From contig NZ_VYQE01000001.1 in assembly GCF_008710275.1 (NCBI RefSeq), positions 310,001 through 374,000 on the forward strand: a stretch of DNA of 64,000 nt, in the 5' to 3' direction. Positions 1-64,000 of this stretch are shown piece by piece; positions within the stretch are counted from its first letter, which is position 1; every line of letters begins with the position of its first letter. The notes under the pieces are model-generated. The model was given only the letters and a program-made list of their open reading frames with translations. It did no database searches and had not been told where the DNA came from. The translations under genes were made by a program, and so were the position numbers. The stretch comes from Histidinibacterium aquaticum. GTDB taxonomy: Bacteria > Pseudomonadota > Alphaproteobacteria > Rhodobacterales > Rhodobacteraceae.

Positions 1-9
1 TTCCAAACG

Positions 10-768
10 TTAACGGTCGCGGCTCATGGCGTGGCGGGAGCTCTGGACTTCTCGCGCGATATGGCTCGAGACCGAGCGTTCCGCCTCTTCGAGCCACTCG
101 TCGTAGCTCCGGAGACCGCCATGGAACGACATGAGGGAGGCCGGCGTCGACCGCGGCGCGCGGAAGCTCGCGTCGCAGCTCAGCAGGTAGGCGTGAAGCC
201 GGGCATCCGAGAGGAAGTCGGGGCTGACGAACATGCCGCTCGTCTCAGTGCGGCTCGTCCGCGCGCCGGACCAGTAGGCGCCCAGCGAGGCACCGAGGCC
301 CGACCTGAACCATTCCGGCGAGAGACCGAGGTGACGGAATTCCGCCCCTTCGGCGAGCCGGGAATAGGAGGCGGCCATGGTGAAGAGGGCGCGGTTTTCC
401 ACGTCCAGGCCGAACATGCCGCGCTCGATCAGCCCGAGCATGGCCTCGCCGACCACGGTGCCCACCTGGTAGGACACGGCACCCGGCATGGCATCGAGCG
501 CGCCTTCCGGCTGGATCACGATGAGCGAACCGTATGGCACATCGAGGTCGAGCTCTTCGGCCAGAACGTCGCCCAGTGGCAATGTCGGCATGAGTTCGGT
601 TTCGTCACTCAGAACGACCGTGCGGTCGATCCCGTGACTGGCTTCGAGCGTAACGGTGCTCACGGGCAAGAGCCGCCGAAGCAGCCCATTGGCGATGGGG
701 GTGTCACACGTGCTGGAAGGGCCAATCGCCCCCTGCCAGACGAGCTCAAGGAGGGTCCTGTCTCTCAT
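10..768 (-). CDS. hypothetical protein next to motility genes
   Basis: A 252-residue protein that I do not recognise. It has no signal peptide or convincing membrane segment. It is acidic through its middle (ELDLDVPYGSL, about residues 71-81) and ends in a charged segment rich in Arg and Ser. The ATG at 768 is the only good start in the upstream stretch, although no strong Shine-Dalgarno sequence precedes it. It is complete, with its stop at 10-12. It shares the strand of motB and lies 266 bases downstream of it. Position suggests a link to motility, but nothing in the protein itself shows this. Confidence 0.6.
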   Translation of the reverse strand: MRDRTLLELVWQGAIGPSSTCDTPIANGLLRRLLPVSTVTLEASHGIDRTVVLSDETELMPTLPLGDVLAEELDLDVPYGSLIVIQPEGALDAMPGAVSYQVGTVVGEAMLGLIERGMFGLDVENRALFTMAASYSRLAEGAEFRHLGLSPEWFRSGLGASLGAYWSGARTSRTETSGMFVSPDFLSDARLHAYLLSCDASFRAPRSTPASLMSFHGGLRSYDEWLEEAERSVSSHIAREVQSSRHAMSRDR

Positions 769-1034
769 TTTATTGCGGCTTTCTGCCTACTGCCTCGGTT
801 TTGTTATTGTCTCCAAGCTATTGCGGCAGATTGCTCAAGTGAAGCTTACGATGGTTAACGCTTTTTCAACCGTGGCGGGTGGGAATCGCCTCTGGTTGCG
901 GCTTTTTCACGAAAGCCGGACACGCGTATCGTTAAGGTTGATTAAGGCAGAAGCGTGTTCCGGACGGCCGAAACACGAAGGTTAACTAAAAAACCTCAAC
1001 GCCCTGCCTTTACAAAACTGCGCTTGACAGAAGG

Positions 1035-2072
1035 TCACCTTCCGACGCCCCTCGTCGCGTCAGTGATCTCCGGATAGCGCAGAAGGACCTCGATCCGGCG
1101 GTTCTCGGGCGCGGAGGGGTCCTCGGCGTCGAAGGGTTCGGTCGCCGCGAGTCCGGCGATCTGGACGATCCTGCCGGGCTCGATCCCCGCATCGTTCAGG
1201 ATACGCCGGGCCGCATTGGCGCGGTCGGCCGAGAGCTCCCAGTTGCCGTAGCCGGCCTCGTCGCTCGCGAAGGGAACCGCATCCGTATGGCCCTTGATGG
1301 CCACCGGGTAGGGAAGATCGCGGATCGCCGCCCCGATCACCTCGAGCAGCTCGCGCGTGGCCTGCTCGATCTCGGCGCTGCCCGACCGGAACATCGAGGT
1401 GCCCTCGTGCTCCACGACCTGGAGCCGCAAACCCTGCCGCGTCGCATCGACGACGAGATTGTCCGACAGGCGAGCGAGCTCCGGAGCATCGGCCAGCCGC
1501 CGCTCGACTTCCTCGCGCAGGGCCTCCAACTCGGCTTCGCGCTGCTCGGTCAGCTCGGCTTCACGGCGCTGTTCCTCGCTGAGCGCCCCGCCCTCGGCAA
1601 TCTCCGAGCCCTCTTCCGAGACCTCGGTTTCCGCCTCGCCGGCCGCGGCGGCCGCCGTCAGCCGCGCGAAGGGATCCATGCTCGGCTCGTCCGACTGCAG
1701 GTATTCCACCACGATGGCCGGCGGCGCATCCGGCGAGGGGCTGTCGTAGGCATCCATCGGGTTTTCCTGGCCGAAGCTGGGAAGGTCGGGGACGGCCCCG
1801 CCGCCGCGGGTTCCCTTCCCCTCGATCGCTTCGCCGTCCAGCAGGCCGGTGCCCGCCCCGTCCGCGGTCACGACGCTCGGCGTGAAGTAGTCCGCGATAC
1901 CGCGCAGCTTCTCCTCGTCGGAGGCCGCGATGATCCACATGAGCAGGAAAAACGCCATCATCGCCGTCATGAAGTCGGCATAGGCGACCTTCCAGCCGCC
2001 ACCATGGTGACCGTCGTGCGCGTCCTCTTCGACGCGACGGATCACGATGGGCTTCGGTTCTTCCTTCGGCAC
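1035..2072 (-). CDS. motB: flagellar motor protein MotB (OmpA-family stator subunit)
   Basis: Stator subunit that anchors the MotA/MotB ion channel to peptidoglycan and supplies the ion-binding aspartate. The protein has 345 residues. A His/Gly-rich cytoplasmic start is followed by one membrane helix at about 28-50 (YADFMTAMMAFFLLMW), with Asp33 in the place of the essential MotB aspartate. A long acidic, Ala/Glu-rich linker (about 60-200) leads to a C-terminal OmpA peptidoglycan-binding domain with GHTDAVPF near 265 and NWELSADRANAARRIL after it. The start is a GTG at 2072 with GAGG upstream. The linker is longer and more acidic than in enterobacterial MotB, as is common in alphaproteobacteria. 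It lies apart from motA, which is on the other strand at 4716. Identification is secure from the membrane motif plus the OmpA domain. Confidence 0.95.
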   Translation of the reverse strand: MPKEEPKPIVIRRVEEDAHDGHHGGGWKVAYADFMTAMMAFFLLMWIIAASDEEKLRGIADYFTPSVVTADGAGTGLLDGEAIEGKGTRGGGAVPDLPSFGQENPMDAYDSPSPDAPPAIVVEYLQSDEPSMDPFARLTAAAAAGEAETEVSEEGSEIAEGGALSEEQRREAELTEQREAELEALREEVERRLADAPELARLSDNLVVDATRQGLRLQVVEHEGTSMFRSGSAEIEQATRELLEVIGAAIRDLPYPVAIKGHTDAVPFASDEAGYGNWELSADRANAARRILNDAGIEPGRIVQIAGLAATEPFDAEDPSAPENRRIEVLLRYPEITDATRGVGR

Positions 2073-2132
2073 GTTGTCTTGCCTCTTTCCCGCTCTTCTT
2101 CAGGCCCTGCCCGCCCGACCCGCGTGAGTCGC

Positions 2133-2588
2133 TCAGGCGAGCTTTTCCGCGTCGGTTGTCTTCGCCTTCTGCGTGGCGTGACGGTCGTACTTTCCGAAAC
2201 CCGCATCCTTGGCGTAGCTCGCCTTCTGGCGGCTGTAGCTCGGCGCGACGAGCGGCATGTCCTCGGGGAGGCCGAACCGCAGGCGGTACTCCTGCTCGGT
2301 CAGGCCGTGTTCGGCCCCGAGGTGGCGCTTCAGCATCTTGAAGCCGCGGCCGCAGCACAGGCAGAAGACGCGATCCTGCGTCACGGCCTGCTCGATCGGC
2401 ATGATCGGCTCGGCGGTATCCGACGGAGCCTCGACAGCGGCGGGTGTTCCTTCGGTCTCGGCGGAGCCAAGCTCACGGCGCAACTTGGAAAAAAGCTCGA
2501 CGATCTGATCGGGGGCGGCATCCGGCCGCGAGGCGAATGCCTGGACGATCTTGAGGACCATCTCCTCGTCTTGTTCTGTCTTGCTCAT
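2133..2588 (-). CDS. mucR: Ros/MucR-family zinc-finger transcriptional regulator
   Basis: Short (151 residue) DNA-binding protein of the Ros/MucR family, which in alphaproteobacteria represses exopolysaccharide, motility and virulence genes. The family signature is plain: CLCCGRGFKMLKRHLGAEH (about residues 76-94, Cys2-His2 type zinc finger), followed by the typical LTEQEYRLRFGLPEDMPLVAPSYS helix-turn region. The N-terminal part (1-60) is a family-typical helical region beginning with acidic residues. ATG at 2588 has GAGAGA upstream. The gene sits upstream of motB on the same strand with a 60-base gap, so co-transcription is possible. A 16-base inverted repeat lies 39 bases upstream of the start and could serve autoregulation. 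Confidence 0.92.
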   Translation of the reverse strand: MSKTEQDEEMVLKIVQAFASRPDAAPDQIVELFSKLRRELGSAETEGTPAAVEAPSDTAEPIMPIEQAVTQDRVFCLCCGRGFKMLKRHLGAEHGLTEQEYRLRFGLPEDMPLVAPSYSRQKASYAKDAGFGKYDRHATQKAKTTDAEKLA

Positions 2589-2626
2589 GTCAGTCTCTCG
2601 ATGTCTGTATCTTTAACTATGCCCAG

Positions 2627-2642
2627 AAGGATAGTTATCCTT
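2627..2642. promoter_or_regulatory. inverted repeat upstream of mucR-like gene
   Basis: AAGGATA-GT-TATCCTT: perfect 7-base arms around a 2-base centre, 39 bases upstream of the mucR-like ATG. Its right part plus two bases, TATCCTTAT (2636-2644), recurs at 4688-4696 just upstream of motA. An operator role, for MucR itself or another regulator, is inference. Confidence 0.4.
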
Positions 2643-2988
2643 ATAGATGCGACCAACCCGATTCGTTCGACTTGGCAGTCCCCCGCCTAGTCGCCGGCGT
2701 CATCGCACCTGCACTTCCCCGCTTCATCTTCGACATCGCCTTCTGCGTTCGGGGCATTCTCTTTCCTTCCCGAGAGCGGCTCCTCGCCTGCGTTTGTTTG
2801 CCACGCAGGCCTTTATTCTTTGCACAAGCCGCTAATCTCAAGCATGTATATGGTCACTCAAGATTAAGAGAGGGTTGAAGGTTCCAACATCTCCAATCTT
2901 TCCCTTGCGACACCGTCCCGGCAGTTCCCCTCTTCAAAGACCTGCGGTAGCTATCACGGGATAGTGCGTTGCAGACCAAGGCCAGGGT
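2643..2988. other. intergenic stretch without a supported gene
   Basis: Region between the mucR-like gene and the divergent response-regulator gene. Short open frames exist on both strands (for example a Lys/Arg/Ser-rich frame on the minus strand, 2641-2841), but none has a convincing ribosome site or family resemblance. I see no clear promoter or RNA structure beyond the inverted repeat at 2627-2642. Confidence 0.5.
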
Positions 2989-3657
2989 TTGTCCGAATTG
3001 TTCAAAGACGGTGAAAGCCGGCGGGCGGAGGTAACCGCCCTTGTCGTTGAGGACCAGGAGACGCAGCCCGTCCGGACCTGGCTCGCCCAGACCGAGGGGC
3101 TGGAGCTACTGCGCACCCGCAGCTTCGAGCGCGCCCGTCGCCTCGCGGGCTCTGTCCGGCAGCTCGACTTCATGGTCGTGCCGTCCGACGACCAGACGAT
3201 CGGGCTCATCTTCTTCACCAAGCTCAGGCATCCCGACTGCCGGGTGGTCGTCGTCGACAGCATGACCGACGAGGAAAGCGTCGTGGAAGCGCTCGAGGCG
3301 GGCGCGGACGACGTGGTACGCGCCGATGTCTCCCGCCGGGAGTTCTCGGCCCGCCTCCGGCTCCCGCGCGAGGGAATCGACGCCGCCGAGGCGGGGACCA
3401 TATTGGCCCGCCTTCAGCTTACACCGATCGAATACGCGATCGCCGCCCGCCTCATGCAGACCCCTGGGCGCGTCGTCACCCGCGACGCCCTCTCGCAGGT
3501 CACCGACAGCACGACATGGACTTACGGCGACCGGAAATTCGACGTCCATGTCGCCAAGATCCGTCGCAAGCTGGAGCAGGAGTTCGGCGACCGCTATGTG
3601 ATCAGGACGATCCGCTCAATCGGCTACGTGCTGAGCGACGGCCCCGTCCAGGGCTGA
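2989..3657 (+). CDS. OmpR/CtrA-type response regulator with degenerate receiver
   Basis: A 222-residue two-domain regulator. Residues about 15-120 have the fold pattern of a receiver (VTALVVEDQE near the first strand). The phosphoacceptor aspartate expected at the end of the third strand is missing: the segment reads LDFMVVPSDD. The conserved lysine region is also changed, so control by phosphorylation is doubtful. Residues about 135-218 form a good OmpR/PhoB winged helix (LTPIEYAIAARLMQTPGRVVTRDAL, then FDVHVAKIRRKLE and IRTIRSIGYVL). The start is a TTG at 2989 with AAGG six bases upstream; no ATG is available until well inside the receiver. Placed between mucR/motB and motA, it resembles the flagellar CtrA-like regulators (FtcR group) of alphaproteobacteria; that assignment is inference. 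Its 3' end overlaps the convergent gene by 42 bases. Confidence 0.82.
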   Translation: MSELFKDGESRRAEVTALVVEDQETQPVRTWLAQTEGLELLRTRSFERARRLAGSVRQLDFMVVPSDDQTIGLIFFTKLRHPDCRVVVVDSMTDEESVVEALEAGADDVVRADVSRREFSARLRLPREGIDAAEAGTILARLQLTPIEYAIAARLMQTPGRVVTRDALSQVTDSTTWTYGDRKFDVHVAKIRRKLEQEFGDRYVIRTIRSIGYVLSDGPVQG

Positions 3658-4620
3658 GACAACCTCGGCGGGACGACCGTCGAGCCCCGCCTGCAGGGCC
3701 GCGCCGAGCAGCGCCGAAAAGACGAAACTCGTCGCGACGAGCGCCGCCGCGCGCTGCGCGACCGGCAACCGCCAGCGGCGGATGACCGGCTTCGGAGCCG
3801 AAACAGCCTCACCGAAACTCACGAAGATACCGTCTCGCGTGACCGTGGCCACACCGGACCGACCCGCAGCGCCTATCCTGTCGAGCATGCAGTCGGGAAA
3901 TGCCTCGCAGGGCAGAAGGAGACGAAACGCGATGTCGTCGTCGCCAAGGTCGGCATAGGCGTCATGGGGCAGGAAGAGCCCGCCGAAATCCTTCCGCAGC
4001 GCGACCGAATCCGCCTCGACGGCATGGATCGCCTGCTCTTCCTCCGGCCCGCAGGACAGGCTGACCCAGTCCTCCGAACAGGCGATCGACACGTCGAGCA
4101 GAAGCGCGCCGTGATCCTCTTCTCGAAGCAGCCGGTAGCCCTCGGGAAAGCTCCGCCCCGGCTCGGCGGCAGGCTGAGGTGCCGGGGGCCTGTCCTCGGC
4201 AGAGGGGGCGAGCGTCCAGCTTCGCGGCTCCGTGCTGCGCTCGGCCGGGCGGGTCACCAGCCCGGGGTCGAGCCCCTCTTCCTGAGCGAAAGCGAAGTTG
4301 ATGGCGTGATCCCGCGCCTGCTCGACAAGCCCAGGGCTTTCGAGCGTCAATCGGTGGAGTTCCTGCTCCTCCGAGAACAGCAGGCTCCGGTAGGGAATGC
4401 CCTCGACCCGGTGCGTCGCCGCGAAGGCACCGACGGGAAGCCCGAGCCGCTCCGACACCCGGTCCAGCACCTCCTCCGCTTCGCCGGAGTGGAAAACGAC
4501 GGGGGTGCAGGACTCGCGGGAGACGCAGAGCGCGACATTCATCGATGCCGGCCACTCGCCCACGAGACCCTTCATCTCGAGTTCGTCGATCAGATGCACG
4601 AATGCGCCAAGCCGCACCAT
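3616..4620 (-). CDS. hypothetical protein with C-terminal membrane segment
   Basis: Unrecognised protein of 334 residues. Most of it is acidic and soluble-looking, with a Pro/Ala-rich break at about 145-160. A single hydrophobic segment lies near the C-terminus (AALVATSFVFSALLGAALQAG), so it may be tail-anchored. I chose the ATG at 4620, which has AGGGA five bases upstream, over a TTG at 4641 that would add seven residues. It is divergent from motA (96-base gap) and its 3' end overlaps the regulator gene at 2989-3657 tail to tail. The setting suggests a motility-associated protein; the sequence does not say what it does. Confidence 0.65.
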   Translation of the reverse strand: MVRLGAFVHLIDELEMKGLVGEWPASMNVALCVSRESCTPVVFHSGEAEEVLDRVSERLGLPVGAFAATHRVEGIPYRSLLFSEEQELHRLTLESPGLVEQARDHAINFAFAQEEGLDPGLVTRPAERSTEPRSWTLAPSAEDRPPAPQPAAEPGRSFPEGYRLLREEDHGALLLDVSIACSEDWVSLSCGPEEEQAIHAVEADSVALRKDFGGLFLPHDAYADLGDDDIAFRLLLPCEAFPDCMLDRIGAAGRSGVATVTRDGIFVSFGEAVSAPKPVIRRWRLPVAQRAAALVATSFVFSALLGAALQAGLDGRPAEVVSALDGAVAQHVAD

Positions 4621-4715
4621 GGAAGTCCCTGTGTTGCTCAATCTATTGTTGCTTTTTCTTGCCTATCCGTCAATGCTGTCCTGCATCTATCCTTATCCGA
4701 GGCTGACGAGACATC

Positions 4716-5582
4716 ATGAACCTTCTCCTGGGCATCATCCTGGTCTTCGGCTTGGTCTTCGGCGGCTTCATGCTGTCGGGCGGCAAGATGGACATCGTTC
4801 TGCACGCCCTCCCCTTCGAGGGCATGATGATCGGCGGCGCCGCCCTCGGCGCCTTCGTGATCGCCAACTCCTTCCACGTCCTCAAGAAATCGGGCGCGGG
4901 TTTCCTCAAGGTGCTCAGCGGTCCCAAGTGGAAGGCCTCCGATTACGCCGACCTCCTGAACCTGCTCTACGAGCTGAGCCGCCTCTACAAGTCGAAGGGC
5001 ATCCTGGCGCTGGACGAGCACGTCGAGGCCCCCGAGCAGAGCGAGATCTTCACGCGCTACCCGCGCATCCTCAAGGATCACTTCGCGACCGAGCTCATCA
5101 CCGACAGCTTCCGGATGCTGTCGATGAACTTCGACGACCAGTTCCAGACCGAGGACGTCATCAACCGCAAGATCAAGAAGCATCACCACGAGGCGCTCGC
5201 CTCGGCCAACGCCATTTCGACCATGGCCGACGGCCTGCCGGCCATCGGCATCGTCGCGGCGGTTCTCGGTGTCATCAAGACCATGTCCGCCCTCGACCAG
5301 CCGCCGGACGTGCTCGGCAAGATGATCGGAGGCGCGCTCGTCGGGACCTTCCTGGGCGTGTTCCTGGCCTACTGCCTCGTCGCCCCGATTTCCGGGCGCC
5401 TGCGCCAGATCGAGGAAGAGGACGGCGCCTTCTACATGATCATCCGGGACGTCTTCGTCGCGATGGTGGCGAACCACTCGCCGAACATCTGCATCGAGAT
5501 CGGCCGCGGCAACATCCCGACCTCCAAGCAGCCCAACTTCTACGAGGTCGAGCGCGCCCAGAAGGAGCTTCCGGTTGCCTAA
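4716..5582 (+). CDS. motA: flagellar motor stator protein MotA
   Basis: Membrane partner of MotB in the stator. The protein has 288 residues, the usual MotA length. Two N-terminal membrane helices (LLLGIILVFGLVFGGFML and FEGMMIGGAALGAFVIANSF) precede a cytoplasmic domain (about 65-190), followed by the characteristic helix pair beginning STMADGLPAIGIVAAVLGVIKTM and the glycine-rich GGALVGTFLGVFLAYCLVAPISGRL. ATG at 4716. The next gene starts inside its last codons, so it heads a three-gene unit (4716-6269). TATCCTTAT lies 20 bases upstream of the start and also occurs upstream of the mucR-like gene. Confidence 0.96.
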   Translation: MNLLLGIILVFGLVFGGFMLSGGKMDIVLHALPFEGMMIGGAALGAFVIANSFHVLKKSGAGFLKVLSGPKWKASDYADLLNLLYELSRLYKSKGILALDEHVEAPEQSEIFTRYPRILKDHFATELITDSFRMLSMNFDDQFQTEDVINRKIKKHHHEALASANAISTMADGLPAIGIVAAVLGVIKTMSALDQPPDVLGKMIGGALVGTFLGVFLAYCLVAPISGRLRQIEEEDGAFYMIIRDVFVAMVANHSPNICIEIGRGNIPTSKQPNFYEVERAQKELPVA

Positions 5583-5835
5583 GGCCGGACGCAGCCTCGC
5601 TCTCCTGCTGCTCCTGACCCCGGCCCTGGCCCTGGCGGCCGGGGGCGGAGGCGGCTCCTCCGGCGGCTCGAACGGTGCCGGCCCCGCGCGGATCACCGTC
5701 CCCGGCCCCGTCCAGCCCCTCCCCTCCGAGATCCTCGACGCCATGCGCGCCCGCCTCGTGCTGATGACGGCTGAGCCCGGCACCGTGGAGCCGGTCTCGC
5801 CGGAGGAGACCGAAGCAGCACACGGCGACCAATGA
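5575..5835 (+). CDS. small exported protein in the motA unit
   Basis: 86-residue protein with a plain Sec signal peptide (LALLLLLTPALALAAG), a Gly/Ser linker (GGGGGSSGGSNGAG) and a short C-terminal part (PLPSEILDAMRARLVLMTAEPG). The start is a TTG at 5575 inside the end of motA, preceded by AAGGAG seven bases upstream, so translational coupling is likely. Its end overlaps the next ATG (ATGA). I do not recognise the family. Length and location fit a periplasmic accessory of the motor, which is inference. Confidence 0.7.
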   Translation: MPKAGRSLALLLLLTPALALAAGGGGGSSGGSNGAGPARITVPGPVQPLPSEILDAMRARLVLMTAEPGTVEPVSPEETEAAHGDQ

Positions 5836-6269
5836 CCGCCCAGCGTTCTCGCATCGCGGCCCTCGCCCTCATGGAGAAGATCGGCCGCTACGAGATGGTC
5901 GAAGAGGCGAAGCGCCTCGGCGAACTCCGGCAAATGTCGTCGGCCCTGCGGAAAGACTCCGACGCGCTCCAGGCCAAGCTGGTCAACGAGACCTCGGACG
6001 TGCCGCTGGAAGCCCAGCCCTATCTCTCCGGCTTCATCCGGTCGGTGCGCAGCGAGGCTGCCGACTGCCTGGATCGCGCCGGCAAGATCGACGCCGAGGC
6101 CGAGGGCCTCGAGGAACGCGTCCTCGAGGCCTTCCGTAACCTCAAGACGGTCCAGATCGCATTGGAGCGCACGCGCCACGAGGCCCTCCTCGCGAAGCGG
6201 GCGGCAGAGGACGCCAAGACGGACGACCTCAACAGCTTCGCCTACGGCACGCACCGCCGCCGAGGGTAG
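5832..6269 (+). CDS. FliJ-like coiled-coil protein
   Basis: 145-residue, highly charged, mostly helical protein without signal peptide or membrane segment, ending in a basic tail (YGTHRRRG). Size, coiled-coil pattern (ALMEKIGRYEMVEEAKRLGEL; ALERTRHEALLAKRAAEDAK) and position after motA resemble FliJ, the flagellar export chaperone and stalk of the export ATPase. FliJ proteins are poorly conserved, so this rests on architecture and context. ATG at 5832 overlaps the preceding stop by four bases (ATGA). Confidence 0.65.
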   Translation: MTAQRSRIAALALMEKIGRYEMVEEAKRLGELRQMSSALRKDSDALQAKLVNETSDVPLEAQPYLSGFIRSVRSEAADCLDRAGKIDAEAEGLEERVLEAFRNLKTVQIALERTRHEALLAKRAAEDAKTDDLNSFAYGTHRRRG

Positions 6270-6673
6270 CCGCCGGCGATTCTCGCCGAAGTCGCGCCAC
6301 ATTTTCGCCCCCGATTGTCGCGTCCAGGCGTACTCTGACGCCCTCTTTCGCCGTTTCGTTTCCGAATACCGGTCCAGTCTCGGGCAAACTTGACCAAAAT
6401 GCGGCAAAGGCGTGAGCTTTCCTCGGCGCCCGGGGTCATCTGCCGGTCCCGGCGCGCAGAACCGGGGAAGACCAATGCTGATCGAGCTGCCGCATCGACC
6501 GACCGTGAGACCTATCGTGAGACCCGTCCGCCAGGGTGCGGACCTGGGCAGCGATCAGGCGCCGCCCCCACCGCCGAGAGCCCGGCGCCGGGGCGCCATC
6601 GTCCGCGTGCTGATCGCTCCGAAGACCGCCTCGCGCCTCTACGCGACCGAACGAGAACGGCAGACCTGAGCTG
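6270..6673. other. intergenic region with one doubtful small ORF
   Basis: About 400 bases between the motility unit and the convergent ABC permease gene. The only candidate gene is a plus-strand frame, ATG 6475 to stop 6669 (64 residues, Pro/Arg-rich, with RRGAIVRVLIAPKTASRLYA near the end) and weak GGGGAAG upstream. It has no family resemblance I can name and may not be real. No clear terminator is visible. Confidence 0.4.
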
Positions 6674-7648
6674 TCACCTCCGGCGCGCGGCGCCCCTGCG
6701 GCCCAGCGCGCTCAGCCCGACGGCGAAGAGGATGATCGCACCGACGAGCACCTCCCGCACGTAGCTGTCCACCCGCATCTGCGTCAGCCCGTTGTCCAGC
6801 ACGCCCAGCACCGCCACGCCGGCCAGCGTGGCGAGCACCTTTGGCTGTCCGTCCCGTGTCAACGTCATGCCGAGGAAGACAGCCGCGATCGCGGTCAGCA
6901 TCAGCCCGTCGCCCTGCGTCGGGTTGGCCGATGCCACGCGGCTCGCGTACATGAGCCCCGCCAGCGCCGCGCCGACGCCGGTGAAGGCGAAGGCCGACAG
7001 TCTGAGCGGCACCACCGGGATCCCCGCCAGCCGCGCCGCGTCGCGGTTGCCCCCGATGGCGTAGAGCCTGCGACCGTAGCTCGTCTGTTCGAGCACGATC
7101 CAGATGACAAGGACCACCGCGATGGCCACCAGCGTGAGGTTCGGCAGGACCAGCGCCCGCTCGTCCGCCATGCCGATCACCGGACCGCCCCGCGCGAAGT
7201 CGCCGAAGCCCGGCGGGATGTCGCGGCCGAAGATCGTGCGCCCGTCGCTCACGACGAAGGCGAGCCCGCTGAAGACCGTCAGCGTCGCGAGCGTGGCCAC
7301 GAAGGGGAGGATCCCGACGACACTGACGACGATCCCGTTGAAGAGCCCCCCGGCCAGGCCGACGGCCAGCGCGACCCCAACTGCGGCGGGAACGGACCAG
7401 TCCTGCGTGAAGAGGATCGCCGCGACCACGCCCGAGAGCGAGGCCATTGATCCGACCGAGAGGTCGAAGTCGCCCATGACCATCACCACGGTCATCGTCG
7501 CCGCAACGACCGTCAGCATGCTGATCTGCTGGCTGATGTTCAGCAGATTGCGCGGCGTCAGGAAGGTCTCCGGCAGGTTGATCGCGAAGAAGGCGATCAC
7601 GGCGAGCATGCCCGCGACTCCGCCGAACCGTCTGGCGACCTGCATCAT
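6674..7648 (-). CDS. sugar ABC transporter permease (RbsC/XylH family)
   Basis: Inner-membrane permease of a ribose-type (CUT2) importer, 324 residues. The usual landmarks are present: MTVVMVMGDFDLSVGSM near 55-75, the family motif in which an Asp-Leu-Ser-Val-Gly stretch enters a helix, and GRRLYAIGGNRDAARLAGI in the cytoplasmic loop that contacts the ATPase, with about eight to ten hydrophobic helices. ATG at 7648 overlaps the ATPase stop by four bases. It is last in a three-gene unit with the ATPase and binding protein. Substrate is not readable from sequence. Confidence 0.93.
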   Translation of the reverse strand: MMQVARRFGGVAGMLAVIAFFAINLPETFLTPRNLLNISQQISMLTVVAATMTVVMVMGDFDLSVGSMASLSGVVAAILFTQDWSVPAAVGVALAVGLAGGLFNGIVVSVVGILPFVATLATLTVFSGLAFVVSDGRTIFGRDIPPGFGDFARGGPVIGMADERALVLPNLTLVAIAVVLVIWIVLEQTSYGRRLYAIGGNRDAARLAGIPVVPLRLSAFAFTGVGAALAGLMYASRVASANPTQGDGLMLTAIAAVFLGMTLTRDGQPKVLATLAGVAVLGVLDNGLTQMRVDSYVREVLVGAIILFAVGLSALGRRGAARRR

Positions 7649-9165
7649 GCGGCCTGCTCCTCTTTCGAAAGGTGGTAGAAGCGCGAGAGCAGCTCCGCCT
7701 CGGTCAGGCCCTCGGCCTCGACGAACTCGGAGAGCCTGCCGTCGCGCATGATCGCGATGCGGTCGGAGAGGCCGAGAAGCTCGGGGAGGTCCGACGAGGC
7801 CATGACGACCGCCAGCCCGGCGTCGCTGAGCTCGCGGATCAGGCGATACAGCTCGGATCGCGCGCCGATATCGACGCCCCGCGTCGGCTCGTCCAGCAGC
7901 AGGACCTTCGGCGCGCCGGCCAGGGCCCGCGCGAAGAGAACCTTCTGCTGGTTCCCGCCCGAGAGCTCCTCGCAGGCCTGGGTGATCGAGGCGGCCTTGA
8001 GCTGCACCTGCCCGCCGAGGTCGCGCGCGACGCGCCGCTGCCGCCGGTGATCAAGGAAGTAGCGCAGCCGCGCGAGCCCCGAGAGGTGAGGCAGCGCGAC
8101 GTTTTCGAAGATCGCCCGCCGGAGCATGAGCCCCTCGGACCGGCGCTCCCTCGGGACATAGGCCATGCCGCCGCGCCAGGCCTGCTTCGGCCCACCGTTC
8201 AAGGTCCGTCCATCAAGCGTCACCGTGCCGTCGCTCCGGGATTGTTCGCCCACGAGCGCGCGCAGGAGGGCGCCCCGGCCCGATCCGGCGATCCCGGCGA
8301 CGCCCAGAACCTCGCCCGCCCTGAGCTCGAACGTGGCCTCCTCGAGCGGGCCGGCCGAGAGCTGCTCGACCCGCAACACGACCTCGCCCGGCGTGGCATC
8401 GGACCGGCGCGGCGGAAAGAGCGCCGAGAGGTCGCGGCCCGTCATCTCCTCGATGATCCGGGCCTCCCCCGTCTCCGACAGCGGGCGGGTGGAGACATGG
8501 CGTCCGTCGCGCAGGACGGTCACGCGGTCGGCGAGCCGCAGCACCTCGGGCATCCGGTGCGAGACGTAGAGCACCCCGCCCCCCTGCCCGATCAACTGGC
8601 CGATCACCGTGAAGAGGCGCTCGGACTCACCGCTCGTGAGGGCCGCCGTCGGCTCGTCCATCACGTAAAGCCAGGCGGGCCGGTCGCCGTCGGCGATGAG
8701 CGTGGAGGCGATCCGGACCAGCATCTGGTCGCCGGGCCCGAGGTCGGTCATCGGCGCGCGCGGGTCGATCGTCTCCAGCCCCAACCGGGCGAGCGCCTCC
8801 GACGCGGCGGCGTTCAGCGCCCCCCAGTTCACGAGGCCGGCCCGCCGGGGATAGGGATGGTCGAGATGCATGTTCTCGGCCACCGACAGGCCCTTCACCG
8901 CGTGCAGCTCCTGGTGAATGAACCGCAACCCGGCTTCCCGCATCGCAGCGGGCTGGCCGGGCGGGATCTCCTCCCCGCCGAGCATGATCCGCCCCTCGTC
9001 CGGCCGGTCGAGCCCCGCGAGCACGCGGATCAGGGTCGACTTCCCCGCCCCGTTCTCTCCCATCAGGGCATGCACCTCTCCCGGGCGGAGCGAGAGGCTC
9101 ACGCCGTCGAGGGCCGTGACCGCGCCGAAGCGGCGGCTGATCGTTTCGAGGTCGAGCTGGGGCAT
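7645..9165 (-). CDS. sugar ABC transporter ATP-binding protein (RbsA type, two domains)
   Basis: 506-residue double ATPase of a CUT2 sugar importer. The first domain has Walker A GENGAGKS near 36-43 and Walker B LYVMDEPTAALTS, with a degenerate signature (LGPGDQML). The second half has the usual degraded Walker A (GIAGSGRGALL) but a good signature LSGGNQQK and VLLLDEPTRGVDIG. This half-and-half pattern is standard for RbsA proteins. ATG at 9165. It lies 38 bases downstream of the binding-protein gene and overlaps the permease gene. Confidence 0.94.
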   Translation of the reverse strand: MPQLDLETISRRFGAVTALDGVSLSLRPGEVHALMGENGAGKSTLIRVLAGLDRPDEGRIMLGGEEIPPGQPAAMREAGLRFIHQELHAVKGLSVAENMHLDHPYPRRAGLVNWGALNAAASEALARLGLETIDPRAPMTDLGPGDQMLVRIASTLIADGDRPAWLYVMDEPTAALTSGESERLFTVIGQLIGQGGGVLYVSHRMPEVLRLADRVTVLRDGRHVSTRPLSETGEARIIEEMTGRDLSALFPPRRSDATPGEVVLRVEQLSAGPLEEATFELRAGEVLGVAGIAGSGRGALLRALVGEQSRSDGTVTLDGRTLNGGPKQAWRGGMAYVPRERRSEGLMLRRAIFENVALPHLSGLARLRYFLDHRRQRRVARDLGGQVQLKAASITQACEELSGGNQQKVLFARALAGAPKVLLLDEPTRGVDIGARSELYRLIRELSDAGLAVVMASSDLPELLGLSDRIAIMRDGRLSEFVEAEGLTEAELLSRFYHLSKEEQAA

Positions 9166-9203
9166 GAAGGCGTCTGGGGAGCGCCGGAGCGCCCCGCCAG
9201 CGG

Positions 9204-10121
9204 TTACTCGGCGTCCGCGTTGGCGACGGTGACCAGCGTCGTGGGCACGTAGATCACCCGCTGCACGATCTCCTCGCCTTCGAGGATCCGCGCCACCGTG
9301 TCGGCGGCGGTCTGACCGATGCCCTCGAAGTCCTGCGCGACGGAGGCTTCGAAGTTGCCGCCCGCCGCGATGGCCTCGCGCGCCTGGGGGTTGGCGTCGA
9401 TCCCGGTGATGACGATCCCCTCGTCGGCGCGGCCGGCAGCCTCGATGGCCTGCAGCGCGCCCAGCGCCGGCTGGTCCCAGGCGGCCCAGACGGCGTCGAT
9501 GCTGCCCTCTTCCGGGTTGGCGGCGAGCAGGGCTTCCATCTGCGCGCGGCTGTCGGCGATCCCGCCGTCGCTCACGTCCGGGGTGATGCGGTCGAGCACC
9601 TGGATGTCGGGGAAGTTGCCGAAGACCGCGTCGGCGATCACGCCGCGCGCCTGCACCGGCGGGAAGGGATCGAAGGTGAACATGACCACGTTGCCCTCGC
9701 CGCCGATGCGGTTGGCGACGTAGACCGCGGTCTCGGCCGCCATGGCGTAGCCGTTCGAGGTGACGTTCGCCGCGACCAGCGGGTCGCTCCCGGCATCCAT
9801 CCCGACGACCGGGATCCCCGCGTCCTCGGCGGTCTGAAGGCCCGCCCCGATCTGCGCCGGGTCGACGTTGATGACGATGGCGTCGACGCCCTGGTTGACC
9901 ACGTCCTCCATCCGGCTGATCACCGCGGCGACGTCGCCGGCGGTATCGATCACGTTGAGGTCCCAGCCAAGCTCCTCGGCGCGCGCCGTGAAGCCGTCGA
10001 CGTAGAACTGCGTCCCCGGCTGCGCGAGGTAGGGAGTGATCACCGCAACCTCTTGCGCCAGGGCCGGTACGCCGAGACCGGTGGCGGCCGCCAGGCCGAT
10101 GAATGTGGTGCGAAGCGTCAT
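9204..10121 (-). CDS. periplasmic sugar-binding protein (RbsB-like)
   Basis: 305-residue substrate-binding protein of the transporter encoded downstream. The open frame extends much further upstream, but the ATG at 10121 begins a clean Sec signal peptide (TTFIGLAAATGLGVPALAQ) with GGGGAGGA upstream. The mature part has the periplasmic-binding-protein type 1 pattern: VDAIVINVDPAQIGAGLQTAEDAGIPVVGMDAGS, then VWAAWDQPALGALQAIEAAG and GIDANPQAREAIAAGG. It is divergent from an FGGY kinase gene (96-base gap), suggesting a shared regulatory region and that the imported sugar or polyol is that kinase's substrate. Confidence 0.92.
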   Translation of the reverse strand: MTLRTTFIGLAAATGLGVPALAQEVAVITPYLAQPGTQFYVDGFTARAEELGWDLNVIDTAGDVAAVISRMEDVVNQGVDAIVINVDPAQIGAGLQTAEDAGIPVVGMDAGSDPLVAANVTSNGYAMAAETAVYVANRIGGEGNVVMFTFDPFPPVQARGVIADAVFGNFPDIQVLDRITPDVSDGGIADSRAQMEALLAANPEEGSIDAVWAAWDQPALGALQAIEAAGRADEGIVITGIDANPQAREAIAAGGNFEASVAQDFEGIGQTAADTVARILEGEEIVQRVIYVPTTLVTVANADAE

Positions 10122-10217
10122 GCTCTGTCCTCCCCGTGGTGTCGCTTTCTGGCTCGGCCTATCTTTGGCATCGCCCCGCCGGATCGTCCATAAGTCTGTT
10201 GTTCCAAGGAGTCGCCC

Positions 10218-11684
10218 ATGCCTTCCACCGCTACCGGACCACTGTTCATCGGCCTCGACATCGGCACCAGTTCCGTCAAGGCGCTGATGGGCGGCCCCGG
10301 CGGTGAGCGGGTCGACAGCTACGCGGGCCGCCATGCGACAGCCCGGGAGGCCCCCGGCATGGCGGAGCAGCACCCCGCCGACTGGATGCAACACGTCGAG
10401 GCCGCTCTGGCGCAGTTCGCCATCCATCCGCGCGCCGGGGAGGTTGCCGCCATCGGCATCACTTCGCAGGTCAACACGCATGTCTTCTGCGATGCGGATC
10501 TCGTACCGCTGCACCCCGCCCTCACCTGGCAGGACACGCGGCCCGCCCCGCAGGCCGAGGCGCTCGATGCGCGGTTAACGGCGGAAGAGAAGACGGCGGC
10601 CCTCGGGGCCCCGATCCCGATCGACGCGAGCCACGCCCTCTCTCGCATGGCGTGGATGGCCGAGCGCCACCCCGACCTCTGGGAGCGGACGGAGCATGTC
10701 CTGCTGCCCAAGGACTTCGCGATTGCGCGTCTCACGGGCGAGACGACGGGCGATCCGATCTCCGCCGTGGGCCTCGTCGGCCCCGAGCTGCGCTACGCCG
10801 AGACTGTCCTGGGCCTCGTGCCCCGGGCGCCGGACCTGCTGCCGCCCCTGCGCGATCCGCTGGCGGTCGCCGGGCTCGTGGCAGCGGGGCCCTTCACTGG
10901 CGTGCCGGTCGCCTCGGGGACCATGGACGCCTGGGCCGGCATGTTCGGCCTTGGGGTCACGTCCGAGGCCACGGCGATGTACCTCTCCGGCACCAGCGAC
11001 GTCATCGGGCTCATCTCCTCCAAGGGCTCCGGCACGGCGGGGATCATCACCTTCCCCGAGTGGCGCGGCATCACGCTCCACGCCGGCCCGACGCAGTCCG
11101 GAGGCGGCTCGCTCTCCTGGCTCGCCTCTCTCCTGCGGCGCGACGTCTCCGAGCTCGGGCCCCTTGCCGACAAAGCCACGATCCACCGCCAAAGCCCGCT
11201 CTTCCTGCCGCATCTCGACGGTGAACGGGCCCCGATCTGGGATCCGTCCTCCAGGGGGTGCTTCTCCGGTCTCACGAGTTCGACCGGTGAAAGCGAGATC
11301 GCGGCCGCCGTCATGGAAGGCGTCGCCTTCTCGGCACGGCTCGCGATGGAGGCGGTGGAAGGGGCCGGGGACCGACGGATCGAGATGTTCCGCCACGGCG
11401 GGGGCGGCGCGGCCTCGGACACCTGGTGCCAGATCCGGGCCGACACGCTCGGCCGGCCCCTGGAAAGGGTCGCCGAGCCCGACACCGGCGCCCTCGGCGC
11501 ATTGGTCATCGCGGCCGTGGCCTCGGGCGAGCTCGCGGATCTCGCCACGGCGGCGGCGTCCCTCGTCGCCACCGACCGCACCTTTCACCCCGACCCCGAG
11601 CGCAGCGCCCTGGCTGACGCGCGCTTCGCGGCCTTCCGCGAACTCTACGCGGCCTTCGGCAAGGTCAATCGGCTCCTCGGCTGA
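10218..11684 (+). CDS. FGGY-family carbohydrate kinase (xylulokinase-like)
   Basis: 488-residue kinase of the FGGY family, which phosphorylates pentuloses, polyols and related sugars in the cytoplasm. The N-terminal actin-like ATPase domain starts LFIGLDIGTSSVKAL (9-23). The TWQDTRPAPQAE segment near 103-114 is typical of the xylulokinase branch. Asp237 in SGTMDAWAGMFG is the expected catalytic base, and the C-terminal domain carries RHGGGGAASDTWCQIRAD. ATG at 10218 has AAGGAG six bases upstream. It is divergent from the RbsB-like gene, so it probably acts on what that transporter brings in. The substrate cannot be set from sequence alone. Confidence 0.92.
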   Translation: MPSTATGPLFIGLDIGTSSVKALMGGPGGERVDSYAGRHATAREAPGMAEQHPADWMQHVEAALAQFAIHPRAGEVAAIGITSQVNTHVFCDADLVPLHPALTWQDTRPAPQAEALDARLTAEEKTAALGAPIPIDASHALSRMAWMAERHPDLWERTEHVLLPKDFAIARLTGETTGDPISAVGLVGPELRYAETVLGLVPRAPDLLPPLRDPLAVAGLVAAGPFTGVPVASGTMDAWAGMFGLGVTSEATAMYLSGTSDVIGLISSKGSGTAGIITFPEWRGITLHAGPTQSGGGSLSWLASLLRRDVSELGPLADKATIHRQSPLFLPHLDGERAPIWDPSSRGCFSGLTSSTGESEIAAAVMEGVAFSARLAMEAVEGAGDRRIEMFRHGGGGAASDTWCQIRADTLGRPLERVAEPDTGALGALVIAAVASGELADLATAAASLVATDRTFHPDPERSALADARFAAFRELYAAFGKVNRLLG

Positions 11685-11705
11685 CGCCTTGCCTGCGCCG
11701 CGGGA

Positions 11706-14120
11706 TCAATCGTCCTCCTGCGGTGCATCGGTCGTGCCGGGATCGATCTCCCCGTCTCGTGCCGCGCCCGTATCGGTCGAGACGGGCTCCGGCCGGTCGT
11801 CCCGCGTCTCCGCGATGCGTAGCTTGGTCGAGGTCCCGTCCTTCGCCTCGCCGAAGTAGATGGTCTGGTGCGGGAAGGGGATCTCGATGCCGCGCTCGTC
11901 GAAGATCTTCTTGAGCACCATGTTGTAGGCCCGGCCCACGCCCCACTGCGTCCCCGGCACGGTCTTGATCCGGGCCCGCAGCACCACGGCGCTGTCGCCG
12001 AAGCTGTTCAGGCCGAACCACTCCAGGTCGCCGAGGACGTTCGGGGACTGCTCGGGATCCTCTCTCAGCAGGTCGAAGGCTTCGAACATGGCCGCCTTCG
12101 CCTCCTCGTAATCCTCGCGGTAGGCGATGCCCATGTCCGCGACGTGGTAGGAGAAATCGCGCATGTAGTTCGAGACGAGATCCACCGACGAGAAGGGCAC
12201 GATGTGAAACACGCCCTGGACGTCGCGCACGCTCACCGAGCGGACGGTGAGCTTTTCGACGGCGCCGGTGACGCCGCCGACGGTGACCACGTCGCCCACG
12301 TTGATCGCGTTCTCGAACTGGATGAAGATCCCGGTGATGATGTCCTGCACCATCTTCTGAGCCCCGAAGCCGATGGCGAGACCCAGCACGCCCGCGGAGG
12401 CCAGCAGCGGCCCGATGTCGAGGCCGATCTGGCTCAGAACGAACATCAGCGCGAGGACGACGATGGCGATGGTCGCGGCGTTCTTGAGCAGCGTCAGCAG
12501 GGTCGCCTCCCGCGCGGTCGCCACGGTCCCGACCTCGGGGTTGAGCCGGTAGTCGATCCAGCTCGTCATCGCGAGCCAGATGCCGAAGGCCACCAGCAGC
12601 GTGAGCAGCACCCCGATCACCGTGCCGGTCGCCCGCGCGCCGATCTCGCTCGCCATCCACCCGCGCAGGTCGATGCCCCCTAGGATGTCGAGCACGATGA
12701 CGGCCGCGACGGCCAGGATGACCAGCCGCAGCACCGAGAGGGTCTTCGGCACGAACTGGTTCAGACGTCCTTCGAGGAGCGGGAGCTTCTGTCCGAGGTC
12801 GGGCGGAACGGCGATGCCGCGCGCGACCGAGCGCGCCAGCATGCCCGACAGGAAGATCCCCAGAAGCAGCACGAGGGCGATCTTGCCGGAGCCCGCGAGG
12901 ACGTCGAGCACGACTTCGATGGGTCGCGTCAGCGCCACGATCAGCAGGACGGCGAGGAAGACGAGCGCCTGCCAGTGCCAGTTCTGCGCGAGCGCCGCGA
13001 CATTGCCCCGCGCGGTGGCGGGCTCCGGGCCGGTGACGGGGCGTTCGGTGGCCGTCCCGGCCGCCGGATCATCGTAGGTCTCCGCCGTGTCCGCGTCGGG
13101 GGCGGTCGCCTCCTCGCTTTCGTTGTCGACCGGAGCCGGGGCATAGGTCAGCTCGCGCATCATCCAGTCGGTGACGGGCTGCCGGTTCCGCAGCACGATC
13201 CCCGCAGCGTAAAGGATCACCGCCACGGTGATCAGCGCGCTCGCGCTGCCGCCCGCGGCGAAGCCCGCCGACTGGTTCAGGACCGGCACCACGAGCAGGA
13301 AGCCGTAGCCCAGGACGCTGACGATGATGCCGAGCCTCCGCGACAGGTAGCGCGAGGCCCCGTCCGACAGCGGCAGGAACCGCAGGTGCCCGGTGGAGGG
13401 TGACAGGATCAGGCGGACGACGACCTTGATGAGCTCCACGGCCAGGAAGGCGTTCAGGTAGAGAGACTGCAGGATGTCGATCTGGCCGAACTCTCCGACC
13501 AGCGACGTGATCGCGGCATAGCCCAGCGCCCAGGCCACGAGCACGACGAGGATATCGATCAGTCCCGATCCGAGGAATATCAGCAGCCTTCGCGCGAATC
13601 CTGCCGTCTCCGCACGTTCGCCCATCCGGCGGTAGAGCGGGATCGCGAGCCGCCGCAGCACCAGGTAGGCCGCGATTGTGACGACGATGGCGACCAGCAG
13701 CTCCTGGGCCGCGCCGAGCAGGACGCCGACCTGGTCGCCCGCCAGCCCGTCGAAGACCGAAGGCGCCGCGCCCAGCGATCGCCAGAGACCGGCCGCCTCT
13801 CCCGCGATCCTCTCCGCCGCGCCCTGCGTCAGCAGCGCGAGCCGCCGCCCGAGGGAGATCTCCTCCTCGGTGACGATATCCTCTGCGACGAGGGCCCCCT
13901 CGCCCGCGACGCGTTCGAGTTCCTCAATCAGCGCCTGCCGGGCCGCGTCGTCGGATAGGATGTCGATGAGCGCCCGGGCCGGGGTGCCATCGGTGGGCTG
14001 GGAGGCCGGATCGCCGCCATCCTGGGCCATGAGCTGGCCGGCGCAGGCGAGAGCGAGGAAGACGCTCAGGGCGACGAAACGAGCAAGCGGAAGGGTCGAC
14101 TTTCCAAGGATCGAAAGCAC
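11706..14120 (-). CDS. large MscS-family mechanosensitive ion channel
   Basis: About 804 residues. A signal peptide (ALSVFLALACAGQLMAQ) is followed by a periplasmic segment and then many membrane helices. An acidic, Pro/Thr-rich insertion (about 330-370) interrupts them, and the MscS core is near the C-terminus: the pore-lining helix LLASAGVLGLAIGFGAQKMVQDIITGIFI is split around its glycines, followed by QFENAINVGDVVTVGG of the beta domain. Length places it with MscK/YbdG-like large members. I prefer GTG at 14120 (GAGG six bases upstream) over TTG at 14132. The C-terminal tail is acidic and disordered-looking. It is convergent with the FGGY kinase gene with a 21-base gap. Confidence 0.92.
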   Translation of the reverse strand: MLSILGKSTLPLARFVALSVFLALACAGQLMAQDGGDPASQPTDGTPARALIDILSDDAARQALIEELERVAGEGALVAEDIVTEEEISLGRRLALLTQGAAERIAGEAAGLWRSLGAAPSVFDGLAGDQVGVLLGAAQELLVAIVVTIAAYLVLRRLAIPLYRRMGERAETAGFARRLLIFLGSGLIDILVVLVAWALGYAAITSLVGEFGQIDILQSLYLNAFLAVELIKVVVRLILSPSTGHLRFLPLSDGASRYLSRRLGIIVSVLGYGFLLVVPVLNQSAGFAAGGSASALITVAVILYAAGIVLRNRQPVTDWMMRELTYAPAPVDNESEEATAPDADTAETYDDPAAGTATERPVTGPEPATARGNVAALAQNWHWQALVFLAVLLIVALTRPIEVVLDVLAGSGKIALVLLLGIFLSGMLARSVARGIAVPPDLGQKLPLLEGRLNQFVPKTLSVLRLVILAVAAVIVLDILGGIDLRGWMASEIGARATGTVIGVLLTLLVAFGIWLAMTSWIDYRLNPEVGTVATAREATLLTLLKNAATIAIVVLALMFVLSQIGLDIGPLLASAGVLGLAIGFGAQKMVQDIITGIFIQFENAINVGDVVTVGGVTGAVEKLTVRSVSVRDVQGVFHIVPFSSVDLVSNYMRDFSYHVADMGIAYREDYEEAKAAMFEAFDLLREDPEQSPNVLGDLEWFGLNSFGDSAVVLRARIKTVPGTQWGVGRAYNMVLKKIFDERGIEIPFPHQTIYFGEAKDGTSTKLRIAETRDDRPEPVSTDTGAARDGEIDPGTTDAPQEDD

Positions 14121-14608
14121 GGCACGCCTCAAAATGGGGATGTTTCGGCGGATTTAGCCGATGCTGTAGCGGATCTCCAGCCGGTGCGCGGACCCGCGAC
14201 GCTTCGCCCGGGGCCGGTCCCGGGCCCAGGCAACGGGTCCGCGCGCCGATGAAGGCACTTGTTAACCCAGCCGCGCTAGACCTCTCCGTGATCGATCCGC
14301 GGGCCTCACAGCCCCGCGCCATGTGGACACATCGCGGTCGGCCGGCCCCTCGGGGCGGGTCCCTTGCGCATCCGACCCTGGAGGGGGTGACGCCCCTTCA
14401 CGGCCCACACCGTTCCTTCCCGACCGGAACGACAGCGACTTCGGCCCGACGGGCCTTCAGCCCGGCGCCACCCACGGCGACCCGGGCCAGACCCGCGTCC
14501 GCCTTCCCGTGCGACACGCCTTCGTTCCGCGCCGGATTCGGGGTAGAGGACGATGGATCGCGGAGTTCGGCCCCTGCCCCTCCGCCAGACGCATTGCCGG
14601 AGAATGTC
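14121..14608. other. intergenic region without a supported gene
   Basis: About 490 GC-rich bases between the divergent MscS and SH3-lipoprotein genes. Open frames run through it, including an in-frame extension of the lipoprotein ORF, but none has a ribosome site or recognisable protein. I see no clear promoter, operator or RNA structure. Confidence 0.5.
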
Positions 14609-14902
14609 ATGCCCCGCGCCACCGCACCGATCGGTCTGTCCCTGTTCCTCGCCCTCCTCGCGGGCTGCGGCGCCGTCACCGGCGACCGCGTCGTCGTCTC
14701 GGGCGCCGGCCCCGAAGAGCTTCTGAAGCTGCGTGCGGGACCGGGTCTGGGCTACAGCGTGATCGCGGGCCTGCCCGACGGTACGAGCCTGACACGCCGG
14801 GACTGCGTGACCGAGGTGGGCCAGCTCTGGTGCGAGGTCTCCCTCGCGCAGGCCCCCGGCCTGTCGGGCTACGTGTCGGCCGACTACCTCTCCGAGGACT
14901 GA
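14609..14902 (+). CDS. SH3-domain lipoprotein
   Basis: 97-residue protein. The N-terminus is a lipoprotein signal (LSLFLALLAGCG, lipidation Cys in the LAGC box near residue 19), followed by a bacterial SH3-like domain: LKLRAGPGLGYSVIAGLPDGTSLTRRDC and LWCEVSL...GLSGYVSADYLS. Such domains bind cell-wall or protein ligands. The open frame begins 360 bases earlier, but ATG at 14609 has GGAG six bases upstream and starts the signal. Single gene, convergent with the methyltransferase gene. Confidence 0.85.
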   Translation: MPRATAPIGLSLFLALLAGCGAVTGDRVVVSGAGPEELLKLRAGPGLGYSVIAGLPDGTSLTRRDCVTEVGQLWCEVSLAQAPGLSGYVSADYLSED

Positions 14903-14908
14903 GCCACA

Positions 14909-14923
14909 GCCCCGTACCGGGGC
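14909..14923. terminator. short GC hairpin after the SH3 gene
   Basis: GCCCCG-TAC-CGGGGC, a 6-bp perfect stem directly after the stop of the lipoprotein gene and before the convergent methyltransferase stop. No T-run follows, so its terminator role is uncertain. Confidence 0.3.
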
Positions 14924-14948
14924 CCCGACCCGGTTCGATCCGCCTTCC

Positions 14949-15581
14949 CTAGCGCGGCGTCGCCGAGGTGCGCCTGAAAAGGCTGAACTGGAAGGACTGC
15001 GTGCTCCCCCAGGGCGTTCGGTGCTTGTGAGAGCGGTGCTCCACCAGCGCGAAACCGTCTTCCAGCGCCTCGGCCAGGTCGGCGGGGCTGTAGCGACACA
15101 CCGGGAGACCGCTGCAGGAGGTCGGCCCGTCCGGCGCGAAGGTGGCGATGATGGCATGTCCGCCGGGCTTCAGGGCCCTTTCCATGCGTTCCAGGTAGGC
15201 GTCGCGCGCCAGGGCGTCGACGAGGAAGTGAAACACCGCCCTGTCGTGCCACAGATCGTACTGGCGAGCGGGCACCCAGGTCGTGATGTCCGCGCAGAGC
15301 CAGGTGACCGACTCGCCGGCCGGCCCAAGCCGCTCCCTGGCCGCGGTGAGGGCGACCTGCGACAGATCGAGGACGGTCACGTCCCGGAGCCCCCGGTCGA
15401 GCAACGCCTCCGCGAGCCGCGAGGTGCCCCCGCCCACGTCGATGACCGAGGCTGTCGGCCCGATACCGGCCCGTCCGATCAGGTCGAGCGAGACCTCCGG
15501 ATCGTCCTGGTGCCAGCTGAACTCGGCCTCGGACTTCTCACCATAGACGGCGTCCCAGTGTGTCCTTTTGTCATCCGTCAC
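14949..15581 (-). CDS. class I SAM-dependent methyltransferase
   Basis: About 210 residues. Motif I of the SAM-binding fold is SVIDVGGGTSRLAEALL; motif II region is VTVLDLSQVALTAARERLG; WLCADITTW and YDLWHDRAVFHFLVD follow, then LKPGGHAIIATFAPDGPTSCSGLPV. The WDAVY...FSWHQ opening and the DGPTSCSGLPV segment are typical of a small group of thiol/metalloid-type methyltransferases annotated only as class I. I chose GTG at 15581 (AGGGGG upstream), which gives the usual start VTDDKRTHWD; a GTG at 15614 would add 11 residues. Substrate unknown. Confidence 0.85.
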   Translation of the reverse strand: MTDDKRTHWDAVYGEKSEAEFSWHQDDPEVSLDLIGRAGIGPTASVIDVGGGTSRLAEALLDRGLRDVTVLDLSQVALTAARERLGPAGESVTWLCADITTWVPARQYDLWHDRAVFHFLVDALARDAYLERMERALKPGGHAIIATFAPDGPTSCSGLPVCRYSPADLAEALEDGFALVEHRSHKHRTPWGSTQSFQFSLFRRTSATPR

Positions 15582-15686
15582 GTCTGTCTTCCCCCTCGGC
15601 CCCAAGGATAACACAGGTGCCCGAACCGAGTGCTGTCACTCCCGGCGGAGGCCGCCATGGGCGCATTCTCCGGGTCAATATTGAAA

Positions 15687-15726
15687 TTGACACCCCTCGT
15701 CCGGCTGGGCTACGCAAACGTTTGCG
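15687..15726 (+). promoter_or_regulatory. probable promoter and LacI-type operator of the TRAP-amidohydrolase operon
   Basis: TTGACA at 15687-15692 is a good -35 element. Eighteen bases on, TACGCA is a weak -10 candidate. A perfect 14-base palindrome CGCAAACGTTTGCG at 15713-15726 overlaps and follows it, 55 bases before the dctP ATG. The central CG with flanking CAAA/TTTG is the classic operator form for LacI/PurR-family repressors. No LacI gene adjoins this operon, so the regulator is encoded elsewhere. Confidence 0.65.
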
Positions 15727-15781
15727 GAGGAGGCTCTCGGCGGTTCGTGAAACCGCGGGAGTGCGTACAAGGGAGGTTACC

Positions 15782-16864
15782 ATGAATATCAATCGACGTA
15801 AGGCCATGGGGCTCGTCGTGGGCGCGACGGCCGTGCCGCTGGTCGGCACCGGGGCAGCCCGAGCCCAGACGATGATCCGCCTGACGATGGCCTCGAGCCA
15901 TCCGACGGTGCTCGCCTGGGTGGGTCCGCTGGAGACCGTCTGCGAGCGGGCCAACGCGGCGCTGGAGGAGCGCGGCTCGGAGTACCGCATCGACTGGACC
16001 CAGTCCTATGGCGGCCAGCTCTACGGCGCGGGTGAGACGCTCGAAGCGGTGACGCAGCTGATCACCGATGCCGGCTGGATCGGCGCGCTGTTCGAGCCCT
16101 CCGCCCTGCCGCTGCAGAACATCATGTACGCCACGCCCTTCTCGACCAGCGATCTGCGCGTCGCGGTCGAGACGATGAACGCGATGAACCGCGAGCTCCC
16201 CGCCATGCAGGCAGAGTGGGACAAGCACGACGTCATGTTCTTCGGCGCGAGCTGTTCGGACGGCTACAGCCTCTTCACCAAGGAGCCGCTGGACGACATA
16301 ATGGATCTCCGCGGCCGCCGCATCGTCGGTGCGGCCTCCACGGCAAGCTACATTGAGCCGCTGGGCGCCGCGGCGATCAACTCCGCCCTGCCCGAGTTCT
16401 ACTCGCAGCTGCAGACCGGCGTCGCCGACGGCGTGATCATCGTGGGCACCGGGGCCTATCCCCTCAAGCTGCACGAGGTCGCCCCCTACGCCACGCGGTC
16501 CGATACGGGTCCCTTCACCTTCGGCGCCTTCGGCATGAACAAGAGCGTCTTCGACGGCCTGCCCGAGGAGGTCCAGGAGGTCCTGGTCGAGATGGGCCAG
16601 GTCTATTCGGACGAGAACGCCAAGATCATCGAGGCCCGCGACGCGGCCGTCTGGGAAGCCTTTCCCGAGGAGGGCGCCACGGTGCGGGTCATGCCCACCG
16701 AGGAGAAGGTCCGCTGGGCCGAGGCGCTGCCGCCGCTGGGCAAGATCTGGGTCGAGGCGAACGAGGGGCCGGACGTGCCGGCGCGCGAAATCCTCGTCGA
16801 GTTCATGCAGCGTCTGCGCGATGCCGGGGCCGAGCCGCTCCGCGACTGGGCCGCCGACCTCTGA
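15782..16864 (+). CDS. TRAP transporter substrate-binding protein DctP
   Basis: 360-residue periplasmic receptor of a TRAP transporter. The N-terminus MNINRRKAMGLVVGATAVPLVG...ARAQ carries a twin-arginine-like pair and a cleavable signal. The mature protein shows the DctP pattern, including the central DIMDLRGRRIVG and LPEFYSQLQTGVADGVIIVGTG, which position the ligand carboxylate. ATG at 15782 starts the signal; the frame is open upstream but without a better start. It is first of a three-gene operon with a fused DctQM permease and an amidohydrolase. The ligand is probably the amidohydrolase substrate, a carboxylated heterocycle or amide; this is inference. Confidence 0.92.
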   Translation: MNINRRKAMGLVVGATAVPLVGTGAARAQTMIRLTMASSHPTVLAWVGPLETVCERANAALEERGSEYRIDWTQSYGGQLYGAGETLEAVTQLITDAGWIGALFEPSALPLQNIMYATPFSTSDLRVAVETMNAMNRELPAMQAEWDKHDVMFFGASCSDGYSLFTKEPLDDIMDLRGRRIVGAASTASYIEPLGAAAINSALPEFYSQLQTGVADGVIIVGTGAYPLKLHEVAPYATRSDTGPFTFGAFGMNKSVFDGLPEEVQEVLVEMGQVYSDENAKIIEARDAAVWEAFPEEGATVRVMPTEEKVRWAEALPPLGKIWVEANEGPDVPAREILVEFMQRLRDAGAEPLRDWAADL

Positions 16865-16931
16865 CCTGACCTCCAACGGAGCCGCGGCGCGGCCCCACGT
16901 GGGCCCGCGCCGCGGCAAGGGGAGCTATCGA

Positions 16932-18878
16932 ATGTCGACGATGACGGACGGCGAGCGCGGCTCGTCTCTCGGCCCGGTTCTCGCACGCCTGGACGGGGCG
17001 CTGGCGCGGGTCTCCTTCATGGGCACCGTGCTGACGGCGCTGGTCATCGTTTCGATGATGCTGCTCGTCGTCGCCGACATCCTCGGGCGAAACCTCTTCG
17101 AAACGCCGGTGCCGGGCGTCAGCGACTTCGTGTCCTACGCCATCGTGGGCTGCGTCTTCCTGCCGCTCGGTGCGACGATCCGCGAGGGCAAGCTGGTCCG
17201 TGCGGTCTTCCTCGCCGAACCGCTGGCCGCCGCGCGGCCGCGCCTGGCCCGGCTGCTGGAGCTGGTCTTCGGGCTCGCCGCCCTCGCCATGCTCTGGATC
17301 GCCGCCCGGTACCTCTGGGCGGACGCGCTCTCGGCCTGGCGGGAGGGGGAGTTCCTCGGCGCGGTCGGCGCCTACCAGATCGCCACCTGGCCGTTCAAGC
17401 TGACCGTGGCTCTCGGCTGCACGCTGGCCCTGGCCGAGCTGGTCGCCGGACTCGTCCGGACGGCCCTCGCGACGGAGGGAGGACCGGTGGCCCGAACCCT
17501 CGTCACGGTCCTTGCCGTGCTGGTATTCGCCGCGGCGATCTTCGGCTCGGACCAGGCCGCCGCCGCCGGGTTCGACCGGGTCGGCGTCGGCCTCGCGGCG
17601 CTCGCGGCGCTGCTGGTGCTGATCTCGCTGGGGATGCCGATCGTCTTCGGACTGATGGTCACCTCCTTCGTCGGCATCTGGCTGGTGCGCGACATGATCT
17701 TCGTCGCCGAGAACTCGGTCGGCATTTCCGCGGCCAGCGCCGTCCGGTCGCAGGGCTTCGGGGTCATCCCGCTCTTCGTGATGATGGGGCTGCTCCTGGA
17801 CCGGGCCGGCGTGGGGCGCGACGCCTTCCAGATCATGGCGATCCTCGTGCGCCGCATCTCCGGCGGGCTCGGCGTCGCGACGGTGGGGGCCAACGCGATC
17901 TTCGCCTCGATCACCGGCTCCTCCATCGCCTCTGCCACCGTCTTCAGCCGCATCGCGGTCCCGCCGATGACCGAGGCGGGCTATTCCAAGCGCTTCTCGC
18001 TCGGCATCGTCGCGGGCAGCTCCGTACTGGGGATGCTGATCCCGCCCAGCCTGCTGATGATCGTCTACGGGCTGCTCTCCGAAAGCTCGATCGGCGACCT
18101 CTTCATCGCGGGGATCGTGCCCGGCCTCCTGCTGACGGCGGCCTTCGCCGCCATCATCATGCTCATGGCGCGCTTCGCGCCCGGGTTCGCAGGGGACACC
18201 CGCGCGGGCGGGCTCGATGATCCGCTCACCGGCGGGGAGATCGCGACGCGACTGCTGCCGGTAGTGGCCATCGTCGTGCTGGTGATGGGCGGCATCTACG
18301 GGGGCTTCTTCTCACCGACCGAGGCCGGCGCGGCCGGCGCGGCGGGGGCGCTTCTGATTGCGCTCGCGCGCAGGTCGCTCGACTGGAGCGAGTTCCGGCG
18401 GCTGGCGATCGAGACCGGCGCGATCACGGCGGGCCTGCTCTTCCTGATGATCGCGGCCAACATCTACGGCCGCATGCTGGCCATGAGCACGATCCCGAAC
18501 GTCATGGCCGGCTTCGTGGCCGAGCTCGACCTGACCCTTGTCGGCCTCGCGCTGCTCTACGCGCTGATCGTGGTCGCCCTCGGCATGATCCTAGACTCGG
18601 TCTCGATCATGCTGATCGTCCTGCCGATTGCCCTGCCGATCATCGAGCCGATGGGCGCGGACCTCATCTGGTTCGGCATCGTCACCGTGATCGCCATCGA
18701 GATCGGCCTGCTGACCCCGCCCTTCGGGCTCAGCGTCTACGTCGTGAAGGGCTCGCTGCCCGAGGGCTACGCCACGCTGGGCGACATTTTCATCGCCGCG
18801 GCGCCCTTCGTCCTGACCATGGCCGCCGTCACCACGCTGATCATTCTCGTCCCGGGCATCGCGCTGGTGCTGTTGTAG
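16932..18878 (+). CDS. fused TRAP permease DctQ-DctM
   Basis: 648-residue membrane protein in which the small (DctQ, about 1-180) and large (DctM, about 215-640) TRAP permease subunits are joined. The DctQ part has four helices with LLVVADILGRNLFETPVPGVSDF. The DctM part has the repeated GMPIVFGLMVTSFVGIWL, ANAIFASITGSSIASATVFSRIAVPPM and GSSVLGMLIPPSLLMIVYGLL signatures. An extra hydrophobic segment near 190-205 bridges the two halves. ATG at 16932 has AGGGGAG seven bases upstream. Fused QM proteins are known; here the fusion keeps the receptor gene first and the enzyme gene last. Confidence 0.93.
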   Translation: MSTMTDGERGSSLGPVLARLDGALARVSFMGTVLTALVIVSMMLLVVADILGRNLFETPVPGVSDFVSYAIVGCVFLPLGATIREGKLVRAVFLAEPLAAARPRLARLLELVFGLAALAMLWIAARYLWADALSAWREGEFLGAVGAYQIATWPFKLTVALGCTLALAELVAGLVRTALATEGGPVARTLVTVLAVLVFAAAIFGSDQAAAAGFDRVGVGLAALAALLVLISLGMPIVFGLMVTSFVGIWLVRDMIFVAENSVGISAASAVRSQGFGVIPLFVMMGLLLDRAGVGRDAFQIMAILVRRISGGLGVATVGANAIFASITGSSIASATVFSRIAVPPMTEAGYSKRFSLGIVAGSSVLGMLIPPSLLMIVYGLLSESSIGDLFIAGIVPGLLLTAAFAAIIMLMARFAPGFAGDTRAGGLDDPLTGGEIATRLLPVVAIVVLVMGGIYGGFFSPTEAGAAGAAGALLIALARRSLDWSEFRRLAIETGAITAGLLFLMIAANIYGRMLAMSTIPNVMAGFVAELDLTLVGLALLYALIVVALGMILDSVSIMLIVLPIALPIIEPMGADLIWFGIVTVIAIEIGLLTPPFGLSVYVVKGSLPEGYATLGDIFIAAAPFVLTMAAVTTLIILVPGIALVLL

Positions 18879-18919
18879 CCGGCCTCCGGTCGCCCCTCAT
18901 TGCTCGAAAGGAGATGCCG

Positions 18920-20293
18920 ATGACCACCACACTGATCCGCAACGGCCTCGTGCTCACGCTGGCGGAGGGCGGCAAGCCGCTGCCCGGCCACGATGTCCTG
19001 CTGAAGGACGGCAAGATCGCCGAGATCGCGCCCGGCATCGAGAGCGAGGGCGTCGACGAGGTGATCGACGCCGAGGGCATGATCGTGATGCCCGGGCTGG
19101 TCAACGCGCATATCCACACCTGGCAGACCGGCCTGCGCGGCCTCGCACTTGACTGGACCGCCACGAACTACTTCCGTGCCATGCACGCGGGCCTCGCCGG
19201 GTTCTTCACCCCGGACGACATCCGCATCGCCAACCTCGTCGGCGCGCTGAACCAGATCAACAACGGCGTCACCACGATGGTGGACTGGCACCACAACAAC
19301 CCCACGCCCGATCATTCCGACGCCGCCATCGACGGGCTGGAGGATGCGGGCATCCGGGCCATGTTCCTGCACGGCTCCGCGAAGCCCGACCCCAAGCCGG
19401 GGCAGAAGCATTTTTCCGAGATCCCGATGTCGCGCTCCGAGGTGGAGCGGCTCCGGAACGGCAGGCTCTCCAGCGACGACGCCATGGTGACGATGGGCAT
19501 GGCGATCCTCGGGCCGCAGATGTCGGTCGAGGAGGTCGTTCTAGAGGATCTCGGTCTCGCCAAGGACCTCGACCTCGTCACGTCGATCCACCACTCCGGC
19601 GCCAAGATGCCGGCGCCCGAGGGCTACGTCCGCGCCGCCGAGGCAGGGCTGATCGACCGCCGGGTCAACGTGGTGCACGGCAACGAACTGACCGACCGGG
19701 ATCTCGACATCCTCGTGGACAACGGCGCGACCTTCAACGTCACGGCCGAGATCGAGATGCAGATCTGCTACGGCGACCTGCTGGCCGGGCGCCTGATCGA
19801 GCGCGGTGTGCCCTTCTCCATCGGCACCGACATCGAGAGCGCCTATGCGCCCGACATGCTGGCCTGCACCCGCTTCACCCTGCAGGCGGAGCGTCACCTG
19901 ACCAGCATGCGGCACAAGGACAAGACAGGCGAGCGGCCGCACCCGCAGCCGGTCTCGGTACGCCAGGCGCTGAACTGGGCGACCATCGAGGGCGCCAAGC
20001 TCGCGCGGCTCGAGAAGCGGACCGGGACGCTGGAGGTGGGCAAAGCCGGCGACGTGATCCTCGTTCGCGCGAACGACCTGAACATGTCCGGCGCCTTCGA
20101 CCCGCACAACGCGGTCGTGGGCTACGCCAACCCCGGCAACGTGGACACCGTGATCGTGCAGGGCGTGGTGCACAAGCGCGGTGGCCGGATGCTGCGTGCG
20201 GATATCCCGAAGCTGCAGGAGGCCCTCGCAACCTCCGGCCGCCGCATCTTCGAGGAGTTCAAGGAACGCGCAGCGACTGCGGAATTCGCCTGA
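18920..20293 (+). CDS. amidohydrolase (TRZ/ATZ, cytosine-deaminase-like)
   Basis: 457-residue metal-dependent hydrolase of the amidohydrolase superfamily, the group that deaminates or dechlorinates triazines, purines and pyrimidines. The metal ligands His64 and His66 (LVNAHIHTWQTGLRGL), the later histidine in VNVVHGNEL and the catalytic aspartate in SIGTDIESAYAPDM are all present. I take the second ATG (18920), which lies six bases after AAAGGAG; the first (18914) directly abuts it. It follows the TRAP genes by 41 bases and ends at a strong terminator, so transport and hydrolysis are co-expressed. Exact substrate unknown. No signal peptide, so cytoplasmic. Confidence 0.9.
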   Translation: MTTTLIRNGLVLTLAEGGKPLPGHDVLLKDGKIAEIAPGIESEGVDEVIDAEGMIVMPGLVNAHIHTWQTGLRGLALDWTATNYFRAMHAGLAGFFTPDDIRIANLVGALNQINNGVTTMVDWHHNNPTPDHSDAAIDGLEDAGIRAMFLHGSAKPDPKPGQKHFSEIPMSRSEVERLRNGRLSSDDAMVTMGMAILGPQMSVEEVVLEDLGLAKDLDLVTSIHHSGAKMPAPEGYVRAAEAGLIDRRVNVVHGNELTDRDLDILVDNGATFNVTAEIEMQICYGDLLAGRLIERGVPFSIGTDIESAYAPDMLACTRFTLQAERHLTSMRHKDKTGERPHPQPVSVRQALNWATIEGAKLARLEKRTGTLEVGKAGDVILVRANDLNMSGAFDPHNAVVGYANPGNVDTVIVQGVVHKRGGRMLRADIPKLQEALATSGRRIFEEFKERAATAEFA

Positions 20294-20315
20294 GCGACCT
20301 TGCGGAGCATTTGCC

Positions 20316-20353
20316 AGGGAAAGGGCACGCTCCGGCGCTGCCCTTTCCCTTTT
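20316..20353 (+). terminator. rho-independent terminator of the TRAP-amidohydrolase operon
   Basis: Perfect 12-bp stem AGGGAAAGGGCA / TGCCCTTTCCCT (20316-20327 with 20339-20350), 11-base loop, followed by TTTT. It lies 23 bases after the amidohydrolase stop. No T-run on the other strand, so it acts on plus-strand transcripts. Confidence 0.85.
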
Positions 20354-20371
20354 GGCGGGCCGGAGAGGCGG

Positions 20372-20830
20372 TCAGTCGGCGAGAGGCAGGACCTCTCCCG
20401 TCGCCTGGTTGACGGTGAAGACGAACTCGTCGCGGGTGTCGCTATCGCCCCCGAGGATGCGGACCGGCACGGAGAGCGTCAGCCCCCGCGCGGGGTCGTA
20501 GCTGGCCGTCGCGTCCTCCACGTAGACCTCCGCGACCATGCCGTTGGAGGTGCGCTCGCTCATCACCGTGGTGCAGGCCCGGTTCGTGGCGATGCCGTCG
20601 TCCCGGGGGTCGGGGTGGAGGACACCGAGGAACGCGCCCTGCGCCACGTGGGGATCGACGTAGACCTCGAAGATCCGGATCGCGTTCTCCGCAAAGCTCC
20701 GCGTCCGCGTCTCCCAGGGCTCGACGATCTGCGTCACGTCCACGCGGTCCCCACAGGGGCCGACGACCTGGGCCGAGGCGGCTGAAGGACCAAGCAAGAT
20801 TGCGGCGATAGCTGCGAGCACTCTGGTCAT
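20372..20830 (-). CDS. small exported protein of unknown function
   Basis: 152 residues from ATG 20830; the frame extends 12 codons upstream, but this ATG begins a clean signal peptide (VLAAIAAILLGPSAASAQ). The mature part is acidic, has two cysteines (GPCGDRVDV and NRACTTVM) that could form a disulfide, and ends DEFVFTVNQATGEVLPLAD. Not a family I can name. It is a single gene, convergent with the amidohydrolase operon and downstream of sorAB on the same strand with a 91-base gap. Confidence 0.7.
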   Translation of the reverse strand: MTRVLAAIAAILLGPSAASAQVVGPCGDRVDVTQIVEPWETRTRSFAENAIRIFEVYVDPHVAQGAFLGVLHPDPRDDGIATNRACTTVMSERTSNGMVAEVYVEDATASYDPARGLTLSVPVRILGGDSDTRDEFVFTVNQATGEVLPLAD

Positions 20831-20921
20831 GGTGCCCCAGCCTACCGAATTTGGGCGGTCTGCCAAGACTTTCCGCGGAACGCCGGCCCCAGGTCAACGC
20901 GCCCGCATCGTACTGACCGCA

Positions 20922-21263
20922 CTACTGCGGGAAGTGCGGGCGGTCCGTGTTGTAATGCGTCGAGAGGTAGTCGAGCACGATCTCCCGCTCGTCCTCGAAG
21001 AGCGGCTCCATCCCCTGCTCCTCGACCATCCACTGAAGCAACTCGTCCCAGCCCTCCCGGGTCTGGCCCTGCTGGGCCACGATCATCTCGGAGTGGCAGG
21101 CCGTGCAGATGTCATAGGTCAGCTCCGCCCCCTCGGCCGGGTAAAGCGCGCCGACGTCGCCGATATCGGACGCCGGATCCTCCCCCTCCTGCGCGACCGC
21201 CGGGAGGGTCATGGCGGCGGAGAGTGCCGCCGCCATGATGGTCTTCAGTGTCATTCCGGTCAT
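20922..21263 (-). CDS. sorB: c-type cytochrome subunit of sulfite dehydrogenase
   Basis: 113-residue periplasmic monohaem cytochrome c. It has a signal peptide (TIMAAALSAAMTLPAVAQ) and one haem site CTACH at about residue 53, with the axial methionine probably in VEEQGMEPLF. ATG at 21263 overlaps the sorA stop (ATGA), so the two are translationally coupled. It accepts electrons from the molybdenum subunit and passes them to the respiratory chain, as in SorAB-type sulfite:cytochrome c oxidoreductases. The assignment to SorB rests on size plus the sorA neighbour. Confidence 0.88.
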   Translation of the reverse strand: MTGMTLKTIMAAALSAAMTLPAVAQEGEDPASDIGDVGALYPAEGAELTYDICTACHSEMIVAQQGQTREGWDELLQWMVEEQGMEPLFEDEREIVLDYLSTHYNTDRPHFPQ

Positions 21264-22522
21264 GCGGCCCCCGCGCGGACGGCGACCTTGTGGTAGGAGT
21301 TGTTCAGGTAGCCCTTCGGGTTCCACTTGATGGCGAAAGGCTGCATCACCCCCTCGCTGTCGGTCGCCCGCGCCCAGACCTCGTAGTACCCGGCCTGCGG
21401 CACCGAGACATTCGCCCGCCAGTTCTGCCAGGCGCCGTCGTTCACGGGATCGTCGAGTTCCGCCTCCTGCCAGCTTTCGCCGAAGTCGGTGGTGATCTCC
21501 ACCCGCTGCACGGTCCGGTCGCCGGACCAGGCATGGCCGCGCACCTCGAACTCGCTCCCGACCTCGGTATCCGTCTGCGGATGGGTGATGAGCGACTTGA
21601 CCGGCATTGCGTGGATCGTCTCGAAGTCCTCGTTCGGCACGTCGGTTCCGGGAGCCACCGGGTAGGCCGGGACGCTGTAGGAGGGCGCCTCCATCTTGGC
21701 GCCGTCGTGCTTGTGGTCGAGCAGCTCGATGCGGGTCAGCCACTTCTGCGAGCAGGAGCCCGGCCAGCCCGGCACCACCAGCCGCAGCGGTGCGCCGTTC
21801 ATCGGGTGGAGCGCCTCACCATTCATCTCGAAGGCGATCAGGATGTTGTCCGTCATCGCCTTCTCGATCGGCAGGCCCCGGGACAGGGGCGCCTTCTCGG
21901 GGTCGCCGGACAGGTGCATGTCCGCCCCATGGTGGCCGGTGTAGACCACGCTGTCCTGCACGCCCGCGGCCTCGAGCACGTCGCGCAGGCGGACACCCGT
22001 CCATTCCGAACAGGCGACCGCGCCATAGGTCCACTGGTTGCCCGACGCGGGCGGGTCGAAGAAGGCGCGCCCGTTGCCGCCGCATTCCAGCGTGAGGGCC
22101 AGGGTCACCACCTCGAAGCTGTCGCGCAGCTCGTCGATGGTCATCTCCATTGGCGAGTCGACCAGCCCGTCCACGGTGAGGGTCCAGCCTTCGGCGGAGG
22201 TGTCACCCGGGGCGATCCCGTTGTTGCGGATGAAATGCCGGTTGGTCGGCGTGATCGCATCGTCAAGCAGGTGCGCCGGTGTCTCCGCGTTGACCGGGCG
22301 GTCGTTCAGCAGCGTGAGACCCTCCTTGCCCTGCAGGGCCTCCGACTGCGCCAGCGCGCGCGTCGCGGTCAGCTGCAGCGGGATGCTGACGCCGAGGACG
22401 CTGCCGACCACGCCCAGGGCAGACGCCCCGAGAAAACCGCGCCGTCCGGTATCGGCCGGCCCCCCGTCGCTCTCTTGGTTGGCCGTGTCCGGCGCATCGG
22501 TACGATCCAGAAAATCACTCAT
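21260..22522 (-). CDS. sorA: sulfite dehydrogenase molybdopterin subunit
   Basis: 420-residue molybdoenzyme of the sulfite oxidase family. A twin-arginine signal (TGRRGFLGASALGVVG, Arg27-Arg28) directs it folded to the periplasm. The molybdenum-ligating cysteine is Cys147 in LTLECGGNGRAFF. LRLVVPGWPGSCSQKWLTRIEL is the dimer/cofactor-binding segment, and the C-terminal Mo-co dimerisation domain includes GHAWSGDRTVQRVEITTDFGESW. It oxidises sulfite, or a related organosulfur anion, and hands electrons to the cytochrome encoded next. ATG at 22522. Confidence 0.92.
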   Translation of the reverse strand: MSDFLDRTDAPDTANQESDGGPADTGRRGFLGASALGVVGSVLGVSIPLQLTATRALAQSEALQGKEGLTLLNDRPVNAETPAHLLDDAITPTNRHFIRNNGIAPGDTSAEGWTLTVDGLVDSPMEMTIDELRDSFEVVTLALTLECGGNGRAFFDPPASGNQWTYGAVACSEWTGVRLRDVLEAAGVQDSVVYTGHHGADMHLSGDPEKAPLSRGLPIEKAMTDNILIAFEMNGEALHPMNGAPLRLVVPGWPGSCSQKWLTRIELLDHKHDGAKMEAPSYSVPAYPVAPGTDVPNEDFETIHAMPVKSLITHPQTDTEVGSEFEVRGHAWSGDRTVQRVEITTDFGESWQEAELDDPVNDGAWQNWRANVSVPQAGYYEVWARATDSEGVMQPFAIKWNPKGYLNNSYHKVAVRAGAA

Positions 22523-22624
22523 GGCTGTATCCTCCCTAGGGAAAACCTACCACGACACATGCGATTCTCATAATGTTTCGTCGAGGCTCCGCGCACGGGT
22601 CGCCCCGGGGATAGACGGACGCCG

Positions 22625-23338
22625 TCAGGTCGCAAGGCTCACGGGCTGCGCGGCGCGAGGGCGGCTCGGTGTCGAGGCGAAGGCGCTGAGGCCGAGCCAC
22701 GATTCCATCGTCGCCACGAGCGCCCGGTCCCCCTCCAACGACAGGCGGCCCGCCCGGCGCTCAATGTCGATGGAGGTATGGCCCATCCAGATCATGGTCA
22801 TCACGCGGAGGTCGCACTCCACAAGGAGGTCAACGTCGAACCCCGGATCGACGTAGCAGAGATCGACGGACTCGCCGTCGACGACCAGCCAGTGCTTCTG
22901 CTTCTTCGGCGGCAAATCCTGGTACACGAAATGAATCACGCGGCGCCCGGGCGGCACCTCGTTGACCTTGATGCTCCGGCGCATGTCCCACATCAGCAGT
23001 GTCGGATCGAGATTGCGCAGCGAGATCTCGCGATCGACCCAGCTCTGCGCCCAGTGGCCGAGCGACATGATGATGGGTCTCAGGGCCTCTCCGGCCTCGG
23101 TCAGCCGATAGGCCGACCCGCCGTTTCCCTCGCGTGCGATGAGACCCGTCTCTTCGAGCTCCCGCAGCCGCTTGGAGAGCAGCGCCGGCGAGATTCGCGG
23201 CAGGCCCCGCCTCAACTCGTTGAAGCGGGTCGATCCGCACAGAAATTCCCGCAGGATCAACGGTGTCCAACGCGAGCAGAAAATCTCGGCGCCCATCGCG
23301 ACAGGGCAGAACTGGCCGTAGCTCGACGTGATCGTCAT
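22625..23338 (-). CDS. HxlR-family transcriptional regulator
   Basis: 237 residues from ATG 23338; the longer frame upstream lacks a ribosome site. The N-terminal winged helix is typical of HxlR: CPVAMGAEIFCSRWTPLILREFLCGSTRFNELRRGLPRISPALLSKRLRELEETGLIARE. The extra C-terminal domain (about 115-225) resembles the sterol-carrier-like extension of some HxlR members. Cys11 and Cys21 flank the first helix and could sense redox change. It is divergent from the FAD-oxidoreductase gene (156-base gap) and lies upstream of sorA on the same strand, so it may control either neighbour. Confidence 0.85.
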   Translation of the reverse strand: MTITSSYGQFCPVAMGAEIFCSRWTPLILREFLCGSTRFNELRRGLPRISPALLSKRLRELEETGLIAREGNGGSAYRLTEAGEALRPIIMSLGHWAQSWVDREISLRNLDPTLLMWDMRRSIKVNEVPPGRRVIHFVYQDLPPKKQKHWLVVDGESVDLCYVDPGFDVDLLVECDLRVMTMIWMGHTSIDIERRAGRLSLEGDRALVATMESWLGLSAFASTPSRPRAAQPVSLAT

Positions 23339-23494
23339 GTGCCCCACCCCCACTGGCTCCCGAGTCGGACGCCTGAAGCATAGCACGGAATCGACCGGTT
23401 CAGATCGTGAACTTGCCGCAGGGTCACTCAGGGCGGAGGCTTGGATGGTCGGCACCCGCCGCATTTCAAAAGCCATTCATTTGGGGGGAAGCCC

Positions 23495-24937
23495 ATGACC
23501 ATGATGTCCATCAAGACCTTGAGCGGCACGCCCGCCTCCTTGTCGGAGGAAACCGTCGCCGCCTTCGGAGCAGGACTGCGCGGCGGTCTGTCGAAACCCG
23601 GGGACGCCGGCTTTGAGGCGGCCCGGACGGTCTGGAACGCGACCATCGACCGCCGTCCCGACCTCGTGGTGCATGCCGCCGGGCCCGCGGACATCCTCGC
23701 CGCGGTCCGGTTCGCCTCCGAGCACCGCCTGCTCGTGGCGGTGCGCGCCGGGGGCCACAACATCGCCGGCAAGGCCGTCGCCGACGGCGGCCTGCTCATC
23801 GACCTGTCGGGGATGCACGGCATCCGCGTCGATCCCGCCGCGCGGCGCGCCTGGGTGGAGGCCGGGGCCACGCTCGCCGATGTCGACGCGGAGACGCAGG
23901 CCCATGGCCTCGTGGTGCCGGTCGGCATCAATTCCACCACCGGGATCGCGGGGCTCACGCTCGGCGGCGGCTTCGGCTGGACGACCCGGGCCTTCGGGAT
24001 GACCATCGACAATCTCGTCTCCGCGGACGTCGTCACGGCCGACGGTCGCCTCGTGCGCGCGAGTGCCGAGGAAAACCCCGATCTCTTCTGGGCACTCCGC
24101 GGCGGCGGCGGCAACTTCGGGGTCGTCTCGGCCTTCGAGTTCGAGCTCCACCCCCTCGGGCCGGAGGTCACCTCGGGCCTGATCGTGCATCCCTTCGATG
24201 ACGCCGGACCGGTGCTCCGGCAGTGGCGCGACTTCGTCGACACCGCACCGCGCGAAGTCTCGGCCTGGGCCGTGCTGCGCAAGGCGCCGCCCCTGCCCTT
24301 CCTGCCGGAGGAATGGCACGGTCGCGAGGTGGTCGTTCTTGCCGCCTGCTACGCCGGCCCCATGGAGGACGGCGAAACCGCGCTGGCTCCGCTGCGGGCC
24401 ATCGGATCGCCGATTGTCGACGTGATCGGCCCCCATCCCTTCGCCGGGTGGCAGCAGGCCTTCGACCCGCTCCTGACGCCGGGGGCCCGCAACTACTGGA
24501 AGAGCCACGACTTCAAGGAGCTTCCAGACGCGGCCATCGACCTGCTGACGGACTACGCACAGCGGCTCCCGTCGCCGGAGTGCGAGATCTTCGTGGCGAG
24601 CCTCGGCGGCGCCATGTCGGAGGTGCCGGAGGACGCGACGGCCTATGGCGGGCGCGGGGCGAACTTCGTGATGAACGTGCACACACGCTGGCAAAGCTCC
24701 GAGCAGGACGATGACTGCATCGGCTGGGCGCGCGCCTTCTTCGACGAGACGGCGCCACACGCGATGCCGACGATCTACGTCAACTTCCTGCCCGACGACG
24801 AAAGCGGGCACCTGGACGCGGTCTACGGGCCGAACTACGCGCGGCTCGCCGAGGTGAAGGCGACCTGGGACCCCGGCAACATGTTCCGCGTCAACCAGAA
24901 CATCGCACCGGCCGAGGCCGCGCAGGCCGCGGAGTGA
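23495..24937 (+). CDS. FAD-linked oxidoreductase (berberine-bridge-enzyme-like)
   Basis: 480 residues. The N-terminal FAD-binding PCMH domain has VRAGGHNIAGKAVADGGLLIDLS, with His88 in the position that carries covalent FAD, then NSTTGIAGLTLGGGFGW. The second cysteine used for bicovalent FAD in some family members is absent. The C-terminal BBE motif is YGPNYARLAEVKATWDPGNMFRVNQNI. ATG at 23495 is preceded by GGGGGGAAG. Members oxidise sugars, alcohols or alkaloids; the substrate here is unknown. Likely regulated by the divergent HxlR gene. Confidence 0.9.
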   Translation: MTMMSIKTLSGTPASLSEETVAAFGAGLRGGLSKPGDAGFEAARTVWNATIDRRPDLVVHAAGPADILAAVRFASEHRLLVAVRAGGHNIAGKAVADGGLLIDLSGMHGIRVDPAARRAWVEAGATLADVDAETQAHGLVVPVGINSTTGIAGLTLGGGFGWTTRAFGMTIDNLVSADVVTADGRLVRASAEENPDLFWALRGGGGNFGVVSAFEFELHPLGPEVTSGLIVHPFDDAGPVLRQWRDFVDTAPREVSAWAVLRKAPPLPFLPEEWHGREVVVLAACYAGPMEDGETALAPLRAIGSPIVDVIGPHPFAGWQQAFDPLLTPGARNYWKSHDFKELPDAAIDLLTDYAQRLPSPECEIFVASLGGAMSEVPEDATAYGGRGANFVMNVHTRWQSSEQDDDCIGWARAFFDETAPHAMPTIYVNFLPDDESGHLDAVYGPNYARLAEVKATWDPGNMFRVNQNIAPAEAAQAAE

Positions 24938-24947
24938 CGCCGGGCTT

Positions 24948-24978
24948 CCCGGGCAGATCGGTGCGCCGCCTGCCCGGG
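24948..24978 (+). terminator. hairpin after the FAD-oxidoreductase gene
   Basis: CCCGGGCAG / CTGCCCGGG, 9-bp perfect arms around a 13-base loop, 10 bases after the stop codon. No T-run follows. Terminator or 3'-end stabiliser. Confidence 0.45.
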
Positions 24979-25117
24979 GAGGCTCCGCCTAAGGGGAGCA
25001 TGCTTTCGGCCCGCCGTGTCGTGCACGCGTCGAAACGGTAGGGCTGGGGAGACGGGCGTCGTGCGTCCTTGATCCATCTCAACGCATCCCGGGTCCCGAT
25101 GCTTCAGATCGGGCGTC

Positions 25118-25978
25118 ATGCTCATGAAGTCCGGTCTCGTCGTCATCGCCCTGATCCTCGCCGCACTGCTCGTCCTGTTCGGCCTGCGGCTGCTGGACGC
25201 CCGTGCAGACCGGCAGGTGTGGCGCGATCTCGAACATCGGGCCGTTGAAGGGCCACGGTTCGATCCCGCGATGCTGGATGGCCTGCCCGAGCCTGCCGCC
25301 CGCTTCTTTCGGTTCGCCATCGCGCCGGGCACGCGCCTCCGGAGCGTCGCCGTCGTGGAAATGGGGGGCTCCCTGTCCCTCGGCGACCGGGAGGCCCCGA
25401 GCCCGCAACCGATCGTCGCCCGCCAGATCCTCGCACCGCCCCACGGCTTCATCTGGCAGGTGCGGCTGGAGAGCGCCGCCCGCGTCACCGGCAGCGACGC
25501 CCATACGCCCGAACTGAGCTGGGGCCGGTTTCGCCTCCTCGACCTTGTCCCGGTCGCCCGGGTTTCAGGCGACCCCGATCACCTGAGATCGTCATTCGGT
25601 CGCATGGTCGGCGAGGGCCTGTTCTGGACCCCTGCCGCGTTCCTTGCCGAGACGCAGGCGGGCTGGGATCACCTGTCGTGGGAGGCGGTGGACGCCGGCA
25701 CCGCCCGGGTGACGGTCCGCCGTTCCGGGCTGGAGCAGACGGCGGACATCACGGTCGACGGCGAGGGACGCCCGGTGCGCGTCGTATTTCCGCGCTGGAG
25801 CAACGAGAATGCTGATCGGCAATACCGGGTTCAGCCGTTCGGCGGCGACCTCGCCGGGTTCGAGAGCTTCGATGGGTACACCTTGCCGACGCGCGTGACG
25901 GGCGGCAATCACTATGGCACCGCGCTCTACCACCCCTTCTACAAAGCAGAGGTCACCGCGATCCACTTTTCGGAGTAG
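25118..25978 (+). CDS. conserved membrane-anchored protein (DUF6544/DUF6920-like)
   Basis: 286 residues. One N-terminal membrane helix (GLVVIALILAALLVLFGLRLL) is followed by a soluble domain with the pattern of the DUF6544/DUF6920 group: LPEPAARFFRFAIAPGTRL, then GEGLFWTPAAFL, RVVFPRWSNENADRQYRVQPFGGDL and a final FESFDGYTLPTRVTGGNHYGTALYHPFYKAEV. No enzymatic motif is evident. ATG at 25118. Its 3' end is 7 bases from the convergent frcR stop. Function unknown; family name given from memory of the pattern. Confidence 0.8.
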   Translation: MLMKSGLVVIALILAALLVLFGLRLLDARADRQVWRDLEHRAVEGPRFDPAMLDGLPEPAARFFRFAIAPGTRLRSVAVVEMGGSLSLGDREAPSPQPIVARQILAPPHGFIWQVRLESAARVTGSDAHTPELSWGRFRLLDLVPVARVSGDPDHLRSSFGRMVGEGLFWTPAAFLAETQAGWDHLSWEAVDAGTARVTVRRSGLEQTADITVDGEGRPVRVVFPRWSNENADRQYRVQPFGGDLAGFESFDGYTLPTRVTGGNHYGTALYHPFYKAEVTAIHFSE

Positions 25979-25985
25979 TTTAGGG

Positions 25986-27188
25986 CTACTCGATCAGGTA
26001 GCGCGCCGTCAGGGGCAGGCTCGCCGCGCCGAGGGGACGGGCATCGGGGCCGACTGTGCCCATCTGGATGTGCGGACGCGTCATGCCGGTCATATCGATG
26101 GCATCGACGTCTCGCCGGACCCGCTCTGCCAGGTCAGCGAGAACGTCCCGCGGCAGCCAGCCGTCCAGCAGGATCGCCTCGACGTCGAGCGTGCTTTGGG
26201 TCGACCGGATCGCGTAGGCGAGCGCGTTCGCGGCTTCGGCAAGCCACTCCTCCAGGATTTGGTCTGGCACGTCCCAGTCCGCCGGGCTCTGCCACAGCTG
26301 ACTGGCATCGAGACCGGCTTCAATCATGCGCGTCTCGAGCGTGGCCAGGGACGCGAGATCGATCAGTGGTCGGGTCCGGCCCTCGAGATCCGGAACGAGC
26401 AACGGACCGAAGCCCGCCGCGTTCCCCGACGAGCCGGTGAAGAGCGATCCGCGGAGGACCAGGCCGCCGCCGATGAAGAAGGCCAGGTAGAAGCACGTGA
26501 AATTCGCAGGAAGATCGGTCTGCCCGAAGACGAGCTCGGCGCTGCAGGCCGAGGTGGCGTCGTTCTGCAGGAAGATCGGCAGGTCGATCCGGCCGGAGAG
26601 TTCCTCGTGGATGTTGCGGCTCTTCCAGTCGACCATGAGCTCGGGAGAGACGCCTATCTTGGGCGCCCAGCTCCAGAGATGGAAGGGGATCGCAATGCCG
26701 AGGCCGGAGACGCGCTCGCGCCGGTCCGGGCCGAGGCGCGCCACCACTTCGGCGCACTTGGTGGCGGCGAAGTCGAGGACCGCTTCGAAGTCCGGGTAGG
26801 CGTAGACGCGCTTTTCGCGGTCGACGATACGACCGAGGAAGTCGATCAGCACCAGCTCGACCGACCGGCGACCGACCTTGAGCCCCTGGAAAAACGCGCC
26901 CTCGGGATTAAGAGACATCGGGATGGAGGGCTGACCGACACGCCCGCGCTTGGGCTCGCCGCGAACGATCAGCCCATCATGTTCCAGAGCGCTGATGATG
27001 CGTGCCGCGGTCTGCGCGGAGAGCCCCGTGAGCCGCGCGATCTCGGCCTTGGCGAGCCCTCCGCGTCGGCGCAGGAGGGTCAGGACCAGCCTCTCGTTCC
27101 GCTCGCGCATCTCCGTCTGGTTGGTGCCGGACACGGAGAGACCGTTGCCGTTGGGGTCCCACCCCCCCTGTTCGTCCCATGTGTCCAT
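25986..27188 (-). CDS. frcR: ROK-family transcriptional regulator of the fructose transporter locus
   Basis: 400 residues from ATG 27188; a longer frame upstream is not supported. The N-terminal winged helix is LLRRRGGLAKAEIARLTGLSAQTAARIISALEHDGLI. The C-terminal ROK sugar-kinase-like domain covers about 85-395 (LPIFLQNDATSACSAELVFGQ; FYLAFFIGGGLVLRG). The canonical ROK zinc-binding cysteine cluster is not visible, so it may have lost kinase-type metal binding. It is divergent from frcB, as frcR is in rhizobia, and is therefore the likely repressor of frcBCAK with fructose or a fructose derivative as effector. Confidence 0.85.
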   Translation of the reverse strand: MDTWDEQGGWDPNGNGLSVSGTNQTEMRERNERLVLTLLRRRGGLAKAEIARLTGLSAQTAARIISALEHDGLIVRGEPKRGRVGQPSIPMSLNPEGAFFQGLKVGRRSVELVLIDFLGRIVDREKRVYAYPDFEAVLDFAATKCAEVVARLGPDRRERVSGLGIAIPFHLWSWAPKIGVSPELMVDWKSRNIHEELSGRIDLPIFLQNDATSACSAELVFGQTDLPANFTCFYLAFFIGGGLVLRGSLFTGSSGNAAGFGPLLVPDLEGRTRPLIDLASLATLETRMIEAGLDASQLWQSPADWDVPDQILEEWLAEAANALAYAIRSTQSTLDVEAILLDGWLPRDVLADLAERVRRDVDAIDMTGMTRPHIQMGTVGPDARPLGAASLPLTARYLIE

Positions 27189-27333
27189 GCTTCCGATGTC
27201 CGACGAATAGGAGCCCGGCGCAAGTGGCTCCCTAATACTAACTCTCTGGAATTTATTTATTGACTCGCTCGGGGATTCGATCAACCCTTGTTGCCGTCGG
27301 GCTGCGTAGCCTGAGCAGATTTGGGAGGAAGAA

Positions 27334-28365
27334 ATGTTCAAGACCGTAACGCTCGGATCGATCGGGGCGGCGTTCCTGCTGGCTGGCAGCGGCACCGCAT
27401 TCGCTGCCGAGCACGAAGACATCTCGGCGTGCCTGATCACCAAGACCGACACCAACCCCTTTTTCGTAAAGATGCGCGAGGGCGCCACGGCGGCCTCCGA
27501 GGAACTCGGGGTCGATCTCAACAGCTACGCCGGCCAGGTCGACGGCGATAACGAAACCCAGGTCGCGGCCGTCGAAACCTGCATCGCCAACGGCGCGTCC
27601 GGCATCCTGATCACCGCGTCCGACACCGCGGGCATCGCGCCGACGATCCAGCGGGCGCGGGACGCCGGGCTCCTGGTGATCGCGCTCGACACGCCGCTCG
27701 ACCCGCCGGAGGCCGCGGATGCCACCTTCGCGACCGACAACTACGAGGCCGGTCGGCTGATCGGCGCATGGGCCAATGCGCAGATGGGCGACGCGGCCGA
27801 GGATGCGGTCATCGCGACGCTGAACATCAGCCTCGCCCAGCCGACGGTCGGTGTCCTGCGCAACCAGGGCTTCATGGAGGGCTTCGGCGTCGACCTGGGC
27901 GATCCCAACCGCTGGGGCGACGAGGACGACCCCCGCGTGGTCTGCGACGAAGTCACCGCAGGCAACCAGGAGGGCGGACGGACTGCGATGGAGAACTGCC
28001 TCGCTGTCAATCCGGACATCAACCTCGTCTACACGATCAACGAGCCTGCCGCCGCCGGCGCGTACGAGGCGCTGCTCGCGATCGGCCGGGAGAACGACGT
28101 TCTGATCGTCTCGGTCGACGGCGGCTGCCCGGGCGTCCAGAACGTGGCCGACGGCATCATCGGCGCGACCTCGCAGCAATACCCGCTGGACATGGCGCGG
28201 CTCGGCATCGAGGCGATCCACGAGTACGCGACCGAGGGCACCGTGCCTCAGCCGTCCGAGGGTCTCGACTTCTTCAACACCGGCGTGAACCTCGTCACCG
28301 ACGACCCTGTCGAAGGCGTCGAGTCGATCTCGGTCGAGGAAGGCCTGGAGCGTTGCTGGGGCTGA
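27334..28365 (+). CDS. frcB: fructose-binding protein FrcB
   Basis: 343-residue periplasmic receptor. Signal peptide to about residue 24 ([15 protein letters not shown]). The mature protein opens [22 protein letters not shown] and contains [14 protein letters not shown] and [26 protein letters not shown], ending LERCWG; these segments match what I know of rhizobial FrcB closely. ATG at 27334 is preceded by GGGAGG. It is first gene of the frcBCAK unit, separated from frcC by a strong hairpin. Frc transporters also take up ribose and mannose in rhizobia. Confidence 0.92.
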
Positions 28366-28372
28366 ACCCGAA

Positions 28373-28402
28373 GTGTCGGCAGGCCTGACCGCCTGCCGAC
28401 AC
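28373..28402 (+). ncRNA. intercistronic hairpin between frcB and frcC
   Basis: GTGTCGGCAGGC / GCCTGCCGACAC: perfect 12-bp stem with a 6-base loop, 8 bases after the frcB stop and 83 before frcC. No T-run. Such structures commonly stabilise the upstream binding-protein mRNA and lower expression of the downstream permease; that role here is inference. Confidence 0.6.
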
Positions 28403-28484
28403 GACCCAGACCATCGTGCTCGGGCAGGTCCTGTCCCCTCCCGGTGGGCAGGACCGCCCCGAAGACACGCCGAGGGAGGCTGTC

Positions 28485-29549
28485 ATGGCGAACCAGGAAA
28501 ACTACGACTCCGCCGTCGGATCGAGCGAGGCACCCGCCGAGTTCGACTACGAGCAGAAAGGGATCGTCCACCGGATCCAGCACACGCTTCACACGACGCC
28601 GTCGCTGGTGCCGCTCGTGGTCCTGCTGGCGGCGATTGCGATCTTCGGCGTGCTGCTCGGCGGGCGTTTCTTCTCGGGGCCGACGCTCACCCTCATCCTG
28701 CAGCAGGTGCAGATCGTCGGCATCCTGGCCGCCGCGCAGAGCCTCGTCATCCTGACCGCGGGCATCGACCTCTCCGTCGGCGCCATCGCGGTCTTCAGCT
28801 CGGTCATCATGGGCCAGTTCTCGTTCCGCTACGGGATCCCCCCGGCCCTCTCGGTGGCGGCGGGGCTCGCGGTCGGCACGGGGATCGGCGCGCTGTCGGG
28901 CTGGCTCGTGAGCAAGGTCAAGCTGCCGCCCTTCATCGTGACGCTCGGCATGTGGCAGTCCGTGCTGGCGGCGAACTACCTCTATTCCCGCAACGAGACG
29001 ATCCGCAGCCAGGACATCCGCGAGCAGGCGGCGTTCCTGGGCTTCATGGGCAACCGGTTCGAGATCGGCGGCGCAGTGATCACCTTCGGCGTCGTCGCTA
29101 TGATCCTGATCGTGGTCGTCCTCGCCTACTGCCTGCGCTCGACCGCCTGGGGGCGTCATGTCTACGCGGTGGGCGACGACGCCGAGGCCGCGGAACTGGC
29201 GGGTGTGAACCGGCACGGCACGATCATGTCGGTCTACATGCTCACGGGCTTCATCTGCGCCGTCGCCGGCTGGGTCATGATCGGTCGTCTCGGCTCGGTC
29301 TCGCCCTCGGCCTCGACCGGCGTCGTCGGCAACATCCAGTCGATCACCGCCGTGGTGATCGGCGGCATTTCCCTCTTCGGCGGACGCGGCTCGATCTGGG
29401 GCGCATTCTTCGGCGCGCTGATCGTGGGCACCTTCGAACTCGGGCTGCGGATGGCCGGGGCCAACGCGCAGTGGACCCTTCTTCTCATCGGCGTCCTCAT
29501 CATCGCGGCCGTCGCCGTCGACCAGTGGATCAGAAAGGTCTCTCTCTGA
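28485..29549 (+). CDS. frcC: fructose ABC transporter permease FrcC
   Basis: 354-residue CUT2-type permease. After a hydrophilic N-terminus (about 1-45), the membrane domain shows LVILTAGIDLSVGAIAVFSSVIMG, PPFIVTLGMWQSVLAANYLYSRNETI and GRHVYAVGDDAEAAELAGVNRHGTIMSVYMLTGF (ATPase-contact loop). ATG at 28485 has GAGGGAGG upstream; the frame extends further but without a site. Its stop overlaps the frcA start by one base (TGATG). Confidence 0.93.
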   Translation: MANQENYDSAVGSSEAPAEFDYEQKGIVHRIQHTLHTTPSLVPLVVLLAAIAIFGVLLGGRFFSGPTLTLILQQVQIVGILAAAQSLVILTAGIDLSVGAIAVFSSVIMGQFSFRYGIPPALSVAAGLAVGTGIGALSGWLVSKVKLPPFIVTLGMWQSVLAANYLYSRNETIRSQDIREQAAFLGFMGNRFEIGGAVITFGVVAMILIVVVLAYCLRSTAWGRHVYAVGDDAEAAELAGVNRHGTIMSVYMLTGFICAVAGWVMIGRLGSVSPSASTGVVGNIQSITAVVIGGISLFGGRGSIWGAFFGALIVGTFELGLRMAGANAQWTLLLIGVLIIAAVAVDQWIRKVSL

Positions 29550-30325
29550 TGACCCAGGAACCGGTTCTCTACGCCCGTAACCTCGTGAAGCGCTATGGCC
29601 GCGTCACGGCCATCAACCGCTGCGACTTCGACCTCATGCCCGGCGAGATCCTCGCCGTGATCGGCGACAACGGCGCCGGCAAGTCCAGCCTCATCAAGGC
29701 CGTCTCGGGCGCCGTCGTCCCAGACGAGGGGGAGATCTACCTCGAGGGCAAGCAGGTCCTGTTCCGTTCCCCGATCGAGGCCCGCGAACACGGCATCGAG
29801 ACGGTCTACCAGACGCTCGCCATGAGCCCTGCCCTCTCGATCGCCGACAACATGTTCATGGGCCGGGAAATCCGGATGGACGGCATGCTGGGCAAGGTCT
29901 TCCGCAAGCTCGACAAGAAGAAGATGGAGGAGATCGCGCGGCAGAAGCTCAACGACCTCGGGCTCCTGACCATCCAGAACATCAACCAGGCGGTCGAAAC
30001 CCTGTCCGGCGGCCAGCGTCAGGGCGTGGCCGTCGCCCGCGCAGCGGCCTTCGGGTCCAAGGTGATCATCCTGGACGAGCCCACCGCGGCGCTCGGCGTC
30101 AAGGAAAGCCGCAAGGTGCTGGAGTTGATCCTCGACGTTCGCTCGCGAGGCATCCCGATCATCCTGATCAGCCACAACATGCCGCATGTCTTCGAAGTCG
30201 CCGACCGCATCCACGTCCACCGTCTGGGCAAGCGACTCTGCGTGATCGATCCCAAGGACTACTCGATGTCGGACGCGGTGGCCTTCATGACCGGAGCGAA
30301 GGAGCCCGATACCGTTGCAGCCTGA
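29549..30325 (+). CDS. frcA: fructose ABC transporter ATPase FrcA
   Basis: 258-residue single-domain ATPase, unlike the two-domain RbsA type but as expected for FrcA. Walker A GDNGAGKSS (about 38-46), Q-loop TVYQTLAM, signature LSGGQRQGVAVAR, Walker B VIILDEPTAALG, switch histidine in ILISHNM. ATG at 29549, one-base overlap with frcC; its end overlaps the frcK start by 11 bases. Confidence 0.93.
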   Translation: MTQEPVLYARNLVKRYGRVTAINRCDFDLMPGEILAVIGDNGAGKSSLIKAVSGAVVPDEGEIYLEGKQVLFRSPIEAREHGIETVYQTLAMSPALSIADNMFMGREIRMDGMLGKVFRKLDKKKMEEIARQKLNDLGLLTIQNINQAVETLSGGQRQGVAVARAAAFGSKVIILDEPTAALGVKESRKVLELILDVRSRGIPIILISHNMPHVFEVADRIHVHRLGKRLCVIDPKDYSMSDAVAFMTGAKEPDTVAA

Positions 30326-30935
30326 GGAGATCGCCGAAGCGGCGCTCCCCTCGGTGCTCGCGCTGCCGCGTGGCCGCAGGCTCGTGGCGCTCGCCGGCCC
30401 GCCGGCCGCGGGCAAATCCACGGTGGCGCAGTGCCTGTGGGCTCTCCTGCTCAGGCGCGGGCGGGAGGCGGTCGTCCTGCCGATGGACGGGTTCCACCTC
30501 GACAACCGGCTGCTCGAGCGCCGCGGGCTGCTCGACCGCAAGGGCGCGCCCGAGACCTTCGACGCGGCAGGCTTCGCCAAGCTGATCGCTCGTGCGGTCG
30601 CCGGAGAGGCGCTCGTCTTCCCGGTCTTCGACCGCGAACGCGATATCGCCATTGCCGGGGCCGAAGAGCTTTCCGCCGAGACGGAGTTCGTCCTGGTCGA
30701 GGGAAACTACCTGCTTCTCACCGACCCGCCGTGGTCGGGACTGGCGCAGTCCTGGGACCTCGCGATCTGGATCGACACCGCTCCGGAGGAACTGCGGCAG
30801 AGGCTCGTCGATCGCTGGATCGCCGAGGGCATGAGCACGGAGACGGCACGCAGGCGAGCGGAGTCGAACGACATCCCGAACGCGAACCTGATCCGCGCGA
30901 GACGCGGCCGCGCCGATCTCGAGTTCATCGCCTGA
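30315..30935 (+). CDS. frcK: FrcK-like kinase (uridine kinase / phosphoribulokinase family)
   Basis: 206-residue P-loop kinase. Walker A is ALAGPPAAGKST (about 24-35), then VLPMDGFHLDNRLLERRGLLDRKGAPETFD, the lid/substrate motif of the pantothenate kinase/uridine kinase group, then VLVEGNYLLL (Walker B) and ESNDIPNANLI near the end. The start is a TTG at 30315 inside the end of frcA, so coupling is probable. In rhizobia the fourth gene of the fructose operon is this same kinase type; its true phosphate acceptor is not settled by sequence. Confidence 0.88.
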   Translation: MQPEEIAEAALPSVLALPRGRRLVALAGPPAAGKSTVAQCLWALLLRRGREAVVLPMDGFHLDNRLLERRGLLDRKGAPETFDAAGFAKLIARAVAGEALVFPVFDRERDIAIAGAEELSAETEFVLVEGNYLLLTDPPWSGLAQSWDLAIWIDTAPEELRQRLVDRWIAEGMSTETARRRAESNDIPNANLIRARRGRADLEFIA

Positions 30936-31004
30936 AGAGGCCCGTCCGTCCGGTAACGCGACCGTCAGCCGACCGGGCAAGACTGGCCGGGCGGATCGTG
31001 GTAA

Positions 31005-31021
31005 GATGACCTCAGGTCATC
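31005..31021. promoter_or_regulatory. inverted repeat before the cupin gene
   Basis: GATGACCT-C-AGGTCATC: perfect 8-base arms around one base, ending 3 bases before the TGGAGGT ribosome site of the gene at 31036. A repressor operator or a translation-control hairpin are both possible. Confidence 0.45.
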
Positions 31022-31035
31022 ACTGGAGGTCCGCC

Positions 31036-31569
31036 ATGTTCGATCTCGAGAGGTTCGTCTCCGACTGCAGGGACGCGGTGAAGGATGACCCAAGTCACAA
31101 GGCGGTCTCGGAGATCATGGCGCGGGCGATGTCCGATCCCACCGCCGTGCTCGACGCGCTGGGGGAGCCCACCAAGCCCGGCATCGAGGCGATCTACCAG
31201 TCCGACGACCTGACCATCGTGAACCTTGCCTGGAAACCCACGATGATCCTTCCGCCGCATAACCACGAGATGTGGGCCGTGATCGGGATCTACGGCGGAC
31301 GGGAAGACAATATCTTCTGGCGCAGGATCAAGGACGACCCGGAGGGACGTATCGAGGCGGCCGGCGCCCGGTCACTTCAGACGGGAGATGTCTGTCCGAT
31401 GGGCCCGGACATCATCCATTCCGTCACGAACCCGATCCCCCGCCTGACCGCGGCACTTCATGTTTATGGCGGCGACTTCTTCGAGACCGAGCGGAGCGAG
31501 TGGGAACCCGGCGATCTCGTCGAAAAGCCGCTCGATATCGAGACGCTCAAGGCGCGTTTCTCCAACTGA
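31036..31569 (+). CDS. cupin-fold metal-dependent protein (cysteine-dioxygenase-like)
   Basis: 177-residue protein with one cupin barrel, like the predicted metal-dependent double-stranded beta-helix enzymes related to cysteine dioxygenase. Probable metal ligands are the histidines of ILPPHNHEMWAVIGIYGG (about residues 74-91) and the later GPDIIHSVTNP. The N-terminal 50 residues are helical. ATG at 31036 is five bases after TGGAGGT; an upstream in-frame ATG (31006) falls inside the inverted repeat and lacks a site. Substrate unknown; a thiol dioxygenase role is a guess from the fold. Confidence 0.8.
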   Translation: MFDLERFVSDCRDAVKDDPSHKAVSEIMARAMSDPTAVLDALGEPTKPGIEAIYQSDDLTIVNLAWKPTMILPPHNHEMWAVIGIYGGREDNIFWRRIKDDPEGRIEAAGARSLQTGDVCPMGPDIIHSVTNPIPRLTAALHVYGGDFFETERSEWEPGDLVEKPLDIETLKARFSN

Positions 31570-31596
31570 GCAGGGCGCGGCTCGCCGCCCGGCACC

Positions 31597-31610
31597 TTGT
31601 GCTGGATCAA
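31597..31610. promoter_or_regulatory. possible FNR/FnrL box
   Basis: TTGTGCTGGATCAA resembles the FNR consensus TTGAT-N4-ATCAA: the right half is perfect, the left half has two mismatches. It lies 60 bases upstream of the SHOCT gene start. Suggestive only. Confidence 0.35.
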
Positions 31611-31669
31611 GGCGAGCGGGCTCGCTGCGACGCAATATCTGTGCAGTTCGAAACGCGATGGAGGTTCCC

Positions 31670-31972
31670 GTGATCCGAGGAATTCTGGTTGCCACGCTCT
31701 TTGCAACACCGGCCCTGGCCGATCCCGACGTCTACGCTCACATGGACGGCTGGAGTTACGGCCATGGGGTCGGGATGATGTTCGGGCCCGTCCTCTGGCT
31801 CATCGTGCTCGGGCTCGTCGTCGCCGGCGTGATCTGGTTCGCCCGTCAAAACGACGGCACCACCCCTCGTGGCGGCAAGGGCTCCGCCCGCAACGAGCTC
31901 GACATGCGCTTTGCGAAGGGCGAGATCGACGCCGACGACTACGCCGCTCGCAAGAAGCTGCTCGAGTACTGA
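31670..31972 (+). CDS. SHOCT-domain membrane protein
   Basis: 100 residues. A signal peptide (GILVATLFATPALA) is followed by a short periplasmic stretch, one membrane helix (VLWLIVLGLVVAGVIWFA) and a C-terminal SHOCT motif (ARNELDMRFAKGEIDADDYAARKKLLEY). GTG at 31670 is five bases after GGAGG and starts the signal; the upstream ATG at 31658 overlaps that site. SHOCT tails are small oligomerisation modules. Its neighbours (DUF305, DUF302, small channel) are the usual company of copper- or redox-stress loci. Confidence 0.8.
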   Translation: MIRGILVATLFATPALADPDVYAHMDGWSYGHGVGMMFGPVLWLIVLGLVVAGVIWFARQNDGTTPRGGKGSARNELDMRFAKGEIDADDYAARKKLLEY

Positions 31973-31990
31973 CATGGTCTCCAACAAATT

Positions 31991-32048
31991 CGGCGAGCTC
32001 CCGGTTGCCGGCACCGCGACGTGATGCCGGAGGCCAGGGAGCTCGCCG
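31991..32048. terminator. nested hairpin between convergent genes
   Basis: Outer stem CGGCGAGCTCCC / GGGAGCTCGCCG (31991-32002 with 32037-32048), perfect 12 bp. The 34-base loop contains an inner 6-bp stem CCGGCA / TGCCGG (32008-32013, 32025-32030). It sits between the stop codons of the SHOCT and DUF305 genes. No T-runs, but it could end or protect transcripts from both sides. Confidence 0.5.
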
Positions 32049-32068
32049 TCGGTCTGACATGACGCCTG

Positions 32069-32446
32069 TCAGTAGCCGTTCTTCTCCAGCCAGCCCTTCA
32101 TCCAGGCGATTTCCGCGGCCTGTGCCTCGATGACCTGCTGCGCGAGCGCGCGGACCTCGGGGTCGTCGCCGTGCTTCAGCACGATCCGCGCCCTCGCCAC
32201 GGCGCCCTCGTGATGGGGAATCATGCCCCGAATGAAGTCGACGTCTGCATTGCCAGAGAACTCGAAATCCATGCCGGCATGCATCGCGGCGTTCGCGGCG
32301 CGGAAGGCTTCATCGGCGCTCCCCGCAGCATCTTCAAAGCTGCTGCCATGCATCGCATGACCTCCGTGATCGTCCTGTGCGGTTGCGACCTCTGCCGAGA
32401 AAATCAATGCGGCAACGATCGCCGAGAAAAGAATCGGATGGCCCAT
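32069..32446 (-). CDS. DUF305 periplasmic protein
   Basis: 125 residues from ATG 32446; the upstream extension is unsupported. Signal peptide ([20 protein letters not shown]), a His/Met-rich start of the mature chain ([12 protein letters not shown]) and the DUF305 core [42 protein letters not shown], with the family HH pair. DUF305 proteins are ferritin-like four-helix proteins often found with copper-handling genes. Last gene of a minus-strand set with the VTT, channel and DUF302 genes (56-base gap). Confidence 0.88.
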
Positions 32447-32501
32447 TTTCGGCTCCAAGCTTCGAATGCCGTATCCCAGCCTGAAGACGGATTTTCGCAA
32501 G

Positions 32502-33212
32502 TCACAACGGCGTGTTTCGACCCGCCCTCCAGCGCGATGTTCGGCGGAAGGCGAGCAGCAGCAGCGGCACACCGGTGGCGACGCCGAGCCCCGCGGCGAT
32601 CCAGCCGGAGCTACCGAAATCGCCCTTCATCGCGGCCGTGCCGATATGGGCCAGAACAAAACTCGCGGGCAGAATCCCCGCCAAGGTCGCCAGTGCGAAC
32701 CGCCAGGCGTGCAGGCAGCTGAGGCCTGCCGCGTAGCTCATCGCGTCGAAGGACACGAATGGCATGAGGCGGCTGGCGAAGACGGTGAACGTGAGCGCGT
32801 TCTGCGACCCCAGGAGGCCGTAGTCCGCCTTGTCTCCAAGAAATCGTTGCACCGCGCCGCGACCGAGCCCGCGCGCGATGGCGAAGGCGATGATGGCGCC
32901 AATCTCGGACCCGATGGCGACATAGGCGGCTCCGGCATAGTGGCCGTAGGCGGCACCGGAGGCCATTGCGATGGGCGCACTCGGGATCGGGCTCGCGACC
33001 ACTGCGAGGATCATCAGGGCGATGACGGCAAGCGGCCCCCAGAAACCGGCCGTGTCGACCCAGGCTTCTATGGTCGCCTGGTCGACCCGGCCCGACAGTT
33101 GAATGGCCAGCACGACAATCACTGCCAGCGCCAGAGCCGCCGCCACGCCGCCCCAGATGCGCCGTTTGCGTCCACTGCCCGAGGTGTCAGGATCGTAGCC
33201 CACCACTTTCAC
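32502..33212 (-). CDS. VTT-domain (TVP38/TMEM64, DedA-like) membrane protein
   Basis: 236-residue membrane protein. Core motif [49 protein letters not shown] (two re-entrant-type helices) and [24 protein letters not shown] are those of the SNARE-associated/VTT family, linked to lipid scrambling and membrane homeostasis. The GTG at 33212 overlaps the previous stop (GTGA) and gives a normal N-terminus; longer starts in this frame are not needed. Confidence 0.82.
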
Positions 33213-33637
33213 TCTTGCTGCCAGCTCTTCTGGCAGGCGGAGAAGAGGAATGTCGCCGACCAGGTCAGCAGCATGAAGCCCAGCAGGGCCTCGAACATGA
33301 GAACCAGACGAAAGCCCTCCACCGCGTCGAGAGACGTATACCCGAGCGTCGTGAAGGAGATCGCCGTGAGGTAGAGCATATCCGTAAAGCTCGGTGCCGG
33401 CCCAGCCAGCGCGTCCGGGCTCCAGCCTCCGGCGATCCACTGGTTCAGCGCGGCGAGCAACACGATCTCGGCCGTATGCAGGACCAGGAGCGCGGAGAAG
33501 GTCAGCGGGGCGATAGAATGACCACGCCGCCCGTCATGGGGCGCTACCTTCAGGATGCCGGTCAGCGAGAAATGATGCGCCACGCCGAAGGCGAGCGCGA
33601 GGACGAAACCGAAGAAGAAGCCGGGAACAGGTTGCAT
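33209..33637 (-). CDS. two-helix ion-channel-like membrane protein
   Basis: 142 residues with three or four hydrophobic segments. Between the last two, the pore-loop-like stretch MLYLTAISFTTLGYTSLDAV resembles bacterial two-transmembrane potassium channels (TTLGYGD), but the filter lacks the usual Gly-Asp after Tyr. ATG at 33637 follows GAGG. It lies between the DUF302 and VTT genes, overlapping the latter by four bases. Whether it conducts potassium is open. Confidence 0.75.
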   Translation of the reverse strand: MQPVPGFFFGFVLALAFGVAHHFSLTGILKVAPHDGRRGHSIAPLTFSALLVLHTAEIVLLAALNQWIAGGWSPDALAGPAPSFTDMLYLTAISFTTLGYTSLDAVEGFRLVLMFEALLGFMLLTWSATFLFSACQKSWQQE

Positions 33638-33644
33638 ATCATCC

Positions 33645-34031
33645 TCAGGCCGCTTCCACCGCGCGAACCAGCATCTCGCGGACGCCCTTGGCAACTTCAT
33701 GAAGCTGGTCGTTCTCCACCGACGACATGGACGCGACGGGGTCGACCGCGCTGACCTCGGTGCCATTGTCGACACGGCGCAAGATGACGTTGCAGGGCAG
33801 CATGGCGCCGATGCGCGGTTCGATCCCGATCGCCTTGTAGGCCATCTCCGGATTGCAGGCCCCGAGAATGAGGTAATCATCCATGCCGGCGTCGATCTTC
33901 TTTTTCATCGTCGCCTTCACGTCGATCTCCGTGAGCACGCCGAACCCTTCCGATTTCAGGGCCTCCCGCACACGGCGGTCAGCCTCTTCGATGGAGGCTC
34001 CCTCCAGCAGACGGTTGTGAGTGTATCCCAT
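33645..34031 (-). CDS. DUF302 family protein
   Basis: 128 residues, no signal peptide. Pattern of the DUF302 group: [69 protein letters not shown] and DPVASM. ATG at 34031 is preceded by AAAGGAGGAGAAGG, a strong site. First gene of the minus-strand DUF302-channel-VTT-DUF305 set. Biochemical role unknown. Confidence 0.88.
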
Positions 34032-34305
34032 TGTCCTTCTCCTCCTTTCTGAATCTGTAAGCACAAGAAATGAGCGACTCCGTGCGTTCCAGAATACACC
34101 CGGCCCCCGGTCGGTGGGAACGACGGTTCACCTTGATCGCCCCGGGCCCGCCACGCCCGAACGGCAAGCCGGGCAAGGGCGCAACGGCTTCCGCCCTCTG
34201 CCCTCGACCAATAGGGTCCTACCGTATGCGATGCTCCGGTTTGCTCTTTCGCAGCGATCGGATGCGGGTAGCGTGGTGGCCTCAAGGACGGGGGAAAGAC
34301 ACGGC

Positions 34306-35847
34306 ATGGACGACACGATCTTCGTCGGGGGTGGGGGACCGGACTATCGCGATCCGCAGGCGCTGCGGCTCGACTATGCCAACCGTCACGGGCTCATCGC
34401 CGGGGCGACCGGCACTGGCAAGACGGTCACCCTCCAGATCTTGGCCGAGGGCTTTTCAGCGGCGGGCGTGCCGGTCTTCCTGTCGGACGTGAAGGGAGAT
34501 CTCTCGGGCCTTGCCGCATCGGGCCGGGAGGACTTCAAGCTCCATCAGGCCTTCGCCGAGCGAGCGGCGACCATCGGGTTCGGCACGTATCGCTACACGA
34601 GTTTCCCGGTCACCTTCTGGGACCTCTTCGGCGCGCAGGGTCACCCCGTCCGAACGACCGTCGCAGAGATGGGGCCTCTACTGCTGGCCAGGCTGATGGA
34701 CCTGTCGGAGGCGCAGGAGGGCATTCTCAATATCGCATTCCGTCTCGCGGACGAGCAGGGTTTGCCGCTGCTCGACCTGAAGGACCTCCAGGCCCTGCTC
34801 GTCTGGGTGGGCGAGAACCGGGCCGATCTGTCCCTGCGCTACGGCAACGTCTCCCCGGCCTCCGTCGGTGCGATCCAGCGACGGCTGCTGGTGCTGGAAA
34901 ACCAGGGCGGCGAGAGGCTCTTTGGCGAACCTGCGCTCGATCTTGCGGACCTCATGCGCACGGACACGGACGGTCGCGGCCGCATCAACATCCTCGCCGC
35001 AGATACGCTGATGACGAACCCCAGGCTCTACGCGACCTTCCTGCTCTGGCTGCTGAGCGAGCTTTTCGAAGAATTGCCCGAGGTCGGCGATCCGGAGAAG
35101 CCAAAGCTCGTCTTCTTCTTCGACGAGGCGCATCTGCTGTTCGACGACGCGCCCAAGGCGCTGGTCGACAAGGTCGAGCAGGTGGCACGTCTCATCCGCT
35201 CCAAGGGGGTCGGCGTCTATTTCGTGACCCAGAACCCCGCCGACGTGCCCGAGGGCGTGCTGGGCCAGCTGGGAAACCGGGTGCAGCACGCGCTCCGTGC
35301 CTTCACCGCGCGCGACCGCAAGGCGCTCAAGCAAGCCGCCGAGACCTACCGCGAGAATCCGGGCTTCGACACGGAGACGGCGATCCGCGAGGTGGGCGTC
35401 GGCGAGGCCGTCACGTCGCTGCTCGAGGACAAGGGCGTGCCCGGCATCGTCCAGCGCACGCTGATCCGCCCGCCGTCCTCCCAGCTTGGGCCAATCGATC
35501 CGGCCGCTCGGGCGGAGGTCGTTGCCACCTCGCCCATCGCCGGGAAATACGAGCAACTCGCCGACCGCGAGTCGGCGCACGAGATCCTCGCCGCGCGGGC
35601 CGAGCGCGCCGCGCGGGAGGCTGAACAGGCGGAGACGGAGGAGGCGCGCTTCTCCAGCGAGGTGCGGGAGTACAACGCCGGCCGGCGCTATACCGGGACG
35701 CGCGTTTCGCGCATGTCCTCCACGAAGTCGTCCCGGACCGAGACCCTCGGAGAGGCCATCGGCTCGGTCGTCATCAAGGAGCTCAAGGGCACCACGGGCC
35801 GACGCATTGTCCGCGGCATCATGGGCGGGCTGTTCCGCGGGCGGTAG
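34306..35847 (+). CDS. HerA/YjgR-like ATPase (DUF853)
   Basis: 513 residues from ATG 34306. The frame runs from 34021, but this ATG gives the standard start. Walker A is GATGTGKT at 33-40 ([17 protein letters not shown]); Walker B is [59 protein letters not shown] is the family hallmark. The C-terminus is a charged coiled coil ([20 protein letters not shown]) and a basic tail. Related to the HerA/FtsK superfamily; cellular role of this branch unclear. Single gene. Confidence 0.9.
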
Positions 35848-35860
35848 GCCGCCGCGCGCT

Positions 35861-37537
35861 TCAGCTTCCGGTCGTCCAGGCGTCGAGCCGGAGGTTTGCC
35901 GAAGTCTCCACCTGTAGCCTGTCTGGCGAGACGTTGTCGTAGCTTCGCCTCGTCCCGCAGACGCTGCCGTTGTCTGCGAATATCTCCAGGATGCCCCTGT
36001 CGTGCAGGACGCGAAGATCCCGGGCTCCGGGAATCTCCGCGGAATAGGTGATCTCTCCGTCGTCGCAGGGCACGCGAACGGACAAGACGCCATTCTCAAC
36101 GCTGATGACGAAGGAGTCATCGCCGTCCTGCGTTGCGACGATACGGGTTCCGTCAAGTGAACCGGTGAGAGAGAGGTCGATGGGCGCGTCGGGAAGATGA
36201 AAGCCGCCCCCGGGCTCCCCGGGGATCGTCTGCGCCGGGCAGGCCTCCGCGATCTCGTCGACAAGGCTCATGCAGAGACGTCCTCTTGCGTCGACCGAGA
36301 GTTCACGCGGCAGGCTCATCTCGCCGGAATATGGAGAGCCCGGCGGCTTGCGATTTTCCCAGTTGAAGAGCCAGGCGATGGCGACCTGCCGGTCCCCCGC
36401 CCGGCAGGATTGCATGGCGTAGAAATCGGTCCCGAAGTCGAGAAGCTGGAGAACCCCGTCGGTCTCGAACCGGTCGTTCTCGAAGTCGCCCACGAGCGCG
36501 AAGAGCAGGTTGTGCCGTCCGCTCCCGGGGTCCGTGTGACCGACGAAGCCCATGACGAGCACCCATCGGCCGTCGAGGGGGAAGAAGTCCGGGCACTCGA
36601 CAGCGCGCGCGCCTTCCGCCTTGAACTTGGCGGGGGCGCGGTAGAGCGGGCCGAGATAGCTCCAGCTCACTTGGTCGTCCGAACCATAGAGCAGGACCGC
36701 CGGATCGCCGTCGATCGCTCCGCCGAGGACCATCCGGTACGCGCGGGCGGCTTGGTCCCACCAGACCTTCGGGTCTCGGAAGTCGTGCACCACGCCGTCC
36801 GGCCGGTCCTCGAGAACGACGGTCGTGCGCTCGACGCCCAGAAGGCCGGGGCCGGGCTCGGCCCGCTTCTGGATCTCGGTATAGCCCTCGACGAGGTCGT
36901 AGGCCGGCAGCCGCTCGGTGTAGAAGATCACGGGCGCCCCCTCGCGGTCGAGGAAGGTGCTGCCCGAGAAGGCCCCGCCGGTCGCGCCGAGCGGCCAAAG
37001 CGGCTGCTCGGGGTGCAGGAAGACCGGCAGATGCGTCCAGTGGACGAGGTCTTTGCTCGTCGCGTGCCCCCAGTGCATGGGGCCCCAGTCCCGGCTCGCG
37101 GGGTGGAACTGGTAGAACAGGTGCCAGGTGTCGCCGATGCGGCAGAAGCCGTTGGGATCGTTCATCCACTGGCGGACCGGGGAGAAATGGATGCGCGGCC
37201 GGTCGGGATCGGCGCACATCCACTCGGTGATCTCCTGACCCGTCCGGCGGGTGATGCCGTCAGGGCCGAAGTCCCAGGCCGTGATGCCGGTGTGCGCCAC
37301 GTCGTCGGGGTGCCAAGAATAGGCCCACGAGATGGCCCCTGCCCCGGACCATTCGATGGTCGCTCGGTCCGTTGACATGTGCCGGTAGCTGAAAAAGCCC
37401 GGCTGCTCCGGAAAGCTGGGGACCTGCCAGACGACACGCTGTCCCACCCGGATCCGCAGGGTACCCGGCGCGCCTCCGGCCCAAAGCTCGAGCCGCGCGC
37501 CGGGGGCGAGTTGGAGGTCTTCGGTCGCTTGGGTCAT
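35861..37537 (-). CDS. GH32 beta-fructofuranosidase (fructanase-type), cytoplasmic
   Basis: 558 residues without signal peptide. Catalytic domain from about 113: nucleophile Asp127 in RQWMNDPNGF, transition-state stabiliser Asp255 in HDFRDPKVWW, acid/base Glu314 in RAVECPDFF, followed by SYGEM-like PYSGEMSLPREL and a C-terminal beta-sandwich (FVISVENGVLSV; LHDRGILEIFADNGS). The first ~105 residues form an extra beta-rich segment not seen in short invertases. ATG at 37537 overlaps the GH91 stop (ATGA). Last of the six-gene operon, so it probably cleaves the product of the GH91 enzyme, such as inulobiose or a short fructan, to fructose. Confidence 0.9.
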   Translation of the reverse strand: MTQATEDLQLAPGARLELWAGGAPGTLRIRVGQRVVWQVPSFPEQPGFFSYRHMSTDRATIEWSGAGAISWAYSWHPDDVAHTGITAWDFGPDGITRRTGQEITEWMCADPDRPRIHFSPVRQWMNDPNGFCRIGDTWHLFYQFHPASRDWGPMHWGHATSKDLVHWTHLPVFLHPEQPLWPLGATGGAFSGSTFLDREGAPVIFYTERLPAYDLVEGYTEIQKRAEPGPGLLGVERTTVVLEDRPDGVVHDFRDPKVWWDQAARAYRMVLGGAIDGDPAVLLYGSDDQVSWSYLGPLYRAPAKFKAEGARAVECPDFFPLDGRWVLVMGFVGHTDPGSGRHNLLFALVGDFENDRFETDGVLQLLDFGTDFYAMQSCRAGDRQVAIAWLFNWENRKPPGSPYSGEMSLPRELSVDARGRLCMSLVDEIAEACPAQTIPGEPGGGFHLPDAPIDLSLTGSLDGTRIVATQDGDDSFVISVENGVLSVRVPCDDGEITYSAEIPGARDLRVLHDRGILEIFADNGSVCGTRRSYDNVSPDRLQVETSANLRLDAWTTGS

Positions 37538-38964
37538 GGGGTGACTCCTGCCGCAGGGACGGGCGTGGCGAAGAAGGCGTTGCGGCTGCGGTCCATCTCC
37601 ACCTCCGCGTCACTGCCGGAAAAGAGCACCGTGTTGCCGGCGGAGGCCTCGTCGATCAGCACCGTGCGCATGTCGAGCGGGGCCGCGTCGCCGGCCGAGA
37701 GGAGCGCGCCGACCTGCGTGGCGAAACAGGCGCTGTTGGGAGCCTCGTCCGAGGACGAGCCGGCGACGGTCCCGACGACGTTGTTGTTCGCGATATAGTT
37801 GCCGGCTCCCGTGGCGACCCGGATGGCAATGGAGGTGGCCCCGTCGGGAGTGATCGCCTCGGGCGGGAGAGACTGGGAAATATGGTTGGCAATGATCGAG
37901 TTGTTGCTGCCCTCGATCCGGACGAGGCCGAAGAGGTCGTCCAACCCGTTGTCGTAGCCGAGCATCGGGGCCCAGGGCTCCCGGTCGCGGAGGAAGTGGT
38001 TGGCGGAGACGAGGTTCTCCGATGCGCCGTCGGAGAGAACCAGCATCCCGGGGTAGAAGGAATGAAAGCGGTTGGACGTAACCGACGACCGCACGACTCC
38101 GGACAGGTGGACGCTGCTCTTGCCCCGCGGAAAGACGTTGTTGCCGGAGATGAGCAGCCCGCCGTGGTTCTCGGCGTAGATCGAGTGGCCCCGGTAGCCC
38201 GCACCGATCAAGTTGTTGGCGATCCGCGAGGCCTGCCCCATGCCCCTCAGCTCGATGCAGTTGCCGCATTCAGCGATGAAATTGTTGTCGACCGAAAGGG
38301 CGTCGGCGTCGTCGATCTTGAGCCCGTGCTCGAGATAGATGAGCCCCATCCCCGTGATGCGGAACGAGTCGTTGGCGCTGACGACGTGGATGCCGGTCTT
38401 GCCGTTGAGATAAGAGTTCTCCGCGTCGGCGCCGCCGGTCTCCCGAGCCTCGAAATGCAGCCCGTCGATACAGAAGTCCGCGAATTCGACCGAGCTGATC
38501 CGCGGATTGCCCTCCCTCCGGACGAGGAAGGCAGCCTCCTCCCTCGCCGCGAGGTCCACGACGATGCGGCTCCCCCCGGGCCAGATCTCGTGCCAGTTCG
38601 AGAGTTCCTCGGGCGGCGTGTTGAAACGGATGCTGGACGAGGTGAAGCCATGCCCCGCCCCGACGATCCGCAGGTAGCTGATGTCGATCACGACCTGCGT
38701 CCGAAGCCGGTAGTCGCCCGGCGGGATGAAGATCACGCCCCCCGGCTTGCCGCCATCGCCAGCGTCGCGGGCCTGCTGACGCGTCTTGATGTCGGCGATG
38801 ATGGCGTTGATGACCGCGCCGATGTCCTCGGATGCGTCGCCACCGGGCCACCGGGTCACGTCGTAGGAGTTCTGCCCGGGCTCTGCGCGGGCCGGGCCCG
38901 GCATCCAGCCATCCGGAGCCTGCGCACTGGGGGCGTCTTGGGTCTTGTCGGGCATTCTCGTCAC
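37534..38964 (-). CDS. GH91 protein: inulin fructotransferase / difructose-anhydride hydrolase family
   Basis: 476-residue right-handed parallel beta-helix protein. Segments SYDVTRWPGGDASEDIGAVI, ADIKTRQ, IPPGDYRLRTQVVIDISYL, NSYLNGKTGIHVVSANDSF, ITGMGLIYLEHGLKI and NGLDDLFGLVRIEGSNN correspond closely to GH91 enzymes of Arthrobacter/Bacillus that form or open difructose anhydride III. Asp221 and Glu232 (DALSVDNNFIAEC) have the 11-residue spacing of the Asp/Glu pair that I recall as catalytic. There is no signal peptide (MTRMPDKTQDAPSAQAPDGW), unlike secreted inulin fructotransferases, so intracellular hydrolysis of an imported anhydride is the better reading. GTG start at 38964 overlaps the ATPase stop (GTGA); ATG at 38955 is the alternative. 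Confidence 0.88.
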   Translation of the reverse strand: MTRMPDKTQDAPSAQAPDGWMPGPARAEPGQNSYDVTRWPGGDASEDIGAVINAIIADIKTRQQARDAGDGGKPGGVIFIPPGDYRLRTQVVIDISYLRIVGAGHGFTSSSIRFNTPPEELSNWHEIWPGGSRIVVDLAAREEAAFLVRREGNPRISSVEFADFCIDGLHFEARETGGADAENSYLNGKTGIHVVSANDSFRITGMGLIYLEHGLKIDDADALSVDNNFIAECGNCIELRGMGQASRIANNLIGAGYRGHSIYAENHGGLLISGNNVFPRGKSSVHLSGVVRSSVTSNRFHSFYPGMLVLSDGASENLVSANHFLRDREPWAPMLGYDNGLDDLFGLVRIEGSNNSIIANHISQSLPPEAITPDGATSIAIRVATGAGNYIANNNVVGTVAGSSSDEAPNSACFATQVGALLSAGDAAPLDMRTVLIDEASAGNTVLFSGSDAEVEMDRSRNAFFATPVPAAGVTP

Positions 38965-40109
38965 CAGATGCTGAGGCGCGTGTCGCGGTCGAAGAAGTGC
39001 AGGTTCTCGGCGGTCACCGCCAGGCGCGCCCGGTCCCCCGGTCTGACCTGCGTGCGGGGAGCGAACCGCCCGACCGCCGAGGCCGGCCGACGACCTTCGG
39101 TGCCGTCGTCCACGCCCTCGGCATCCACCTGCGGTGCGTCGATTTCGAGATGCGCGAGCGTCTCGGCACCGAGGGACTCGACCAGCGTCACCGGGGCGGA
39201 AATTTCCGCGAAGGCGCGCTTCTCCGTCACCGAGGCGTCGTCGATGTCCTCGGGCCGGATGCCGACGATGACGGGCCGTCCGGCGTGAGACCGCAGGCTC
39301 GGCCGGGTTTCGAAGACGGGCGCGGGCAGCGGGATCTCCTGGCTGCCAAGGCGCAGCGTCTCGCCGTCGAGCTGCGCCTCGAAGAGGTTCATGGAAGGTG
39401 AGCCGATGAAGGCCGCGACGAAGACGTTCGCGGGCCGATTGTAGAGGTTCTGCGGCGTGTCGACCTGCTGCAGCCGGCCGGCCTTCAGCACGGTGACCCG
39501 GTCGCCCATGGTCATCGCCTCGACCTGGTCGTGGGTAACGTAGACCGTCGTGACGCCGAGGCTGCGCTGCAGACCCGCGATCTCGGCCCGCATCTGGACG
39601 CGAAGCTTCGCGTCGAGGTTCGACAACGGCTCGTCCATGAGGAAGGCCTTGGGCTTGCGGACGATCGCCCGCCCCATGGCAACCCTCTGGCGCTGGCCGC
39701 CCGAGAGATGCGCGGGCTTGCGGTCGAGGTGCGGCGTCAGCTCGAGGATGCGCGCCGCCTCGTCGACCTTGGCGTCGATCTCGGCCGATTTCATCCCGGC
39801 CATGCGCAGGGGGAAGGCGATGTTTTCGCGGACGGTCTTGTGCGGGTAGAGCGCGTAGGACTGAAACACCATCGCGATATCCCGGTCCTTGGGGTCGACG
39901 CCGTTGACCACGCGGTCACCGATCGAGACCTCGCCCGAGCTGATGCTCTCCAGTCCGGCGATCATGCGCAGCGCCGTCGACTTGCCGCAGCCGGAGGGAC
40001 CGACGAAGACCATGAACTCTCCGTCTCGGATGTCGAAGGTGAGGTCGTGGATCGCGTGGAAGCTGTCTCCGTAGACCTTGTTGACCTTGTCGAGTGTGAT
40101 GTGCGCCAT
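38961..40109 (-). CDS. sugar ABC transporter ATPase (MalK/UgpC type)
   Basis: 382 residues. ATPase domain with Walker A GPSGCGKS (about 38-45), Q-loop MVFQSYALYPHKTV, signature LSGGQRQRVAMGRAIVR, Walker B AFLMDEPLSNLDAKLR and switch His in VYVTHDQVEAMTMGD. The C-terminal TOBE/OB domain (about 240-375) contains GIRPEDI. ATG at 40109, four bases after the MalG-like stop. Energises the CUT1 importer of this operon. Confidence 0.94.
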   Translation of the reverse strand: MAHITLDKVNKVYGDSFHAIHDLTFDIRDGEFMVFVGPSGCGKSTALRMIAGLESISSGEVSIGDRVVNGVDPKDRDIAMVFQSYALYPHKTVRENIAFPLRMAGMKSAEIDAKVDEAARILELTPHLDRKPAHLSGGQRQRVAMGRAIVRKPKAFLMDEPLSNLDAKLRVQMRAEIAGLQRSLGVTTVYVTHDQVEAMTMGDRVTVLKAGRLQQVDTPQNLYNRPANVFVAAFIGSPSMNLFEAQLDGETLRLGSQEIPLPAPVFETRPSLRSHAGRPVIVGIRPEDIDDASVTEKRAFAEISAPVTLVESLGAETLAHLEIDAPQVDAEGVDDGTEGRRPASAVGRFAPRTQVRPGDRARLAVTAENLHFFDRDTRLSIW

Positions 40110-40113
40110 CGTC

Positions 40114-40962
40114 TCAGCCTTTCACCGCGCCGAAGGTCAGCCCGCCGATGATCTGCTTTTGCAGGACCAGAGTGACGAGAATGACGGGAAGAGAATAAAG
40201 GACGGCCGCCGCCGTCATGGGCCCCCAGGCCAGACCGTAGACGGAGTTGAACTCCGCGATGACGATCGGGGCCGTCTTGCTGTTCTGCGACGTGAGCAGC
40301 AGCGCAAAGAGGAACTCGTTCCAGCTCGCGATGAAGCTGAATAGGGCCGTGATCGCCATGCCGCCGCGCATCACCGGCAGGATAATGTGAAGGAAGGCCT
40401 GGAAGCGGCTGCACCCGTCGATCCGGGCCGCCTCTTCGAGGTCCTTCGGGACGTTCTCGAAGAAGGCCGCCATCAGCAGGAGCGCCAGCGGAACCGCGTT
40501 GGAGGTATGGGCCAGCACGAGGCCCGTCGTCGTGTCGAGAAGCCCAAGCGACTTCAGCAGCTGGAACAGGGGCACGCCCAGCGAGACCGGCGGCACCATT
40601 CGCGTGACCAATGCGAAGAGCAGGAAGGACACCGTCAAGGGACGCCGGTAGCTGGTTGCGACATAGGCCGCCGGGACCGCGATCAGGAGCGACAGCACCG
40701 TCGTGAGCACCGCCACGATCGCCGAGTTGAGAAAAGCCTGCGGCAAGCCGGCGGTGCCGATCGCGGTCTCGAAGTTCTCGAGCGTCACGCGGTCGGGAAA
40801 GAAAGACGGCGGGATCTGCTGGACGTCGGCCGCGGGCTTGAGCGAGGTCGAGACCAGGTAGACGTATGGCACGGCGTAGGAGAGGACGAGCAACAGGGCC
40901 AGGCCGTTGATGACCGTCTTCCCGACGTCGGGGTTGGCACGGGAGGTCAAGCGATCAGCCAT
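40114..40962 (-). CDS. sugar ABC transporter permease (MalG type)
   Basis: 282 residues, six membrane helices. The cytoplasmic EAA loop is EEAARIDGCSRFQAFLHIILPVMRGG near 190-215; a typical P-rich periplasmic segment IPPSFFPDRVTLENFE follows helix 1. ATG at 40962 overlaps the MalF-like gene by eight bases. Confidence 0.93.
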   Translation of the reverse strand: MADRLTSRANPDVGKTVINGLALLLVLSYAVPYVYLVSTSLKPAADVQQIPPSFFPDRVTLENFETAIGTAGLPQAFLNSAIVAVLTTVLSLLIAVPAAYVATSYRRPLTVSFLLFALVTRMVPPVSLGVPLFQLLKSLGLLDTTTGLVLAHTSNAVPLALLLMAAFFENVPKDLEEAARIDGCSRFQAFLHIILPVMRGGMAITALFSFIASWNEFLFALLLTSQNSKTAPIVIAEFNSVYGLAWGPMTAAAVLYSLPVILVTLVLQKQIIGGLTFGAVKG

Positions 40963-41833
40963 GATCGACCCTCCAGATCTTCCAGTAGGCCAGACCGGCC
41001 AGCGCGACCATGAAGAGCAGGAAGAGCGTCGCCAGCGCCGAGGCCTCGCCCAGGTCGCCGTAGCGCACCATGCGCTGGTAGATGTTCATCGACAGCACCT
41101 CGCTTGCCTGCCGGGGGCCGCCCTGCGTCTGGATCCAGATCAGGTCGAAGGTCTTGAGCGCGTCGATCCCCCGGACGATGAGCACGACCGCGATGACCGG
41201 GCGCATGAGCGGGAGGGTGACGTGCCAGAACCGGCTGAGGGCCCCTGCCCCGTCGATCCGCGCCGCCTCGATCAGGTCCTTGGGGATGTTGGTCAGGCCG
41301 GCATAGCTGACCAGCGCGACGAAGGAGGTCGTCAGCCAGATGTCGGCCGCGGCGACGGAGTAGATCACGATATCGGTGTCCGACAGCCAGCGGATCGCGC
41401 CCGGGTCCGGGATCACGCCGATCGCGGTGAGGCCGTAATTCAGGATGCCGATGTCCCCCACGAGAAGGAAGCGCCACAGCAGGCCCGCGACGATGGGCGA
41501 GATCATCAGCGGAAGGGCGAAGATCGTGCGGTGCCAGCGGGACCGCTCCGCGATGGAGGCAAACAGAAGCGCCGCGCCGAAGCCGAAGAGGAACTCGAAG
41601 AAGAGCGCGAAGCCCGCGTACTTCAGTGTCCGGATCGCGGAGTCGTGGATCCGCCCCGAGGTCAGCGCGTCGGCGTAGTTTCCCAGGCCCACCCATTCGC
41701 GGGCCGCGGGGGCCATGAGCTCGACCTCGAAGAACGAGTTGTAGACAAGGAGCGCGACCGGATAGGCGACCAGGAGCCCCAGAAAGAGCACGGCCGGCGA
41801 CAGCATCGCGAGAACGAAGCGGCGTTCAGACAC
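40955..41833 (-). CDS. sugar ABC transporter permease (MalF type)
   Basis: 292 residues, six membrane helices, EAA loop IEAARIDGAGALSRFWHVTLPLMRPVIAV near 190-218. ATG at 41833, 62 bases after the binding-protein stop. Partner of the MalG-type permease. Confidence 0.93.
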   Translation of the reverse strand: MSERRFVLAMLSPAVLFLGLLVAYPVALLVYNSFFEVELMAPAAREWVGLGNYADALTSGRIHDSAIRTLKYAGFALFFEFLFGFGAALLFASIAERSRWHRTIFALPLMISPIVAGLLWRFLLVGDIGILNYGLTAIGVIPDPGAIRWLSDTDIVIYSVAAADIWLTTSFVALVSYAGLTNIPKDLIEAARIDGAGALSRFWHVTLPLMRPVIAVVLIVRGIDALKTFDLIWIQTQGGPRQASEVLSMNIYQRMVRYGDLGEASALATLFLLFMVALAGLAYWKIWRVDHG

Positions 41834-41895
41834 GGGTCCCCCCTACTCGAAGAAGCGGGGCCGGAGGCAGCAGGAGCCGCCTCCGGCCGTCGCGA

Positions 41896-43134
41896 TTACT
41901 GGTCGAGAATGTCCCGGGCGATCTCCGCCGCCTCTTCTAGAAGCTCCCCGACGTTGTCGTCGCACTCCAGCGCCCCCTGGAAGGCGGGGATCACGGCCTG
42001 ATCCAGCAGTTCCTGGTAGTCGGGGTGGATCGGACGGCCCTGCGTCGCGGGCGCCGAGAGGGTGGTCAAGAGAGGCTCGAAGTGCTCGTAGCCCTCCGTG
42101 TCCATGTAGCTCTCGTAGGCGGAGTTCGCGGCGGCCAGCCCCAGCGGCGCCTCGATGCCGAGCCCGTTGTTGGCGATGGCATAGGCGACGAACTGCTTCG
42201 CGGCCTCCTTGTTCTCGGAAGTCGAGGGAACGACGTTGTACCAGGGCCCCGGGATCCCGGCGATGCCCGCCTCGCCCGCGATCATGGGCGCGACCCCCAC
42301 CCGGCCGGAGACCTGGCTATCCTCGGGCGTCAGACGGTAGGCATGGGCCCAGAACTTCATCATCGCGGTCTGACCCTGGTAGAAGAGGTTCTGCTCCTCG
42401 CCCCAGCCGATCTCGAGCGCGTTCTCCGGGGCGGATCCATCTTCGCAAAGCGGGGCGCGGTAGAATTCGAGCGCGGCGCGGTGCGCCTCGTTGTCGAGGA
42501 TGACCGTGCCGTCCTCGTCGAGAACCACGCCCGGCGAGCCCGCCTGAAGGACATGCGCCATCCACTCTTCCGGGTTCAGACCGTTGACGGAGGTCCCCAT
42601 CATGTCCTCGGTCGTGAAGAACTCGGCCATGTCGCGCCACTGCTGCCAGGTCTGGGGCGGGGCGAGGTCGTAGCCGTATTCTTCAGCGAAGGCTTCCTGG
42701 TTCTCGGCGGACTCGAAGAGATCCTTGCGGTAGAACACGACCTCGGCGTTGGCCCAGGCCGGCATCCCGATCATCCGACCGTCGACGTTTGCGTCGTCGA
42801 TGAGCGCCTGCGGCAGGTCTGAGCGCACCTCTTCGGTGAAGAGGTCGCTCAAGTCCTCGACATGGTCGGCGAAGGCAGCGTTCCAGACGACGTCGATGGT
42901 CGCGACGTCGAAGTTCGAGGTGCCCGAGGCGATCTCGGCGGACAGCCGATCGAAGACGCCCTGGTACGGGACCTCGACGAAGTTGACCTCGATGCCGGTC
43001 TCCTCGGTGAATTGCTCTGCCATCTCCTGCTGCAGCATGAGGCCACCGCCCTCGACGAGAACCGTGATCTCCTGCGCCTGGGCCGCACCGGCCGCCAAGG
43101 CGACAACGGCCGCCGAAGTGTAAAAGGTCTTCAT
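41896..43134 (-). CDS. periplasmic oligosaccharide-binding protein (CUT1, MalE/UgpB type)
   Basis: 412 residues. Signal peptide KTFYTSAAVVALAAGAAQAQ; mature start EITVLVEGGGLMLQQEMAEQFTEETGIEVNFVEVPYQGVFDRLSAEIASG, a classic family-1 binding-protein opening, with GMPAWANAEVVFYRKDLFE and GIPGPWYNVVPSTSENKEAAKQFV later. ATG at 43134 has GGAGGAG six bases upstream; the longer frame is not supported. First gene of the operon that also carries GH91 and GH32 enzymes, so its ligand is likely a difructose anhydride or short fructo-oligosaccharide. Confidence 0.92.
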   Translation of the reverse strand: MKTFYTSAAVVALAAGAAQAQEITVLVEGGGLMLQQEMAEQFTEETGIEVNFVEVPYQGVFDRLSAEIASGTSNFDVATIDVVWNAAFADHVEDLSDLFTEEVRSDLPQALIDDANVDGRMIGMPAWANAEVVFYRKDLFESAENQEAFAEEYGYDLAPPQTWQQWRDMAEFFTTEDMMGTSVNGLNPEEWMAHVLQAGSPGVVLDEDGTVILDNEAHRAALEFYRAPLCEDGSAPENALEIGWGEEQNLFYQGQTAMMKFWAHAYRLTPEDSQVSGRVGVAPMIAGEAGIAGIPGPWYNVVPSTSENKEAAKQFVAYAIANNGLGIEAPLGLAAANSAYESYMDTEGYEHFEPLLTTLSAPATQGRPIHPDYQELLDQAVIPAFQGALECDDNVGELLEEAAEIARDILDQ

Positions 43135-43201
43135 TGTGGGCTCCTCCCTATCTTCGACAGCGCGATCCTGCAGCGCTGACGAAGTAGACAAAAACAGACT
43201 A

Positions 43202-43258
43202 TGTCGACGTCGTCAAACTAAATGTCGACGTCGACATAGCTGATTGTCGACGTCGACA
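43202..43258. promoter_or_regulatory. three phased LacI-type operators
   Basis: TGTCGACGTCGACA occurs perfectly at 43223-43236 and 43245-43258 and with one mismatch at 43202-43215. Starts are 21 and 22 bases apart, two helical turns each. A TTGACG -35 candidate for the minus-strand operon lies on the bases 43211-43216, inside the first copy. The array separates the transporter operon from the divergent LacI-family gene, which is the obvious ligand-controlled binder. Confidence 0.8.
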
Positions 43259-43312
43259 GTTGCGAGGGGATGAACCGCCCGCTACATTGCCGCCGAGGCA
43301 GGAGGCACGGGC

Positions 43313-44341
43313 ATGGTCAGCATCAAGGACGTCGCGAAGGCGGCGGGCGTGTCGGACAAGACCGTGTCCCGGGTAGTCAACCGAGAGCCGAACGTGAGCA
43401 CCGACACGGTCGAGAAGGTGCGCTCCGCCATCGACCGGCTTGGCTACATCCCGAACCTTGCCGCCCGCAGCATCCGCTCCAGCCGGTCGGGCATCGTCGG
43501 CATCATAACCGACTACGTCTCGACGACCCCCTACTCCGGCGACATCGTCCGGGGCATCCAGGCCTGGGCGGAGGCACAGGGGCGCACGGTGCTGCTGGCC
43601 AGCACCAACGGTGACCCCCACCGCGAGCGGGAGGTCTGGCGCACCTTCCAGGCGCACCGCCTCGACGGCGTCCTGCACGTCGCGATGTATCGCCGGGTGG
43701 TCGAGCCCGAGAACGGCGACATCCACATCCCGACGGTCCTCGTGAACGCGCGCCCGAAGCGCGCGGGCTCGTTCCATTCCATCGAGCCGGACGACTTCGG
43801 CGGCTCGCGGGCGCTCGCGCGTCACCTGCTGGAGCTCGGTCATCGCCGGATCGGGTACATCCGGCTGAACCCGCTATTGCTGGGCGCCAACGAACGGTAC
43901 GAGGCCTTCAGGGAAACCCTGCAGGAGGCGGGTCTCGGGCAAGCGGACCTTGATGTCCGCCTCGGCATGGAAGGTCCGATCGGGGAAGAGGAGAACTTCG
44001 TGTTTCGCGAGACGACGGCGATGCTGTCGGCGCCTGACCGCCCCTCGGCCGTGGCCTGCGGCAACGACGAGATGGCCCTTCAGGCCTACCTGGCCGCCCT
44101 TCAGCTCGGCCTTCGGGTACCCCAGGACGTCACGATCGTCGGTTTCGACGACTTCCGGACCATCTCGCTCGCCCTGAAGCCCGAATTGACGACCGTGGCC
44201 CTGCCCTATTTCGACCTTGGCTGGCAGGGAGCGGAAATCCTCGACGGGGTCATCGCGGGGCCGGCGGAGAGCGGTCGCAACCGGTCCCTCGAATGCCGGC
44301 TCGTCCCGCGCGCCTCCTCGGGACCTCCCCACCAGGCGTGA
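43313..44341 (+). CDS. LacI-family transcriptional regulator of the fructan/DFA operon
   Basis: 342 residues. N-terminal LacI helix-turn-helix SIKDVAKAAGVSDKTVSRVVN (3-23) and hinge RLGYIPNLAARSIRSSRSG, then a periplasmic-binding-protein-like effector domain (VGIITDYVSTTPYSGDIVRGI; GHRRIGYIR; DVTIVGFDDFRTISLALKPELTTVALP). ATG at 43313 has GGAGG seven bases upstream. Divergent from the six-gene operon behind the operator array, so it probably represses both until a fructose-containing inducer binds. Confidence 0.93.
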   Translation: MVSIKDVAKAAGVSDKTVSRVVNREPNVSTDTVEKVRSAIDRLGYIPNLAARSIRSSRSGIVGIITDYVSTTPYSGDIVRGIQAWAEAQGRTVLLASTNGDPHREREVWRTFQAHRLDGVLHVAMYRRVVEPENGDIHIPTVLVNARPKRAGSFHSIEPDDFGGSRALARHLLELGHRRIGYIRLNPLLLGANERYEAFRETLQEAGLGQADLDVRLGMEGPIGEEENFVFRETTAMLSAPDRPSAVACGNDEMALQAYLAALQLGLRVPQDVTIVGFDDFRTISLALKPELTTVALPYFDLGWQGAEILDGVIAGPAESGRNRSLECRLVPRASSGPPHQA

Positions 44342-44467
44342 GGATCATCGCCGGACCCGCCCCCGCGCTTCTGGCGACCGTCAGGGCTTTGCCGGGAGAA
44401 AACCCGGGCTAGTGACATGCAAGAGTCTTGGTCAATCCGCCGAAAGGCGGCTAGGCTTCCTGTTCGG

Positions 44468-45283
44468 ATGACTATCACTCTTACCTCCAAGGAACTGGAC
44501 GAGATTGCGAGACTGCAATCCGGCTTGCTCGCCGCCGAGCACCTCGGCACGCCCGACCGCATCAAACCGCTGCTCGTCGGCATCCGCAGACTGATAGCTG
44601 CCGAGCGCTCCTTCGCGTCGTACCAGTTCAGCGACGGACCGGTCTTCTTGTCCGACGGTGTCGGTCCGCACATCGCCGACTACTTCGACAGGGTGTTCAC
44701 CGGGGTCGACCGTGACGGCAACTACCTCTTCACCGATAAGGCCCTCCAGGAGATCAATCAGCGTCGGCGCCAGATGGGTGCTGGAGTCCATCACGAAGCC
44801 CGGCTCAAGAACCGAGCGCTGATTACGGACGCGGACTACTTCAGAGAGGCTTTCGAGCCAGCTGGCATGCACCACGTCATCGGCATGACGACGCCGCTCC
44901 CCATCGGCGAAGCCATCTTCGCGTTCGGCTTCGGCGGCCCCGACGATCCGGGTTTCTCAGGAGAGCGAAGCATTAAGTTGCTCAACCTTCTGCTTCCCGC
45001 GTTCCGAGCCGGATTCTTCGCCGCATGGAACCTTCATGCGCAGCAAGCAGGGCCGGCATCAGCCCCGGAACACCCAAAAGAAGAGGCCTCAGAGGCTTTG
45101 ACGCCTCGGCAGCGTGAGGTTGCCGCTCTTATCGTGGCGGGTCTGACCGACCGACAGATCGCATTGAAGCTCGGCATCTCGCTCAATACGGTGCGCCGCC
45201 ATAGCGAGGCGATCCTCTCCCGGCTCGGGTTGAGCTCTCGGTCCGGTCTCGCGGCCCGCCTCGGCGGCCTGAACAACTCATAG
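44468..45283 (+). CDS. LuxR-type helix-turn-helix regulator
   Basis: 271 residues. C-terminal GerE/LuxR DNA-binding domain: LTPRQREVAALIVAGLTDRQIALKLGISLNTVRRHSEAILSRLG (about 208-251). The N-terminal ~190 residues are GAF/PAS-like without an evident acyl-homoserine-lactone pocket pattern, and no luxI-type gene is in view. Start choice is uncertain: ATG 44468 lacks a clear ribosome site, and an in-frame ATG at 44417 would add 17 residues. Between them lies a small hairpin CCGCC-GAAA-GGCGG (44437-44450). Target genes unknown. Confidence 0.82.
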   Translation: MTITLTSKELDEIARLQSGLLAAEHLGTPDRIKPLLVGIRRLIAAERSFASYQFSDGPVFLSDGVGPHIADYFDRVFTGVDRDGNYLFTDKALQEINQRRRQMGAGVHHEARLKNRALITDADYFREAFEPAGMHHVIGMTTPLPIGEAIFAFGFGGPDDPGFSGERSIKLLNLLLPAFRAGFFAAWNLHAQQAGPASAPEHPKEEASEALTPRQREVAALIVAGLTDRQIALKLGISLNTVRRHSEAILSRLGLSSRSGLAARLGGLNNS

Positions 45284-45453
45284 GGCATTTGCACCATTCC
45301 GCGCGCGGTTGCGGGTGGCAGGATGACCAAGGGTAAGAATGCCCGGGGTCATTGGCCGAATGACTGTTTTTTGAACCCGGCAAGTACTGTGAACGATTAC
45401 GGCCGAGGTTTTTCAGATCGACGGACGGGCAAAACTCGGGGAAGGGGATCTTG

Positions 45454-46518
45454 ATGCGATCAGTTAGAGGCAGAACCGGTATCGGCTGGGCTCTCGTCGC
45501 CCTAGCCCCGTTTACCGCCGCGGCGGCGGCACAACCAGTGCCGACGGGCCAGCTTTCCGGAACGATCGACGGTCAGGCCGTCGACGTGAAACTCGATTGC
45601 AGCAGTTGGGACGCAGAGCAGCAGATGGTCTATTCGCTCGGTGACGATCGGGGACAGTCCGACACCAGCGGCGACGGCGTCATCTTCAGATTCTCGCATT
45701 TCGCGCCCGCCGGCATGACTGATGCCAGCGTCTCAATAAATGGAGAGACGTTCCAGGTCGGCCCCGCCTTCCGGGCGGAGGATGACACGGAGTGGAGCGT
45801 CGAGGACGACATCGCGACGTTCGACGGGCCCTCCGGCGCGGCAGAGGACCGCCCCGTCTCGCTCACTCTGGACTGCGCCCCGCGCAGCCCGGAGGAGGAT
45901 GGGTATGTCGGACGTGTGACCGGCGTCGTCGACGGGATCGAAATCGACGCCCCGCTTTCCTGCGCGACATGGGAGGATCGCGAGGCCACGCAGGAGAGGA
46001 CCCCGCCGGATACCGGCAACGAGGTCGAACTCTTCGTGATCCGGCAAAGCGGGCATGGAACGGTGACCGTTTCTACCGAAACGGAGACCTATCAGATGGT
46101 CGCGACTGGCGATGCCTTCGTGATCTCACCTGATACCATTGCCTTCGAAAGCAGCTACCGCCGGTCGGACGACACCACCTACGACGCAGCGCTTACGTTC
46201 GATTGCAGCCAACGGACCAGTTCAAGGGAGGCCGTCCCGATCACGGAGCTTCCGCCGATGCCCGAAGCCCTTACGGCCGGTCAGAACTTCGCATTCTCGT
46301 TGGCGGATATTCCCGGCTCAGCTGGCGACATGATTGTCATCACCGATGGCAACCCGGGCTGGCTGTTCACCGCTATGCGCGATGGCGATGGCGATGGCGA
46401 TGGCGATGGCGATGACGTCACACTGACCGCGCCCGAGACACCAGGCGCCTACGTAGTCGAGTACCTCGGCGGGCCGGACATGACCCCCACGGCCCGGATG
46501 GAGATCCTCGTCGAATGA
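45454..46518 (+). CDS. exported protein with repeated Cys-containing domains and Ig-like C-terminus
   Basis: 354 residues; ATG 45454 follows GAAGGGGAT (a TTG one codon earlier is less likely). Signal peptide WALVALAPFTAAAAAQP. Two related segments begin SGTIDGQAVDVKLDCSSW and TGVVDGIEIDAPLSCATW, each followed by an SVSINGETFQV / TVSTETETYQM-like strand and a closing LTLDC / LTFDC, so the mature part looks duplicated. The last ~85 residues (LTAGQNFAFSLADIPGSAGDMIVITDGN...VTLTAPETPGAYVVEYLGG) match the Ig-like repeat found in secreted VWA proteins of Rhodobacteraceae. Stop overlaps the next ATG (ATGA). Function unknown. Confidence 0.75.
   Translation: MRSVRGRTGIGWALVALAPFTAAAAAQPVPTGQLSGTIDGQAVDVKLDCSSWDAEQQMVYSLGDDRGQSDTSGDGVIFRFSHFAPAGMTDASVSINGETFQVGPAFRAEDDTEWSVEDDIATFDGPSGAAEDRPVSLTLDCAPRSPEEDGYVGRVTGVVDGIEIDAPLSCATWEDREATQERTPPDTGNEVELFVIRQSGHGTVTVSTETETYQMVATGDAFVISPDTIAFESSYRRSDDTTYDAALTFDCSQRTSSREAVPITELPPMPEALTAGQNFAFSLADIPGSAGDMIVITDGNPGWLFTAMRDGDGDGDGDGDDVTLTAPETPGAYVVEYLGGPDMTPTARMEILVE
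46381..46416 (+). repeat. GATGGC hexanucleotide repeat in coding sequence
   Basis: Five perfect GATGGC units (46381-46410) then GATGAC, encoding an Asp-Gly run in the Ig-like domain. Unit gain or loss keeps frame, so length can vary without breaking the gene. Confidence 0.85.
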
Positions 46519-47675
46519 GGCACGTCGCGTCTTTCGGCCTCGGTTTCGGTCTTGCCCTGCTCTTCGCTTGGCCGGCGCAGGCCCAAGGCATCGGGTCCTA
46601 CGCCTTCGTCTGCCCCGCGCCCGAGGCGCCGGAAATCTATGACGAAAAGGCCTGCGGGGAATATCCCGATCATCAATGGATGATGCAGGGCATCCGGCAG
46701 CGTGTGGAGGACGCCACCACCTTCATGACTGATCTGGGCGCGGATTTCCCGAGTTTCGCGCCCCGTGATACCCGGGACGGTCCGGCGCAGGAGTTTTGGC
46801 TGAGCCCCGGACAGACCGGTGACGAACTGGTGATCTACGAAAGCGGTGCCCTGGGCTTCGGGCCCGGCTCGGATCTCGTTCAGCTGGATGCGAACGAGAC
46901 TCTGCTCGCCTATATCACGCCAGCTCTCTGGCAATACGCCACTGACACAAAAACGATGGTGCCGCCGAACGACTGCGGCGCATGGCTGTACCGCGTCGTC
47001 ATCAACGGGATGTCTCACTACAATCTGGAACGGGTCAAAGGCGTCGGGCTGATCGAGCGCCTGAGCCGCGAAGGCGACGGGGCGCCGCTCCTCCCCAAGT
47101 GGGACACCAGCCTGCACATTCCCGAAGGTCGCGGACAAAGCGACCGGATCATCGACAACCGCATCTCAGTAGCCTGCGGCGATGACCCCGTGAACGGGCA
47201 ATCGAGCTTTCGCGACGACCTGCTATTCGGGCGATGGGCGGTTTTCTACGATCAGCTTTACCGCGTGATCGCAGGCGAAAACGCGGACGAGGCGCAGCGG
47301 ATGGAACTGGCGATGTTCCTTCTGCAGAGTGTGCCGGGATTCTACGACGACATTGCAGGGGCTGCCGCCCCCCGCCGGGGCGTGGTCGTCGCGTTTCACC
47401 AGGTCCTGCAAGGGTTCCATGAAGAGGGGCTGACCCACTTCTACCCGTCCGTGATCGCACGCTTCGTTGATCCCGCACGACCGGAATTGGCGCAGCTTCC
47501 GGTGTTCGACGACCCCGAGTTCATCGATGTCGGTATCGGTGAAACGCACGTGTTCCTGGATCAGCGCGTGGCCCCCTTGGCCACGAATGCCTATGCGCTC
47601 ACCCTCGCCCCCCCCCAGCGCACCGGAACTCTCGCGCCGCCTTGTGGTCGATGCCGCTCTTCCACCGGCGTTTAA
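46515..47675 (+). CDS. exported protein of unknown function, 5' part of a split gene
   Basis: As read, 386 residues. Signal peptide (FGLGFGLALLFAWPAQAQ) and a mixed alpha/beta mature region with GAWLYRVVINGMSHYNLERVKGVGLIE and VPGFYDDIAGAAAPRRG. The frame stays good to ALTLAPP at a run of nine Cs (47608-47616), after which the sequence becomes unlike protein (QRTGTLAPPCGRCRSSTGV) and stops. The other frame continues directly with SAPELSRRLVVDAALPP to 48669. With eight Cs the two halves form one 717-residue protein. ATG 46515 overlaps the preceding stop (ATGA). Family not recognised. Confidence 0.7.
   Translation: MRHVASFGLGFGLALLFAWPAQAQGIGSYAFVCPAPEAPEIYDEKACGEYPDHQWMMQGIRQRVEDATTFMTDLGADFPSFAPRDTRDGPAQEFWLSPGQTGDELVIYESGALGFGPGSDLVQLDANETLLAYITPALWQYATDTKTMVPPNDCGAWLYRVVINGMSHYNLERVKGVGLIERLSREGDGAPLLPKWDTSLHIPEGRGQSDRIIDNRISVACGDDPVNGQSSFRDDLLFGRWAVFYDQLYRVIAGENADEAQRMELAMFLLQSVPGFYDDIAGAAAPRRGVVVAFHQVLQGFHEEGLTHFYPSVIARFVDPARPELAQLPVFDDPEFIDVGIGETHVFLDQRVAPLATNAYALTLAPPQRTGTLAPPCGRCRSSTGV
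47608..47616 (+). repeat. nine-C homopolymer at a frameshift
   Basis: CCCCCCCCC between GCTCACCCTCG and AGCGCACC. Removing one C joins the two reading frames 46515-47675 and 47617-48669. Sequencing error, contingency (phase-variable) tract or pseudogene cannot be told apart here. Confidence 0.8.
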
Positions 47676-48669
47676 GGATCACGCCGACGATCTGCACATC
47701 ATCCTCAACGGGGAGGTCTACTCCGACATCGTACAGATCGCCGGGGACGGGGAGCGAAAGACGGTACGCGCCACAATCACCATCGACGATCCCGCCGTCG
47801 ACCGGGCACTTGTCGGTATCGCGCAGGCCCCGCTCGAACTGACCCCAGCGACTGCCGACGAACGGTTGCGCCGCCTGGGCTACGAACTCGAGATCACGCT
47901 CGAAGAGGTCGATTACTGCGACATCTCCCTATTTCAGCAGTTCACGAACCCCCGGCTCGCCCGCGTGTCAGGAAATGTCGCGGCGGACGGGACTGTCAGC
48001 CTGCCCTGGCTCTCGCAAGAGTTGGGGCCGCGCACGCATTCCACGATCGCACTCTCATCCACCTGGCGCTCCGTCGCGGAGGGCGTAGTCTGCGTCGACC
48101 ACCTCGCCGCCACGCAATCTCGCCGCCCGGTGATTTCAATTTACACTCCGAGTCCTCTGACGTTGATGGGTGGAGGCTTTGCGGGCCTGACGGTTGAGCA
48201 CGACGGATGGGGCGGCTGGCCCGCAGACTCCAGTTTCAAACTGACGGTCGTTCTTCCCGACGTCACGGTGGGAGATCTGCGCGAAGGCCGCACTTACCGC
48301 GCAGTTCTGCCGGGCATGATGGCCGAGGGCTTCTCCTCGATCTATACGGACTACGAGGGAAGCTTTACCGGCCCCGGGCCGAGTGATTTCGAAGGACGGA
48401 GCAACGTGCTCGTGGCGAAAGGGGCGCAGGGCATCTTCGCGGTGGAAGAAGCTGCCGCCGGCTTCTTGAGCGGGGAACTGACGATCACCGGTCCTGCCGA
48501 GTTCATTACCTGGGAACACTCCCAACTGAGCGACGGGAGATACCAGATGGATGGTGAAGACATGCAGGGCAGCCTGATCATCTCGGGCAACATCATGATC
48601 GAGGCGACGGAAGACAGCCTTCGGCTCATCCGTGAAGGCGGTCAGGTGAAGACGACGGTCATCGACTAG
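47617..48669 (+). CDS. 3' part of the split exported protein
   Basis: About 350 residues in the frame that continues the previous gene after the C tract (start given at the first base after the tract; no independent ribosome site or ATG is evident, the nearest internal start being a GTG at 47644). Beta-rich: HIILNGEVYSDIVQIAG, LTLMGGGFAGLTVEHDGWGGWPADSSFKLTVVLPDV, ending GSLIISGNIMIEATEDSLRLIREGGQVKTTVID. It looks like the C-terminal domains of the same extracytoplasmic protein. Function unknown. Confidence 0.65.
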   Translation, partial: SAPELSRRLVVDAALPPAFKDHADDLHIILNGEVYSDIVQIAGDGERKTVRATITIDDPAVDRALVGIAQAPLELTPATADERLRRLGYELEITLEEVDYCDISLFQQFTNPRLARVSGNVAADGTVSLPWLSQELGPRTHSTIALSSTWRSVAEGVVCVDHLAATQSRRPVISIYTPSPLTLMGGGFAGLTVEHDGWGGWPADSSFKLTVVLPDVTVGDLREGRTYRAVLPGMMAEGFSSIYTDYEGSFTGPGPSDFEGRSNVLVAKGAQGIFAVEEAAAGFLSGELTITGPAEFITWEHSQLSDGRYQMDGEDMQGSLIISGNIMIEATEDSLRLIREGGQVKTTVID

Positions 48670-48737
48670 GCTCGGCAGGCGCCAACGGAATCGTCGAAGC
48701 GCGGCGAGACCTGCCGTCACTCAAGTGCTGAGTTTCG

Positions 48738-48785
48738 TGGTGCCGGGGGCGGAATCGAACCACCGACACGAGGATTTTCAATCCT
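48738..48785 (-). other. tRNA-Phe 3'-end fragment, probable attachment site
   Basis: Read on the minus strand, this is the 3' part of a tRNA-Phe: anticodon loop TTGAAAA (anticodon GAA), T-arm GGTGGTTCGATTCCGCC, acceptor strand and encoded CCA at 48740-48738. D-arm and 5' acceptor strand are missing, and the acceptor part is one base short, so it is not a working gene. Such displaced 3' ends mark one boundary of elements inserted by tyrosine integrases. Its orientation puts the element to the right and the intact tRNA beyond it. Confidence 0.75.
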
Positions 48786-48805
48786 GTCCAGACCACAGCA
48801 CACCT

Positions 48806-48840
48806 GTTTGCGTAAACGTTGTCTGAACGTCTACGCAAAC
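48806..48840. repeat. 35-base inverted repeat next to the tRNA fragment
   Basis: GTTTGCGTAAACGTT - GTCTG - AACGTCTACGCAAAC: 15-base arms with one mismatch, 5-base spacer. It lies 20 bases from the tRNA fragment and 5 bases after the stop of the gene at 48846. It could be that gene's terminator (no T-run), an integrase/excisionase binding site, or a pair of LacI/ROK-like half sites. Confidence 0.6.
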
Positions 48841-48845
48841 TTCAG

Positions 48846-49862
48846 TCACCTTACGGGCTTCACTAGCGACACCCCCTCGAGAACAGCGCGTGGCACCACT
48901 TCGCGCCAGACGGCCTGATAGGTCTGCACCACGTTGTCGCGGGTGACGGGGAGGCCGGGGAGCGCGATCCATTCCGGGCAACTTCGGCCGAGGATGGCGG
49001 TGACGAGCGCCTTGGCCACGGCCTCCCCCTGCTGAAAGGGACGCTGCGCGGCGATCCCGACGACGGGGCCTCCGCTCGCGAGGCTCCCGGCAACTTCGCG
49101 GCCGAGGTCAATGGTCGTCACCGGGACGTGTGAGCCGCAGGCGACAAGACCGCGGAGCGCTGCCAGACAAGGCGTGTCCCAGACGACGAACAGCCCGCCC
49201 AGACTGTCCCCGTCGCGGCGAACAAAGTCCTCTGCGAGCCGCTCAGCGTCCGCAAAGGAGGAAAAGCGACCGACATCGAGCCTTGCATCGGACCGGTTTT
49301 GTTCCATCCAGCTGCGGAATGCGATCTCGCGCTGATCGGTCGGGAAGAACTCCGTATCATAACCAATAAGGCCGACCCGCGCCCCTTTAGGTAGGTGCGG
49401 CGACAGCAACTCTGCCGCCATCCGGCCGAGACCAAAATTGTCGGCCGAGACCAAGGCCGAGTAGTGCTGGCCAGGGGTCAACCCGGTGGGGACGTTGTCG
49501 ATGAGGGTGAGGTGGATGCCGTCCTCAGAAACCCGTCGGTGTGCCTCTGCGACATCGGCGTTTGCCACCGGCAGCGAGATGATCGCGTCGGGTCGTTGCG
49601 CACGGAGGCACTCGAGCGCCGCGCTCTGCGCGTCGGCGGAAAAGCCGCAATCGATCACGTCAATGACCGCGGCACCGCATTCGCCCAGCATGCCGACGAT
49701 CCCGCGCACGACGCGCGTGGACCAGTCGCCCTCCAGCGTATGCATCGCCAGGCCTACGCGCAAACCCCTCGCGCGAGCGGCCTTGATGTCCTCGGGCAGC
49801 AGCGACACCCGCTCGGGCGGCGACGCGCGCTCTCCATGCGGACCGAGTCCGAGCACTTTCAT
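48846..49862 (-). CDS. signal-less sugar-binding-protein paralogue
   Basis: 338 residues with the fold of ribose-type periplasmic binding proteins from about residue 30, but no signal peptide (MKVLGLGPHGERASPPERVS) and no DNA-binding domain. ATG at 49862 has GGGAGG five bases upstream, so the missing signal is not a start error. It aligns along its length with the exported binding protein at 52325 of the same cluster: IDNVPTGLTPGQHYSALVSADNFG versus MDNVPSGFVAGEDYIASVSADNYG, TTIDLG, AQRPFQQG versus AQRPYDQG, and LPGLPVTRD versus LPALPVTRD. It follows the ROK gene by 10 bases. Probably a cytoplasmic sensor or regulator of the same sugar; this is inference. Confidence 0.82.
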   Translation of the reverse strand: MKVLGLGPHGERASPPERVSLLPEDIKAARARGLRVGLAMHTLEGDWSTRVVRGIVGMLGECGAAVIDVIDCGFSADAQSAALECLRAQRPDAIISLPVANADVAEAHRRVSEDGIHLTLIDNVPTGLTPGQHYSALVSADNFGLGRMAAELLSPHLPKGARVGLIGYDTEFFPTDQREIAFRSWMEQNRSDARLDVGRFSSFADAERLAEDFVRRDGDSLGGLFVVWDTPCLAALRGLVACGSHVPVTTIDLGREVAGSLASGGPVVGIAAQRPFQQGEAVAKALVTAILGRSCPEWIALPGLPVTRDNVVQTYQAVWREVVPRAVLEGVSLVKPVR

Positions 49863-49872
49863 CCGATCCTCC

Positions 49873-51252
49873 CTATGCCTTGTCCGGCCCCTCGACCCCG
49901 TCCTCTGCCTTGTCCGGCCCTTCGCCCCCGTCCTCGCTCACTCGCTGCTCTGACTTTGCGAGGTTGTCCCGCAAGGCGCGGAATGCGGGATGCTGCAACG
50001 GAGTGCCCGTCAGAACCCACTCCCGCAGCACGTCAGGTCGAAACAACTCCTCCGTGCCAATCCACGCCGCGCCGAGCAGCGCCGCCGAGCCACTAAGTTG
50101 CGAGCGTTGGATCTGGAGATCGCGCGTGACCAGCGGAGGCGAGGCGCCGTAAACCGTCTCGCGAACCGCGGCGAGGAAGATGTCGTTCGATTGCGCCACC
50201 GTTCCCGCGAGCACGATAAGCTTGGGATCGAGCATGCTCGCCAGCGATGCGATGACAGCGCCGAGTTGCCGGCCACTATGGGACACAATCTCGACGCTCG
50301 CCGCGTCGCCCATCTGTGCGGCCTGGCAGACCTCGTTGACGGTAATTTCTGCGCCCCGGCGCAGCAGGTCCGCAAGGACCGGCGAGCGGCCCTCTTCAGC
50401 GACCTGCCGCCCCGCGGCCTCGACATGCCCTGCCCCGGCGCAGGCATCAAGAGTGCCGCCTTGTCCAGCAAGCGCGATCTGTCCAATCAGACCGACCGCC
50501 CCGCTCGCACCCCGATAGAGACGGCCCTCGCTGACTAGGCCGGCGTTGATGCGGCGGCCGACCCGGACGAACAGCATGCTCTCGGCGCCCCTACCCAGCC
50601 CGCCCCGCAGCTCGCCCATCGTCATCGCGTCGTGACTTGAGCGCATCCAAACCGGCACGCCGAAGGTCTCCACCAGCCGTTCGACCAGCCGCGCGCGCTC
50701 CCACCCGGGCATGAAATCCGGAGTTCGGCCCATGAACGGCTCGAGATCGGCGAGCGTTACCGGACCTGGCGCCGAGATCGAAATGCCCCAGGGCTCGGGT
50801 CCGGCCGTGTGCCGAGACAGGAACCATCTAATGAGGCCGATGACGCGGTCGACTGTGATCGAAGCGTCGAGGCCGGTCTCGATCGCCTCGTGGTGCTCAG
50901 TAAGCAGTCGGCCCGACAAGTCCGCAAGGCCAACGCCGATGGCGGTTTGGCTCACGGAGACGACCACAATCGAGGCGCGTGCCGCACTGAAGCGCACGAG
51001 CTTGGGCGCACGCCCACCGGTAGCAACGCCGGAGGCGCTCTCGTCTACGAGACCCAGTTCGCCTAGAACGGACAGCCTGTCGGCGACGATGGAGCGGCCG
51101 AAATTGCTCGCACTCTCGAGTTCTTGACGGGTTTCGGCGCGGCCGGTGCGAACAATGTTGAGGATGTCTGCGAGGCTCGTGGCCGCGCTCTCACTGCCGC
51201 GAGGGCGGACCTTCTGCTTGGCAGCCGTTGCCTTGATCTCCTGATCCGTCAC
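49873..51252 (-). CDS. ROK-family transcriptional regulator
   Basis: 459 residues. N-terminal winged helix (SLADILNIVRTGRAETRQELESASNFGRSIVADRLSVLGELGLV), then a ROK domain (WGISISAPGPVTLADLEPF; GELRGGLGRGAESMLFVRVGRRINAGLVSEGRLYRGASGAVGLIGQI). The expected ROK zinc site GHxxxxxxCxCGxxGCxE is reduced to a region with one Cys (GGTLDACAGAGHVEA), so metal binding is doubtful. The C-terminus ends in two copies of EDGxEGPDKA. ATG at 51252. Divergent from the sugar-catabolic operon; a palindrome lies between. Confidence 0.87.
   Translation of the reverse strand: MTDQEIKATAAKQKVRPRGSESAATSLADILNIVRTGRAETRQELESASNFGRSIVADRLSVLGELGLVDESASGVATGGRAPKLVRFSAARASIVVVSVSQTAIGVGLADLSGRLLTEHHEAIETGLDASITVDRVIGLIRWFLSRHTAGPEPWGISISAPGPVTLADLEPFMGRTPDFMPGWERARLVERLVETFGVPVWMRSSHDAMTMGELRGGLGRGAESMLFVRVGRRINAGLVSEGRLYRGASGAVGLIGQIALAGQGGTLDACAGAGHVEAAGRQVAEEGRSPVLADLLRRGAEITVNEVCQAAQMGDAASVEIVSHSGRQLGAVIASLASMLDPKLIVLAGTVAQSNDIFLAAVRETVYGASPPLVTRDLQIQRSQLSGSAALLGAAWIGTEELFRPDVLREWVLTGTPLQHPAFRALRDNLAKSEQRVSEDGGEGPDKAEDGVEGPDKA
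49875..49934 (-). repeat. 30-base tandem duplication at the ROK 3' end
   Basis: Two near-identical 30-base units (49875-49904 and 49905-49934, two differences) encode the C-terminal EDGxEGPDKA repeats of the ROK protein. Confidence 0.75.
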
Positions 51253-51338
51253 TGCGTTCGCGCTCGGTTCTTCGCACTTCCGAACGTCTCTATCCCGTCA
51301 GGTTTCGCTCGGCAACAAGCATGTTTTGCCGTTTTTCT

Positions 51339-51360
51339 GCAAAAGTGGCCAGACTTTTGC
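51339..51360. promoter_or_regulatory. palindrome between the ROK gene and the sugar operon
   Basis: GCAAAAGT-GGCCAG-ACTTTTGC: perfect 8-base arms, 6-base centre, 87 bases before the ROK start and 100 before the epimerase gene. AT-rich arms of this size fit ROK-type operators. The flanking ATGTTTTGCC may be an extra half site. Confidence 0.55.
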
Positions 51361-51459
51361 TTATTATGGTTGACCGTGTGCTCGATAGTGACTTAGGCCC
51401 ATGCCAAGCGGAGAGAGCGCCGACGAGATTCGCCGACGCGCCAGATCAGGGAGAGAGAA

Positions 51460-52281
51460 ATGGGCGACTGGAAACTCGCTTATCACGCGAACTGCTGGGG
51501 GCCGCTCGGCGGCAGCGCGGAAGGAGTGACGTCGATCACTCAGCTGAGCTACCAAACCTTCGGCGACATGGACCGGGCCTTCGCCGACATTGCCGGCGCC
51601 GGCTACGCGGGCGTCGAGTTGTTCGACGGCAACCTTCTCGAACGCTCCGCCGCAGAGCTAGGCAAGGCTCTAGCCGACAATGGCCTCTCTCTTGTCGCGG
51701 CGTATTCCGGGGCGAACTTTATCTTCGACGAGGTCCTGCCCGAAGAGCTTGCCCGCGTTGCCCGCGCCGCCGACCGTGCCGCAGAGCTGGGGGCGCCGCA
51801 CCTCGTCGTCGGCGGCGGTGCGAAGCGCTTCGATGGCATCCGCGAGACCGACTACCACAAGCTCGCCGCGGCCCTGGACCGAGTGAAGGCTCTGGCCGAC
51901 GATCGTGGCCTCACCGCACACTACCATCCGCACCTTTCTACGATCGTCGAGGGGCCGGAAGAGGTGCACAAGATCTTTGGGCTAACTGAGATCGACTTCT
52001 GCCCGGATACGGCGCATCTCGCGGCCGCAGGCAGCGACCCGGCCCGGCTCGTCCGTGAGCTGTCCGACCGGATCAGCTACATCCACCTCAAAGGCCTGCA
52101 GCGCGAGCCTTTCATGTTTACGCCGCTCGACGAGGGCGACGTGCCCTCCGGCCCAATCCTCGATGCCATCCGCGACACGGATTTCAGCGGCTGGATCTGC
52201 GTCGAACTCGATGCCTGGGAGGACCCGGCGGAGGGCGCACGGCGCAGCCGGAAGGCCCTTGAGCCGGCTCTGGCAAATTAA
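51460..52281 (+). CDS. sugar phosphate isomerase/epimerase (AP-endonuclease-2 fold)
   Basis: 273 residues of the xylose-isomerase-like TIM-barrel family. Probable metal/substrate residues: GVELFDGNL (Glu), YHPHLSTIVEG (His), IDFCPDTAHLAAAG (Asp, His), YIHLKGLQ and WICVELD (final Glu). Resembles inosose dehydratase/IolE and related epimerases. ATG at 51460 follows GGGAGAGAG. First gene of the plus-strand catabolic operon with binding protein, dehydrogenase, ATPase and permease. Substrate probably a polyol, inositol or keto-sugar; not determinable here. Confidence 0.88.
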   Translation: MGDWKLAYHANCWGPLGGSAEGVTSITQLSYQTFGDMDRAFADIAGAGYAGVELFDGNLLERSAAELGKALADNGLSLVAAYSGANFIFDEVLPEELARVARAADRAAELGAPHLVVGGGAKRFDGIRETDYHKLAAALDRVKALADDRGLTAHYHPHLSTIVEGPEEVHKIFGLTEIDFCPDTAHLAAAGSDPARLVRELSDRISYIHLKGLQREPFMFTPLDEGDVPSGPILDAIRDTDFSGWICVELDAWEDPAEGARRSRKALEPALAN

Positions 52282-52324
52282 CACCCAACCGCACCACCGA
52301 TCTGATCACTGGGAGGACAACGAA

Positions 52325-53440
52325 ATGATCAATCGCAGAACCCTGCTCGGCACCGCCGCGCTTCTCGCCACAGGCCTCGCGGCCGTCCCGGCCGCGTCAG
52401 ACCCTGCGGAAGCGCTCGCCGAACTGCAGACTACCGTCCTGTCGCGCGGCCCCAACGGCGAGGAGCCCGCGCCCGCGTCCGACGTGACGCTCACCGAGGA
52501 CGAGCTCCAGCAGATCCGCGACATGGACGCCACTGCGGCCATCGTCATGCATTACGGCGGCAACGACTGGAGTCAGGCGCAGATCAACGGGCTCGAGACC
52601 CGCTTTGAGGAGATGGGAATTGAGGTCATCGCAGTGACCGACGCCGGCTTCAAGCCGGAGAAGCAAGTCGCGGATCTCGAGACAATCATGGCGCAGTCAC
52701 CCGACATCATCGTGTCGATTCCGACCGACCCAGTCGCGACCGCGTCGGCCTACCGCGCGGCGAGCGAAGCCGGCGTCCACCTCGTGTTCATGGACAATGT
52801 GCCCTCCGGCTTCGTCGCCGGCGAGGACTACATCGCTTCGGTATCCGCCGACAACTACGGCAACGGCGTTGCCGCTGCCCACCTCATGGCGCAAGCGCTC
52901 GATGGCGCCGGCGAAATCGGCCTAGTCTACCACGCTGCCGACTTCTTCGTGACCCGGCAGCGCTACGACGCGTTCAAGGCGACAATCGAAAGCGACTACC
53001 CCGAGATCGAGATCGTCGCGGAGCAGGGCATCGGCGGTCCAGACTTCTCCGGCGACGCCGACCGCGCCGCCAACGCAATGCTGACCTCGAACCCGGGGCT
53101 AGATGGCATCTGGGCGGTCTGGGACGTGCCGGCCGAAGGAGTCATCGCCGCCGCTCGCGCCAGCGGCCGAAATGACCTCGTCATCACGACGATCGACCTC
53201 GGCGAGAACGTGGCGATCAACATGGCCCAGGGAGGCTATGTTTACGGCCTCGGCGCCCAGCGCCCCTACGACCAAGGCGTGACCGAAGCAACCCTTGCGG
53301 GCTACGGCCTTCTCGGCAAGGAGGCGCCCGCCTTCGTCGCTCTGCCCGCACTGCCGGTCACCCGCGACACCCTGCTGGACGGCTGGGAGACGGTCTACGC
53401 CTCGCCGGCGACCGACAACATCACCAACAGCATGGACTGA
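52325..53440 (+). CDS. periplasmic sugar-binding protein (ribose type)
   Basis: 371 residues from ATG 52325. Signal MINRRTLLGTAALLATGLAAVPAA has a twin-arginine-like pair. An unusual ~40-residue leader (GPNGEEPAPASDVTLTEDELQQIRDM) precedes the binding fold: IVMHYGGNDWSQAQINGLETRFEEMGIEVIAVTD, SIPTDPVATASAYRAASEAGVHLVFMDNVPSG. Receptor of the CUT2 transporter encoded by the ATPase and permease genes downstream. It has a signal-less paralogue at 48846-49862. Confidence 0.92.
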   Translation: MINRRTLLGTAALLATGLAAVPAASDPAEALAELQTTVLSRGPNGEEPAPASDVTLTEDELQQIRDMDATAAIVMHYGGNDWSQAQINGLETRFEEMGIEVIAVTDAGFKPEKQVADLETIMAQSPDIIVSIPTDPVATASAYRAASEAGVHLVFMDNVPSGFVAGEDYIASVSADNYGNGVAAAHLMAQALDGAGEIGLVYHAADFFVTRQRYDAFKATIESDYPEIEIVAEQGIGGPDFSGDADRAANAMLTSNPGLDGIWAVWDVPAEGVIAAARASGRNDLVITTIDLGENVAINMAQGGYVYGLGAQRPYDQGVTEATLAGYGLLGKEAPAFVALPALPVTRDTLLDGWETVYASPATDNITNSMD

Positions 53441-53524
53441 GCCGGCGCGGCGCCAGCCGCCGCCCGCATGACTGCAAGGCCGGGAGGGCACGGCTCTCCC
53501 GGCAAGCCCTCCCGGAGAACAGCA

Positions 53525-54688
53525 ATGACAAAGACGATGAATGTCGCCATGATCGGCGGCGGCTTCATGGGCAAGGCGCACGCCATGGCCTATGCCTCGA
53601 TGCCGATGTTTTTCTGGCCCGCGCCTGCGATCCCACACCGCAAGGTTGTCGTCGACGTGAGCGAGGAAATGGCCCAGGACGCCCAGGCGCGCTTCGGCTT
53701 CGACGAAGCCTCGACCGACTGGAAGGCCACGGTGCACCGCGACGATATCGATGTCGTCGACATCTGCACGCCAAATAACGTGCATGCCGAGATCGCGATC
53801 GAAGCCGCGAAGGCCGGCAAGCACATCATCTGCGAAAAGCCCCTGGCCCGGACCGTCGAGGAAGCTGAGGCGATGGCGCAGGCGGTGCGTGACGCTGGTG
53901 TCATCCACATGGTCGCCTACAATTACCGCCGCACGCCGGCGGTCGCCCTCGCCAAGCGGCTCATTTCGGAAGGTCGCATCGGAGACATCCTGAACTTTCG
54001 GGGCACCTACCTGCAGGACTGGTCGGCGGACCCCGATGGCCCCCTATCGTGGCGCTTCCAGAAAAAGGTCGCTGGGTCCGGCGCCATCGGCGACATCGGC
54101 ACTCATGTCGTCGATATGGCACATTATCTTGTCGGTCCAGTTGCCGAGGTGAACGCGATCACCAAGACCTACGTGCCGACCCGCCCCGTGCAGTCGGGCG
54201 GTGTCGACAAACTCGGCGCCTCTGAAAAGACCTCCGGCGGTCAACGCGGCGAGGTCGACGTCGATGACGAGTTCACCTCGCTGCTCAAGTTCGAGAACGG
54301 AGCCGTCGGCTCGCTCGAGGCGACCCGCAACGGATGGGGGCGCAACAACTTTATCACTTTCGAGATTCACGGCACCAAGGGATCGATCCACTTCAACTAC
54401 GAGCGCCGCGATGAACTAAAGGTGTTCTTCGCCGACGATCCCGGCGACGCCCGCGGCTTCCGCACCATCTACACCGGACCGGCACATCCCTACGGCGAGG
54501 GCCTCTGGCCAATCCCCGCCCTCGGCATTGGGTATTCGGAGACGAAAATCATCGAGTGCCACGACTTCTTCAAAGCCATCGTCATCGGAGAGCAGCCAAG
54601 CCCGAACTTCGAGGATGGCCTGCTCATCGAGCGCGTGGCCGAAGCGCTGATCCGCTCGGGGACCAGCGGAGCCTGGGAGGCCGTCTGA
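53525..54688 (+). CDS. Gfo/Idh/MocA-family oxidoreductase
   Basis: 387 residues from ATG 53525 (GGAGA upstream). Rossmann motif MNVAMIGGGFMGKAHAMAY (5-23), then VVDICTPNNVHAEIAIEAAKAGKHIICEKPLARTVEEAE with the family EKP lysine, and SGAIGDIGTHVVDMAHYLVG with the catalytic Asp/His. NAD(P)-dependent oxidation of a sugar, inositol or glycoside is expected. Stop overlaps the ATPase start by one base. Confidence 0.92.
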   Translation: MTKTMNVAMIGGGFMGKAHAMAYASMPMFFWPAPAIPHRKVVVDVSEEMAQDAQARFGFDEASTDWKATVHRDDIDVVDICTPNNVHAEIAIEAAKAGKHIICEKPLARTVEEAEAMAQAVRDAGVIHMVAYNYRRTPAVALAKRLISEGRIGDILNFRGTYLQDWSADPDGPLSWRFQKKVAGSGAIGDIGTHVVDMAHYLVGPVAEVNAITKTYVPTRPVQSGGVDKLGASEKTSGGQRGEVDVDDEFTSLLKFENGAVGSLEATRNGWGRNNFITFEIHGTKGSIHFNYERRDELKVFFADDPGDARGFRTIYTGPAHPYGEGLWPIPALGIGYSETKIIECHDFFKAIVIGEQPSPNFEDGLLIERVAEALIRSGTSGAWEAV

Positions 54689-56274
54689 TGTCTTCGGTGC
54701 CCGAGTTCGCCGTCCGCATGACAGGCATCTCCAAGAGCTTTGGAGGCGTGCGCGCCCTCGACGGCGTCGACTTCGAGGTCCATGCCGGCGAGGTCCATGC
54801 TCTGCTCGGCGGCAACGGCGCGGGTAAGTCGACGATCTTGAAAGTGCTGAACGGCGTCCACACGCCGGACAGCGGCAGCATCGTGGTCGGGGGCAAGCCC
54901 CTGACCACACACGCGCCGGAAGCATCCCGCGCCGCCGGTATCGCGATGAATTACCAAGAGATGAGCCTCATCCCCACGCTGACAGTGGCGCAGAACATTT
55001 TCCTCACCCGAGAAGCGAAGACAGGAAGCGGCCTTATCAACGACCGCGAAGCGGAACGCCGTGCCGGCGAGCTGTTCAACATGCTCGAGGTCCGCGTGGA
55101 CCCGCGCAAGCTGGTGGGCGATCTAGGTGCGGGGCAGAAGCAGCTGACCGAGATCGTGAAGGCGATTAGCCAGGATGCGAAAGTCCTGATCCTCGACGAG
55201 CCATCGACAGCGCTCGCGGTCTCGGACGTCGAGCGGCTCTTCGTGTTCCTGCGAAAGCTCACTCAGCGGGGCGTGGCGGTGATCTACGTGAGCCATCGCA
55301 TGGACGAGATCGCCCGTATCGCTGACCGTGCGACCATCCTGCGCGACGGCAAGCACATCATCACCGCGCCGATCTCCGAGTTGCCGATCGACACGATGAT
55401 CGAATACATCGTCGGCAAGCGCTCGCTCGGGCTGGCAGACGTTGTGCGCGGCGACGCCAGCCGCGGCGAGGTCCTACTCGAGCTTCGGGGGGTGAGCGGC
55501 CGGCACAAACCGTCGGACGTCTCCCTGACGCTGCATGCGGGCGAGGTAGTCGGCCTCGCGGGCCTGCTCGGCTCCGGGCGCACCGCCCTCGCTAAGGTCA
55601 TCGCGGGGCTGGAGCCCGCCGCCTCGGGCGAGATCCGCGTGCGCGGCAAGCGCGTCGACGTCCGCTCGCCATCGGATGCGATCGAGCGAGGCATCGCGCT
55701 GGTGCCGGAAGCTCGAGCCACGCAGGGCATCATCCCGGACCATTCGGTAGCAGCGAACATGACATTGTCCGTTATCGATGACATCTCCGTGCGTGGCTTC
55801 GTCGACCAGCGCCGAGCGCGTGACATCACCGATGAGCAAATCCGCCGCCTCGCCATCAAGACGGGGAGCCGCGAACACGCGGTCTCGACCCTCTCCGGTG
55901 GGAACCAGCAAAAGGTGGTGATCGGCAAATGGCTCGCCTCAGACCCGGACATCCTGATCTTGGACGAGCCCACTGCGGGCATCGACATCGGCTCCAAATC
56001 CGAAATCATCCGGCTGGTCCGCCAGCTTGCGCGTGAGGGCAAGGGCGTCTTGATGATCTCGTCCGAGCTTTCGGAACTGCTCACAGCATGCGACCGCATC
56101 GTCGTCATGGCTGACGGACGCGCCCACGAAGACCTGCCTCGCGAAGCTTTCGACGATCCCGCCGCGGCGGACGGCGACCTCGCGCACCGGCTTCAAGCCG
56201 CCGAACAGCGGCTCCAGATCAAGATTCAGGAGGCCCTCGTCGGGGGCAAGGAGGAGAGCCATGTCGGCCACTGA
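54688..56274 (+). CDS. sugar ABC transporter ATP-binding protein (two domains)
   Basis: 528 residues. First domain Walker A GGNGAGKS, signature-like LGAGQKQL, Walker B VLILDEPSTALAV. Second domain has the degenerate Walker A GLLGSGRTAL, but a full signature LSGGNQQK and ILILDEPTAGIDIG. ATG at 54688 overlaps the dehydrogenase stop (TGATG); its end overlaps the permease start by 14 bases. Confidence 0.94.
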   Translation: MSSVPEFAVRMTGISKSFGGVRALDGVDFEVHAGEVHALLGGNGAGKSTILKVLNGVHTPDSGSIVVGGKPLTTHAPEASRAAGIAMNYQEMSLIPTLTVAQNIFLTREAKTGSGLINDREAERRAGELFNMLEVRVDPRKLVGDLGAGQKQLTEIVKAISQDAKVLILDEPSTALAVSDVERLFVFLRKLTQRGVAVIYVSHRMDEIARIADRATILRDGKHIITAPISELPIDTMIEYIVGKRSLGLADVVRGDASRGEVLLELRGVSGRHKPSDVSLTLHAGEVVGLAGLLGSGRTALAKVIAGLEPAASGEIRVRGKRVDVRSPSDAIERGIALVPEARATQGIIPDHSVAANMTLSVIDDISVRGFVDQRRARDITDEQIRRLAIKTGSREHAVSTLSGGNQQKVVIGKWLASDPDILILDEPTAGIDIGSKSEIIRLVRQLAREGKGVLMISSELSELLTACDRIVVMADGRAHEDLPREAFDDPAAADGDLAHRLQAAEQRLQIKIQEALVGGKEESHVGH

Positions 56275-57235
56275 CGTCAACAGCGGGGAGCAGTCCCCAA
56301 GCAAACTGCGCACGTTCCTCGGGGACTGGCGCCAGAACATCATCTACATTGGGTTCGTCGTCATCTTCGTCGTCTTCGCGCTGACACTGAACGACAAGGG
56401 CTTTCTGAACCCCAACAACCTCCTAAACATCGTCCGCCAGACTGCGATGATCGCGGTCATGGCGATCGCCATGACCTTTGTTCTCTCGGCGGGCGAGATC
56501 GACCTCTCAGTGGGCGCGGTGGCGGGGCTCGCCAGTGTCACCGTCGCGCTCGCGATTTCGGCCGCCGGGCCGCTCGCGGGCGTGCTCGCGGGTATTGCCA
56601 CGGGCCTCGCCGTTGGCGTCTTCAATGGCTGGCTCACCACACGGATCGGAATTCCGTCATTCCTGACCACCCTCGCCATGATGGGCATCGCCAAGGGGAT
56701 CGCGATGTGGGTTTCCGATACTGCCGCTGTGCCGATCCTGCACCAAGGCTTCGCGTGGCTCTTCGGCGGCGGCGCGGTCGGTCGGATTCCCGTCCTGTTG
56801 TTCTGGACCCTCGTTCTCGGCGTGATTGGGCACGTGGCCCTGAAGCGGACGGGCTTTGGAAGGCGGGTGCTTGCGACCGGCGGCGGCGAGACCGCGGCCC
56901 GCTTTTCCGGCATCGACACACGCAGCATCAAGTTCCGGGTCTTGGTGCTTTCCTCCCTCGCGGCGGCCCTAGCCGGAATGCTCTATGCAGGACGGCTGCA
57001 ATCGGGGCGCTTCCAACTCGGAGAGGGCGACGAGCTCTCTGTCATCGCCGCCGCGGTCCTCGGTGGAACCAGCCTATTCGGCGGCAAGGGCACGGTGATC
57101 GGCACAATCGTTGGCGCCATGATGATCGGCCTCATCAACAACGGGCTGATCCTGATGGGCCTCGAGTTCAGCCAGCAGCTCATCGCACGGGGCGGGATCA
57201 TCATCCTCGCGGTTGCACTTAGCCAGAAGCGATAG
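56261..57235 (+). CDS. sugar ABC transporter permease (RbsC family)
   Basis: 324 residues. MAIAMTFVLSAGEIDLSVGAVAGL carries the family Asp-Leu-Ser-Val-Gly motif, RVLATGGGETAARFSGIDTRSIKF is the ATPase-contact loop, and IAAAVLGGTSLFGGKGTVIGTIVGAMMIGLINNGL is the conserved last third. Last gene of the operon; a hairpin follows. Confidence 0.93.
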   Translation: MSATDVNSGEQSPSKLRTFLGDWRQNIIYIGFVVIFVVFALTLNDKGFLNPNNLLNIVRQTAMIAVMAIAMTFVLSAGEIDLSVGAVAGLASVTVALAISAAGPLAGVLAGIATGLAVGVFNGWLTTRIGIPSFLTTLAMMGIAKGIAMWVSDTAAVPILHQGFAWLFGGGAVGRIPVLLFWTLVLGVIGHVALKRTGFGRRVLATGGGETAARFSGIDTRSIKFRVLVLSSLAAALAGMLYAGRLQSGRFQLGEGDELSVIAAAVLGGTSLFGGKGTVIGTIVGAMMIGLINNGLILMGLEFSQQLIARGGIIILAVALSQKR

Positions 57236-57248
57236 CGGCGGTCAGCAA

Positions 57249-57276
57249 GGGGCACGCAATCTAGGTTGCGTGCTCC
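57249..57276 (+). terminator. hairpin after the sugar ABC operon
   Basis: GGGGCACGCAA / TTGCGTGCTCC, 11 bp with one G-T pair, loop TCTAGG. Starts 14 bases after the permease stop. No T-run, so moderate confidence. Confidence 0.5.
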
Positions 57277-57285
57277 GTGATCGTC

Positions 57286-57392
57286 ATGCAGCGAGCAGAT
57301 CGCTTTCCAGCTTCTCGAACATCGCGACGACTTCTCATGCGTTTTTGAGGATGTGGCCGAACGTAGGCTTGACCACCTGTTGTAGATGGACG
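57286..57392 (-). pseudogene. truncated tyrosine-integrase remnant
   Basis: 57286-57363 is nearly identical to the 3' end of the intact integrase (62272-62350: shared GCAGCGAGCAGATCGCTTTC and CAGCTTCTCGAACATCGCGA), with a frameshifting deletion in CTTCCTCGGC. After an internal loss of roughly 150 bases, 57365-57392 matches 62508-62539 (GGCTTGA.CAC.CTGTTGTAGATG). It is a dead second copy on the same strand. Confidence 0.85.
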
Positions 57393-57420
57393 CGCAGCCT
57401 TCTGCTATTTGACGATCGGC

Positions 57421-58143
57421 TCAACTAGTTGGTCGATAACCCCGCATTCGGCAGGAGGACGCCGCCGCGAGCTCGCCAAGGCTTATTGCAGCCTCGATGC
57501 TGTCGATGACCGGGATCCCGTGGCGGCGGATCAACGCCTCTGCCCGCCCGGCGAGACCACCGGAGCCCAGGATGATGACCTCCGCTCCGTCGTAGTTGCG
57601 GGCGGCCTCGATTGCGGCATCGATCCGGGCGTCCGCGTCCGACACCGCAGAAGCGGCATCGGCAACCCCGACCCCCGAGGCCCGAACGGAGCAGCGGTCG
57701 GCGACGCCTAGTTCTCGGGTGAGCGCCCTGATGCCGGGCACCATGGACTCCACCGTCGTGACGATCCCGAACCTCGGTGCGTAGAGTCGGGCGAGCGAGA
57801 CGGACGCCTCGACGGCTCCGACGATGGGCGCCCGCAGAAAGCGCCGAGCACTGCCGATGCCAATGTCGTCGAAGCAGGCCATGACGTAGGCATCGTAGCC
57901 GTGGTGACGCGCCAGCAGGTCGATCGCCAGGGGCTCCGCCCTGCTCCGGTCGTCGAGAGTCTCGATCGAAAGCGGACCGCCGTCGGGGTTCACGGCATCG
58001 ACGACGGTGCCCTGACCTACCACACGGTCCGCGGCTTCCTGCACCAAGGCGGTCAGACCCCGGTTGCTGTTAGGATTGACGACCAGAATCCGGCGGGTCC
58101 GTGTCGGCTCGAACTTCGTGAGATACCTGCTCTCGTTCATCAT
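57421..58143 (-). CDS. Asp/Glu/hydantoin racemase-family protein lacking the second cysteine
   Basis: 240 residues of the aspartate/glutamate/hydantoin racemase family: ILVVNPNSNRGLT near the start, Cys90 in YVMACFDDIGIGSARR (first catalytic Cys), GAVEASVSLARLYAPRFGIVTT. The second catalytic cysteine, normally in an LGCxG motif, is Ser194 here (VIILGSGGLAG), so classic two-base racemisation is unlikely. ATG at 58143 overlaps the DctM stop (ATGA). Last gene of the TRAP operon, hence probably acts on its substrate. Could be an isomerase or hydrolase variant. Confidence 0.85.
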   Translation of the reverse strand: MMNESRYLTKFEPTRTRRILVVNPNSNRGLTALVQEAADRVVGQGTVVDAVNPDGGPLSIETLDDRSRAEPLAIDLLARHHGYDAYVMACFDDIGIGSARRFLRAPIVGAVEASVSLARLYAPRFGIVTTVESMVPGIRALTRELGVADRCSVRASGVGVADAASAVSDADARIDAAIEAARNYDGAEVIILGSGGLAGRAEALIRRHGIPVIDSIEAAISLGELAAASSCRMRGYRPTS

Positions 58144-59438
58144 TGAGCTCCCAGTCCGGGGAGAAAGAGCGCGACGCCTGGCACGAAGATCAGGAGCCCG
58201 GCGAAGGCGATCATGATAAGGGTGAACGGCAACGCACCCTTCACCACGTCGTTGAAGTCGCCGCCGCCCTTCCGGATGCCCTGCACGACGAAGAGGTTCA
58301 TGCCGACCGGCGGCGTGATGAGGGCGATCTCGCACATGACGACAACGAAGACGCCGAACCAGACCGGATCGGCCCCGAGGGCCGTGATCATTGGCACCGC
58401 GATGGGGACCGTAAGCACCAGCATAGACATCGCGTCCATGAACATGCCGAGGATCACGTAGAAGACCACGAGCAGCAACATTAGCGCAGTGAAGCTGAGG
58501 CCGAGGTCGGCAACCCAGCGGGTCACGGCCTGGGTGCCTCCGGTCATCGAGAGCGTCACGTTCAGCAGAAGCGCGCAGACGATGACGAGGACGACCATGC
58601 CCGTTGTCCGCGCCGACTGGATGAAGCAGGCCTCGAGCAGGCGCCAGGTCAGCTTGCCGTTGCGCCAGACGAAGAAGAACGCCGCTATGACGCCGAGCGC
58701 GGCGCTTTCGGTCGGCGTCGCGAGACCGCCGTAAATCGAGCCCATGACGATGAAGAAGATGATGGCCGGCGGCACGAGGTGGCCGAGCAGCCGCCGCTTT
58801 TCCGCGGAGTCGATTTCGGGTTGGGCCGAGGCGCGGCCCGCGTCCGGGTAGCGGAAGGCGACGTAGGCCGAGAACAGGACCGTGAGCAGAAGACCGGGAA
58901 GGATGCCGGCAATGAAGAGCTGGCCGACCGAGACGTTGGCGAGCGAGCCATAGACCAGCAGGTTGACCGAAGGCGGGATCAGGATGCCGAGCGTGCCGCC
59001 CGCCGCAAGCGTGCCCAGCGCCGGGCGCACGGGGTAGTTTCGTTCACCGAGGGCCGGGAGAGCGATAGTCCCGACCGTCGCCGCCGTTGCGACAGAAGAG
59101 CCGGAGGTCGCCGAGAAGAGCGCGCAGGTCCCGATATTGGTATGCAGGAGACCGCCCGGCAGGCGACCGAGCCATACAGCCAGGGCGTCGAACATCTTAT
59201 CGGCAATACCACCCCGCAGGAGCAGCTCTCCCAGCAGCATGAAGAGCGGGATCGCAGTCATGACGGGGTTGTTTAGCGTCCCCCAGACGACACCGCCCAT
59301 GGTCTCGACCAGCGGCATTCCATAGGCGAGGTAGCCGCCTAGCGCGCCGACCGACAGAATCGAGACGGCCACCGGCAGGGACAGGAACATGAGGAGAAGC
59401 ATGCAGGCGAAGCCTGTCGCGATGACGGTCATGCTCAT
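58140..59438 (-). CDS. TRAP transporter large permease DctM
   Basis: 432 residues, about twelve helices. FSATSGSSVATAATVGTIALPAL and AGGTLGILIPPSVNLLVYGSLANVSVGQLFIAGILPGLLL are the family signatures; GSIYGGLATPTESAALGV and ITPPVGMNLFVVQGI follow. ATG 59438 overlaps the DctQ stop (ATGA). Confidence 0.94.
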   Translation of the reverse strand: MSMTVIATGFACMLLLMFLSLPVAVSILSVGALGGYLAYGMPLVETMGGVVWGTLNNPVMTAIPLFMLLGELLLRGGIADKMFDALAVWLGRLPGGLLHTNIGTCALFSATSGSSVATAATVGTIALPALGERNYPVRPALGTLAAGGTLGILIPPSVNLLVYGSLANVSVGQLFIAGILPGLLLTVLFSAYVAFRYPDAGRASAQPEIDSAEKRRLLGHLVPPAIIFFIVMGSIYGGLATPTESAALGVIAAFFFVWRNGKLTWRLLEACFIQSARTTGMVVLVIVCALLLNVTLSMTGGTQAVTRWVADLGLSFTALMLLLVVFYVILGMFMDAMSMLVLTVPIAVPMITALGADPVWFGVFVVVMCEIALITPPVGMNLFVVQGIRKGGGDFNDVVKGALPFTLIMIAFAGLLIFVPGVALFLPGLGAQ

Positions 59439-59992
59439 GCCCGGGCCTCCAAGTCCGAAAGCTCCGCTTCGAGCTCGTCCTCGACGGAGTCAGGCCCGAA
59501 GTCGCGCAACAGGGCGTCGGTCCGCCCCTGCAGAGCAAGCCGGCAGGCCCGGAGGGCGAGTAGCAATGATGCGATGGTGAAGACGCCGGTGGTGAAGAGC
59601 CAAGCGGCCTGCGGCCAAATCAGCGGCGTCATCCAGGGTGTTTGGGCGACCGAGCCGAAGAGCTGTGTTTCCCGGACGGTCCCCACGGTGAATACGGCAA
59701 GGAAGATCGCGAGGCTTGCGAGGGCGAGGGCCGACATTAGGTTAGTCGCGGCCTTGAGGCCCCGCGGCATGCGCATGTGAAGCAGATTGATGCGGATGTG
59801 GCTCTGTTCGACCGCCGCGACTGCGAAACAGAGCGGCGCGCCGATGGCGATGGCATAGCCCGACAACTCGTCGACACCCGCCAGCGAGTGATTGAAGAGC
59901 TTGCGCAGGACCGTCTCGATGGCGATGACGACGCAGAGCGCCGTCATCATCACACCGAAGGCAATCGCGCAGAGTCTCGAAAACGTCTGCAT
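59435..59992 (-). CDS. TRAP transporter small permease DctQ
   Basis: 185 residues, four helices. VVIAIETVLRKLFNHSLAGVDELSGYAIAIGAPLCFAVAAVEQSHIRINLL is typical of DctQ. Acidic C-terminal tail (SVEDELEAELSDLEA). ATG 59992, 27 bases after the DctP stop. Confidence 0.9.
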   Translation of the reverse strand: MQTFSRLCAIAFGVMMTALCVVIAIETVLRKLFNHSLAGVDELSGYAIAIGAPLCFAVAAVEQSHIRINLLHMRMPRGLKAATNLMSALALASLAIFLAVFTVGTVRETQLFGSVAQTPWMTPLIWPQAAWLFTTGVFTIASLLLALRACRLALQGRTDALLRDFGPDSVEDELEAELSDLEARA

Positions 59993-60019
59993 CGGGCGAT
60001 CTCCCTTGCTGGCTGAGGT

Positions 60020-61048
60020 TTAGAGGCCGAGTTCGGCGCCGACGGTCTCCATCCAGAGGGCTTCGCAGTCCGGGTTGACCGCGTTGCACTGCTCGGTCCA
60101 GGCCGGTAGCGAGCTCTCGACCAGCGCGCCGGAGACCGCCGCGAGGTCCTCTTCGGAGACCGGAACGGAGGTCAGGGAGTATGGCGTTCCGTGCTCGCAG
60201 GGCTCCTGCCCGGTGTTGCAATTCATCGCGTCGGAATAAAGCTCTTCGGAGTAGGCCCAGATTTCACTCACAAGGCTGTCGATCGACTCCTCGAGCTGCA
60301 CCTGAGTGCTCTCGTCGAGACTGTTCCAGGTGTCGAGGTTGATCGCATAGCCGTTCATGGCGAGCTGCAGCGCGATCGGCAGCACGGTGGTCGTGACTTC
60401 GGGCCAGCCGGCCGAGTTCGCGGACGCTGGCCCAGTGATCGCGCAGTCTACGACGCCGCGCGACAACGACTGCTGGACTTCCCCGAAGGGCAGCGGAACG
60501 CCGGTCGCGCCGAATTGGGCGACGAAGGCCGCGGCGGACTGGTCGCCGACGCGGACCTTCAGGCCTTCAAGATCGGAGAGGCCGGAGATCTCCGGCTTGC
60601 AGAAGATCACCTGCGGTCCGGCTGGCCAGACGCCGAGGAGCTTCGCATTGAAACGGCCCTGCACTGCCGTGTCTACAACCGGGAGAAAGGCGTCGGCATG
60701 AACCCGGCCGCTTTCGTAATCGGGGTTCAGACCCACGAGGTCGAGACCGAGCATCGCCGGCTCATCTCGACTGACCTGCGGACCGCGGACCGAGACGATG
60801 TCGAAGAGCCCTGTCCGCAGGACGCGCATGCCGTCGGTGTCGGGGATTCCCGCCACGTCCACCGGCAAATATTCGACCTCGATGTCCATGCCCGAGGTCT
60901 CGGCCAGGTTTTCGAAGAACGGCTGTTCCTTCTGCTGCTGGATCAGACCGGAGCCCACGGGCTGGCCGAGCACTCGAAGCGTCGTGGTGTCGGCCTGGGC
61001 GGTGGCTGCGATGCAAGCAGCGGCTGCAGTTGCAAAGATCGTGCGCAT
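60020..61048 (-). CDS. TRAP transporter substrate-binding protein DctP
   Basis: 342 residues from ATG 61048; the upstream frame is not needed. Signal peptide RTIFATAAAACIAATAQA. Mature DctP pattern with DLEGLKVRVGDQSAAAFVAQFGATGVPLPFGEVQQSLSRGVVDCAITGPASANSAG, whose arginine in the LKVRV strand is the expected carboxylate ligand. Cysteine-rich C-terminal part (AMNCNTGQEPCEHG; EQCNAVNPDCEALW) suggests two disulfides, uncommon for DctP. Receptor for the operon with the racemase-like enzyme. Confidence 0.92.
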   Translation of the reverse strand: MRTIFATAAAACIAATAQADTTTLRVLGQPVGSGLIQQQKEQPFFENLAETSGMDIEVEYLPVDVAGIPDTDGMRVLRTGLFDIVSVRGPQVSRDEPAMLGLDLVGLNPDYESGRVHADAFLPVVDTAVQGRFNAKLLGVWPAGPQVIFCKPEISGLSDLEGLKVRVGDQSAAAFVAQFGATGVPLPFGEVQQSLSRGVVDCAITGPASANSAGWPEVTTTVLPIALQLAMNGYAINLDTWNSLDESTQVQLEESIDSLVSEIWAYSEELYSDAMNCNTGQEPCEHGTPYSLTSVPVSEEDLAAVSGALVESSLPAWTEQCNAVNPDCEALWMETVGAELGL

Positions 61049-61113
61049 GTGTCGGTTCCTCTCTGTTGAGCCAGCGAGGCCGGCGGTCGACGCCGGTCTG
61101 CCATCACTCATAA

Positions 61114-61168
61114 GAAAATGAATTTTCACAACGCGGCAAATATATCCGGATCAGGAAAACATATTTTC
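61114..61168. promoter_or_regulatory. two GAAAA-N4-TTTTC boxes upstream of dctP
   Basis: GAAAATGAATTTTC (61114-61127) and GAAAACATATTTTC (61155-61168), starts 41 bases apart, close to four helical turns. They lie between the RpiR-type gene and dctP. Probable RpiR operators, by form and position. Confidence 0.6.
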
Positions 61169-61238
61169 TCCCCTCGAAGGAAGCGGTGCCTGCGTCTTGA
61201 TCCGCCTGCGAGAAAATGAGGCGGCCTGCGAGCGGCGC

Positions 61239-62072
61239 CTAGAGCTCGCCGAGCCGTTCGTTGAAGGTCTCGATGCGGTTGAGCCTCAGTCGCCCCGCCT
61301 CGGCGGCAGTGTCGATCGTGCGATTCGCGATCAGGTTCAGCAGTGCCATGACGCCGACGTGACTGAAGAGCGAACCTGGAGATTCGGTGCTGCAGCGGAA
61401 GTGCCAATCCGCGCCCTCTGCTTCGGTCACGCTCTCGTCGGTGATGTAGGCGATCCGTGCGCCGGTGTCGGCTACTGCGCCCACGGTCGTCTCAAACGAG
61501 GCGATGCGCCTGCGCAACCCGAAGACGATGACGAGATCGTCCTGCGTGATGCTGGCGAGATGCTCCCCGAGCGTCTGCCCCGCTCCAGGGACCGCAACGA
61601 TGTTCTCAACTACCTGGGTCAGTTGCCATTGCAGGTAGGCGGCCAGCGGATTGGCTGATCGGAAGCCGACAACCCAGACTTTCCGCACGTCGAGGATGGC
61701 TCGCGCGAGGCGGTCGACCTCGCCCCCGCCGATGGGGTCGAGCGTGTTGCGAAGGTTGCGGATGTCGGCTTCGGCGTAAGTCCCGGGCTCACGGACCACC
61801 TCACCGGTCACGTGGCCGAGATAGAGCCGCGACCCGCTCGCGCCGTCCTCGCGCGCATGGCGCCGGGCCTCGTCGTAGGAGGAATACCCCAGTCGGCGGA
61901 CGAACCGGGTCACAGTGGCGTTCGACACGCCGGCGAGTTCCGCGAGTTCGGTCGCGGAGTAGCTGGCTAGCTCTCCGGGAAAGTCCCGCACCAATTCGCC
62001 AAGCTTGCGCTCGGCTGGGTGAAGCGACGGCAGCACGCCACGGACGCGCGAGAGGAACGATCTGTCCGACAT
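61239..62072 (-). CDS. RpiR-family (HTH_6 + SIS) transcriptional regulator
   Basis: 277 residues from ATG 62072; an in-frame ATG at 62138 would add 22 basic residues. N-terminal RpiR helix-turn-helix LHPAERKLGELVRDFPGELASYSATELAELAGVSNATVTRFVRRLGYSSYDEARR, then a SIS sugar-phosphate-binding domain (VWVVGFRSANPLAAYLQWQL; DLVIVFGLRRRIASFETTVGAVADTGARIAYITDE). Same strand, upstream of dctPQM and the racemase-like gene, thus their likely regulator. Confidence 0.9.
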   Translation of the reverse strand: MSDRSFLSRVRGVLPSLHPAERKLGELVRDFPGELASYSATELAELAGVSNATVTRFVRRLGYSSYDEARRHAREDGASGSRLYLGHVTGEVVREPGTYAEADIRNLRNTLDPIGGGEVDRLARAILDVRKVWVVGFRSANPLAAYLQWQLTQVVENIVAVPGAGQTLGEHLASITQDDLVIVFGLRRRIASFETTVGAVADTGARIAYITDESVTEAEGADWHFRCSTESPGSLFSHVGVMALLNLIANRTIDTAAEAGRLRLNRIETFNERLGEL

Positions 62073-62127
62073 CTTGGACCCCAAAATCAAACCAGACCCT
62101 CTTGCGGCGACGCACGACCTGGGTCTC

Positions 62128-62151
62128 ATCCATTTCATGAAGTGAATGGAT
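62128..62151. promoter_or_regulatory. inverted repeat upstream of the RpiR gene
   Basis: ATCCATT - 10 bases - AATGGAT, perfect 7-base arms, 56 bases upstream of the RpiR ATG at 62072. Possible autoregulatory site; unlike the GAAAA boxes at 61114-61168. Confidence 0.35.
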
Positions 62152-62268
62152 CTTGGTGAACCGTTAACGATTCGAGATCGAAACGGATAGTCTCGTCACC
62201 GCGTGCACGGGTCCGGCAACGGACCGGGCACAAGAGTTGCACGAGGCACGATCTGAAGCCTGGCTGGA

Positions 62269-63213
62269 TCACGCAGCGAGCAGATCGCTTTCCAGCTTCT
62301 CGAACATCGCGACGTCTTCCTCGGCATTCTCGAAGAGGTGGCCGTAGGTATCCATTGTCAGAGTGATCGAAGCATGTCCGAGCAGGGTCTGGATCTTCTT
62401 CGGCGTCCAGCCTTGTTCGATGAAGAGCGACGCCGCCGCGTGACGAAGCGAGTGGATACCGAACCGGGCGTCACCGTCCTCATCGACGATGTCGAGATCG
62501 ACCAGCATTGGCTTGAACACCCTGTTGTAGATGTTCGCGTAGTTCTGGACCCTGCCCTTCCCGTTCGGGAACACCAGATCGAGGTCGCTTGCCGGCGCGC
62601 TATGCTTCCAAGCTCGAAGCGTATTGAGCAGCATCGGAGCCATGGGGATCGTGCGCAGACCCGCCCGGCTCTTCGGGGGTCCGATCTCGCACCTTTCGTC
62701 AGCTCGCTGAAAGACCCGGATCGTCCTCGTCTCGAAATTCACCGCCGCCCAGGTTAGCCCTCTTAGCTCCGAGATGCGCATTCCGGTGAAGATCGCAGCG
62801 ACGAACATCGCTCTGTGTGACGTCGGCGCCCGATCGAGGATCATCCTGATCTCCGCCTTGGTCGGGATCACCTTGTCCTTGTCGTGGCGCCCACTGCGGC
62901 GCTTGAGCTTCACATCAGATGCTACGTTCCGATCCACCCACTCCCGGTCGACAGCCTCAGCCAGAACCGCCCTCAGGCTCACCATGACTTTGCGCACCTG
63001 GGTCTGGGAGACGCCCGCATCGAGCATGTCGTCGATGAAGTCCTTGACGTCAGACCGCGTGAGCTCCGCGACCAGAAGATGACCTATCTTTGGGTCAATG
63101 TGGATTCGCACGTGACTGCGGTAGGCCTTGAGCGTGCCACTCTCGAGCTCGTTGCGCTCGCAGGTTTTGAGCCAGCTCTGGCAGGCGTCGGCGATCGTGC
63201 GCGGGCGGGACAT
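62269..63213 (-). CDS. tyrosine-type site-specific integrase
   Basis: 314 residues from ATG 63213 (GGAGAG six bases upstream); the frame extends upstream to 63408. SAM-like core-binding domain at about 5-95 (IADACQSWLKTCERNELESGTLKAYRSHVRIHI), catalytic domain with Arg in FTGMRISELRGL, HSLRHAAAS (His-x-x-Arg), LLGHASITLTMDTYGHL (His and nucleophile Tyr). All catalytic residues are intact. Presumed to have inserted the island at tRNA-Phe. A truncated copy of its 3' end lies at 57286. Confidence 0.93.
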   Translation of the reverse strand: MSRPRTIADACQSWLKTCERNELESGTLKAYRSHVRIHIDPKIGHLLVAELTRSDVKDFIDDMLDAGVSQTQVRKVMVSLRAVLAEAVDREWVDRNVASDVKLKRRSGRHDKDKVIPTKAEIRMILDRAPTSHRAMFVAAIFTGMRISELRGLTWAAVNFETRTIRVFQRADERCEIGPPKSRAGLRTIPMAPMLLNTLRAWKHSAPASDLDLVFPNGKGRVQNYANIYNRVFKPMLVDLDIVDEDGDARFGIHSLRHAAASLFIEQGWTPKKIQTLLGHASITLTMDTYGHLFENAEEDVAMFEKLESDLLAA

Positions 63214-63423
63214 GGTGGGCTCTCCATCTTGATGTTTTCTGCTCGCAGTATACTCGACCACCAGACGTCCGTCGGGCGTAATCCCATCTCCTGCTTGAAG
63301 ATTTCCTGCCCGTCCGGCCTTAGGCCCTACCAGCCCCCCACGGGTCCCCGAACGATTTTGGCATTTTCCTTTGGGGATCCATGAGCCTATGATCTCACGT
63401 TGTAACAACGTTAATGGAATTTC

Positions 63424-64000
63424 ATGCCCAGACGACTCGTTGGCGCCTACATCCTGCTAAGCCATGGCCCCCGGCCCGCGGACGGGATCGCGGGCCACTC
63501 CGCCGCTCGACAGCAGAAACGCAATCTCAAGTGCTATCTGGAGGAAAGAAAGATCACGGACTTCGCGGTCCTCTACGACTATCGCAGAACTTGGTCGCGT
63601 CTCGAAGAACTGCCGGCACTTGCCTCAGCGCTCGAGCTCTGCCGTCAGCTCGCCGAAGGACATGTCGTGTTGATGGATGATCTCAACCGCCTTTTTCGGG
63701 GATGCGACGACCGAGCGAAGCCCGACTTCTTCGCGGAGGTTTCACGGCATAACGAGCACCTCTTTGGGCTCCGGCAGGGTAAGGTGCTGGCGAATTGCAC
63801 GACTGCCGAAGCAGGGCTCGTCCTCCACGGCTACGGAACCGCAAGGTTCATCTACAACAAGAAAGCCTACCGCAGACCTAGATCACTTCAGGCGCGTCAG
63901 AGGCAGACCAGCGCTGCAACGGTTGCGTCGACCAACTCTCGAACCCTGGCTGCGAACGCCGCGGCCCGCGCGATCGCCGATGTTCGAGACGATCTCGCAG
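63424..64000 (+). CDS. resolvase-like protein, runs off the window
   Basis: Open from ATG 63424 to the window end (192 codons seen). The layout follows serine-recombinase N-domains: GAYILLSHGPRPADG...HSARQQKRNLKCYLEERKI, then RLEELPALASALELCRQLAEGHVVLMDDLNRLFRG, where resolvases have xxDRLxR. The usual catalytic YxRVST is replaced by YILLSHG, so Arg of that motif is missing and activity is doubtful. A charged Ala/Arg-rich tail follows. Divergent from the integrase gene. Confidence 0.7.
   Translation, partial: MPRRLVGAYILLSHGPRPADGIAGHSAARQQKRNLKCYLEERKITDFAVLYDYRRTWSRLEELPALASALELCRQLAEGHVVLMDDLNRLFRGCDDRAKPDFFAEVSRHNEHLFGLRQGKVLANCTTAEAGLVLHGYGTARFIYNKKAYRRPRSLQARQRQTSAATVASTNSRTLAANAAARAIADVRDDLA

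What the first reader, a model, noticed from the sequence alone, without database searches (positions are those of the whole stretch)
35861..44341. Putative cytoplasmic difructose-anhydride (or short fructan) catabolic locus
Seen: one overlapping six-gene unit (binding protein, MalF, MalG, MalK, GH91, GH32) divergent from a LacI gene. Known: GH91 enzymes make or open difructose anhydrides; GH32 releases fructose. Inference: because neither enzyme has a signal peptide and they are fused into an importer operon, the cell takes up a difructose anhydride or inulobiose-size fructan and finishes it inside. I know of GH91 mainly from secreted actinobacterial and Bacillus enzymes, so an alphaproteobacterial importer-coupled system would be new or little described.
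Basis: partly seen in the sequence, partly recalled or inferred. Interest (0 to 1): 0.87.

Follow-up and report, generated by a model that had tools for sequence, protein, structure and literature searches.

The report
Import-and-split operon for difructose anhydride III
This stretch of an alphaproteobacterial genome carries what looks like a complete, self-regulated gene set for importing the cyclic fructose sugar DFA-III and breaking it down inside the cell; the pathway is already known in gut and soil bacteria, and what is new is its scattered presence in Rhizobium-type bacteria and its regulatory layout.

Summary
In detail: a seven-gene cassette (LacI diverging from SBP-MalF-MalG-MalK-GH91-GH32) is at the stated place. 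The GH91 belongs by sequence with DFA-III hydrolases: 604 bits against solved DFA-IIIase, 378 against inulin fructotransferase, with the catalytic Asp/Glu and the lid insert. Neither enzyme shows a signal-peptide-like N-terminus; the binding protein does. All seven genes keep this order in 23 of 33 alphaproteobacterial loci examined. An SBP orthologue occurs in exactly the 4 of 199 Rhizobiaceae genomes that hold GH91. Three tandem operator-like sites, 21-22 bp apart, stand in 29 of 30 LacI/SBP intergenic regions; a displaced Martelella GH91 still carries two. Import of DFA-III, opening to inulobiose and splitting to fructose is therefore well supported by sequence, untested biochemically. It is not a new kind of system: Blautia (PMC11538131) and Arthrobacter have it. 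New here are the alphaproteobacterial branch, its plasmid spread, the operator array and a lidless second GH91 in some relatives.

The parts
43313..44341 (+). LacI-family regulator, divergent from the operon
   Evidence: Pfam LacI + Peripla_BP_3; LacI 60-71% identical beside the importer in alphaproteobacterial relatives
43245..43258 (.). operator-like palindrome 1 (LacI side), TGTCGACGTCGACA
   Evidence: conserved position in relatives
43223..43236 (.). operator-like palindrome 2, TGTCGACGTCGACA, 22 bp from site 1
43202..43215 (.). operator-like site 3 (binding-protein side), TGTCGACGTCGTCA, 21 bp from site 2
41896..43134 (-). CUT1 solute-binding protein with signal peptide (the longest ORF runs to 43191)
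   Evidence: Pfam SBP_bac_1 112.7 bits; N-terminus; start context; orthologues aligned
41834..41895 (-). 62-nt SBP-MalF spacer with a 13-bp hairpin
40955..41833 (-). MalF-type permease
   Evidence: BPD_transp_1
40114..40962 (-). MalG-type permease
   Evidence: BPD_transp_1
38961..40109 (-). MalK/UgpC-type ATPase
   Evidence: ABC_tran + OB_MalK; NCBIfam UgpC subfamily model, 468.8 bits against cut-off 432
37534..38964 (-). GH91 DFA-III hydrolase (DFA-IIIase) by sequence, cytoplasmic, with lid; catalytic D221 and E232, lid Cys413
   Evidence: PDB DFA-IIIase 604 bits; residues and lid; residue function from PMC4640833
35861..37537 (-). GH32 beta-fructofuranosidase, cytoplasmic, with a ~110-residue N-terminal extension
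   Evidence: Glyco_hydro_32N 233.1 bits and 32C 22.7 bits; best solved relative beta-fructosidase 1uyp, 168.6 bits; WMNDPNG / RDP / ECPD motifs in the translation (motif meaning recalled)

Best explanation
A dedicated DFA-III utilisation operon. The periplasmic binding protein captures DFA-III (324 Da, small enough for general porins; recalled), and MalF/MalG/MalK import it. Cytoplasmic GH91 DFA-IIIase opens the cyclic dianhydride reversibly to inulobiose. GH32 beta-fructofuranosidase then splits inulobiose to two fructoses, pulling the unfavourable equilibrium forward. Fructose enters central metabolism through a genomic PfkB-type kinase. The divergent LacI protein represses the operon by binding three operators about two helical turns apart, and is released by an intermediate, probably DFA-III or inulobiose. 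Shown by sequence: gene content, subfamily, active-site and lid residues, likely compartments, operator-like array, co-inheritance. Inferred: the ligand of the binding protein, the inducer, repression itself, the reaction direction in vivo, and which kinase acts.
For: GH91 is far closer to solved DFA-IIIase (604 bits) than to inulin fructotransferases (378 and 373 bits; a further 'Fructotransferase' 278 bits) and aligns through the stretch that carries C387 of the PDB mutant. D221 and E232 correspond to the two residues whose mutants were completely inactive in an Arthrobacter DFA-IIIase (PMC4640833, passages); both are invariant in 86 of 86 GH91 rows. The lid insert is in the window protein and in the main GH91 of 82 of 82 loci, and missing in 3 of 3 second GH91s examined. 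PMC11538131 states that the lid is what lets DFA-IIIase hydrolyse DFA-III. The order LacI<->SBP-MalF-MalG-MalK-GH91-GH32 is kept in 23 of 33 alphaproteobacterial loci. The SBP orthologue (E<=1e-60) occurs in the same 4 of 199 evenly drawn Rhizobiaceae genomes as GH91. Three operator-like sites in 29 of 30 LacI/SBP intergenic regions and two in the other; 89 sites against a shuffled mean of 0.065 (the motif was drawn from these same regions). In Martelella the displaced GH91 keeps two sites 22 bp apart in front of it while the importer-GH32 operon lies on the same contig, SBP gene about 24 kb away.
Against: Nothing contradicts it directly. Limits: the nearest solved binding proteins are distant (best 99.5 bits, maltose-type) and do not tell the ligand. 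Blautia DFA-IIIase also acts on nystose, GF4 and inulin, so short inulo-oligosaccharides could be co-substrates. Three relatives carry a second, lidless GH91 near the cassette, which hints at a broader substrate range there. No sigma-70-like promoter was found by the consensus scan in 43050-43400. In the 64-kb window 1 of 100 shuffles also gave three motif matches. The Martelella importer operon has two sites 33 bp apart, not 21-22. No kinase is shown to be a fructokinase: the one candidate scored is far below the model's cut-off. I know of no enzyme or growth test for this branch.
Confidence: 0.84

Rival explanations
1. The importer mainly takes up inulobiose and short inulo-oligosaccharides (kestose- to nystose-size); GH32 does most of the work and GH91 is a side enzyme that trims them or recycles DFA-III formed inside.
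For: [quoted passage not shown] Three relatives add a second GH91 resembling inulin fructotransferase.
Against: A GH32 alone should suffice for inulo-oligosaccharides (general knowledge), so strict co-inheritance of GH91 with the binding protein (4 of 4 and 0 of 195) and the operator-like sites kept by the displaced Martelella GH91 would be unexplained.
Confidence: 0.11
2. GH91 runs in the synthetic direction, making DFA-III from inulobiose in the cytoplasm as a stored or protective solute.
For: The Blautia enzyme equilibrium favours DFA-III, 59.3:40.7.
Against: A GH32 in the same operon would remove inulobiose, and the operon holds an importer but no exporter.
Confidence: 0.02
3. GH91 is an inulin fructotransferase that depolymerises inulin.
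For: GH91 contains inulin fructotransferases; a Pectobacterium betavasculorum protein, probably the one in L042, is listed as 'Inulin fructotransferase DFA-I-forming' (PMC10991766, one passage), and one Rhizobium plasmid record annotates the homologue 'fructotransferase'.
Against: No signal-peptide-like N-terminus, lid present, closer to DFA-IIIase by more than 220 bits.
Confidence: 0.02

Closest known systems
Blautia DFA-III degradation gene cluster (PMC11538131; parts 1-4 of 6 read: all main text and figure legends, part of the references)
   Same: GH91 DFA-IIIase, GH32 beta-fructofuranosidase and ABC transporter genes together; intracellular two-step route DFA-III to inulobiose to fructose proposed there
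   Different: In the two Blautia-named loci fetched here (L068, L073) there is no nearby MalK above 60% identity, GH32 lies before GH91, and SBP, MalF and MalG are 34-37% identical to the window's
Arthrobacter DFA-IIIase pathway (PMC4640833 and PMC8605356: passages only); example locus L112 on an Arthrobacter plasmid
   Same: Intracellular DFA-IIIase; L112 has SBP, MalF, MalG, GH91 (61%), LacI, GH32 in a row
   Different: L112 also carries a second GH91 (51%) about 4 kb upstream on the other strand; the window genome has only one GH91; no MalK matched inside the L112 row
Bifidobacterium dentium DFA-I cluster (alphaFFase1; PMC8605356, passages)
   Same: LacI, GH32, intracellular DFA hydrolase and ABC importer
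   Different: Hydrolase belongs to another family (DUF2961), not GH91, and acts on DFA-I; it did not act on DFA-III
Enterobacterial GH91 loci (15 of 82: L031-L037, L041-L046, L050, L066)
   Same: GH91 63-66% identical; LacI within the span checked in 14 of 15, GH32 in 7 of 15
   Different: Importer is a GPH/MFS_2-type symporter, not an ABC system (Pfam check of three)

Membership tests
GH91, DFA-III hydrolase subfamily | Homologous over nearly the whole length to solved DFA-IIIase, and closer to it than to inulin fructotransferase | tested here: met
   604 bits against 378, 373 and 278
GH91, DFA-III hydrolase subfamily | Catalytic Asp and Glu (D207/E218 of the A. aurescens enzyme) | tested here: met
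   D221, E232; invariant in 86 of 86 rows; function from PMC4640833 passages
GH91, DFA-III hydrolase subfamily | Lid insert over the active site | tested here: met
   Insert present in the sequence with Cys413; role from PMC11538131; no structure was modelled
GH91, DFA-III hydrolase subfamily | Reversible conversion of DFA-III and inulobiose | not testable with these tools
   Needs purified enzyme
GH32 beta-fructofuranosidase | GH32 N- and C-terminal domains | tested here: met
   PF00251 233.1 bits (cut-off 22.1), PF08244 22.7 bits (cut-off 21.9); below the NCBIfam cut-offs of two narrower models
CUT1 carbohydrate ABC importer | SBP, two permeases, MalK-type ATPase with OB domain in one operon | tested here: met
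CUT1 carbohydrate ABC importer | Transport of DFA-III | not testable with these tools
   Ligand inferred from operon and co-inheritance only
Secreted inulin fructotransferase | Signal peptide, no lid | tested here: not met
   No hydrophobic N-terminus by a simple score, lid present
Local LacI repressor-operator system | Palindromic sites between the divergent LacI gene and the operon, conserved in relatives | tested here: met
   Three sites; 29 of 30 regions have three; own genome has one other site at <=1 mismatch, the reversed control also one
Local LacI repressor-operator system | Binding and release by an inducer | not testable with these tools
   Needs DNA-binding assay

The most novel reading that the evidence does not exclude
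Soil and rhizosphere alphaproteobacteria carry DFA-III catabolism as an accessory, often plasmid-borne cassette, so DFA-III made from plant inulin by secretors such as Arthrobacter is a real and contested rhizosphere carbon currency. The trait is run by a LacI switch with an unusual array of three operators two helical turns apart. Some members add a lidless cytoplasmic GH91 with a new substrate. The window organism, with no inulin fructotransferase of this family, would be a pure scavenger.
Probability: 0.4. Interest if true: 0.58.

Novelty: new member of a known kind. Interest (0 to 1): 0.42.

Why it matters
It extends a pathway characterised in Arthrobacter, Blautia and Enterobacterales to a branch of Alphaproteobacteria, including Rhizobium and Agrobacterium plasmids, where the key enzyme carries the uninformative name 'NosD domain-containing protein' in 23 of the 30 best plasmid rows. 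It gives a directly testable phenotype (growth on DFA-III), a candidate inducible promoter-operator set, and a case where regulon logic can be read from a natural gene relocation in Martelella.

Tried and rejected
Empty-site comparison: the HerA gene to the left was found in 8 of 12 relatives searched and 19-kb surroundings were taken from 6 of them; none matched the window's other flanking frames beside it, so no insertion point could be defined. Weakness: the query frames were picked by length, so some may be antisense and real genes may have been missed. Composition: operon G+C 66.5% against 66.4% for the window, so no compositional sign of recent transfer; patchy distribution is the only evidence for transfer. 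Regulon beyond the operon: not supported; the own genome has one further site at <=1 mismatch and the reversed control pattern also gives one. Reading the second genomic GH32-family gene (C5, 328 aa, in another CUT1 operon) as a secreted inulinase feeding this pathway: its frame starts at the enzyme domain without a visible signal peptide, so not supported. Binding-protein ligand from solved relatives: not discriminating. Structure prediction was not run, because sequence similarity to a solved DFA-IIIase was already strong. A phrase search for tandem LacI operator triplets gave no paper, but one phrase is a weak search. The GH91 of the Arthrobacter locus L112 was not added to the tree (the script found no single open frame over the match), so the tree holds no Arthrobacter row. 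A second GH91 in Glycomyces L077 was not analysed: the script picked a wrong frame.
Full report
OBSERVATION. On the minus strand the order is binding protein (most likely 43134-41896), MalF 41833-40955, MalG 40962-40114, MalK 40109-38961, GH91 38964-37534, GH32 37537-35861; LacI runs the other way, 43313-44341. MalF/MalG overlap by 8 bp, MalK/GH91 and GH91/GH32 by 4 bp; MalG and MalK are 4 bp apart, and SBP and MalF are separated by 62 nt that fold into a 13-bp hairpin (-39.3 kcal/mol; shuffles mean -29.35, sd 3.15). GH32 ends 13 bp from the end of a convergent HerA-like gene. In NCBIfam only MalK passes a curated cut-off; GH91 has no match there.

WHAT THE GH91 IS. Against the PDB the protein scores 604 bits with DFA-IIIase (5zks), 378 with inulin fructotransferase (2inu), 373 with a DFA-III-forming one (9j4i) and 278 with a further 'Fructotransferase' (8hsn). 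That 5zks is the Arthrobacter chlorophenolicus enzyme is recalled. The alignment with DFA-IIIase runs through the region that holds the C387 of the PDB mutant; the window has a cysteine there (C413). In an alignment of 86 GH91 rows (window, the main copy of 82 loci, three second copies) D221 and E232 are invariant, 86 of 86; the lid insert, judged by eye on the printed block, is in the window and in 82 of 82 main copies, and absent from the three second copies; the lid cysteine is C in 80 rows, A in 3 and a gap in 3. D221 and E232 correspond, by local sequence context, to D207 and E218 of A. aurescens DFA-IIIase, whose mutants were completely inactive (PMC4640833, passages seen). PMC11538131 (parts 1-4 of 6 read) says that excluding the lid turns DFA-IIIase into an inulin fructotransferase and that the lid allows hydrolysis of DFA-III. 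The enzyme is therefore filed as a DFA-IIIase by sequence; activity was not tested.

COMPARTMENT. The binding protein starts MKTFYTSAAVVALAAGAAQA; GH91 and GH32 have no hydrophobic stretch in their first 50 residues. No outer-membrane receptor lies in the operon, which suits a small sugar and not inulin itself (inference).

RELATED LOCI. A scan of species genomes gave 117 relatives, of which the best 80 were returned; with two annotated plasmid loci chosen by hand 82 were classified. A CUT1 importer (SBP, MalF, MalG) lies near GH91 in 55 of 82 by that script, and in a 56th (L027) by the wider view. A GPH/MFS_2-type symporter takes its place in 15 of 82, all in Enterobacterales (three checked with Pfam). 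In the remaining 11 neither was found: L039, L054, L065 and L070 are cut short by the contig end on at least one side; L001 (Martelella) has the importer elsewhere on the same contig; the others are L015, L047, L051, L056, L076, L080. Of the 33 alphaproteobacterial loci, 23 keep all seven genes in the window's order (one of them, Agrobacterium L084, with an extra GH91 between GH91 and GH32); 4 more lack only MalK (L026, L028, L029, L030); three have GH32 further off behind a second sugar-importer cluster (L010, L013, L064); L027 is rearranged; L001 and L015 are broken up. L003-L005 come from one strain and L006/L007 have identical GH91, so these counts are not independent.

TREE. The GH91 tree pairs the window with Maritimibacter L020 (95/97), but both end branches are flagged as long and their place as unsure; the highest identity is with Martelella L001 (70%). 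The 34 alphaproteobacterial rows are set apart from 49 others by a branch with only 94/52 support. The bootstrap had not settled, and the tree holds no Arthrobacter row.

CO-INHERITANCE. In 199 genomes drawn evenly from the family of G063 (the genome of L006, R. mongolense; family name Rhizobiaceae as printed), GH91 occurs in 4. An SBP match at E<=1e-60 occurs in the same 4 and in none of the other 195 (in the rows shown at most 9 candidates per genome were scored). In the window's own family, 1 of 394 genomes, its own, has GH91; one other gave a 19-bit match over 94 residues, too weak to be an orthologue. None of 60 relatives, 4 of them same-genus, has it. The cassette is thus accessory and patchy. 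Base composition does not differ from the surroundings.

REGULATION. Between LacI and the binding-protein gene lie three sites, 43202-43215, 43223-43236 and 43245-43258, matching TGWCRACGTYGWCA. They are the only matches at <=1 mismatch in the 64-kb window; shuffles give a mean of 0.11, and 1 of 100 shuffles reached three. In 30 divergent LacI/SBP intergenic regions (27 distinct, window included) 29 have three sites and one (Maritimibacter) has two, always 21 or 22 bp apart; 89 sites in all against a mean of 0.065, at most 1, in 200 shuffles. The motif was drawn from these regions, so the count shows conservation, not an independent prediction. Two loci with a non-divergent LacI were left out (L010, L013); one search shows two sites 22 bp apart there too. 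The own genome has one further site at <=1 mismatch, no more than the reversed control gives. Martelella offers a natural test: its GH91 stands apart from the importer yet has two sites 22 bp apart just upstream (L001: 9831, 9853), plus a third one-mismatch site at 9565; the LacI/SBP region of its importer-GH32 operon has two sites, here 33 bp apart (L122: 5208, 5241). Its SBP gene lies about 24 kb from GH91 and its GH32 about 20 kb (start to start). The consensus promoter scan of 43050-43400 found nothing.

FATE OF THE PRODUCT. The genome has 8 PfkB-family genes. Two of the 8 were scanned: one is an inositol-pathway kinase fusion; the other (L093:1501-2415) has fructokinase as its best model but far below cut-off (142.5 against 450 bits), and its closest solved relatives are a generic PfkB kinase (392 bits) and then fructokinases (125 bits). 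A fructokinase is plausible, not shown. A second GH32-family gene lies in another CUT1 operon. Only one GH91 was detected in the genome, so the organism appears to lack an inulin fructotransferase of this family and would depend on DFA-III from other sources (inference).

COMPARISON WITH WHAT IS KNOWN. The same pathway is published for Blautia: recombinant GH91 DFA-IIIase, growth on DFA-III, and GH91-GH32-ABC clusters, with import by the ABC transporter stated there as a hypothesis (PMC11538131). That paper also names DFA-IIIases of Salmonella and Duffyella. PMC8605356 (passages) describes a three-stage scheme for Arthrobacter and an analogous DFA-I system with another hydrolase family. An Arthrobacter plasmid locus examined here has the same parts (L112). 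The window is thus a new member of a known kind. Searches for alphaproteobacterial, Rhizobium or Agrobacterium links to difructose anhydrides or GH91 listed no paper that looked relevant (listings only, papers not opened; open-licence PMC only). In public plasmids 85 of 72,556 records match, 84 of them over at least 80% of the query; 79 of the 85 are Rhizobium, Agrobacterium, Sinorhizobium or Pararhizobium. Among the 30 best rows 23 are called 'NosD domain-containing protein', 4 have no feature named and 3 records have no annotation; a few others further down are called 'fructotransferase' or beta-helix protein.

VERDICT. Observation confirmed; function well supported and narrowed to DFA-III; novelty claim reduced to a new lineage and a new regulatory layout.

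Noticed in passing
L084:13592-14797, L006:1805-3025, L027:5850-7052: A second GH91 without lid, in frames that begin at or a few residues before the enzyme domain, near or inside the cassette in Agrobacterium pAt, Rhizobium mongolense and Pleomorphomonas. The Agrobacterium copy is closest to a DFA-III-forming inulin fructotransferase (366.5 bits), yet looks cytoplasmic; the simple hydrophobicity score is high (1.78) only for a stretch of the conserved domain itself. Function unclear.
   Followed up: partly
L001:9831-11362 and L122: Martelella GH91 lies some 20-24 kb from its importer operon but has two LacI-type operator sites 22 bp apart in front of it.
   Followed up: yes
L031-L037, L041-L046, L050, L066: In Enterobacterales the GH91 is paired with a GPH/MFS_2-type symporter in place of the ABC importer; Mangrovibacter L034 also has a PfkB kinase and a partial RafY-type porin match nearby.
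   Followed up: partly
plasmid records: The enzyme is annotated 'NosD domain-containing protein' in 23 of the 30 best plasmid rows, a likely cause of its being overlooked.
   Followed up: partly
window 41834-41895: Strong hairpin between SBP and MalF genes, of the kind thought to raise binding-protein mRNA over permease mRNA (recalled).
   Followed up: partly
G000:C5 about 440400-446900 (L109:2377-8862): Another sugar-importer operon with a LacI-like gene, MalF, MalG, a short GH32-family protein (328 aa, 66 bits) and MalK; substrate unknown.
   Followed up: partly
window 35861-37537: GH32 has a ~110-residue N-terminal extension before the catalytic domain; one solved beta-fructofuranosidase (6nob) aligns from residue 49.
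   Followed up: no
L077:3164 (minus strand), L112:6778-7968 (minus strand): Glycomyces and Arthrobacter loci also carry a second GH91 (47% and 51%) near the importer; possible secreted inulin fructotransferases, not analysed.
   Followed up: no
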